Source: a virus. From it: a stretch of DNA of 26,289 nt. Of the stretch, positions 1 to 26,289 are shown one piece after another (the stretch's first letter is position 1; every line of letters begins with the position of its first letter). The notes under the pieces were generated by a model. The model was not told the origin of the DNA. It made no database searches and was given only the letters and a program-made list of their open reading frames with translations. The stretch is taken from the IMG/VR virus record IMGVR_UViG_3300044645_000164, positions 1-26,289 of that record. One strand, 5' to 3'. Made by a program: the position numbers and the translations under genes.

Positions 1-138
1 GTTCTGATCTGTGCTGCGGGTGGCTTTTTTGACCTCTAAGCGAAGTTGTTTCCCCGCTTGTAAGGTTTCTTTAATCTTGGGCCATAAGTCTTTCAGGACT
101 GTGTGGGCTTGTTGGCTGTTGTGTAGGGTGACGATCAT
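1..138 (-). CDS. ninB: NinB-like recombination protein, N-terminal part (gene runs off the window)
   Basis: The reverse frame opens with ATG at 138-136 and stays open to the window edge, giving 46 residues beginning MIVTLHNSQQAHTVL. The segment LRLEVKKATRSTDQN matches the conserved start of the lambda NinB/Orf family, where a basic strand is followed by R-[ST]-x-[DE]-Q-N. NinB binds single-stranded DNA and acts as a recombination mediator that can replace RecFOR functions in phage recombination. The start follows the TAA of the upstream PAPS-reductase-like gene directly, with a GGAGA ribosome site inside that gene's last codons, so the two are probably translationally coupled. Company with a RusA resolvase fits a recombination role. 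The C-terminal two thirds are outside the window, so length and integrity cannot be judged. Confidence 0.75.
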   Translation of the reverse strand, partial: MIVTLHNSQQAHTVLKDLWPKIKETLQAGKQLRLEVKKATRSTDQN

Positions 139-938
139 TTAATCTCCACAAAAACAAGGAATTGCTTCTTCATTTGGATCAAACATATCTGCTTGATTCT
201 TTGTAAATTCCATCATTGCTGAATAAGTTGGCCTATCCTTACTAAAACGACCACCAGCTAATTCCTCTTGTTTTGCCCACCAAATTGCACGTTCTGGCTT
301 TTCTTGAATCATGCTTGCTATTTGCGCAACAGGCTTCATAAAACATAAGTCACAGTTTGAATAGAATCCATTTGTTGGCAATCCAAGATCAAATGAGTTT
401 GTTTCCCAAAAACTTAGAACATCTTGTTTTGTAACCCCTGCATAGACTAATGGAGTCCACTTATCCTTCATTTTGGCAGCTCTATACTGTTCGTCAGCTC
501 TAATTCCAACAGCAGTCTCAAAATCTACAAAATCAATAGACTGTAAGTAAGAATTTATTGGTTTGATTTTTGTATTGACAGTACAAATCCTTTGAATAGA
601 GTTTGGAAGATAAGGTTTTCCATTCTGCCAAATCGACTCTGCAAATGGTTCTCCATTCCTTGATGCCGTTTCAAAAGTAACAACCTTAAAACGATCACTA
701 GGCTTTTCTGCCCATTGATATTCCAACCAAACAATGGGAACATTCCAATGTTCTGAACAATCTTGCACAAATCTCAAAGTGGCCTCATCTTCCTTGCCAG
801 TGTTGGCAAAACAGACAATTGCTTGGTTTGGCAGTTGCCCCCCCCGTTTTGTAATACTTTATGCAACATATATGCACTTGTTCTGCCGCCAGAAAAACTA
901 ATGCAAGTTGGGCTGGTAATTTCAAATGGATTATTCAT
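139..938 (-). CDS. PAPS-reductase-like (PP-loop) phage protein, out of frame at a poly-G tract
   Basis: The gene starts at ATG 938-936, which overlaps the RusA stop as ATGA and has a GAGG ribosome site. The first frame carries the PP-loop ATP-binding motif SGGRTS (residues 16-21), as in PAPS reductase/ATP sulfurylase-type enzymes. After LQN the frame enters eight G (838-845 on the plus strand) and then runs to a stop near position 779. The rest of the protein (CFANTGKEDEATLRFVQDC onward to 139, including GIRADEQYRAAKMK and SNCDLCFMKP) is in another frame. Nine or six G would restore one protein of about 266 residues. The family is common in phages beside DNA-modification and recombination genes; its substrate is unknown. 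As written the protein is broken, and only an internal start would express the C-terminal 212 residues. Sequencing error, mutation and phase variation all remain possible. Confidence 0.8.
838..845. repeat. Poly-C/poly-G tract of 8 nt at the frameshift in the PAPS-reductase-like gene
   Basis: There are eight C on the plus strand, hence eight G in the coding strand. The conserved protein changes frame exactly here: SGGRTSAYMLHKVLQN lies before the tract, QLPNQAIVCFANTGKEDE after it. A tract of 6 or 9 would keep a single frame. Homopolymer slippage is the simplest explanation, in vivo or during sequencing. Confidence 0.85.
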
Positions 939-1354
939 GCTTGCCTCACAATTACTTCAACTTTTGGAACTTCACCATAAACCTTGGTGGCATGGATAGA
1001 TGTGATTTGGGAGTCGTTCTCAAACACAATCTTGTCCATGCCATCGATCACAGACTTAATCACATTGTCCAAGTCGGGCTTTTTGGTGTGTTTCTCAGAA
1101 TCGATTAAACAAGCCTCAGTGCGTTTTTTTGAGTATGAGGCGGGAACAGGAAAGGTCACATAAATAAACGCCTCCAAAGCCCCTTCTAGCGGGTTTGATG
1201 ACCCCATTGCCGCCTTTGCCATCATCCCAACATCGGATTCATAGTTCTTGGTCTTTTCAGGTGTGTACGCAACAGGGAACTTTCCCCTTGTGGAAAACCT
1301 TGGTCTGCCCTTGGCAACTGGCTCACCGTAAATCGCAAACATGATCTGCATCAT
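935..1354 (-). CDS. rusA: RusA-family Holliday junction resolvase
   Basis: The 139-residue protein has the RusA layout. An N-terminal basic strand (GEPVAKGRPRF, residues 10-20) is followed by the acidic metal site KPDLDNVIKSVIDGMD (92-107) and FENDSQI (111-117). D94 and D96, with D114, correspond to the catalytic aspartates of E. coli RusA. RusA resolves four-way DNA junctions by paired nicks and in phages processes recombination or replication intermediates before packaging. Its ATG overlaps the preceding gene's TGA (ATGA), and its own TGA overlaps the next ATG, so it sits inside a tightly coupled leftward operon. Its length is close to the usual 120-140. A second methionine directly follows the first, so the true start may be one codon later. 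Confidence 0.9.
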   Translation of the reverse strand: MMQIMFAIYGEPVAKGRPRFSTRGKFPVAYTPEKTKNYESDVGMMAKAAMGSSNPLEGALEAFIYVTFPVPASYSKKRTEACLIDSEKHTKKPDLDNVIKSVIDGMDKIVFENDSQITSIHATKVYGEVPKVEVIVRQA

Positions 1355-1530
1355 TTTTTGTCTTTCTGTTCATTCATGCGTTTTTTTAAGTCATCAGCAG
1401 CCGCTTGGCCTCGCCTCTTGGCAATATCCGCTAGGGTCTGTTGCCACCAGTATTGGGCTTCTCCCCTGCCTTCCTCCAAGGCTTTCTTGCGATAACGTCT
1501 GATCCACTCGGTTGCTTCGGTGTGTCTCAT
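1351..1530 (-). CDS. Small conserved phage protein (EWIRRYRKKA...WWQ...DIAKRRGQ type)
   Basis: This 59-residue, strongly basic, helical protein starts MRHTEATEWIRRYRKK and contains AQYWWQQTLADIAKRRGQ. I recognise this pattern as a recurrent small phage protein found near replication and recombination genes, without known function. The start at 1530 is chosen because it has AGGAG just upstream and because homologues as I remember them begin near this methionine. The same frame is open back to 1620, but the extra 30 residues overlap another gene. Its stop overlaps the RusA start. Charge and size would fit a nucleic-acid-binding accessory, which is inference only. Confidence 0.65.
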   Translation of the reverse strand: MRHTEATEWIRRYRKKALEEGRGEAQYWWQQTLADIAKRRGQAAADDLKKRMNEQKDKK

Positions 1531-1630
1531 AGTCTCCTGTAAGTTCAAGCGCTCTGAGGATGACAAACTCGCTAAATTGTTGGCCTTCTCTGACCCGATC
1601 AAGAATTCTGTTTGCTTCATAGTGATTCAC
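1394..1630 (-). CDS. Small phage protein MNHYEANRILDRVREG..., GTG start, overlapping the next gene
   Basis: This is a 78-residue ORF with a GTG start at 1630-1628 and a good GGAGA site 7 nt upstream. The N-terminal half (EANRILDRVREGQQFSE, then RALELTGDYE) matches a recurrent short phage protein whose function is unknown. The GTG directly abuts the TAA of the overprinted methyltransferase-frame ORF. The C-terminal 45 residues overlap the WIRRYRKK gene (1351-1530) in another frame, look low in information, and may be only the read-through of a gene that once ended near residue 35. Existence of the N-terminal half is fairly sure; the true end is less so. Confidence 0.55.
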   Translation of the reverse strand: MNHYEANRILDRVREGQQFSEFVILRALELTGDYETHRSNRVDQTLSQESLGGRQGRSPILVATDPSGYCQEARPSGC

Positions 1631-2474
1631 TTAGGATTCTCCAAGCTGTTGCGGCACAAAGGGGGACTTGTCCATTTCCAATGGCTTTAAGTCTGTCCAC
1701 CCTATCGGCCAGCCCATAAGCCACTCGACCCACATTTGGTTCAATTGACCACCATCTTGAGTCGCCAATACTGCTTGAGTAAGACCATTGTGATGATTTT
1801 CCCGTCTCACACGATTTGCTCTGTATTCTGTGCTGAGTGGAGTCGGCCAATTCTGCATATTGCTCACTTGATCCCTTAAATTCGCTGGTTTGCTTCTGCC
1901 AGGTCGAGCTTGAGTCGCTTCTTTGTGCAATGCTTTTGCAGATTTTGGAGGTAGTTTGTCCATTGTCGTAGGTGTTGCCCACTTGTTTTCCGACAATCCA
2001 AATTCTGTCCCTCTGATGGTTTGCTCCAACATCCGCTGCTCCCAACACTCCCCATCTCGCATCAAACCCCATTGAGGCCAAATTTCCAAGAACTCTTCCA
2101 AGTCCCCTAGAAGTGAGCATTGGTGAGTTTTCCACAAAGACAAATCTGGGTCGTACTTCACAAATGATCCTCGCCATTTCGCGCCACATTCCGCTTCTTT
2201 CTCCATCGCTCCCCCCCCCCCCCCCAGCGGCAGAGATGTCTTGGCATGGAAATCCTCCAGATACAACATCAACAATTTGTCTCCAAGGTTTTCCGTCAAA
2301 GGTTTGTACGTCATCCCAAATCGGGAAAGGCGGGAGAAACCCGTCATTTTGTCGGGCGCACAGTACGCTTGCTGGGTAGGCTTCCCATTCGACTGCACAG
2401 ACTGTTCTCCAACCAAGGAGGTGTCCACCAAGTATTCCTCCACCAGCGCCTGCGAAAAGAGCCAACTCATTCAT
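1617..2474 (-). CDS. C5 cytosine DNA methyltransferase, with a G15 tract
   Basis: This 285-residue protein shows the ordered motifs of C5 methyltransferases. Motif I is LFAGAGGG (6-13), and an acidic residue at E29 binds AdoMet. Motif IV is GGFPCQDIS with nucleophile C77. Motif VI is FVFVENSPML (E115), motif VIII is HQRDRIWI (153-160), and the C-terminal motif RVDRLKAIGNGQVP is at 258-271. It transfers a methyl group from AdoMet to cytosine C5, probably protecting phage DNA or marking it. The short segment between motif VIII and the C-terminus is the target-recognition region. Between motifs IV and VI the usual AAGKGxG-like loop is replaced by five glycines coded by fifteen consecutive G. All motifs stay in one frame, so the tract as written is in the ON state. 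The start overlaps the upstream 64-residue gene by 8 nt, with GGAAGG as ribosome site. Confidence 0.9.
   Translation of the reverse strand: MNELALFAGAGGGILGGHLLGWRTVCAVEWEAYPASVLCARQNDGFLPPFPIWDDVQTFDGKPWRQIVDVVSGGFPCQDISAAGGGGGSDGERSGMWREMARIICEVRPRFVFVENSPMLTSRGLGRVLGNLASMGFDARWGVLGAADVGANHQRDRIWIVGKQVGNTYDNGQTTSKICKSIAQRSDSSSTWQKQTSEFKGSSEQYAELADSTQHRIQSKSCETGKSSQWSYSSSIGDSRWWSIEPNVGRVAYGLADRVDRLKAIGNGQVPLCAATAWRILSESL
1631..2470 (-). CDS. Overprinted ORF inside the methyltransferase gene (+1 frame), phage WPTP/WVEWLMG-type protein
   Basis: This 279-residue ORF uses the +1 frame of the methyltransferase over almost its full length. Its ATG overlaps the upstream gene's stop as ATGA. It contains LFSQALVEEYL, SRFGMTYKPLTE, LEDFHAKTS, WKTHQCSLLGDLEEF, WPQWGLMRDGECWEQ, WPTP and LNQMWVEWLMGWPIGWTDL. 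I recognise these as hallmarks of a protein family that is frequent in phage annotations, often labelled DNA methylase or hypothetical. Each hallmark lies over a methyltransferase motif: LEDFHAKTS overlies GGFPCQDIS, and WVEWLMG overlies the C-terminal motif. It may therefore be a true second gene or a frame kept open by the protein constraint above it. Its TAA touches the next gene's GTG. No function can be assigned. Confidence 0.45.
   Translation of the reverse strand: MSWLFSQALVEEYLVDTSLVGEQSVQSNGKPTQQAYCAPDKMTGFSRLSRFGMTYKPLTENLGDKLLMLYLEDFHAKTSLPLGGGGGAMEKEAECGAKWRGSFVKYDPDLSLWKTHQCSLLGDLEEFLEIWPQWGLMRDGECWEQRMLEQTIRGTEFGLSENKWATPTTMDKLPPKSAKALHKEATQARPGRSKPANLRDQVSNMQNWPTPLSTEYRANRVRRENHHNGLTQAVLATQDGGQLNQMWVEWLMGWPIGWTDLKPLEMDKSPFVPQQLGES
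2211..2225. repeat. Poly-C/poly-G tract of 15 nt inside the methyltransferase gene
   Basis: Fifteen C on the plus strand encode five glycines (residues 84-88) of the methyltransferase, and also five glycines in the overprinted frame. The tract is far longer than chance and at a length that slips readily in bacteria. Losing one G would join the methyltransferase N-terminus to the overprinted C-terminus. Both frames are open on both sides, so slippage gives chimeric proteins. Confidence 0.9.
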
Positions 2475-2661
2475 TGCCTTCCTTTCCGCTTAATGCTTCA
2501 CGAACAATTGTTTTTTCATGGTTAAAAATTGTTTCAAATTGATGGAGTGACAAGAACATAACCATTTCTTCACCATCTAATCTTTTTTGCGTAAAACTTA
2601 CAAAACCATCGCCTGTACCAGCAACTGTTGTTTCGTATTCTGCGGGTAAATAAATTGGCAT
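2467..2661 (-). CDS. Hypothetical small phage protein
   Basis: This 64-residue protein (MPIYLPAEYETTVAGTGDGF...) is predicted to be mostly beta-strand with a mildly acidic end (EALSGKEGNE). AAGGA precedes the ATG at good spacing. It lies 2 nt after the replication-type gene and overlaps the methyltransferase start by 8 nt, so it is a coupled member of the leftward operon. I do not recognise a family. SFTQKRLDGEEMVMFLSLHQFE suggests a small globular beta fold rather than a membrane protein. Confidence 0.65.
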   Translation of the reverse strand: MPIYLPAEYETTVAGTGDGFVSFTQKRLDGEEMVMFLSLHQFETIFNHEKTIVREALSGKEGNE

Positions 2662-2663
2662 TT

Positions 2664-3077
2664 TTATTTCCTTAGTTCTGCAAGTTTGGCTCGGATGTGA
2701 TCTGGCATCGGTGCAGCCTTTTTGTGGTCAGCTTGAATCTTTGCCAAAGCGGGGTCAATTGTGGGTTTCAGCTTGATTTCAGGCACTTCAGCGCCATCCC
2801 ATCGTTGTTGGTTGAGATAGACCTTGGGGGCGGGAATAAATGCCCCGTTGTCTTTCAACCAGGCGGCTGTGGTTGCCATCCATTGAACGTGTTTAAGGAT
2901 GATGTGCTTTTGACTGAAGTAATAGGATTCAACCCATTTTTTCTTGCAAGCAGCTTTTTCGCCTTTGCGTTCACATTTGGGATAAGCCACCCAAAATTCT
3001 TCAAAACCTTCATCAGTTAAAAAATGCTTTTGAGGTTGTTCAAACCCAAATAAATCCATTGTTTTTTCTTTAGGCAT
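2664..3077 (-). CDS. Replication-associated protein, C-terminal-domain type (FEEFWVAYPK)
   Basis: The segment TDEGFEEFWVAYPKCERKGEKAACKKKW followed by FIPAPKVYLNQQRW is the typical C-terminal module of phage replication initiators and primosome loaders (lambda O/DnaT-like, YdaU-type): an aromatic FxxFWxxYPxK motif, then a PxxYLNQxRW motif. The N-terminal DNA-binding domain such proteins usually carry is missing, so this 137-residue protein is short for the class. I chose ATG 3077 because GGAG lies 5 nt upstream. The frame is open to an ATG at 3128 (154 residues), but that start has no clear ribosome site. Its place after cro matches that of lambda O. It may recruit host helicase or loader to phage DNA, which is inference. 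Confidence 0.65.
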   Translation of the reverse strand: MPKEKTMDLFGFEQPQKHFLTDEGFEEFWVAYPKCERKGEKAACKKKWVESYYFSQKHIILKHVQWMATTAAWLKDNGAFIPAPKVYLNQQRWDGAEVPEIKLKPTIDPALAKIQADHKKAAPMPDHIRAKLAELRK

Positions 3078-3089
3078 AGGTTCTCCAAG

Positions 3090-3104
3090 GGTGGATATAC
3101 CACC
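3090..3104. promoter_or_regulatory. Perfect palindrome GGTGG-n5-CCACC in the leader of the replication-type gene
   Basis: The plus strand reads ggtggatataccacc, with arms of 5 nt and a 5-nt AT centre. It lies 13 nt upstream of the preferred ATG (3077) and just upstream of its GGAG site. It could be a dimer operator or an mRNA hairpin affecting translation. No second copy was noticed. Confidence 0.3.
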
Positions 3105-3149
3105 TTTCTCCATCGATTTGTTTTCCATAATTCATCTTAATTCAGCTAA

Positions 3150-3244
3150 CTAAAAACAAAAGCGACCAAGTGCGCTTGACGGGTCAATTCACTTATAGAT
3201 TGGGCCTTGTTCCACCGTTGTACCCAATCCTTTACCAGTCGCTT
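3150..3244 (-). ncRNA. Possible second structured RNA segment with U-rich end
   Basis: On minus-strand RNA the segments at 3244-3238 (AAGCGAC) and 3166-3160 (GUCGCUU) pair perfectly, and three further G-U wobbles extend the stem to about 10 bp. Those wobbles would be A-C mismatches on the other strand, which favours a minus-strand RNA. Inside are GAUUGGG/CCCAAUC (3229-3223 with 3204-3198) and UUGA/UCAA around 3187-3176. The stem is followed by UUUUGUUUUU. The stretch between this and the stronger RNA candidate (3245-3345) shows only short hairpins such as ctgacggtcag at 3332-3342. This may be the 3' part of one longer RNA, or a terminator region before the replication gene. Confidence 0.35.
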
Positions 3245-3348
3245 AACCAACGCTGGTCGGCAAGTCAGGGGGTGTGTCCTGTTGTCGGTGTTTCTTGGGT
3301 TCAGTCCATGCAGACCATTTGCTAACGCGCCCTGACGGTCAGCCAAAA

Positions 3349-3505
3349 AGCAAAAAACCCCATAAATCACTCTGCGGTCTTGGCTCTTGGCGAGAGCAAC
3401 AACAAACGATTGAAACCAATCAAAAGTTCGCCTGTTGTCAGGCAAGACCGCACAGAAATCTATGGGGTTCGCAATTGGTTTCGTTCGCCTGATGCCACTC
3501 AGACG
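3349..3505 (-). ncRNA. Candidate structured noncoding RNA: promoter, four-way junction, U-tract
   Basis: Minus-strand RNA from about 3505 would form a 27-position stem between 3469-3443 and 3382-3356, with 23 Watson-Crick pairs, 2 G-U wobbles and 2 mismatches. The wobbles become A-C mismatches on the other strand, so the strand is supported. Inside are three hairpins: GCCUG/CAGGC (3443-3430), GAUUG/CAAUC (3421-3408) and GCUCU/AGAGC (3397-3383). The leader GAAACCAAU (3482-3474) can pair over 9 nt with 3420-3412 inside the junction, a crossing (pseudoknot-type) or alternative pairing. GGGGUUUUUU ends the stem like an intrinsic terminator. GCGAAC occurs three times. A TTGACA/TATAAT promoter lies immediately upstream. 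The 130-residue ORF across this region starts with TTG on the -35 box and is not convincing. I do not recognise the RNA; an HK022 put-like antitermination element is one possibility. Confidence 0.6.
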
Positions 3506-3511
3506 ATTTGG

Positions 3512-3538
3512 ATTATACATACTTTTCCTATTTGTCAA
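3512..3538 (-). promoter_or_regulatory. Sigma70 promoter for the candidate RNA
   Basis: The minus strand has TTGACA (3538-3533) and TATAAT (3517-3512), both perfect consensus hexamers, with a 15-nt spacer that is 2 nt shorter than ideal. Transcription would start near 3505. The -35 lies in the last codons and stop region of cro, so this promoter sits between cro and the downstream early genes. Confidence 0.65.
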
Positions 3539-3683
3539 ACCACTCAGGTTTTAGGATCATCAATTGATACAAACGCCCCGTTGGGATCATCTTCCAATTG
3601 TGTACTGCTGCCCTGGTGATGCCCAAGATGCGAGCAAGCTCACTCTGTGAGCCAGCCAATGTGATAGCTTTTTGTTTGTCCAT
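3528..3683 (-). CDS. cro: Cro-like helix-turn-helix regulator
   Basis: This 51-residue protein starts MDKQKAITLAGSQSELARILG. Residues 12-31 (SQSELARILGITRAAVHNWK) form a clear helix-turn-helix, followed by IPTGRLYQLMILKPEWF, the short tail typical of small Cro/YdaS-like repressors. Such proteins bind operators between divergent early promoters and shut off early or repressor transcription. The frame is open upstream to 3794, but that 37-residue extension is unlike the family and covers the promoter. An extended -10 (TGC-TATACT) ends 6 nt before this ATG, so translation probably starts on a leaderless mRNA. It sits at the centre of divergent early operons. No CI partner is visible in the window. 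Confidence 0.85.
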   Translation of the reverse strand: MDKQKAITLAGSQSELARILGITRAAVHNWKMIPTGRLYQLMILKPEWFDK

Positions 3684-3689
3684 TTGGCA

Positions 3690-3698
3690 AGTATAGCA
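3690..3698 (-). promoter_or_regulatory. Extended -10 promoter of cro, predicted leaderless start
   Basis: The minus strand reads TGC TATACT at 3698-3690. No good -35 is present (AAATGC at 17-nt spacing), as tolerated by extended -10 promoters. The expected start point is at or within 1-2 nt of the cro ATG at 3683, leaving no room for a ribosome site. Confidence 0.55.
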
Positions 3699-3731
3699 AA
3701 ATAAACATTTAAGCATTTGCATAAATACAAC

Positions 3732-3749
3732 ATTAGGGAAAGTCCTAAT
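3732..3749. promoter_or_regulatory. Candidate operator ATTAGG-n6-CCTAAT between divergent early promoters
   Basis: Plus strand attagg gaaagt cctaat is a perfect 6+6 inverted repeat with a 6-nt centre. It lies in the 148-bp gap between cro and the first rightward gene, 9 bp upstream of the rightward -35 and about 34 bp upstream of the cro -10. Size and location fit a Cro or CI operator. I see no second full copy, unlike the triple operators of lambda. Confidence 0.5.
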
Positions 3750-3758
3750 AAAAGAACC

Positions 3759-3786
3759 TTGTTGTGTGTTTAGTTTGGTGTACACT
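3759..3786 (+). promoter_or_regulatory. Possible rightward early promoter
   Basis: TTGTTG (3759-3764), a 16-nt spacer and TACACT (3781-3786) would start transcription near 3793, ahead of an AGGAGA ribosome site (3820-3825) and the ATG at 3832. The hexamers match consensus at only 3/6 and 4/6, so the call rests on position in the divergent control region. Confidence 0.4.
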
Positions 3787-3831
3787 TGCGCCATGCCCTG
3801 AACTTCTCGGGGTCTATTTAGGAGAAATCAA

Positions 3832-4053
3832 ATGCAAGATGGATTAGAAATCTTTTGGATTGCAAAAAGAAAATTTTGCGTTCATGTCAATACAGTCAAA
3901 CACATAAATTATCAATCTGTAACAGTTACTGAGGAACGCAGATTGCAAGGTATGGCTTGGGATGGCACAAAGTCATGGTTTCGCAATGTTTCTAAAGACA
4001 TGAAACATCAAGCAATCCAACAATATAAATTGCTTAAATCATTTGATGTTTAA
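3832..4053 (+). CDS. Hypothetical early protein, first gene of the rightward operon
   Basis: This 73-residue protein (MQDGLEIFWIAKRKFCVH...) has an excellent ribosome site, AGGAG 8 nt before the ATG. It is basic, with several aromatic residues (W9, W43, W49, F50), and has a compact alpha/beta look. I do not recognise a family. As the first gene after the control region it would be among the earliest phage proteins made; such positions often hold host-takeover or regulatory proteins, but nothing in the sequence proves that. Its AT-rich codon use differs a little from the structural genes. Confidence 0.65.
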   Translation: MQDGLEIFWIAKRKFCVHVNTVKHINYQSVTVTEERRLQGMAWDGTKSWFRNVSKDMKHQAIQQYKLLKSFDV

Positions 4054-4062
4054 GGATGCGCC

Positions 4063-4335
4063 ATGATTGACTACAAACTCCAATACCACTTTGATGAATT
4101 CGTCACTTATGACGATGGCACAACCCTTGAGAAAGTTAAGGTCGGTTATGACTACTACCCAGAAGAATTTAATCTTCCCCATGACCACAACTCAGCAGAA
4201 ATCTACGATGTATTTGTCTTTAGCGAAAAGGGTGATGACATTTCTTGCGATCTGCCCTCATCCGAATTTGAACGCATTGTGTCTGAGGCCAAGATTCACC
4301 ACGCTCGTATGCTGAAAGAACAAAATGAAATCTAA
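4063..4335 (+). CDS. Hypothetical acidic phage protein
   Basis: This 90-residue protein (MIDYKLQYHFDEFVTYDDGT...) is clearly acidic, with runs of D and E, and ends in a helix (FERIVSEAKIHHARMLKEQ). AAGGA lies upstream of its ATG at good spacing. It follows the first early gene by 9 nt and overlaps the next small membrane-protein gene by 11 nt. No family is recognised. An overlapping +1 ORF (4067-4315) is rich in Thr and Met and looks like a shadow. Confidence 0.65.
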   Translation: MIDYKLQYHFDEFVTYDDGTTLEKVKVGYDYYPEEFNLPHDHNSAEIYDVFVFSEKGDDISCDLPSSEFERIVSEAKIHHARMLKEQNEI

Positions 4336-4417
4336 GATCATCACAACTTTGGTTGAATGGACTCTTGCCATCATCATCTTTGGTGGCTGGGGCGTAATGC
4401 TCGCATGGAGGGGCTAA
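4325..4417 (+). CDS. Small single-pass membrane protein (30 aa)
   Basis: The ORF starts at ATG 4325 inside the end of the previous gene and ends TAA at 4415-4417. It encodes 30 residues: a short basic start (MKSK) and one hydrophobic segment (WTLAIIIFGGWGVMLAW), ending RG. The GGAGG near its end is the ribosome site of the next gene, which begins 2 nt after this stop. Small single-span proteins are common in phage early regions and often act on host membranes. Evidence is the composition and tight packing; the ribosome site for this ORF itself is weak. Confidence 0.5.
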   Translation: MKSKIITTLVEWTLAIIIFGGWGVMLAWRG

Positions 4418-4419
4418 TC

Positions 4420-4605
4420 ATGATTGACCAACTCAAAAATTATTTCAGACTGCCATCACCAAAAGAACTGGCTGCCAAAGAACTTGAAATGGCACAGCGC
4501 AAGCTGTTAGAGGCTCTTAGCGCCCAAGAATACGCAAAGCGCATGGCTGAGTACCACCAAGACCGAATCAAACGCCTATCAGCTTATTTAAAGGAAGAAT
4601 CATGA
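4420..4605 (+). CDS. Small helical phage protein (LPSPKELAAKELEMAQRKLLEA)
   Basis: This 61-residue protein is predicted to be a single long coiled-coil-like helix (residues 14-55), rich in Ala, Glu, Lys and Arg, ending DRIKRLSAYLKEES. I recall similar short proteins (LPSPxxxAxxELExAxRxLLxAxxAxEYAxxM) in many phages beside single-strand annealing proteins, with no known role. The start at 4420 has GGAGG 8 nt upstream; an upstream in-frame start at 4357 is rejected because it adds non-conserved histidine- and tryptophan-rich residues. It overlaps the next gene by ATGA. Confidence 0.7.
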   Translation: MIDQLKNYFRLPSPKELAAKELEMAQRKLLEALSAQEYAKRMAEYHQDRIKRLSAYLKEES

Positions 4606-4796
4606 ACGCAGACTACATCATCAATGAAGTGGCACAAAATGCCGCCAGCATCTATGAGGGACAAGACCCAAGGGATCGCCTGGCTTACCAAGTCGGGATG
4701 CTTCAGGGCAAGATTCGCAGCCTCTGTTACTTAATCAACACGACTGCTGAAGAACTTAAACAACTGCAAATCGAACTTTCACAGGAACAATCATGA
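4602..4796 (+). CDS. Small helical hypothetical protein upstream of the annealing protein
   Basis: This 64-residue protein (MNADYIINEVAQNAASIYEG...) is predicted to be two helices, the second amphipathic (GKIRSLCYLINTTAEELKQLQIE). It is linked by 4-nt ATGA overlaps to genes on both sides, with AAGGAAG as ribosome site. No family is recognised. Its fixed place directly before the annealing protein suggests a replication or recombination accessory, which is inference from position. Confidence 0.65.
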   Translation: MNADYIINEVAQNAASIYEGQDPRDRLAYQVGMLQGKIRSLCYLINTTAEELKQLQIELSQEQS

Positions 4797-5347
4797 GCAT
4801 CGCTAACTTACTCAAAACCAATGTCAATGACCACACAGAAAAGAAAGCCAATCTGACTTATCTGTCATGGGCATGGGCATGGGCTGAAGCACTCAAGGCA
4901 GACCCAAAAGCCACCTTTAAAGTTGAAATGTTTGGTGACAAGTGCTTCATGGATATCAACGGCACAGCAATGGTATGGGTCACAGTAACCATGTTTGACA
5001 AGCCAATGACTTGCCAGCTTCCGGTGATGGATCACCGCAACAAAGCCATCGTGAACCCAGATGCTTTCCAAGTGAATACAGCCATCATGCGTTGCATGAC
5101 CAAAGCACTCAGTTTGCATGGTCTTGGCCTGTACATCTACGCAGGTGAAGATTTGCCCGATGGTGTAGAGCCTGAGTCAACCATTGAGCCTGACACCATG
5201 ACAGACTTGTTTGCTGCCATTGAAAGTGCCAGCACCCAAGAAGAACTGAAACTGGCTTACAAAATCGCTTATGCCGCTTGTGATGGTGACAAGGCTTGGC
5301 AGATGAAAGTGATTGCAGCCAAAGACAAAGCAAAGGCTAAATTATGA
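4793..5347 (+). CDS. DUF1071 / Sak3-type single-strand annealing protein
   Basis: This 184-residue protein starts with about 20 variable residues and then LTYLSWAWAWAEALKADPKATFKV (21-44), the signature opening of DUF1071 proteins. GTAMVWVTVTMFDKPMTCQLPVMD and FQVNTAIMRCMTKALSLHGLGLYIYAGEDLP (93-123) follow, also typical. The family corresponds to the Sak3 group of phage recombinases, which bind single-stranded DNA and anneal complementary strands. The acidic C-terminus (TDLFAAIESASTQEELKLAYK) is a linker-helix tail. The lambda-type exonuclease two genes downstream supplies the expected partner: the nuclease makes 3' overhangs and this protein anneals them. Length is usual. Confidence 0.85.
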   Translation: MSIANLLKTNVNDHTEKKANLTYLSWAWAWAEALKADPKATFKVEMFGDKCFMDINGTAMVWVTVTMFDKPMTCQLPVMDHRNKAIVNPDAFQVNTAIMRCMTKALSLHGLGLYIYAGEDLPDGVEPESTIEPDTMTDLFAAIESASTQEELKLAYKIAYAACDGDKAWQMKVIAAKDKAKAKL

Positions 5348-5553
5348 AAACAGATGAGGATGATGAATTCGACCGCATCGCCCATGAAGCAGAAATGAAA
5401 AGTGGTCAGCCATATCACTACGATATTTATGTCTCGCCCTCACAGCGCAATCAGGTGCTTGAGGAAGTGGCAAAAGAAATTCAGAAGATGACCGCCTTTG
5501 GTCAGGACACATTGGACAGTTTTAGCGTTTACATAAAAGGAATGAAAAAATGA
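5344..5553 (+). CDS. Hypothetical small acidic protein between annealing protein and exonuclease
   Basis: This 69-residue protein begins acidic (MKTDEDDEFDRIAHEAEMKSG) and continues with a helix (QRNQVLEEVAKEIQKMTAFG) and a short strand (DSFSVYIKGM). ATGA overlaps join it to both neighbours. No family is recognised. Its position inside the recombination pair suggests a cofactor or spacer protein; the sequence itself shows no catalytic motif. Confidence 0.65.
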   Translation: MKTDEDDEFDRIAHEAEMKSGQPYHYDIYVSPSQRNQVLEEVAKEIQKMTAFGQDTLDSFSVYIKGMKK

Positions 5554-6176
5554 TTGAAATGATGGATCAAGGGTCGGAATCTTGGTTTCAAGTCCGAATC
5601 GGCAAAGTCACCGCTTCCCGAGTAGCTGACGTTATCGCCAAGACAAAGACGGGCTACTCGGCAACCCGTGACAACTACATGGCCCAACTGGTGTGTGAAC
5701 GCCTGACGGGTCAAAAGGGTGAGAGTTTCACGAATGCTGCCATGCAACACGGCACAGACACAGAACCCCTTGCCAGAGCCGCTTATGAGGCACTCAAAGA
5801 CGTTTTGGTTGATGAAGTGGGATTTGTACCTCATCCCTCCATCATCATGGCTGGTGCTTCTCCTGATGGCTTGGTGGGTGATGATGGCCTCCTAGAGATT
5901 AAATGCCCCAACACTGCCACGCACATTGAGACTTTGCTGTCCCAATCAGTGCCAGGCAAGTACAACACCCAGATGCAGTTTCAGATGGCTTGCACAGGGC
6001 GGCAGTGGTGTGATTTTGTCAGCTTTGACAATCGCCTACCCGATGAACTTCAATTGTTTGTGAAACGAGTCCCACGGGATAACGAGTTCATTAAGCAAAT
6101 GGAAGATGAAGTGGTCAAATTCTTAAACGAACTTGACATCAAAATTGCTCAACTTATGGAATTAAAAAATGTCTAA
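5550..6176 (+). CDS. Lambda-type (YqaJ-like) 5'-3' exonuclease
   Basis: This 208-residue protein shows the YqaJ/lambda exonuclease core: QGSESWFQVRIGKVTASRV (7-25), HGTDTEPLAR (67-76, with the E72 equivalent), AGASPDGLVG (101-110, metal ligand D106), LLEIKCP (114-120, E116 and K118), and a following helix YNTQMQFQMACTG containing the conserved Q141. These are the PD-(D/E)xK residues that bind metal and cut DNA. The enzyme degrades one strand from a double-strand end and hands the other to the annealing protein encoded upstream. Length is close to lambda exonuclease (226). It overlaps the preceding stop (ATGA) and the next start. Confidence 0.9.
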   Translation: MIEMMDQGSESWFQVRIGKVTASRVADVIAKTKTGYSATRDNYMAQLVCERLTGQKGESFTNAAMQHGTDTEPLARAAYEALKDVLVDEVGFVPHPSIIMAGASPDGLVGDDGLLEIKCPNTATHIETLLSQSVPGKYNTQMQFQMACTGRQWCDFVSFDNRLPDELQLFVKRVPRDNEFIKQMEDEVVKFLNELDIKIAQLMELKNV

Positions 6177-6408
6177 ACTTTACGAAATCACAATTGTTTC
6201 AGGTAAATACAAAAACAAAGATGGTGTGGAAAAATCCCGCTATCAAAACATTGGCTCAGTTATTGAGACCAAGAACGGCCCGATGCTCAAACTTGACATG
6301 ATTCCGCTTATAGATGGTGGATGGAACGGCTGGGCATACATGAATGAACCAAAGCCCAAAGACGATTACAAGGGATTGCCAAAAGACGAGGAAGATATCC
6401 CATTTTAA
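6169..6408 (+). CDS. Small single-stranded-DNA-binding-like protein with acidic tip
   Basis: This 79-residue protein starts MSKLYEITIVSGKYKNKDG and has a beta-rich core (RYQNIGSVIETKNGPMLKLDMIPLIDGGWNGWAYMNEP), then a charged linker ending DEEDIPF. That last motif is the acidic tip found on bacterial SSB and on several phage SSBs, which recruits replication and repair proteins. It follows the annealing protein and exonuclease genes, completing a three-part recombination set. It is shorter than E. coli SSB (178), with a minimal OB-like core. I recall close relatives in many phages in the same position. The SSB role is inference from tail, composition and context. Confidence 0.7.
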   Translation: MSKLYEITIVSGKYKNKDGVEKSRYQNIGSVIETKNGPMLKLDMIPLIDGGWNGWAYMNEPKPKDDYKGLPKDEEDIPF

Positions 6409-6413
6409 GTAAC

Positions 6414-6428
6414 AGGGGCATTGCCCCT
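6414..6428 (+). other. Short strong hairpin before the winged-helix gene
   Basis: AGGGGC-ATT-GCCCCT forms a 6-bp stem with a 3-nt loop in the 34-nt gap between the SSB-like and winged-helix genes. No U-tract follows; the ribosome site AAGGAG comes 5 nt later. It could stabilise or process the mRNA or modulate translation. Confidence 0.4.
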
Positions 6429-6442
6429 AACAAGGAGAAATC

Positions 6443-6769
6443 ATGGACTATAAAGACGCATTTAAGAAAATTTTCGCCATGCCCGAATTCCCAAGAGTCA
6501 GGGCAAATGATCCCCTAACATCGTTTCAGGCAGCCGATTCAATCAAAGAATCTGCCACCCAACACCATCAGACAATCTTGGAGTGCCTCCAAACATATGG
6601 GCCACTAGGCAAGGATGGCATCTCAGCCTGTACCAATCTGGACAGCAATCAGGTTGCTAGGCGGCTCAACGAAATGAAAATGATGGGTTTGATTGAATTG
6701 ACAGGCAAAACAGTCAAATCCAACTCAGGCAGAAGTGAAAGAGAGTGGCAATGTACCCAATCGAACTAG
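6443..6769 (+). CDS. Winged-helix DNA-binding protein
   Basis: This 108-residue protein has a leader with ANDPLTSFQAADSI (26-39), then helices ATQHHQTILECLQTYGPLGKDGISACTNLDSNQVARRLNEMKMMGLIELTG (44-94), a typical winged helix: helix 1, a turn, recognition helix LDSNQVARRLNEM and wing. The start RxxDPxTSxxAA is seen in many small phage proteins of this type. It may regulate late early-genes or control replication. AAGGAGAAATC precedes the ATG. Its stop lies 19 nt inside the next gene. The target is unknown. Confidence 0.7.
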   Translation: MDYKDAFKKIFAMPEFPRVRANDPLTSFQAADSIKESATQHHQTILECLQTYGPLGKDGISACTNLDSNQVARRLNEMKMMGLIELTGKTVKSNSGRSEREWQCTQSN

Positions 6770-6930
6770 GCGGCAATCAGCCTGTTCACAGATTACGAAC
6801 TTGTAATAAATGTGATGAGACCAAGCCGCCAGAGGGTGGGGTTGATATGGGACACAAATGGATTTGCCAAACTTGTTGGATCATGCGTTTGACAGGCAAA
6901 CATTTGCGACAGAACTCAACTCAAAAATAA
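6751..6930 (+). CDS. Small zinc-ribbon protein, last gene of the rightward operon
   Basis: This 59-residue protein has CNKC (18-21) and CQTC (39-42), two CxxC pairs 17 residues apart, which would hold one zinc. The segment RTCNKCDETKPPEGGVDMG is familiar from a family of short phage proteins of unknown role. ATG 6751 is preferred; a GTG at 6745 in frame would add two residues. The gene overlaps the winged-helix gene by 19 nt and, at its 3' end, the convergent lysozyme gene by 15 nt. Confidence 0.65.
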   Translation: MYPIELGGNQPVHRLRTCNKCDETKPPEGGVDMGHKWICQTCWIMRLTGKHLRQNSTQK

Positions 6931-7392
6931 GGCTCGTTCGTCAATTCTGCGTTTTTGTAAGCCTTTGAGAACTTTGCCGCCAGCCATGCAGTACTTTAGA
7001 AGTTCCTCGGCAGCGCCCTCCATGTCACCCCTAAGTACCTTTTGGCGCAGGGTTGACCTCTGGAGTGTGCCAAGCCCTACATTGAAAGAAAATGAAACCA
7101 GTGCGTCAAACTGTCCTTGAGTAAGAGGCACAGGACAATAAGTAGCCACGCCTTTCTCAAAGCGAGCAAGGTCTGCCCTAAGTATTGCATCGACTTCCTC
7201 CATTGAGTGTTTTCGCATGGCCTCTGGCGGTGGCACAAAGGCATCCCTCTGGTCTATCTTGAGTTTGCCTTGCTCTGGAAACATGACATGACCAACCCCC
7301 ACAGTCCACAGCTTTGCCGGACATTTATAGGGATTTTGCCTCACGCCCTCGTGATGGCGAATCATGTGCAAGCACTTGTCTGAGATATTCAT
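6916..7392 (-). CDS. GH24 lysozyme (endolysin)
   Basis: This 158-residue protein of the T4/P22-lysozyme family hydrolyses the N-acetylmuramic acid to N-acetylglucosamine bond of peptidoglycan. The catalytic triad pattern E-8aa-(D/C)-5aa-T is exact: E15 (HHEG), C24, T30 (LWTVGVGH). Downstream LTQGQFDALVSFSFNVGLGTLQRSTLRQKVLRGD (92-125) is the conserved GH24 helix set. There is no signal peptide or SAR anchor, so it needs a holin to reach the cell wall; a holin-like gene lies directly upstream with an ATGA overlap. It is the final gene of the late operon. C24 in place of D is a known variant. Confidence 0.93.
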   Translation of the reverse strand: MNISDKCLHMIRHHEGVRQNPYKCPAKLWTVGVGHVMFPEQGKLKIDQRDAFVPPPEAMRKHSMEEVDAILRADLARFEKGVATYCPVPLTQGQFDALVSFSFNVGLGTLQRSTLRQKVLRGDMEGAAEELLKYCMAGGKVLKGLQKRRIDERALFLS

Positions 7393-7904
7393 TTGCCAAA
7401 AGCTCGACCACCAAAGTGGAAAGCAATGATTGAGGCAAACAAGGCTTGGGTGTCAGAATCCCACAACATTTCAGCCAACTCAGTGAACGGCACACCACGA
7501 TTCCAACCATAAGCAAACAGGCCAATGTCAATAAACAGCAAAAGGAAAAAGAACCCGTAAGTAATGACAGGGCGCACACTTGCTCTAAGGTTTTTCATCC
7601 ATGTGGATGTTCCCTCATTCAAACTTGTGTCATGGGCATAGACAGCTTGCATTTCAGCTTGTTGTGCACCAATCAGAACCTGAGTGGTGTTGGCTGCACT
7701 CTCGGTAGCCAGTTGCTCAGACTTGATGTGTTCAATGCGCTCTTGTGCCTCAAACCCAGCTTTTCGTAGTTCCAGTTCACGGGTAATTTGCATCTGGGCA
7801 AGGTTTAGCTCATGCTTCTTGTCTTGCCGATCTTGGAAGAACTCCAAAATCTTAGGCAGGCCACCCATCAAGAATGAGATTAGGGTTGAAAGTAGTGTCA
7901 GCAT
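7389..7904 (-). CDS. 3-TM holin-type protein
   Basis: This 171-residue protein has a hydrophobic N-terminus (LLSTLISFLMGGLPKILEFF), a long charged helix (25-90), then WMKNLRASVRPVITYGFFFLLLFIDIGLFAYGW (103-135) and TQALFASIIAFHFGGRAFGK at the end. WMxxLRAxVRPVITY and FxFGGRAxxK are signatures of the holin family first linked to gene transfer agent release. It would open the inner membrane so that the lysozyme encoded by the next gene can act. AAAGGA precedes the ATG. The long charged middle domain is normal for this family. Confidence 0.8.
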   Translation of the reverse strand: MLTLLSTLISFLMGGLPKILEFFQDRQDKKHELNLAQMQITRELELRKAGFEAQERIEHIKSEQLATESAANTTQVLIGAQQAEMQAVYAHDTSLNEGTSTWMKNLRASVRPVITYGFFFLLLFIDIGLFAYGWNRGVPFTELAEMLWDSDTQALFASIIAFHFGGRAFGK

Positions 7905-7913
7905 AGTGATCCT

Positions 7914-8525
7914 TTACTGTTTGCTTTTACTCAATATATTACTTGCAATCTGCAACATACTAATTGCCTTGTTTAAGTCGTTTGGTTCTTTGTCCCAACC
8001 AACAGTGATTTGCCCAACAAACCGACCTTGCTCTGGCGGCACACTCACACGGCATCCAAAGGTAACGCCCTTCTCAATGTACCAAAGCCCGATCTCACTT
8101 TGAGCCACGGTATATTCACTGCAAGGAATCTCATTCGCCATCAGTGCAATCACATCACGATTATTGGCTGAACTCTGAGTGAATAAGCCAACATCCAAAC
8201 CATCATGCGTTTTGTCTCTGCCCTCACGGGTATAGGCACGAAACAGAACCCTTGTCCCAAATAAAGGGTTTACTTTGAATATGGCAATGACTGTTGCATC
8301 AGTGTTTTTAAACAAATGCGCTGCAACATCTTCTGCTCTTTCCTCTGCAATCGTTGGGAGTTTCTTGTTCTCTTTGTAGGCATCAAATAGAAATGATTGG
8401 TTCTGCCAAACAAAGTACCCAGCAAAAGCAAACACCGCCATGAGTATCAGCGCAAACAGCTTGAATGGGCTATCCACATAAGACAGCACCTTGCTTAATA
8501 CGTCTGCTGGCTTTTCGTCACTCAT
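7914..8525 (-). CDS. Single-pass membrane protein with a soluble C-terminal domain, lysis cassette
   Basis: This 203-residue protein has a short cytoplasmic start, one transmembrane segment (FKLFALILMAVFAFAGYFVW, 22-41) and then a 160-residue soluble domain, predicted to be periplasmic, with an alpha/beta pattern (ATVIAIFKVNPLFGTRVLFRAY ... QSEIGLWYIEKGVTFGCRVSVPP). The soluble domain has a vague sensor-like (GAF-like) look, which I would not press. Position between the holin and other small membrane proteins suggests a role in lysis timing or envelope disruption. Its ATG overlaps the stop of the preceding 49-residue gene. Confidence 0.6.
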   Translation of the reverse strand: MSDEKPADVLSKVLSYVDSPFKLFALILMAVFAFAGYFVWQNQSFLFDAYKENKKLPTIAEERAEDVAAHLFKNTDATVIAIFKVNPLFGTRVLFRAYTREGRDKTHDGLDVGLFTQSSANNRDVIALMANEIPCSEYTVAQSEIGLWYIEKGVTFGCRVSVPPEQGRFVGQITVGWDKEPNDLNKAISMLQIASNILSKSKQ

Positions 8526-8671
8526 AGACCAATCATTCCAAGTAACTTATTCACGATCTTGTCTGACAGATCATCAGGCAAAAACTTGAGAAATCCAAGC
8601 ACCCACCAAGCAATGCAAAGCCTGACAAAGACTTTGAGGAATAGATCAAATTGCTTTTGGTACTCATTCAC
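8522..8671 (-). CDS. Small membrane protein (49 aa), GTG start, lysis cassette
   Basis: A GTG at 8671-8669 overlaps the TGA of the upstream gene (GTGA), and the stop overlaps the next ATG (ATGA), so the ORF fills the gap exactly. The product has a helical start (NEYQKQFDLFLKVFVRL), a hydrophobic core (CIAWWVLGFLKFLP) and a charged amphipathic end (DDLSDKIVNKLLGMIGL). It may be an antiholin, a pore protein or an accessory. Tight double overlap is the main evidence that it is real. Confidence 0.6.
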   Translation of the reverse strand: MNEYQKQFDLFLKVFVRLCIAWWVLGFLKFLPDDLSDKIVNKLLGMIGL

Positions 8672-9162
8672 CGACCACACCTTGTCTTGGCACAGAAATC
8701 TTGTATTTCAGCAATGCCCCAACCAACTGCGCCTAAGAGCATCACGATCACAACAACACCGACCGCCCATGCCATGTATTCTTCTTCTTCTTCTTTTCTT
8801 TTCTTTTCTTCTTCTTTGGCTTGTCTCGCTAAATGAGCATCTTCAATGTCCATCTGTTGCTGACGCTGTTTAATCTTGTTCCATACATCAGCACGACCAG
8901 TTGCCTGAAACAACAGCATCAATTCGGCCTCAAACCGCTTGGCCTCATCAAGCGCCATCTCGATCTGTAGAGCTGTACCAAGGTTTGATTTATTCCCTGA
9001 CCTCTTGGCTTCAACCATCGCCTTTGTTGCAACGCTTTTAGCGTCAAACATTTTGGCGATAGACGGGGCTAAACCAGCCAGATCATTTGCGACCTTGCTG
9101 GCTTTTTTGACTACGCTGATTGCACTTTGTAATCCTGCAAGCGCTGTTATGGGGTCAATCAT
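8668..9162 (-). CDS. Conserved phage protein: coiled coil plus C-terminal membrane segment
   Basis: This 164-residue protein starts MIDPITALAGLQSAIS. It has an alanine-rich helical part (3-85), a highly charged stretch of E and K coded by a GAA-rich run (KEEEKKRKEEEEEY, about 118-131), and one transmembrane helix (AWAVGVVVIVMLLGAVGWGI). I recall this type, MIDPITAxxxxQSAI...FDAK...GRxDxW, in many podovirus lysis or late regions; its function is unknown. Start 9162 is chosen because it overlaps the previous stop (ATGA) and because relatives begin MIDPIT; an in-frame ATG at 9183 would add 7 residues. Confidence 0.65.
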   Translation of the reverse strand: MIDPITALAGLQSAISVVKKASKVANDLAGLAPSIAKMFDAKSVATKAMVEAKRSGNKSNLGTALQIEMALDEAKRFEAELMLLFQATGRADVWNKIKQRQQQMDIEDAHLARQAKEEEKKRKEEEEEYMAWAVGVVVIVMLLGAVGWGIAEIQDFCAKTRCGR

Positions 9163-9302
9163 TTCCGTACAACCTTTACCCATTCAAGGCAAACAACCTT
9201 CCGGTTGTAAACATCACCTGTCCACGCCCACCTCACACAACGATATTCGACTTTTTCTGAAGTTCCTGTTAACAGAAACAGTGGCAAAAGAAGCCAAAGC
9301 AT
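9159..9302 (-). CDS. Small secreted protein (47 aa), VEYRCxxWxWTGDVYNRKVxC type
   Basis: ATG at 9302-9300 and TGA at 9161-9159 give 47 residues. The start MLWLLLPLFLLTGTS is a signal-peptide-like hydrophobic stretch; the rest is EKVEYRCVRWAWTGDVYNRKVVCLEWVKV. I recognise this short pattern, with two cysteines and WTGDVxNRKVxC, from small exported phage proteins encoded beside lysis genes. The two cysteines (22, 38) could form a disulfide in the periplasm. There is no lipobox, so it is not an obvious outer spanin. Its stop overlaps the next start. Confidence 0.6.
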   Translation of the reverse strand: MLWLLLPLFLLTGTSEKVEYRCVRWAWTGDVYNRKVVCLEWVKVVRK

Positions 9303-9309
9303 CCATTGC

Positions 9310-9507
9310 TCACAAGCCTATGATTTTTTTGACCAACTCGCCAGCAAAGCCTGGCCCGAGCAACACAGCCGCAATCACCACATAAAGCAAATACTCAATG
9401 CGGGTCATGCGCTGTGAACCTGACGCAAATGACTTCTCAATGGCGGTGTACCTCTCAGCACAGACCGCCTCATGAACCGCCAGCCGTGTGTCGGTATCCT
9501 CAAGCAT
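9310..9507 (-). CDS. XhlA-like small protein with C-terminal membrane anchor
   Basis: This 65-residue protein has an N-terminal helical region (EDTDTRLAVHEAVCAERYTAIEKSF) and a C-terminal transmembrane segment (YLLYVVIAAVLLGPGFAGELV). The layout, a coiled-coil-like head followed by one span, resembles hemolysin XhlA-type phage proteins that accompany holins. Its ATG overlaps the previous stop by one base (TAATG). It is the first gene of the lysis cassette after the spike and accessory genes. Confidence 0.6.
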   Translation of the reverse strand: MLEDTDTRLAVHEAVCAERYTAIEKSFASGSQRMTRIEYLLYVVIAAVLLGPGFAGELVKKIIGL

Positions 9508-9860
9508 TAGATACCCTCGCCCTGAACGATATAGACCGTAGAGGCACTAGAGGCCAAGCCACTGAAGAATGACTCACGCTGGAAGCGCAAGACCTCAACA
9601 GCACCAGGTGCTAAGACGATAGCGGCTGTAGGTGAACCAGCAGTGGGCGCAACAGCATTTGCCGTAGCGATTGCCGCTGTTGGGCCTATACCCAGAAACA
9701 CCGTATTGGTGCTTGAATTGATGATTCGGTACTGCCCTGTGCCTTGTCCATCAAAGCGTGAATCAACCAGTGCCTGAACGCCAGTAGAGGCAGAAGCAGC
9801 AGCTGGGATAACAACTGTTTGACCAAGGGGTGCAAATGCAATTTGTGAATTAGAGGCCAT
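9507..9860 (-). CDS. Hypothetical virion-associated beta protein
   Basis: This 117-residue protein is rich in Ala, Thr, Ser and Gly, with predicted beta-strands (YRIINSSTNTVFLGIGP, SPTAAIVLAPGAVEVLRFQ, STVYIVQGEGI). The pattern resembles small phage decoration or accessory structural proteins encoded near capsid or spike genes. AAAAGGAG precedes its ATG. It has almost no Lys or Cys and no membrane segment. A structural role is inferred from composition and its place in the late operon. Confidence 0.6.
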   Translation of the reverse strand: MASNSQIAFAPLGQTVVIPAAASASTGVQALVDSRFDGQGTGQYRIINSSTNTVFLGIGPTAAIATANAVAPTAGSPTAAIVLAPGAVEVLRFQRESFFSGLASSASTVYIVQGEGI

Positions 9861-9861
9861 G

Positions 9862-10110
9862 TCAGACTCCTTTTGCAGCTAGGGCTGCTTGGTAGGCAGA
9901 AATTACTGCGGGAGTGTGGATAGATGCGGCGATGGCTTGCACTTTGGCATCTTCAGCACTGTAGTCAGCGCCAGGCACGACAACATGGCGGTGGAATTGG
10001 CTACTGATTTCCTTGCCATCTTCTTTGATAGCGGTTTTGGTGCGAACTTGAATGCAGCCGTTTTCAATGACTTCAATTAAATCAACAGAGATAACTTTTT
10101 CGAGGGACAT
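9862..10110 (-). CDS. Hypothetical late protein with alpha/beta layout
   Basis: This 82-residue protein is made of a beta hairpin start (VISVDLIEVIENGCIQVRTKTAIKEDGKEIS) and a helix-rich end (AEDAKVQAIAASIHTPAVISAYQAALAA). The HRHVVVPGADYSAEDAKVQAIA stretch is familiar from small phage proteins downstream of tail fibre genes, without known role. A good AAAGGA site precedes the ATG. Confidence 0.6.
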   Translation of the reverse strand: MSLEKVISVDLIEVIENGCIQVRTKTAIKEDGKEISSQFHRHVVVPGADYSAEDAKVQAIAASIHTPAVISAYQAALAAKGV

Positions 10111-10121
10111 GATATTTCCTT

Positions 10122-10382
10122 TTAGCAGTCGGTTGCGCCAGCAAATTCTGGCAAAGTTTTCAAGTGCGTGTACGCTTGTTTAATGACATTCTCACCATCA
10201 AGCGAATACTCAAAGCCATAACAATTAACTTGTACTGGCTTCTTTGTGTTTTCAGCAGACGCAAAAATATTTACCGCAATAGTAGCTGGTTGATTTTTTA
10301 CAATGCTTACGTTTTCTACACGAAAATATGCTTCATTGGCAGTCAAGCCTTCAGCAGTTTCAAATGATTTTTTCAGTGCCAT
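10122..10382 (-). CDS. Hypothetical small late protein after the tailspike
   Basis: This 86-residue protein (MALKKSFETAEGLTANEAYFRV...) has alternating strands (ENVSIVKNQPATIAVNIFAS, VQVNCYGFEYSLDG) and a C-terminal helix (VIKQAYTHLKTLPEF). AAGGAGAAATA precedes the ATG. It is a type seen beside tail fibre genes in phages and may be a fibre accessory or an assembly factor. No catalytic signature is visible. Confidence 0.6.
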   Translation of the reverse strand: MALKKSFETAEGLTANEAYFRVENVSIVKNQPATIAVNIFASAENTKKPVQVNCYGFEYSLDGENVIKQAYTHLKTLPEFAGATDC

Positions 10383-10391
10383 TATTTCTCC

Positions 10392-11738
10392 TTATGGGTT
10401 GCCCCAGAACGTTGCTGTAACTTGTTGGAAATCTACTATGCCAGTGCCAATTTTATTGGTCAAAATACGGTAGTTAGACGTTGATTTGTTAGCATAATTG
10501 GTGATTGTGCCAGGCGTACCAGAGGCATCCACATCGCCAGCAAGTGCTGCTGTGTAGTTTGCATCGTCAAACGTACCAACACCAAAATCAATACGGTAAT
10601 CCCCAGCGCCAATTCGGTTTACACCATTGACGTTGTAAGAAGCCAAAACCACCATTGCTGAACCATTCCAATAAAACGTCACCCAAGCCTTTGCAATGCC
10701 GTTAACAAGATTTCGGTTGTTAATGCTCAATGACCATTTGTTTGTGAGTCCGCTGATTTTTTCAATGACGTTGCCAGTGCCATTGTCTTGGTAAGGCCCA
10801 TCATCCGACAGCCATGTGTTGATGCGGTTTGCCCTTGATTGAGAACCAAGGAACAATTCGTAATCAGTAAATGGTGATTCGTTGTAGCCGCCAAACACGT
10901 AATTTTCATACCCTTCAATCAGCAACGAATACGCAGTAGCGCTACTGCCAGGCATTTGGTCAATGGCTTGTATTACGTTGTTGCTAAATGTTGTGCCAGC
11001 ACCATATTGACCGTATTGCGAAATGCCAACTTCAGCGGCTGAAACCTCGGAATTGTCAATCACGCAAGCATAAGATGCCGACCCATCACCTGGGGCAATA
11101 AATTCAGGGTTATCTAGCGTAAAACCATAACGCACACCAGCGCAAAAAACTCTGCGGCAAGTGTTTACTTCTCCACCACAATAAGCAGGATTGCCGCCCC
11201 CAAATGTGCCAAACGAAACGGCATAGCCTTGGCGAGAATTGTCTTGATTTATAGGTTGTGGCAAACCACCGGACACGCCTGTTGGGTAATTTCCAATGTA
11301 CACATCTTCAATCAGCGATCTTGTAACGTGTCGAAATTGGAATGCAACTTGGTAATAGTTGCTTGGGTTTGCAACCGCTGGATGGCGGAAAATAACGCCT
11401 AGTTCACGCACAGTTACGCTGTCAACGTAAACATTTGGCCCTAATGGATTGACTTGCCTTTGAAAAATGTTGCCGCCAACTGGCTTTGCAACAAATTGCG
11501 TGTTGTAACGCCCATCGCCAAAAATAGTTAAACCAGCGACCACGTTAATACCCACCGTTGGGTCAATCAAATACAAGCCGCTAGGTATGTAAACAGCACC
11601 ACCACCAGAGGGTAGAGAATTAATTGCTGCTTGAATTGCTGCGGTGTCATCAGCTACACCATCACCAACAGCACCAAAATCCAGCACGTTGACTGGCGCT
11701 CCGTCAACCATTGAGTAAGTTGCTTTTGTGAGTGCCAT
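10392..11738 (-). CDS. Tailspike with pectate-lyase-type beta-helix fold
   Basis: This 448-residue protein starts MALTKATYSMVDGAPVNVLDFGAVGDGVADDTAAIQAAINS. VLDFGAxGDGxxDDTxAIQxA is the standard opening of phage pectate-lyase-3 type spikes, followed by right-handed beta-helix turns (GGGAVYIPSGLYLI, LTIFGDGRYNTQF). Such spikes bind and often cut capsule or O-antigen polysaccharide. ATG 11738 is chosen, 2 nt after the previous stop; it lacks a good ribosome site and probably depends on coupling. The in-frame extension to 11798 reads through the previous gene. There is no virion-binding domain of its own, which suggests that the P22-type head-binding protein two genes upstream anchors it. Confidence 0.85.
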   Translation of the reverse strand: MALTKATYSMVDGAPVNVLDFGAVGDGVADDTAAIQAAINSLPSGGGAVYIPSGLYLIDPTVGINVVAGLTIFGDGRYNTQFVAKPVGGNIFQRQVNPLGPNVYVDSVTVRELGVIFRHPAVANPSNYYQVAFQFRHVTRSLIEDVYIGNYPTGVSGGLPQPINQDNSRQGYAVSFGTFGGGNPAYCGGEVNTCRRVFCAGVRYGFTLDNPEFIAPGDGSASYACVIDNSEVSAAEVGISQYGQYGAGTTFSNNVIQAIDQMPGSSATAYSLLIEGYENYVFGGYNESPFTDYELFLGSQSRANRINTWLSDDGPYQDNGTGNVIEKISGLTNKWSLSINNRNLVNGIAKAWVTFYWNGSAMVVLASYNVNGVNRIGAGDYRIDFGVGTFDDANYTAALAGDVDASGTPGTITNYANKSTSNYRILTNKIGTGIVDFQQVTATFWGNP

Positions 11739-11740
11739 GT

Positions 11741-12547
11741 TTAAACCGTGTAAGTGAAGGATAAAACTAAATTGGTCTGTGTGCCGGGGGCAGTACAAAG
11801 CAATGCAGTATTGTCAAAGATCAAAAGACTGCTTACGTCTAGCCCGGAGCCATTAACTGCAATACCGCTTGAATAAACTGATGCCGTAAAAGGTAGGCCA
11901 TCCATACCCGCAGGGGAGGCACTGCCAATTGTCCCACCAGTCTGTCGAAGAACGCAAGTTACAAGCCTTCCAACTTTTGTATAAGTTGCAGTAAAAACAG
12001 GGCTTGTCCATGTTGTAAACGAACCTTGAGTTGGCGTCCAAGTGCCTTCCTCATAGTCAGCCAGCAACTCGCTTGTGCCTGTGCCTGATGTGGCAGAAAA
12101 GTCGATGCCTTTGCCAGATGTGCCGATGACTAGGTTGCCTGTTGATAACGTGACATCACCTACTAATGTCGGTGCTGTTGCAAGCACGTTATTACCAGTT
12201 CCTGTATTGGTCACACTGACTATATTTTTACTAGCATCTAACGCCAACGCAGTTGATGCTGTTAATCCTGACAGAGTGCTTGTGCCTGAAACTGACAAAT
12301 TCACGCCATTCAAATCAGCACCGCCCTCAACTCGTTGCCAAACAGAGCCGTTAAAGGTTGCAAGGTCACCTACACCCCAGTTACTGATGCCATTGAGGTT
12401 GGTTGAACCAGCAGTGCTAACAACGTAATAGTCACCCTTTGTTCCCACGCTGGAGGCCAGCGCAGGACTGTTTGCATTGGCATCCCATGTGCCTTTGTAA
12501 TTCAATGCACCGATGGCATTAGTAATTGATGAGACTGTTTTTAGCAT
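11741..12547 (-). CDS. Tail fibre-type protein with GTWDANxNxPxLxS module
   Basis: This 268-residue protein starts with a helix and then YKGTWDANANSPALASSVGTKGDYYVVSTAGSTNLNGISNWGVGDLATFNGSVWQRV (17-72), a module common in phage fibres and resembling carbohydrate-binding folds. Low-complexity Ser/Thr/Gly stretches follow, then ADYEEGTWTPTQG (164-176), typical of a C-terminal fibre domain just before a receptor-binding or trimerisation part. It likely forms or extends the host-binding apparatus. GAGGAA precedes its ATG. It lies between the head-binding protein and the tailspike, so all three probably assemble at one vertex. Confidence 0.75.
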   Translation of the reverse strand: MLKTVSSITNAIGALNYKGTWDANANSPALASSVGTKGDYYVVSTAGSTNLNGISNWGVGDLATFNGSVWQRVEGGADLNGVNLSVSGTSTLSGLTASTALALDASKNIVSVTNTGTGNNVLATAPTLVGDVTLSTGNLVIGTSGKGIDFSATSGTGTSELLADYEEGTWTPTQGSFTTWTSPVFTATYTKVGRLVTCVLRQTGGTIGSASPAGMDGLPFTASVYSSGIAVNGSGLDVSSLLIFDNTALLCTAPGTQTNLVLSFTYTV

Positions 12548-12557
12548 GGTTTATTCC

Positions 12558-13043
12558 TCAGAATACAAATTCAATGATAGAGGTGAATGGTGGGGCTTCT
12601 GTGAATGTTACGTTACCATTCGCAAATGAGTAAGTGTTTTGATTCTGATACACGCCATTGATATATATGGCTGATGGAACAGAAGACACAGGGAAAATAG
12701 TTTGCGAGCCTGTTCCTGTGGCATTAGAAACCACTGAACCACCACTAAAAGCATTGTCATTCAGCGATGTATAGACCACCGTGCCATTCTTGTTCTGTAC
12801 TTGGATGGAGTAATCACTGCTGACATAGATGCGTGATGGTGTGCCTTGGTAGACAGGATAACCACCACTGGTGCGAATCGGCTGGACAGCAGTGATCGTC
12901 AGGGCTGAATCCCAATAGGCAACAATCGGGTTTGTAATTGGGTTCAGGTTGACTGTGCCAATCCAAATGTAACCATCCTCAAGCGGCTGTCCACTAGCAT
13001 CCGCAAACGCTGGATATGGTGGCTGAACTGATAGTGTTGACAT
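12558..13043 (-). CDS. P22-tailspike-type head-binding domain protein
   Basis: This 161-residue protein begins PPYPAFADASGQPLEDGYIWIGTVNLNPITNPI (8-40), then YWDSALTITAVQPIRTSGGYPVYQGTPSRIYVSSDYSIQVQNKNG, the layout of the P22 gp9 N-terminal head-binding domain, which holds the spike on the tail hub. In P22 this domain is fused to the endorhamnosidase spike. Here it is followed only by a short beta tail (ATGTGSQTIFPVSSVPSAIYINGVYQNQ, then YSFANGNVTF), so it is a stand-alone adaptor. The ATG abuts the previous stop. It likely anchors one or both fibres encoded downstream. Confidence 0.85.
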   Translation of the reverse strand: MSTLSVQPPYPAFADASGQPLEDGYIWIGTVNLNPITNPIVAYWDSALTITAVQPIRTSGGYPVYQGTPSRIYVSSDYSIQVQNKNGTVVYTSLNDNAFSGGSVVSNATGTGSQTIFPVSSVPSAIYINGVYQNQNTYSFANGNVTFTEAPPFTSIIEFVF

Positions 13044-14969
13044 TTATCTATTCCCCAAAGGTTGTAAAGCCTGTCGAACTCTGTTTCTGACTTCACGATT
13101 TTTGACGTATTTCGATGCTTCCCTCAAAGCCGTAACTGCTGGTGCTGGTATTCCAGTTAAACCAAAAGTCATGACAGAGTCTAAAGCAACTTGCAAAGCT
13201 GATGCTGTGTTTGAAAAATTTATAGCGCCAGGTGGTGCTGTATAGATGTCAATGGCTATTTCGCCAAGGTCTCGGATTTGCTGGGCTTGCTTTTTGCCAT
13301 ACAAGCCTTCTAGCTTGCCTTCTCTATCCAAAGAACGAATGACGCTGTTGAGTTTGTCAGGTGAAACCAATGCTTGCCCACGTTCATCCCTTTGGGCTGT
13401 TGACAAGGATTTATTGATAATGTAACGAATTGTATTGGACTTCAATTCATTCCATGCTTGCTTACCTTCTGTCCCTGCTGTGAGCAAAGTTTTCCTGACT
13501 TTGTTCATTTCTTCAAGTGGTGCATTGATAATGATTTTGTCGAATACATCATCAAAGGCAATAACACGCTCATCAGTGCCTCGCTTGGTTGACAGGAGTT
13601 TTGCTGTCAATCCTACGTTTTCAAACTCATTGGCAAAATCTTGACGCAGTTTACGGGCGGCCTTGTAAGATTCGCCACCTTTACCTTCAGTTCCGGCATC
13701 AATTGCAGAATTGATTTTTCTTGCCATCAAAGACTCTCGTCTGTTTGTCCAGTCGGTAGCCTCATTGACAAATTGCCTTAACAATTCAGTATCGTCAATG
13801 GATTTGGCTTGTGCAATCAAGTTGCCATCTGCATCTTCTACCAATACACCAAGCCTAATTGCTTCTTTGCGAATTGGTGCAACATTTGGCGCAACGCCTT
13901 CAAAACGCTGAACATCTGCCGCTGTTGTTGCCAACTCATTCAGAGTAACTGGCTCAAGCATAGAACCATCTTCTCTAGCCTTGGTATAGGCATCACGAAT
14001 TTTTCTTCTCTGAACTTCAGCCTTATTGACCACAGCTTTATCTACGGCTTTGCCAATGTCTCTTGCGTCTGCCAGCATTGGTTCAGTACGGTCAACCATT
14101 GCATCAAATTGTTGAATTAAATTTGCTGTTTGATTGCTGACTCGTTCACGTAAAGGTGCGCCAGCCTCACCCAACTTGGCAGTCTCTTTTTCAAACTGTA
14201 GATCTGCAAAATTCCTTGTTCTCTGACCAGCAGTTAATCCAGCAGGGCCTGTGAAACCTAATTGTTCAGCAACCGTTACTCTTTGTAACTCTGCTGGAGT
14301 TGCTGCCGCACCAACAGAAACCCTTGCACCAGCCGCTGTGGGGGTTGGTGTGGTCTCCATACCCAAAGCCTCACGAACGGCTGTTGTAGCCGCTTGTACG
14401 GGCTTTGCAATAGCCTGTCCAGTTGCTTGTGCCGCTTGAGTTGTCGCAGCCACACCACGCTGGGCTGTTGCTTGAGTAATTGGGGCGGCACTTCTAATTG
14501 CTTGTGTGGTCGCAGTAGGTGCTGCAATAGTTGGCAAAACAGGCGGTAAAACTTCACCCAAAAATTGACCAGTAGCTTGCACCATTTCTTGGCCTGCTTC
14601 TGTCCTTGGTTGATAAGTTAAAGCCTGTGCTCCTTCTGCCGCTGCTTTTTCAACCGCACGAGCCGCTTGTGGTGTGCCAAACTCACCAGATAAAATTTGC
14701 TCTGTCAGACCTTTGCCAGTGCCGATAATTGTGCCTATCGTTCCACCTGTGGCGGCTGTCCCTAGAGTCAAGGCAGTTTCACCAGCACCAATAATACGAT
14801 CTAACACGCTTGGCGGTTTTGGTGCAGGAGCAAGTTGCTGTCGAGTACGGGCAGTGGTTTCTTCTGATTTTGCAATTTGATAAGCCTGCGCCACAGTATC
14901 AAACTCAGGCGTACCCCGTTTATCCGAGTTTCTTACAATCCATGCTGCGTATTCGTCTGCGGTTGCCAT
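13044..14969 (-). CDS. Large ejection (internal virion) protein, P22 gp16 position
   Basis: This 641-residue protein has an N-terminal helical part, Ala/Gly/Thr-rich segments (LTLGTAATGGTIGTIIGTG; AQATGQAIAKPVQAATT) and a charged helical C-terminus, composition usual for proteins ejected with DNA. It is the last large gene before the spike genes, the position of P22 gp16, which passes through the membrane to let DNA enter. The N-terminus MATADEYAAWIVRNSDKRGTPEFDTVAQAYQIAK resembles many phage ejection proteins. GGAGG precedes the ATG, which abuts the previous stop. Function follows from order and composition, not from a catalytic motif. Confidence 0.65.
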   Translation of the reverse strand: MATADEYAAWIVRNSDKRGTPEFDTVAQAYQIAKSEETTARTRQQLAPAPKPPSVLDRIIGAGETALTLGTAATGGTIGTIIGTGKGLTEQILSGEFGTPQAARAVEKAAAEGAQALTYQPRTEAGQEMVQATGQFLGEVLPPVLPTIAAPTATTQAIRSAAPITQATAQRGVAATTQAAQATGQAIAKPVQAATTAVREALGMETTPTPTAAGARVSVGAAATPAELQRVTVAEQLGFTGPAGLTAGQRTRNFADLQFEKETAKLGEAGAPLRERVSNQTANLIQQFDAMVDRTEPMLADARDIGKAVDKAVVNKAEVQRRKIRDAYTKAREDGSMLEPVTLNELATTAADVQRFEGVAPNVAPIRKEAIRLGVLVEDADGNLIAQAKSIDDTELLRQFVNEATDWTNRRESLMARKINSAIDAGTEGKGGESYKAARKLRQDFANEFENVGLTAKLLSTKRGTDERVIAFDDVFDKIIINAPLEEMNKVRKTLLTAGTEGKQAWNELKSNTIRYIINKSLSTAQRDERGQALVSPDKLNSVIRSLDREGKLEGLYGKKQAQQIRDLGEIAIDIYTAPPGAINFSNTASALQVALDSVMTFGLTGIPAPAVTALREASKYVKNREVRNRVRQALQPLGNR

Positions 14970-16490
14970 TTATTGACCTCCACTCAAAATTGCATCTGCC
15001 GCTGATCGAATGTTATTTTGTGCCGCCATTGGTTGCGGGCTTCTAGGTGTTGGAATTTGTTCAACTAATGATGTCTGCGTTCTAGGGTCATATTTCTTTG
15101 TTACATCATCAATAATTCGTGATGAAAAATCATTGAAATTTTCACCTGCTTTTGCCGCATAGTCACCCGCAACAAAAGTAGTTTTAGCTCTTGCCAAAGA
15201 CCCATTGTTATTGGTCAGCCAATCTGTTTTGGCGTTATTGATTGAAGCATCAATGTCTTGCAACTTAGCCATGCCACGCAAAAAGCTCGACAAATCTGAG
15301 GCTGATGCGGTCTCGCTTGGAAAACCACGCAATGCCAACGAAATGTCTTTATCAGTTGCAGGGCCTGGTGGTAATGATTTTATTGCCGCTGTATTTCTAA
15401 GTCGTGTGTATTCTTGGCGCAATTGTGTCATGCCACCTTGAAAACCAACACCTCTTTTCAGATAATCAGATGCGCTTGAAAACACACCATAACCACCACC
15501 CTCGGCTTCAAGGCGTTTTGCTAGATCGTTAAATTGACCAGCAGATTGTCTAGATGTTGCAGCGGCAACAGCAGATTCATTTATTAGTTTCTTTGTATCT
15601 GCTGGCACTTCATTTAATTTTTGACCAACAGATGCTAATTTCTCAGCAACAGTTGCGGCAACTTCTTGTGTTTTTAAATTAAGTTGTGCTGAACGATCAC
15701 TAATTTGGCTTTTAAGATTTTTAACATCCCAATTGCTTTTCTCAAGAATTGCAAGTTGTTGCTGTTCTGCAAACTGCGCCTCCACTTTGGCTTTGTTGGC
15801 ATCTGCTACTGCTTTGTCTGCATCAGCTTTTGCTCTCTCTGGTGCATTTTTGGCTGTTTGCTGTGCTACGGTGGCATCTGCCACGGCTTTGTCTGCTTTA
15901 GCGATAGCTTCTTTTAATGCGCTTGGCTGGAGGGCTTCTGCCCTTTGTGTTGATAATGCTTTGTCAGCATTTTCAAGAAAATCTTTACCGCCAGGCAGAA
16001 TAGCAGTCATTACTCCAACTGTTGCTTGAGCACCTGTTGGATTGAGTTCAATCATCTGCAAATATGTTTCTGCGGCTTTGGCATCTTGCTCACGACCTGA
16101 ATTGCGGAATGCTCCTGCCTGTTCTTTCAACAGATTTTTTGCAATATCAATTTGACCAGACTTTACTGCTGAATAAACTTGTGCTGCATTGCGAAGCGAA
16201 GTTTGTTGTTGCTCCGCTGTCAGCATTTCAAAAGATTTCCTTACACTTTCTGCTTGATCTTTTGGCAAGAATGCAGAGGCTTTAGCATAATCTGTTGCTG
16301 TTGCGTTCGGGTTTTTAAATAAATTTGCAAGTTCAGTTTGAGCTGTCTGCGCTCTCTCTCTAGCTTGCTGTGCCGCTTGAACTTCAGCAATGCCAGCACC
16401 AAGTTTGAAACCGCCCAAAGCAGACTCAAATGGGCTTTGCACATCTACTGTGTAATCAATCGGGCGCATTAAAGGGTTAATCGTTGCCAT
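14970..16490 (-). CDS. Ejection / DNA transfer protein, P22 gp20 position
   Basis: This 506-residue protein is almost entirely helical, rich in Ala, Lys, Gln and Glu. A long coiled-coil-like middle (KADKAVADATVAQQ..., ADKAVADANKAKVEAQFAEQQQ) and the motif NPLMRPIDYTVDVQSPFESALGGFKLGAG at the start are typical of podovirus DNA transfer proteins. It lies between the gp7-like and gp16-position genes, as gp20 does in P22. It probably lines or forms the trans-envelope channel during DNA entry. AAGGA sits 7 nt before the ATG. Internal near-repeats in the Ala-rich region are visible. Confidence 0.65.
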   Translation of the reverse strand: MATINPLMRPIDYTVDVQSPFESALGGFKLGAGIAEVQAAQQARERAQTAQTELANLFKNPNATATDYAKASAFLPKDQAESVRKSFEMLTAEQQQTSLRNAAQVYSAVKSGQIDIAKNLLKEQAGAFRNSGREQDAKAAETYLQMIELNPTGAQATVGVMTAILPGGKDFLENADKALSTQRAEALQPSALKEAIAKADKAVADATVAQQTAKNAPERAKADADKAVADANKAKVEAQFAEQQQLAILEKSNWDVKNLKSQISDRSAQLNLKTQEVAATVAEKLASVGQKLNEVPADTKKLINESAVAAATSRQSAGQFNDLAKRLEAEGGGYGVFSSASDYLKRGVGFQGGMTQLRQEYTRLRNTAAIKSLPPGPATDKDISLALRGFPSETASASDLSSFLRGMAKLQDIDASINNAKTDWLTNNNGSLARAKTTFVAGDYAAKAGENFNDFSSRIIDDVTKKYDPRTQTSLVEQIPTPRSPQPMAAQNNIRSAADAILSGGQ

Positions 16491-16500
16491 GTTCTAGTCC

Positions 16501-17145
16501 TTAAAACCCAAGTCCTGGAGTTTTTCCTGCGCCATATTGGAAACCAAGCAGTTGACCAGGCAAGTTAAATAATTGCCCATAAGCCCTCGCTTGACCGATC
16601 TCACCACCAGCTTGGGCAGCGCCTTGTTGAGCCAATAAGTTGGCAACATTTGTGCCTGTTTCCATACCAGCCGCACCAACACCAGCCGCAGACCTCTGTC
16701 CCAAGGTTGTCATTCCACCCAAGCGACCATATTGTTCTTCAATCAGTTGATTAAGCACTTGTGGGCGAAACTGAGCCAATGCCGCTTGGACATTGCCACC
16801 ACGCAAGCCACCAGTTGCAGATGCCCTTTGAAGCAAGGCTTCCTCGCCTTGTCGTGTGAGTTCCTGAAAACGCTCACTTCCACTTATACGCTCAATGGCG
16901 GCACGTTCTGCCTCTGGCCCTCTTAAACCAAGAAATGCTTGCTGTGCTTCAAGTGCCGGAACACCTGCCTCTGTGTAAGGTTTTAACAAGGCTTGCAAAG
17001 CATCAAATTGCCTACGCTGTTCTGCAATGCCTGCTTCTGCCGCACCTGCTTGGATACCTGCGGCTTCACCAGCAGCGCTGGCTTGCATAGTACTTCCGAT
17101 AAGTTGGCTTCCACCAACGACTAGGGCTGTTACTGGATCAGGCAT
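16501..17145 (-). CDS. P22 gp7-like DNA transfer (ejection) protein
   Basis: This 214-residue protein starts MPDPVTALVVGGSQLIGSTMQASAAGEAAG. It carries the conserved block RISGSERFQELTRQGEEALLQRASATGGLRGGNVQAALAQFRPQVLNQLIEEQYGRLGGMTTLGQRSAAGVG (86-157), which I recognise from phage DNA transfer proteins of the P22 gp7 type. It is Ala/Gly-rich and helical with no membrane span. It is ejected first and works with the next two genes to build the DNA conduit. ATG 17145 has GGAG 7 nt upstream; a TTG two codons earlier is less likely. It overlaps the previous gene by 8 nt. Confidence 0.8.
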   Translation of the reverse strand: MPDPVTALVVGGSQLIGSTMQASAAGEAAGIQAGAAEAGIAEQRRQFDALQALLKPYTEAGVPALEAQQAFLGLRGPEAERAAIERISGSERFQELTRQGEEALLQRASATGGLRGGNVQAALAQFRPQVLNQLIEEQYGRLGGMTTLGQRSAAGVGAAGMETGTNVANLLAQQGAAQAGGEIGQARAYGQLFNLPGQLLGFQYGAGKTPGLGF

Positions 17146-17581
17146 CGCCAAACTCCTTCATATAATCTTCAAAAGTTTCGCCATATAAAGCCATCACATG
17201 ATGACCATATTTTGTGGCATATCCAGCCCCATGCACTAGCGAAACGGTCATTAAAATCAAATCGTAATATCCAGCTCGCCAAATAAAAGATTTGGCATCT
17301 GCTTGTTTATTGCGTTCTGCCGTATCCGAGGCTTGCCACTTGAGAATCATTGTCGCCAACAAAGGCGTTAAATGAGTACTGTTGGCGATAAAAAATGTGT
17401 TCTGGTGCATACCCACCAGTGTGTTCCAAATGGTCGCATTGAGGTCTTCTCGTGCCACTTGATCGCCATCTGCTACGTCATCAAAGACTTGGATTGCGTC
17501 ATAGACCATCATCAGCCAATCAATGGCTGGTTGGGGTAGCATAAAAACCTTGGTCAGGTTTTCTCGCAGTCCATTGGTCAT
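17138..17581 (-). CDS. All-helical hypothetical protein with a DDxxD motif
   Basis: This 147-residue protein is predicted to be fully alpha-helical: LRENLTKVFMLPQPAIDWLMMVYDAIQVFDDVADGDQVAREDL, then helices to the end. FDDVADGD (33-40) gives a DDxxD pattern within helices, reminiscent of prenyl/terpene synthase active sites, and a second polar cluster (NKQADAKSFIWRAGYYDLI) follows. Without a search I cannot say whether this is homology or chance. The gene lies between the Cys-rich protein and the gp7-like gene. AGGAG sits 6 nt before ATG 17581. I recall similar proteins in podovirus tail regions with no assigned role. Confidence 0.65.
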   Translation of the reverse strand: MTNGLRENLTKVFMLPQPAIDWLMMVYDAIQVFDDVADGDQVAREDLNATIWNTLVGMHQNTFFIANSTHLTPLLATMILKWQASDTAERNKQADAKSFIWRAGYYDLILMTVSLVHGAGYATKYGHHVMALYGETFEDYMKEFGDA

Positions 17582-17608
17582 CCACAACTCCTAATTAGGG
17601 CAGGCCGC

Positions 17609-17634
17609 TGGATGCCAGAACTCAGCGGCTTGAT
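17609..17634 (-). other. Hairpin between Cys-rich and DDxxD genes
   Basis: On the minus strand GCCGCTG and CAGCGGC pair perfectly (7 bp) around a 12-nt loop in the 75-nt gap. No U-tract follows, so it is more likely an mRNA processing or stability element than a terminator. The gap also holds ttgac/gtcaa next to the Cys-rich gene's stop. Confidence 0.4.
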
Positions 17635-17656
17635 TTTCGCACAAATTGACAAAAGG

Positions 17657-18052
17657 TCAATCCTCATATTCTCTGTCTTCCCAAGCCTGACAAACCCGCA
17701 TATCGTTGCAGATAAAGTTCAGCTTTTCGCAGTGACCCCTAAACCCTGCGCCCTTGTCATAAGCCGCCATTGGGATGCGCTCAATTCTGACTTGGGTCAT
17801 AAAGCTGTTGTCGTAATACTCGCAGTTTGAGCAATGCTTGCGTCTTGCGTCTTTTTCATCGCATTGCATCGCCTCTGCCAGCCCTGCATAGAACTCCTTA
17901 TTTGCGCCTGGCTCATTGGTGGGCATTTCAGGGCCATAGTTCCAATCAGCCACCGCAACGGCATAGTTCTTTTTATTCTCTGCGTTGGTCAAAAATTCTT
18001 CTTCTATCGGCAAGCCATTAAAGCCCCGTGGGATAACCATAAATTCTTTCAT
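17657..18052 (-). CDS. Cysteine-rich phage protein, possible metal or Fe-S site
   Basis: This 131-residue acidic protein has six cysteines: C64, C74, C77 (HCSNCEYYDNS), C108 (GHCEKLNF), C115 and C121 (FICNDMRVCQAW). The pattern CxxCxYYDNS...CxxxxxxCNDMRxCQAWE is familiar from marine and freshwater phages, with unknown function. The cysteine spacing could hold zinc or an iron-sulfur cluster. It sits among tail genes, so it may be a virion or assembly component; Fe-S or metal sites at tail tips are known elsewhere. AAGGAG precedes the ATG. Confidence 0.7.
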   Translation of the reverse strand: MKEFMVIPRGFNGLPIEEEFLTNAENKKNYAVAVADWNYGPEMPTNEPGANKEFYAGLAEAMQCDEKDARRKHCSNCEYYDNSFMTQVRIERIPMAAYDKGAGFRGHCEKLNFICNDMRVCQAWEDREYED

Positions 18053-18062
18053 TTCTAGCTCC

Positions 18063-18398
18063 TTATGAAATTTCGCGGCCTGATGCTCGGATGGTCAGGG
18101 ATGTTGCCGTCCCTGCCAGCGTAGATATAAAACCACCAACGTCTAATGCTTGACCCACTAACTCGGGGCAAGTGTAGGTCTCATCTGGCACGATGGTTCG
18201 CGTATCAATAATCAAGTTTGATGCCCCTGCTGAACCAGACACAGTGACCAAGTTGCAACTGAAAGTCACATTGTTGCCACTGGTATTGGTCACCGTGAAC
18301 TTGTCAATAATTGCTTTGACATTTGTTGCGGTGTATTGGGTGGTTTGGCTGTTCTCTGCTTGTTTTGCAGGGATTAGCACTTTTACTGTAACTGTCAT
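18063..18398 (-). CDS. Conserved beta-rich structural protein
   Basis: This 111-residue protein reads MTVTVKVLIPAKQAENSQTT, then YTATNVKAIIDKFTVTNTSGNNVTFSCNLV, PDETYTCPELVGQALDVGGFISTLAGTATSLTIRASG. The sequence is made of short beta-strands with no long helix. I recognise the PAKQAE...QTTQYTA...IDKFTVTNTS...ETYTCPE pattern in phage late regions, where it probably forms a small virion protein. It overlaps the preceding gene by ATGA; GGAGGTG is its ribosome site. Confidence 0.65.
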   Translation of the reverse strand: MTVTVKVLIPAKQAENSQTTQYTATNVKAIIDKFTVTNTSGNNVTFSCNLVTVSGSAGASNLIIDTRTIVPDETYTCPELVGQALDVGGFISTLAGTATSLTIRASGREIS

Positions 18399-19264
18399 TG
18401 GACACCTCCGATATTGTTTGAAACTGTCAGGATTATGGACGGAATAGCTGGAACTGGCGGCGTTGCGACAACAGAAAGCAACTCAACACTCAGGCTGGTG
18501 GTTGAAAACATCATCTCAATGTAATCGCCTGCCTTTAGGTCAAAAAAGTAATTCAGAGATGCAAAGATTTCAGCGTCATTACCCTGAATCCTGATCTGGC
18601 TTGCGCTGTCTGGCACATCTGTTCCGTTAAGCCTGAACCAAAAATAAAACTCGTCCGTGCCGCCCGTAGTTTTATCCAACTGGAACGAGGTATCAAAGTT
18701 GTAAATGCCCTCGCTATCCACAATGATGCGTGAGGTAGGTGAGCCGATAAATACCCCATTGCTTAAGTCCGTGCTGTTAAACGTGATGGCCTTGGCTGTG
18801 TTGATTGTGGTTGCCGTCTGGGTGGTGGTGTCGTAAAACGACCCATATCTTGCTCGTTTGAACTCTCGTGGAGGAGGGGTCATCTGCAAACCCTCAACCG
18901 CTTTATTCAATTTATCCACCAATGCCAAAGCCTGATTTGCCTTGCTTTCAGCCAACGCCACAGTCACCGCAGTTTCTTGCGCCAAAAATGCAATTCTGTC
19001 TAATGCATCCTGCGCCTTTGCGTTCAATGCTGCATCATTAACATTAGTCTCTTGCGCTAAAGCAATGATCTGCGCCAATGCTGAATTTGCTGTTGCGGCT
19101 GCCGTGTCTGCCTGATACTCAAAGTCAGTCCCGACAATAACTTGAAGTTGGTCAACAGTAGAAAACAGTAATTCAAACTGCCTGATCTGTTGCTGATCGG
19201 TCAAGAACTCCGCAAGCTGGTCACGGGTCAGATTTAACTTACGGGAAACTGGTGCGGTTGCCAT
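18395..19264 (-). CDS. Coiled-coil plus C1q-like jelly-roll virion protein
   Basis: This 289-residue protein has a helical stem of Ala-, Gln- and Asn-rich heptads (40-125, ATANSALAQIIALAQETN...), then YGSFYDTTTQTATTINTAKAITFNSTDLSNGVFIG, IVDSEGIYNFDTSFQLDKTTGG, and YFDFLKAGDYIEMMFSTT-like strands. This is the layout of C1q/TNF-type trimeric jelly-roll domains, seen at the tips of phage fibres. It probably trimerises and decorates the tail or head. It lies right after the gp10-like gene, in the place of the P22 tail needle (gp26) and could be its functional replacement, which is inference. The start overlaps the previous stop by one base. Confidence 0.7.
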   Translation of the reverse strand: MATAPVSRKLNLTRDQLAEFLTDQQQIRQFELLFSTVDQLQVIVGTDFEYQADTAAATANSALAQIIALAQETNVNDAALNAKAQDALDRIAFLAQETAVTVALAESKANQALALVDKLNKAVEGLQMTPPPREFKRARYGSFYDTTTQTATTINTAKAITFNSTDLSNGVFIGSPTSRIIVDSEGIYNFDTSFQLDKTTGGTDEFYFWFRLNGTDVPDSASQIRIQGNDAEIFASLNYFFDLKAGDYIEMMFSTTSLSVELLSVVATPPVPAIPSIILTVSNNIGGVQ

Positions 19265-20670
19265 CAGTATGCCAATGCTTCAATCTGTGCCTCAAGGCGA
19301 ACATAGGACACATGGGCATCACTATCGCCACGGAAACGCTGTATGCGCCAGTTCCTCATGTGACCCTGCTGAAACCATGCCAAACGCTTTTGGCGGTTTC
19401 CAATCGTGCCGACAGAGATAAATTTTTCCTGTGAATAAGTCTGCCCATCCAAAGAGTAGCTGGTGCTTATTTTTGGATTTTTGCCTAATGCAATGCTACC
19501 TGTCAGGCTGACAAGTTCCATCTCGTTAAAGATTGCCCCATTACTCTCGTTGTAGACAATCAGTGTGCCAAACTCCCAACGCACCTGTTGACCCCAATGG
19601 TGACCTGTGTCTTGAACCAAGTAACCGATATTGTTGGATTGCGGGTCGCCAACCATCCATCTGTCGTAAACCCAAACCATGTTTCTGGCTCGGTATTGAG
19701 CAAGGCCATTTATGGTGCTTACCAAAATAAACCAAACAGGAGTTTCTAGCGCCTCAGATGCGGCTGCATCATATACCAATGTCTGATCTGGCAAATGTAC
19801 ATATAGATGCTGATGGCTTTTGTCGTTTCTGGCCTCTAATTTGACCAAGGCTAATTGTGCTTCAGTGTAATTTAACAAGATATTGTCAATTTCTTGTGTG
19901 CTGATCTTATTTGCAACAGCGGCTGCGCCAACGTAAATGCTTGGGGCTTCATTACGACCACTACCTAAAAACGCAATGCGCTCAATAAAGACACAGCAAG
20001 CAAATGTCCCAACAACGCCCTTTTGTATCTGTGCGCCATCGATTCGTGCAAATGGGAATAACTCACCGCCCACGTTATCGAATACCTCAATCGTATTGCG
20101 ATTCAATGCGTAGATTTCGTTTCGCAACTTTAGTAGCGCAACCACTGGGTCTGGGTCAACTTCAGAACTACCATATTTCAACGGATTGACTTGAGTTGGG
20201 TCTGACAATTCTGTGACGATCAAAAACTCGCCATCTGTGGTCATAAAGTAACCATCAACCCACACCACATCAAGCACCACACCCAAATCAGTGTCAGTCA
20301 CTTGCGTTAGGGTTGTGCCATTCCAGTAATACAAGCGCCCACCGGATGCAATCGCAAGTAAATCAAAACTGTAATCAAAGGTCACCAGTTGATCTGTTGG
20401 CCCACCCACATCGCCCAATATAGTCACTGCACCTGCGCTGTCGATCTCCACCAACTTTGTACCCATCACCCGATATAAGTTGCCTTGCCAGTTGATGCCG
20501 CCACGGTCAACGCCTGGCCCTGTACCATTGGCAACAATCCCATCGCCTGGTCGCAGAAACCCATTACTGATGCCTGACTGCTTTGGCACAGGAACAAGAT
20601 TCACTGGGTAACTGGTACGCAGTTCAGGGGTGCTGTCGGTGTAGATACCGTTCAAGATAGGTATTTGCAT
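19264..20670 (-). CDS. P22 gp10-like packaged DNA stabilisation protein (tail hub)
   Basis: This 468-residue protein starts MQIPILNGIYTDSTPELRTSYPVNLVPVPKQSG, a strong match to the opening of P22 gp10, with beta-propeller-like repeats (GGINWQGNLYRVMGTKLVEI; GGRLYYWNGTTL; WVDGYFMTTDGEFLIVTEL; LRNEIYALNRNTIEVFDN) afterwards. gp10 closes the portal vertex after packaging and binds the spikes. Length matches P22 (472). ATG 20670 has AAGGTG upstream; a GTG two codons earlier is possible. It overlaps the preceding stop by 1 nt (TAATG). Confidence 0.9.
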   Translation of the reverse strand: MQIPILNGIYTDSTPELRTSYPVNLVPVPKQSGISNGFLRPGDGIVANGTGPGVDRGGINWQGNLYRVMGTKLVEIDSAGAVTILGDVGGPTDQLVTFDYSFDLLAIASGGRLYYWNGTTLTQVTDTDLGVVLDVVWVDGYFMTTDGEFLIVTELSDPTQVNPLKYGSSEVDPDPVVALLKLRNEIYALNRNTIEVFDNVGGELFPFARIDGAQIQKGVVGTFACCVFIERIAFLGSGRNEAPSIYVGAAAVANKISTQEIDNILLNYTEAQLALVKLEARNDKSHQHLYVHLPDQTLVYDAAASEALETPVWFILVSTINGLAQYRARNMVWVYDRWMVGDPQSNNIGYLVQDTGHHWGQQVRWEFGTLIVYNESNGAIFNEMELVSLTGSIALGKNPKISTSYSLDGQTYSQEKFISVGTIGNRQKRLAWFQQGHMRNWRIQRFRGDSDAHVSYVRLEAQIEALAY

Positions 20671-20948
20671 TACCACTTCACCTTATCAGCCCAATATGCG
20701 GCACTCATCTTGCCTTTGGCAATATTTTCAGAATGACGTGACTTAAATGATTCACGCCTTGCTTTATCAGCCTTGGATTCGCCCTCACGTTTTGGTGAAC
20801 CTGAAACGCCTTGCTGACCAAAACGAATCAGCTTGATTTCATCACCAGACTTTGCCACAACAACATGACTTTTTGTCGGATGGCTTGGAGTACGCTTGGG
20901 CTTATTGAAACCCTCAACGCCAGCACGAGTTAGTCTTGGGTCTTTCAT
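20670..20948 (-). CDS. Small basic conserved phage protein (SHVVVAKxG...IRFGQQGVSGSP)
   Basis: This 92-residue lysine/arginine-rich protein carries SHVVVAKSGDEIKLIRFGQQGVSGSPKREGESKADKARRESFKSRHSENIAKGKMSAAYWADKVKW. The string IRFGQQGVSGSP...R.SFK.RH..NI.KGKMSAAYWA.KVKW is highly conserved in cyanophages, pelagiphages and other viruses, and I recognise it at sight, but its role is not known. The positive charge suggests a DNA- or RNA-binding protein. It follows two DUF5872-like genes and precedes gp10. Confidence 0.75.
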   Translation of the reverse strand: MKDPRLTRAGVEGFNKPKRTPSHPTKSHVVVAKSGDEIKLIRFGQQGVSGSPKREGESKADKARRESFKSRHSENIAKGKMSAAYWADKVKW

Positions 20949-21178
20949 CTGAACCCCTTGATCTTTTCAGCAATCTTTTTAGGCTGCTTGGCAAACTGCT
21001 TTCCTGCCTTAGTAGCCTCACGCTTTGCTCGTGTGGTTGCCGCATACTCAGCCGCTGTCAGTGCCTTAATCGCCTTCTCAGGCAGATACCTCTCGCCTGT
21101 TTCAGACGATGGCTTTCCAGACTTGGTGCGCCAGTTTTGGCTTGACCAATCTTTGAGGCTTTTTTGTGTGGCTTTCAT
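20945..21178 (-). CDS. DUF5872-type protein, C-terminal half
   Basis: This 77-residue basic protein reads QKSLKDWSSQNWRTKSGKPSSETGERYLPEKAIKALTAAEYAATTRAKREATKAGKQFAKQPKKIAEKIKGFR. WRTKSGKPS...GERYLP..A.KAL...EYAATTR.KR...KGKQF is the second half of a domain (DUF5872 as I recall) which in many viruses follows the ARKAQLLA..Y...GGGYK half in one protein. Here that half is the preceding gene, joined by ATGA at 21178-21175. The protein looks complete and basic; function unknown. Confidence 0.7.
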   Translation of the reverse strand: MKATQKSLKDWSSQNWRTKSGKPSSETGERYLPEKAIKALTAAEYAATTRAKREATKAGKQFAKQPKKIAEKIKGFR

Positions 21179-21360
21179 TTATAACCGCCACCTTTTTCTT
21201 TGTACTTCTTTGCCAACAGTTGGGCTTTGCGAGCCGACCATTCACCAGCCGCAGTGCCTTGCACAGCAGAACCTTTGATTTCCTCAAAGAGTCGCTTACG
21301 CATGGTTGGCTTCGTATAGTTGCCAGCCTCGTTGACCGATGACTTGGGCTTGGTTGCCAT
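21175..21360 (-). CDS. DUF5872-type protein, N-terminal half
   Basis: This 61-residue protein ends LFEEIKGSAVQGTAAGEWSARKAQLLAKKYKEKGGGYK. The pattern K..GG..G.WSARKAQLLA..YK..GGGYK is the first half of DUF5872-like proteins, which usually run on into the WxTKSGKPS half. Its stop codon TGA overlaps the next gene's ATG, so the two halves are made separately. It is highly basic. It abuts the fibre-type gene by one base (TAATG). Confidence 0.7.
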   Translation of the reverse strand: MATKPKSSVNEAGNYTKPTMRKRLFEEIKGSAVQGTAAGEWSARKAQLLAKKYKEKGGGYK

Positions 21361-22535
21361 TATGAATCCGTGCCTTTGATAACTGCAAAGTTAAATATTG
21401 GCTGTTCAGTTGTTGTGCCGCCAGTGGTGCGGAATGTAATATCAAAAGAACCCAAGGTTGTCTTAGTGACCATCAAGTCATACAAATCAGTGCCAGTATG
21501 CTGAGTGAGAATAATTGCATCAGTGGTATTGACGGTACTGTTGGTCACAGTAAAAGTTGTTGCACTGGTTGTGCCTGCCGCAGAAAATAACGTGATTTGA
21601 CCAGTTATTTTGTTGATCGTCACACCTGTGGTTCGGCTTGTGCCTTGAATAACTACACCGCCTGCGCCTGTGGAATAACCCACACCAGCAGTGCCAGATG
21701 ATCTAAGTGAGCCTGTGACTGCTAGACTCGTACCTGTGGCTGCACCGATATTTGGAGTCACCAATGTAGGTGTGTTTGCAAATACGGCTGCCCCTGTGCC
21801 TGTTTCATCAGTAAGGACTGCCGCCAAGTTTGCGCTTGATGGTGTTGCCAAAAATGTTGCCACATTTGCAGCCAAACCAGATACGCCAGTTCCAATAGGC
21901 AAACCAGTGCAATTCGTCAATGTGCCTGATGTTGGTGTGCCAAGAATCGGGGTTACTAAAGTTGGGCTTGTGTTAAATACCAACAGACCAGTACCAGTTT
22001 CATCAGTCATTGCCGCCCGTAGATTGGCGCTTGATGGACTTGCCAGAAACGCTTGAATGCCTGCGGCATAAACTACATCAGCATTGATCTGATACCAAGA
22101 ATTTGTGGGTTGATAGAAACGAATTGCAGTAGCAGCACCAGCCGCCAATGAAGTCACCGCACCATAAAGAGCAGTCGCACCATTCAGCGCAATTGTCAAT
22201 GAGGTAATTTCTTGAGTGGTCGTAATCAGTATCGTAGTGCCATCAGGCACACCTGTATTCAAAGGCAAGGTAATCGTGCCAGTTGCTAATGTTCCAGCAG
22301 GTTGCAACAGCATCCATTGGTCTTGGCTGACAGGAGTTGGAACAGTGATGTTGAACCCAGAGCCAGGCACATAAAGATTTGTCGCCAAAGTTGGCGATGC
22401 AAAACTCTGCTGAAAAAACGTCAGCAAACTGCCGATTGATGTGCGTCTTGCATCCCCATTGTTAGGCGAATAAACGGGTAACTGGTCACCGCTTGAAACA
22501 GTGCTGAGTACTGGTAACTGATTGATTTGTGGCAT
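21360..22535 (-). CDS. Repeat-bearing virion protein (tail or capsid fibre)
   Basis: This 391-residue protein starts MPQINQLPVLSTVSSGDQLPVYSPNNGDARR, an opening frequent in phage fibres. It then has strands and two copies of a 37-residue repeat (163-199 and 228-264; FLxxPSSANLxAxxTDETGTGxxVFxxxPTLVTPxxG), separated by a Gly/Thr-rich linker LTNCTGLPIGTGVSGLAANV, and ends in a beta-rich domain. This repeat is common in phage fibre and spike stalks and probably forms trimers. AAGGACAG precedes the ATG. It lies between the gp4-like gene and the DUF5872 pair, an unusual site for a fibre in a P22-like order. Confidence 0.75.
   Translation of the reverse strand: MPQINQLPVLSTVSSGDQLPVYSPNNGDARRTSIGSLLTFFQQSFASPTLATNLYVPGSGFNITVPTPVSQDQWMLLQPAGTLATGTITLPLNTGVPDGTTILITTTQEITSLTIALNGATALYGAVTSLAAGAATAIRFYQPTNSWYQINADVVYAAGIQAFLASPSSANLRAAMTDETGTGLLVFNTSPTLVTPILGTPTSGTLTNCTGLPIGTGVSGLAANVATFLATPSSANLAAVLTDETGTGAAVFANTPTLVTPNIGAATGTSLAVTGSLRSSGTAGVGYSTGAGGVVIQGTSRTTGVTINKITGQITLFSAAGTTSATTFTVTNSTVNTTDAIILTQHTGTDLYDLMVTKTTLGSFDITFRTTGGTTTEQPIFNFAVIKGTDS
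21744..22049 (-). repeat. Two copies of a 37-codon repeat inside the fibre gene
   Basis: The copies are at 21939-22049 and 21744-21854, coding for FLASPSSANLRAAMTDETGTG... and FLATPSSANLAAVLTDETGTG.... They are conserved at protein level and partly at DNA level. They are modular stalk units that can expand or contract by recombination. Confidence 0.75.
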
Positions 22536-22543
22536 GACTGTCC

Positions 22544-23026
22544 TTAGTAATATTCGAGAGGCCCATCAGGGCCAGCAGTAACAGGATTGGCTGGTGGTCT
22601 GATAAAAGGATTATCGTAGACTCTCCAAGGCTTATTGCCAGCACCAGCAGGCATTGTTGCCGGAAGTTGCTGTTCAAGCGGGAATGTGGCTCTTTGCAAC
22701 AGAATATCGTAACCCTGCTTGGCAGTGGCTTTTGTATCAGGCATTACCTGCTTGCCAAACATTGGTGCAAGTCTGATGCCTAGACTGCAAATAATGGCCT
22801 CGTAAGCCGAGTCAGGCACTAGGGTTTCTTCATCTAGGCTGCTGTCTTGTGGGCTGGATGGCAAAGGGTAACCCAAGCGGATGCCCTTGGCGTTCCAGTC
22901 TGCCATCATTGCATCCAATCTACGCAAGGCAGATTCAAGCTGTTCAGGCTGTAAATCAAACACATAAGACGCAAGCCCGATTTCCTCAAAGGATGCGCTT
23001 ACGAATTGTCGTTTTGTATAGCCCAT
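22544..23026 (-). CDS. P22 gp4-like tail accessory factor / head-tail adaptor
   Basis: This 160-residue protein starts MGYTKRQFVSASFEEIGLASYVFDLQPEQLESALRRLDAMMADWNAKGIRLGYPLPSSPQDSSLDEETLVPDSAYEAIICSLGIRLAPMFGKQV. The ASFEEIGLA...LQPEQLESALRRLDAMMADW block and the YEAI...LGIRLAP block are characteristic of P22 gp4, which binds the portal and seeds the tail. Length is like gp4 (166). GGAATCAGC precedes the ATG. It overlaps the preceding gene by 28 nt. Confidence 0.88.
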   Translation of the reverse strand: MGYTKRQFVSASFEEIGLASYVFDLQPEQLESALRRLDAMMADWNAKGIRLGYPLPSSPQDSSLDEETLVPDSAYEAIICSLGIRLAPMFGKQVMPDTKATAKQGYDILLQRATFPLEQQLPATMPAGAGNKPWRVYDNPFIRPPANPVTAGPDGPLEYY

Positions 23027-23328
23027 GCTGATTCCTCAATGTGTTTCAACAGTGTCGCATCTGACCAGCGTTTGTCAACCTTCATGCCAATGGCTTCAGC
23101 CTGTTGTAGCATTTCCTCACGAGTTGGTGGGCTGTCATCAACAGTCTCAACAACTTCAATTGGCTCATCAGGCACATCAATAACTTGTGCGCCAATCGGT
23201 GATGGATAGTAGACTTTATTGAGCTTGCGATCGATAGCTTGCTCTTTTTTGAGTTTGCGCTTTTGCAAACGCAACTCCCGCCACGGGGCGAGAGTCTTGT
23301 TCTTAATGATTGCGGCTGATTTAATCAT
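22999..23328 (-). CDS. Hypothetical protein with SAP/HeH-like C-terminal motif
   Basis: This 109-residue protein begins with a basic helix (MIKSAAIIKNKTLAPWRELRLQKRKLKKEQAIDRKL), then an acidic linker (DVPDEPIEVVETVDDSPPTREE), then MLQQAEAIGMKVDKRWSDATLLKHIEE. The last part resembles short SAP/HeH/LEM-type helix-extended-helix motifs (xxxAxxLGIxVDxRWsxxxLxxxI) found in phage head-tail genes, where they may bind DNA or RNA. The role is unproven. It starts inside an ATGA overlap with the small basic gene upstream. Confidence 0.6.
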   Translation of the reverse strand: MIKSAAIIKNKTLAPWRELRLQKRKLKKEQAIDRKLNKVYYPSPIGAQVIDVPDEPIEVVETVDDSPPTREEMLQQAEAIGMKVDKRWSDATLLKHIEESAWAIQNDNS

Positions 23329-23489
23329 TTTTTCATTGGTGCTTTGCTAGGCTTACCAGCGGCTTTTGCCGACTTAGTAGCCATGCCAAGTGCCATTGCA
23401 ACGGCTTGCTTTTGGGGCTTGCCTGATTTCATTTCCATTTTGATATTTTTGGAAATGGTCTTATCTGAATAACCTTTTTTCATTGGCAT
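23325..23489 (-). CDS. Small basic protein (KQAVAxAL motif)
   Basis: This 54-residue protein MPMKKGYSDKTISKNIKMEMKSGKPQKQAVAMALGMATKSAKAAGKPSKAPMKK is highly basic. Phage proteins with this SKNIK.EM.SGKPQKQAVAxAL pattern are common among virion genes; the role is unknown, perhaps DNA binding. The start at 23489 is chosen because GGAG lies 6 nt before it; a longer frame upstream (to 23651) reads through the previous gene and a hairpin. Confidence 0.7.
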   Translation of the reverse strand: MPMKKGYSDKTISKNIKMEMKSGKPQKQAVAMALGMATKSAKAAGKPSKAPMKK

Positions 23490-23503
23490 TTTGTTCTCCA
23501 TGT

Positions 23504-23532
23504 AAAACAGGCCAACATCTCTGCTGGCCTGT
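23504..23532 (-). terminator. Weak intrinsic terminator / attenuator after the coat-region gene
   Basis: Minus-strand ACAGGCCA-n10-TGGCCTGT (arms 23532-23525 and 23514-23507) forms an 8-bp stem followed by TTTT (23507-23504, partly within the arm) and A. It lies in the only clear gap (49 nt) between coat-region and downstream genes. It probably lowers transcription of tail genes relative to the coat cluster. Confidence 0.55.
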
Positions 23533-23538
23533 CTTGGT

Positions 23539-24153
23539 TTAACCACCGATACGATAGACGACAAAAGTACCAGCCGCAGTCTTACGGCAACGGAAACGTG
23601 CAGATGCACCAGCCGTAGCCGCAGTTGCGGCAGCACCCACGATGGTGACATCGGTATTGACCGTGAGGGTCAAAGCAAATGCAGCCAAAGTAATGACGCT
23701 GAAGTCAAATGAATCACCGATTGCCCACTCAGTTGCCAAATCAAGGTTTGCACCTGTTGGCAATTGAATGTCACGGCTTGCTGTAGGTGTAGCAGTGATG
23801 ATGCCTGTCAACACGTTGGCAGCAGTTGCCGCCATCGAGCCGCCATCAGCGATGTTGGCTGGCGCACCTTGAGGTTGCCAATTGCCATTGTTGCTGATAT
23901 CAGGAGCAACACCCACAGAGTAGTAAGCGCCCGATGCACCAGCTTGAATAATCACGTTGGTGGCATTGGTAAATGCGCTTGATACATAAGTTGTGTTGTC
24001 AACCGTTGTCAGCAAATCATTGGCTTCAGGAAATTGGGGAAACCCAACTTCTTGAAACACTTGTGCTGGTGAAAAGGCTTGAACAGCGATTTTCTCGCCT
24101 GCTGGTACTGCAACAGTAGCTGTGCCTTGTGCAAAAATTACTTGATAGCTCAT
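23539..24153 (-). CDS. Structural protein next to coat (decoration- or fibre-like, two parts)
   Basis: This 204-residue protein has an N-terminal part (MSYQVIFAQGTATVAVPAGEKIAVQAFSPAQVFQEVGFPQFP, YVSSAFTNATNVIIQAGASGAYYSVG) and a C-terminal part (AATAANVLTGIITATPTASRDIQLPTGANLD, FDFSVITLAAFALTLTVNTDVTIVGAAATA). Both are beta-rich and of a type found directly after phage coat genes, where they act as head decoration or minor head proteins. AAGGAG precedes the ATG. It is followed by a hairpin terminator at 23504-23532. No catalytic motif is visible. Confidence 0.7.
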   Translation of the reverse strand: MSYQVIFAQGTATVAVPAGEKIAVQAFSPAQVFQEVGFPQFPEANDLLTTVDNTTYVSSAFTNATNVIIQAGASGAYYSVGVAPDISNNGNWQPQGAPANIADGGSMAATAANVLTGIITATPTASRDIQLPTGANLDLATEWAIGDSFDFSVITLAAFALTLTVNTDVTIVGAAATAATAGASARFRCRKTAAGTFVVYRIGG

Positions 24154-24163
24154 GATTTACTCC

Positions 24164-25450
24164 TTAAGCCTGATTGAATAGCAAAATACCAGACATTTCT
24201 GGCTGCTTATTGACCACACCATACAGAGTGTCCAAGCGATACTTGGTTTTCATGGTGTTTACATCGTACTGCTTCTGCATGACCAACTCGATACCCTGAT
24301 CGGTGGAGGCTCGCATCACTGCAACGCCAGCATCAGAGGGAACAGCGTAACGACCAGGCAAAATCTCCAACGCATCTTTCTGCCAGAAGCAGTTGATAGG
24401 TGCAGTGGTCGAGTTCAAACGGGTCATTGTTGCAGAGGCGTTAGGTGTCACGATGCAGTTTTGATACTGCAACTCGGCATCAGTTCCACCTTGTGCGGAA
24501 ATGATGGGAGGTGTGATAACGCAAGTGGTTGCGTTTGTGATGCTCACCACACGGAAAGTCTTGGCAAAACCAGTACCTTGCTTAGTGATGTGATGCACAG
24601 CCTCAACACCAGAGATTTCAAACGGTGTACCCACTCGCAGATCAGTTGTCGATGTGACAGTGATGGTCTGGAAGCGGTTGTCAACGTTCTGGGTCTCGCC
24701 TGTCACTGCGGTAGAAGTGGCAACTGGAACATAGTAGTTGTTGGCAGAAGCCAAGGTGGACATAGTGGTATTAGAACCAGTACGTGCAGCCAAGCGGTTT
24801 GCGTAATCCAACTTGTAAGTTTCAAAGCCTGCAACCATACCAACGAAAGAACGCTCGAAAGCGGTGTTGGACTTAGTGCCAGCGAAACTGCGAGATGCAC
24901 CACCACCAGTAGCTCCACCAGCAATGTTGCCAGCGATGCCGTTGTAGTCACGGCTTGACAAAGCCAAGTAACGGTCAAAAGACTGTACGCCCTGCTCGTT
25001 CATAATGCTGTCGCACAAGGCCACATCATCATAATCACCAGCAGCGGTGTTGACAGTCACAACCAAAGAACCTTGGGCTGCAGCAACATTCATAATTGAA
25101 ATGTTGATGTCAGAGGCAAGTTTCTGCTTGGCGGCTTCGCCCAAACGACCTTCTTGCAAAGCATCACGCAGTTCCAAAGCATCCAGAATGAACGGCACAG
25201 ACTTTTGGAAGCCAAGTGTCGCTGGTACTGCAAGCTGTGTGTAAGCTGTGAAGTTGTTAGTCTGATCCATGCCATCATACGATTGTGCGATGTAAGGCTG
25301 GGGACGATAGATCACGTTGTTGGTGCGTTCCATCATCGAGCCATCTGTGTTGTAGATGGACACGTTGCGGGATAAAACCAAAGCATCGTTAAAGCCTTCG
25401 AGGATGTCCTCAAACGCTACACGCTCTTCTTTTGAAAAACTATTGCTCAT
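24164..25450 (-). CDS. Major coat protein, P22 gp5 family
   Basis: This 428-residue protein is near the 430 of P22 coat. It opens MSNSFSKEERVAFEDILEGFNDALVLSRNVSIYNTDGSMMERTNNVIYRPQPYIAQSYDGMDQTNNFTAYTQLAVPATLGFQ, with characteristic P22-coat blocks: VIYRPQPYI, VPATLGFQKSVPFILDALELRD and KLASDINISIMNVAAAQGSLVV. HK97-fold coat subunits form the procapsid with the scaffold. AGGAG sits before the ATG. The scaffold gene lies directly upstream, as in P22. Confidence 0.92.
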   Translation of the reverse strand: MSNSFSKEERVAFEDILEGFNDALVLSRNVSIYNTDGSMMERTNNVIYRPQPYIAQSYDGMDQTNNFTAYTQLAVPATLGFQKSVPFILDALELRDALQEGRLGEAAKQKLASDINISIMNVAAAQGSLVVTVNTAAGDYDDVALCDSIMNEQGVQSFDRYLALSSRDYNGIAGNIAGGATGGGASRSFAGTKSNTAFERSFVGMVAGFETYKLDYANRLAARTGSNTTMSTLASANNYYVPVATSTAVTGETQNVDNRFQTITVTSTTDLRVGTPFEISGVEAVHHITKQGTGFAKTFRVVSITNATTCVITPPIISAQGGTDAELQYQNCIVTPNASATMTRLNSTTAPINCFWQKDALEILPGRYAVPSDAGVAVMRASTDQGIELVMQKQYDVNTMKTKYRLDTLYGVVNKQPEMSGILLFNQA

Positions 25451-25467
25451 AATAAGCTCCTATTAAA

Positions 25468-26289
25468 TTATTTGGATGCTGATCGTTTCTGCGCCCTGTA
25501 CTGAATGACCTTAGTCATGTTGCCAGTACGAGCCGCTTCTTCTCTCAGCCGTTCAAGTGTTGAGTCAACCGCACCAGATGATCTTCCAGTTCCTGTAACG
25601 ATACGCTCTGGGGCGGGTGCTTGCCTGCGATTTGTAACTTTCAAGTCTTTCTCCAGTTTTGCTACCGCAAAGGCAAACTTTACGGGGTCTTTGATTTCAG
25701 CCAACTCTTTAGCCTTTGCAGGGTTCTTACCGAGTGCGTAAACAACGAGTGCAGGATTATCTGCACCTTGCAGCAAAACGCCTTGCTGGGTGATAGAAAA
25801 AACTTGTTGAGCAACTTCTTCAGCATCCTCAAAGTCTTTCACTCTTAACTCGGCTTTCGCCTTGCCATAACCATCCAACTTGGCTTGCCATGCCTTTTGC
25901 TGATTCATAACTTCAGCTTCTTGCTTGGCGTTGACTTCATCGGCCTGTCGCTTGCGCTCAAACCAACTTGTCAATGCTTCCTCGTATGCATCAGCGTCAT
26001 AGTCGTGATCTTCTAGCTTTGGCTTATTTCCAATCACCACTGGCTTGGTCTCAGGTGGTGCGGCTTGTAGCTTGCTTTGTAGTTCACGATTCTGCCGTTG
26101 CAGTTCTCGGTTCGTCTTACGCAACTCTTTTACCCATTCAGGCGCTGGAGTATGTTCTTCGGGAGGTGGCGCTTCCTCACCAATGCTGACAACAACTTCT
26201 TCGGTATCTTCCGGTTCAACCTCATCAACGGGTTCGTTGACTTCGATTTCTTCTTCTACTACCTCAACTTCATTGTCCTCAATTACTGC
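25468..26289 (-). CDS. Scaffolding protein, P22 gp8 position (N-terminus beyond the window)
   Basis: The frame is open from the stop at 25468 to the right edge, giving at least 273 residues. The N-terminal part in the window is very acidic (EDNEVEVVEEEIEVNE, EPEDTEEVVVSIGEEAPPPEE), then a long coiled coil (KELRKTNRELQRQNRELQSKL, EADEVNAKQEAEVMNQQKAW), and a basic C-terminus (TKVIQYRAQKRSASK), which in P22 scaffold binds coat. It drives coat assembly and leaves the procapsid. The true start is outside; a TTG at 26124 is an internal codon, not a start. Confidence 0.8.
   Translation of the reverse strand, partial: AVIEDNEVEVVEEEIEVNEPVDEVEPEDTEEVVVSIGEEAPPPEEHTPAPEWVKELRKTNRELQRQNRELQSKLQAAPPETKPVVIGNKPKLEDHDYDADAYEEALTSWFERKRQADEVNAKQEAEVMNQQKAWQAKLDGYGKAKAELRVKDFEDAEEVAQQVFSITQQGVLLQGADNPALVVYALGKNPAKAKELAEIKDPVKFAFAVAKLEKDLKVTNRRQAPAPERIVTGTGRSSGAVDSTLERLREEAARTGNMTKVIQYRAQKRSASK

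Follow-up and report, generated by a model that had tools for sequence, protein, structure and literature searches.

What occupies the interval between a cro-like gene and a replication gene in an uncultivated virus, and what might it do there? The window, i.e., the whole stretch of DNA that was analysed, is the whole of an uncultivated virus record of 26,289 bases, and its genes include those for a P22-type coat protein, a Sak annealing protein, a YqaJ/RecE-like exonuclease, RusA, and a C5-cytosine methyltransferase. A sequence-only reading had placed in this interval a possibly new RNA gene or antitermination element. The proposal was supported as far as sequence can show, on the basis of a fixed promoter-hairpin spacing, covarying helices including a crossing one, a U-run, the lack of a coding frame, and the lack of an Rfam match. 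On comparative grounds, the element (RNA1) is regarded as a genuine and previously unlisted RNA gene, and it is shown to be conserved and structured on the minus strand. The features of the locus are as follows.

3528 to 3683, minus strand: cro-like regulator (P22_Cro / YdaS family), the gene upstream of RNA1
3512 to 3538, minus strand: RNA1 promoter, with TTGACA (3538-3533), a spacer of 15, and TATAAT (3517-3512)
3352 to 3508, minus strand: RNA1 (family I), about 155 nt; covariance model R1 match of 185 bits, folding z of -8.6, covariation
3352 to 3357, minus strand: U-run after GGGG, the intrinsic-terminator-like 3' end of RNA1
3166 to 3340, minus strand: RNA2 type B, a second structured noncoding element of about 175 nt, directly after the RNA1 U-run
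2664 to 3128, minus strand: replication-initiation-like protein (PHROG 9474 and 270), the first gene downstream of RNA2

Promoter, ends, and fold of RNA1

The perfect minus-strand TTGACA and TATAAT hexamers with their 15-nt spacer, as first described, were confirmed as the sole TTGACA/TATAAT site with a spacer of 15-19 in the window (0.02 expected in shuffles), and the -35 hexamer was located inside the last cro codons. The 5' end of RNA1 is predicted near 3506-3504. Among 153 RNA1 homologs, the -10 box ends 12-14 nt ahead of a GUGGCA loop in 152, a perfect TATAAT is present in 115, and a -35 box with at least four of six matches in 106. The 3' end is GGG followed by at least four U in all 153; in most homologs CCCC/GGGG forms the base of the main stem (P1), followed by the U-run ahead of the operon, which is the layout of an intrinsic terminator or attenuator leader. 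The putative promoter and the terminator-like end are both conserved, signals that a small regulatory RNA with a discrete transcript might also show.

Folding of the minus strand over 3340-3510 gave -77.5 kcal/mol versus -45.4 in shuffles (z -8.6), and none of 200 shuffles was as good. The plus-strand fold was weaker (-58.9 kcal/mol, z -4.9), as predicted by the G-U pairs from which the strand had originally been argued. The long stem reported as 27 positions with 25 pairs was recovered as 25 positions with 23 pairs, or 27 with 25 when the basal AA-UU is counted, and is followed by GGGGUUUUUU. On the other hand, the four-way junction with three hairpins was not borne out, since the conserved core consists of a three-way junction (P1, P2, P3) and a separate 5' hairpin (P0). 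The first inner hairpin of that model, GCCTG-ACAA-CAGGC, was rejected: it is found in the closest relatives only and excludes P2, the helix backed by homologs. Three copies of GCGAAC are indeed present in the window, but they are not conserved among homologs and are therefore regarded as incidental. The 9-bp crossing pairing of the leader, GAAACCAAT (3482-3474) with ATTGGTTTC (3420-3412), has become the best-supported new element. As judged from the alignments, the conserved RNA1 core is made up of P0, the pseudoknot, P1, P2, and P3.

3486 to 3505, minus strand: P0, 5' hairpin with the invariant hexaloop GUGGCA; 6 of 7 pairs vary with compensation, 99.6% of cells paired
3473 to 3482, minus strand: pseudoknot strand a, GAAACCAATT; covariation, run of at least eight pairs
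3443 to 3467, minus strand: P1 5' strand, main (terminator) stem; 23 pairs, 10 of them changed on both sides, 99.1% of cells paired
3428 to 3437, minus strand: P2 5' strand; 95.7% of cells paired, 3 pairs changed on both sides
3412 to 3421, minus strand: pseudoknot strand a', GATTGGTTTC, inside the P2 loop; run of at least eight pairs with strand a in 152 of 153
3400 to 3409, minus strand: P2 3' strand, same basis as its 5' strand
3383 to 3397, minus strand: P3 hairpin, GCUCU-CGCCA-AGAGC; nearly invariant, with one compensatory change (L145)
3358 to 3382, minus strand: P1 3' strand, same basis as its 5' strand

P0 has 7-9 pairs in most homologs, and variants of the P3 loop with AUGCCA exist. 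A second kissing contact, between UGGC of the P0 loop and GCCA of the P3 loop, is possible; the two are complementary in RNA1 families I and III (see below), but invariant.

Homologs, covariation, and coding potential

Homologs were collected by two routes: viral contigs with relatives of the replication or Sak protein, whose RNA was then compared by blastn, and a scan for a 23-nt RNA1 core (TGYTCTCGCCAAGAGCCAAGACC). By the former, 62 loci matched over 150 nt or more, corresponding to 41 distinct sequences with flanks and 34 when trimmed to the RNA (alignment A1), and the latter matched at least 120 viral stretches, giving 153 distinct RNA1 cores in all. Because P3 and part of P1 lie inside the core pattern, their invariance is partly built into the larger set; it was the same in the blastn set, which had been gathered without the pattern. 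The homologs, well over a hundred sequences, come from environmental phage contigs, mostly freshwater; family I was not found in named phage and plasmid records, and the exact core pattern was absent from 84,980 GTDB genomes. In a search of 36 whole records, 30 had an R1 match, of which 28 contained one strong family-I locus each, any weak second match being an opposite-strand shadow; of the others, one (L142) scores as family III and one was marginal only (E 0.002).

Covariation in related phages, which the sequence-only reading had named as a check, was present. In A1 (34 sequences, aligned without fitting to the structure), 141 paired cells were changed on both sides, compared with 41.6 +/- 7.3 in shuffled and at most 28 in slid controls, and in A4 (100 sequences aligned by a covariance model lacking the crossing helix) 682 were, compared with 220.6 +/- 17.0 and at most 132, although both kinds of control ignore descent. 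The double changes in A1 fall at 17 pairs, six of them in the crossing helix. Overall, 97.3% of the cells in A4 were paired; within the crossing helix the figure was about 90-95%, and a single position there shows as many as six pair types.

That the structure arose by chance, or that a coding region happens to fold in this way, is hardly credible. A 130-codon frame is open across 3146-3538 on the minus strand of the window; however, it is interrupted by stops in 123 of the 153 homologs, homolog lengths differ modulo 3, no PHROG match was found for the frame, and the stems covary. A coding gene is contradicted by the stops and the covariation, so that it is the stems and not an open reading frame that are conserved, in line with what the original proposal required.

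A hypervariable pseudoknot

A register-free check detected a self-complementary run of at least eight pairs in 152 of the 153 RNA1 sequences. When pseudoknots of different types were compared with each other, the best run was mostly 5-6 pairs; approximately one quarter of these comparisons also reached at least eight pairs, many of them between similar types. On a 100-sequence tree built without the pseudoknot columns, the mean number of changes per site was 19.8 for the pseudoknot, 5.8 for P0, 4.7 for P2, 3.1 for P1, and 0.4 for P3, i.e., letter changes in the pseudoknot outnumber those in the other variable helices about 3- to 6-fold, a count that misregister in this variable-length region and recombination may inflate. 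Some near-identical RNAs differ mainly here: TGAACGGAAT/ATTCCGTTCA in L199 and TGAAAATACT/AGTATTTTCA in L206 are both fully matched pseudoknots, with three differences elsewhere between the two RNAs, and such pairs of RNAs, with 3-4 differences elsewhere, have pseudoknots 4-5 positions apart with the pairing kept. Pairing that varies so strongly and yet stays matched is suggestive of a specificity element. At the same time, P2 and the pseudoknot together are about as long as P1, from which we infer that an intramolecular fold-back is favoured. Whether the fast-changing, matched pseudoknot is a structural clamp only or a specificity code is a testable question.

RNA2 and exchangeable RNA1 families

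RNA1 itself was upheld; its partner RNA2 and the RNAs that can be swapped into its place had been missed by the earlier reading. For RNA2 type B, RNAalifold on 35 homologs gave 38 pairs, 23 of which show compensatory changes. RNA2 has at least three sequence types: A (L257, L271), the commonest, B (the window), and C (L182). Downstream of 167 distinct family-I loci, type A was observed in 123, type B in 30, and sequence not assigned by pattern in 14. RNA1 precedes all 150 RNA2 elements of types A and B that have at least 330 nt upstream (144 identified by pattern and six by eye, all six belonging to family II), and RNA1 families and RNA2 types occur in mixed combinations.

The RNA1 families are exchangeable and share one plan, namely a hairpin, a long-range pairing, and a terminator. 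Close relatives without family I have another RNA of like plan between a similar promoter and RNA2. Family II (about 105 nt) occupies the place of family I, with a 5' hairpin, a 7-bp kissing pair, and a terminator in that order, and has no detectable sequence similarity to it; its kissing pair changes with compensation (GTAGGAA/TTCCTAC, GTGAGAA/TTCTCAC, GTGGTAG/CTACCAC, GTGGAAA/TTTCCAC, GTAACGG/CCGTTAC). Family II together with RNA2 type B is present in a complete circular genome, MW202484. Family III (L142, L285) aligns to the family-I model over its full length (46.8-49.5 bits, E 4e-10 and 8e-11) and retains the GUGGCA and GCCA loops, and by this alignment it is a distant homolog of family I. 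These data point to a general cassette of promoter, knotted self-terminating RNA, second RNA, and operon, whose RNA parts are swapped between phages yet kept together.

In GenBank, the hypothetical protein UOF77725.1 has been annotated over the family II RNA1 and RNA2 region of this circular genome (L392 3034-3393; MW202484.1 33533-33892), and it is probably not a real gene.

Genomic context

Most RNA1 copies follow cro-like or other early genes and precede a replication gene. Other RNA1-RNA2 copies are located after the large terminase gene (Terminase_6N, E 5.7e-26 in L168) and ahead of genes for large proteins, one of them polyvalent-type. Wherever examined, RNA1 and the downstream gene share a strand. 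The interval from RNA1 to that gene showed no conserved promoter, and operon expression therefore seems to need transcription through RNA1.

In early as well as terminase contexts, RNA2 type A is often followed by a gene for a small zinc-ribbon protein (CxCGG...CxxC) with weak similarity to Zn_ribbon_IS1595 (about 288 nt past the RNA1 core in L271; also in L192, L245, L255, L263, and L170). About 36 of the 167 loci have this gene, but no type B locus does, and it is thus not a general partner.

Relation to known RNAs

Rfam 15 was scanned at gathering and relaxed thresholds. No family was detected in the window, the best match for RNA1 being the trpB motif (17.8 bits against a threshold of 59, E 3.7), and RNA2 types A, B, and C had no match. 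No description of RNA1 was found in the open-access literature searched. PMC2864571 lists 'Burkholderiales-1', which has no Rfam accession there. RNA1 would represent a noncoding RNA common among environmental phages, mostly those of freshwater, with very strong covariation and no entry in Rfam.

The put RNA of phage HK022 acts through the beta' zinc-binding domain of RNA polymerase to suppress termination. Put elements of about 70 nt with two stem-loops are present in two copies per genome and suppress termination, putR lies downstream of PR, and no pseudoknot is mentioned for them (PMC9378689). Like put, RNA1 is a structured RNA encoded in cis that follows an early phage promoter and precedes early genes; unlike put, it has about 155 nt, P0-P3 plus a pseudoknot, a U-run end, and one locus per record. 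Location downstream of an early promoter holds for RNA1 here, and elsewhere RNA1 follows a terminase gene. On the features testable here (size, fold, and built-in terminator), RNA1 as a put element was ruled out.

In phage lambda, the 6S RNA / PR'-tR' leader consists of a promoter, a short untranslated RNA, and a terminator, followed by the operon, and involves Q protein acting at a DNA site. The layout of promoter, short RNA, terminator, and operon is shared by RNA1; in contrast to 6S RNA, its fold is conserved, covarying, and pseudoknotted, and no Q-like gene was identified. In P4 CI RNA immunity, CopA/CopT, and ColE1 RNA I/II, short complementary and fast-changing RNA segments set specificity. 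RNA1 has short complementary, fast-changing segments as well, with the difference that both are in one RNA. IsrK of prophage Gifsy-1 uses one promoter to produce a short terminated RNA, which acts in trans on translation, and a read-through mRNA for downstream genes (PMC4825925). The logic proposed for RNA1 is similar (one promoter, a terminator-made small RNA, and a read-through form), although the Rfam scan found no sequence or structure relation to IsrK. GOLLD and ROOL are ornate phage noncoding RNAs with conserved kissing contacts, one of them from lakes, and many GOLLD RNAs exceed 800 nt (PMC12286853). RNA1 is likewise an ornate phage noncoding RNA; its assignment to GOLLD or ROOL, which are far larger, was rejected, as their Rfam models matched no stretch tested.

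Possible roles of RNA1

Our main reading, to which we give a probability of about 0.5, is that RNA1 is a self-terminating leader RNA that gates its operon, by a mechanism that we infer as follows. Transcription would start at approximately 3505, P0 forming before P2, and strand a would pair with the P2 loop ahead of synthesis of the 3' half of P1. P2 would then fold back alongside P1 (P2 plus the pseudoknot has about 20 pairs and P1 about 23), so that the long-range terminator stem could close quickly and the polymerase would stop at the U-run, yielding a stable RNA of about 155 nt. Some polymerases would read through into RNA2 and the operon, here the replication protein and DNA methyltransferase genes, and the operon would be gated by how often the polymerase stops or reads through, which would depend on formation of the pseudoknot and P1, with RNA2 acting in cis on the read-through transcript. 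The covariation, fixed promoter geometry, U-run, RNA1-RNA2 coupling, and single locus per record are counted in favour of this leader, as are family II, with its like plan at the place of family I, the distant homolog family III, and the lack of a conserved promoter ahead of the downstream gene. Counted against it are that a terminator loop holding about 100 structured nt is unusual, that a strong promoter and terminator would equally suit a free small RNA, and that a plain attenuator does not require a hypervariable pseudoknot. A further point against it is that no conserved antiterminator pairing exclusive with the RNA1 fold was seen by non-systematic inspection; the GCCTG/CAGGC hairpin excludes P2, but is unconserved among homologs.

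An active small RNA can also be set free by a self-terminating leader, as in the case of IsrK, and the possible readings therefore overlap. RNA1 might be a stand-alone trans-acting small RNA or a protein-binding RNA, i.e., a moron-like RNA gene, with RNA2 serving only as leader to the gene that follows. The promoter and terminator of RNA1 itself, a 5' end buried in a hairpin as is typical of stable small RNAs, invariant loops (GUGGCA, CGCCA) resembling binding sites, and its occurrence in more than one operon context fit such a role, which we consider possible but doubtful given that neither type A nor type B of RNA2 was seen without RNA1 despite the mixing of families and types, and that each record has one locus, on the strand of the downstream gene wherever examined. 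It is rather unlikely that the RNA1-RNA2 unit functions as a put-like antitermination element, in which the nascent RNA modifies the polymerase to pass operon terminators. The position between cro and the replication gene matches that of nutR/tR1 and putR in lambdoid phages (PMC9378689), the unit is promoter-proximal to the operon, and the role could reside in RNA2, where no conserved terminator was seen; however, a terminator-like U-run ends RNA1 in 153 of 153 homologs, the opposite of what is expected of an antiterminator, the size and fold of RNA1 differ from those of put, and the unit also follows the terminase gene in other phages.

The variable pairing could also act between molecules, so that a resident phage, through its RNA1, would shut the operon of an incomer of the same type by pairing with that incomer's nascent RNA1 (immunity or exclusion). 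The approximately 20 changes per site in the pseudoknot, far above the values for P0-P3 and with complementarity kept, the near-identical RNAs with different and still paired pseudoknots, and the varying kissing letters of family II would all be expected from such self-recognition, but free drift of a stem whose letters are irrelevant would look similar, and the geometry fits an intramolecular pseudoknot. Moreover, lysogeny is doubtful because neither a repressor nor an integrase was noted among the genes of the window and a scan of bacterial genomes by exact core pattern gave no copies, and we regard the idea as very unlikely. A combined form, in which the pseudoknot is a recognition code that gates the operon in cis and blocks co-infecting phages of the same type in trans, with RNA2 as the effector part, is held to be quite unlikely.

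Additional observations

The sole GTDB relative of the Sak protein that was found lies on a phage-like contig in a Burkholderiales MAG, without convincing RNA1, and gives a weak hint of the host of these phages. On this contig (L396), positions 2838-2943 of the plus strand give a weak R1 match (20.5 bits, E 0.002). This stretch precedes an HNH endonuclease gene and has a terminator-like stem, with CTAGTA/TACTAG as a possible leader pairing; the element, for which no Rfam match was found, may be another RNA of the RNA1 plan. In the window, two overlapping same-strand frames of about 280 codons at 1617-2474 (minus strand) both match DNA methyltransferase PHROGs (frame 1, phrog_363, E 1.8e-65; frame 2, phrog_1008, E 7.8e-19), a similar pair is present in L196, and either overprinting or a frameshifted gene could account for them. 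A PAPS-reductase-like gene at 139-938 (minus strand) is split, and because its two parts, 777-938 (N-terminal) and 139-777, match consecutive portions of phrog_424 in different frames, it appears to be frameshifted or misassembled.
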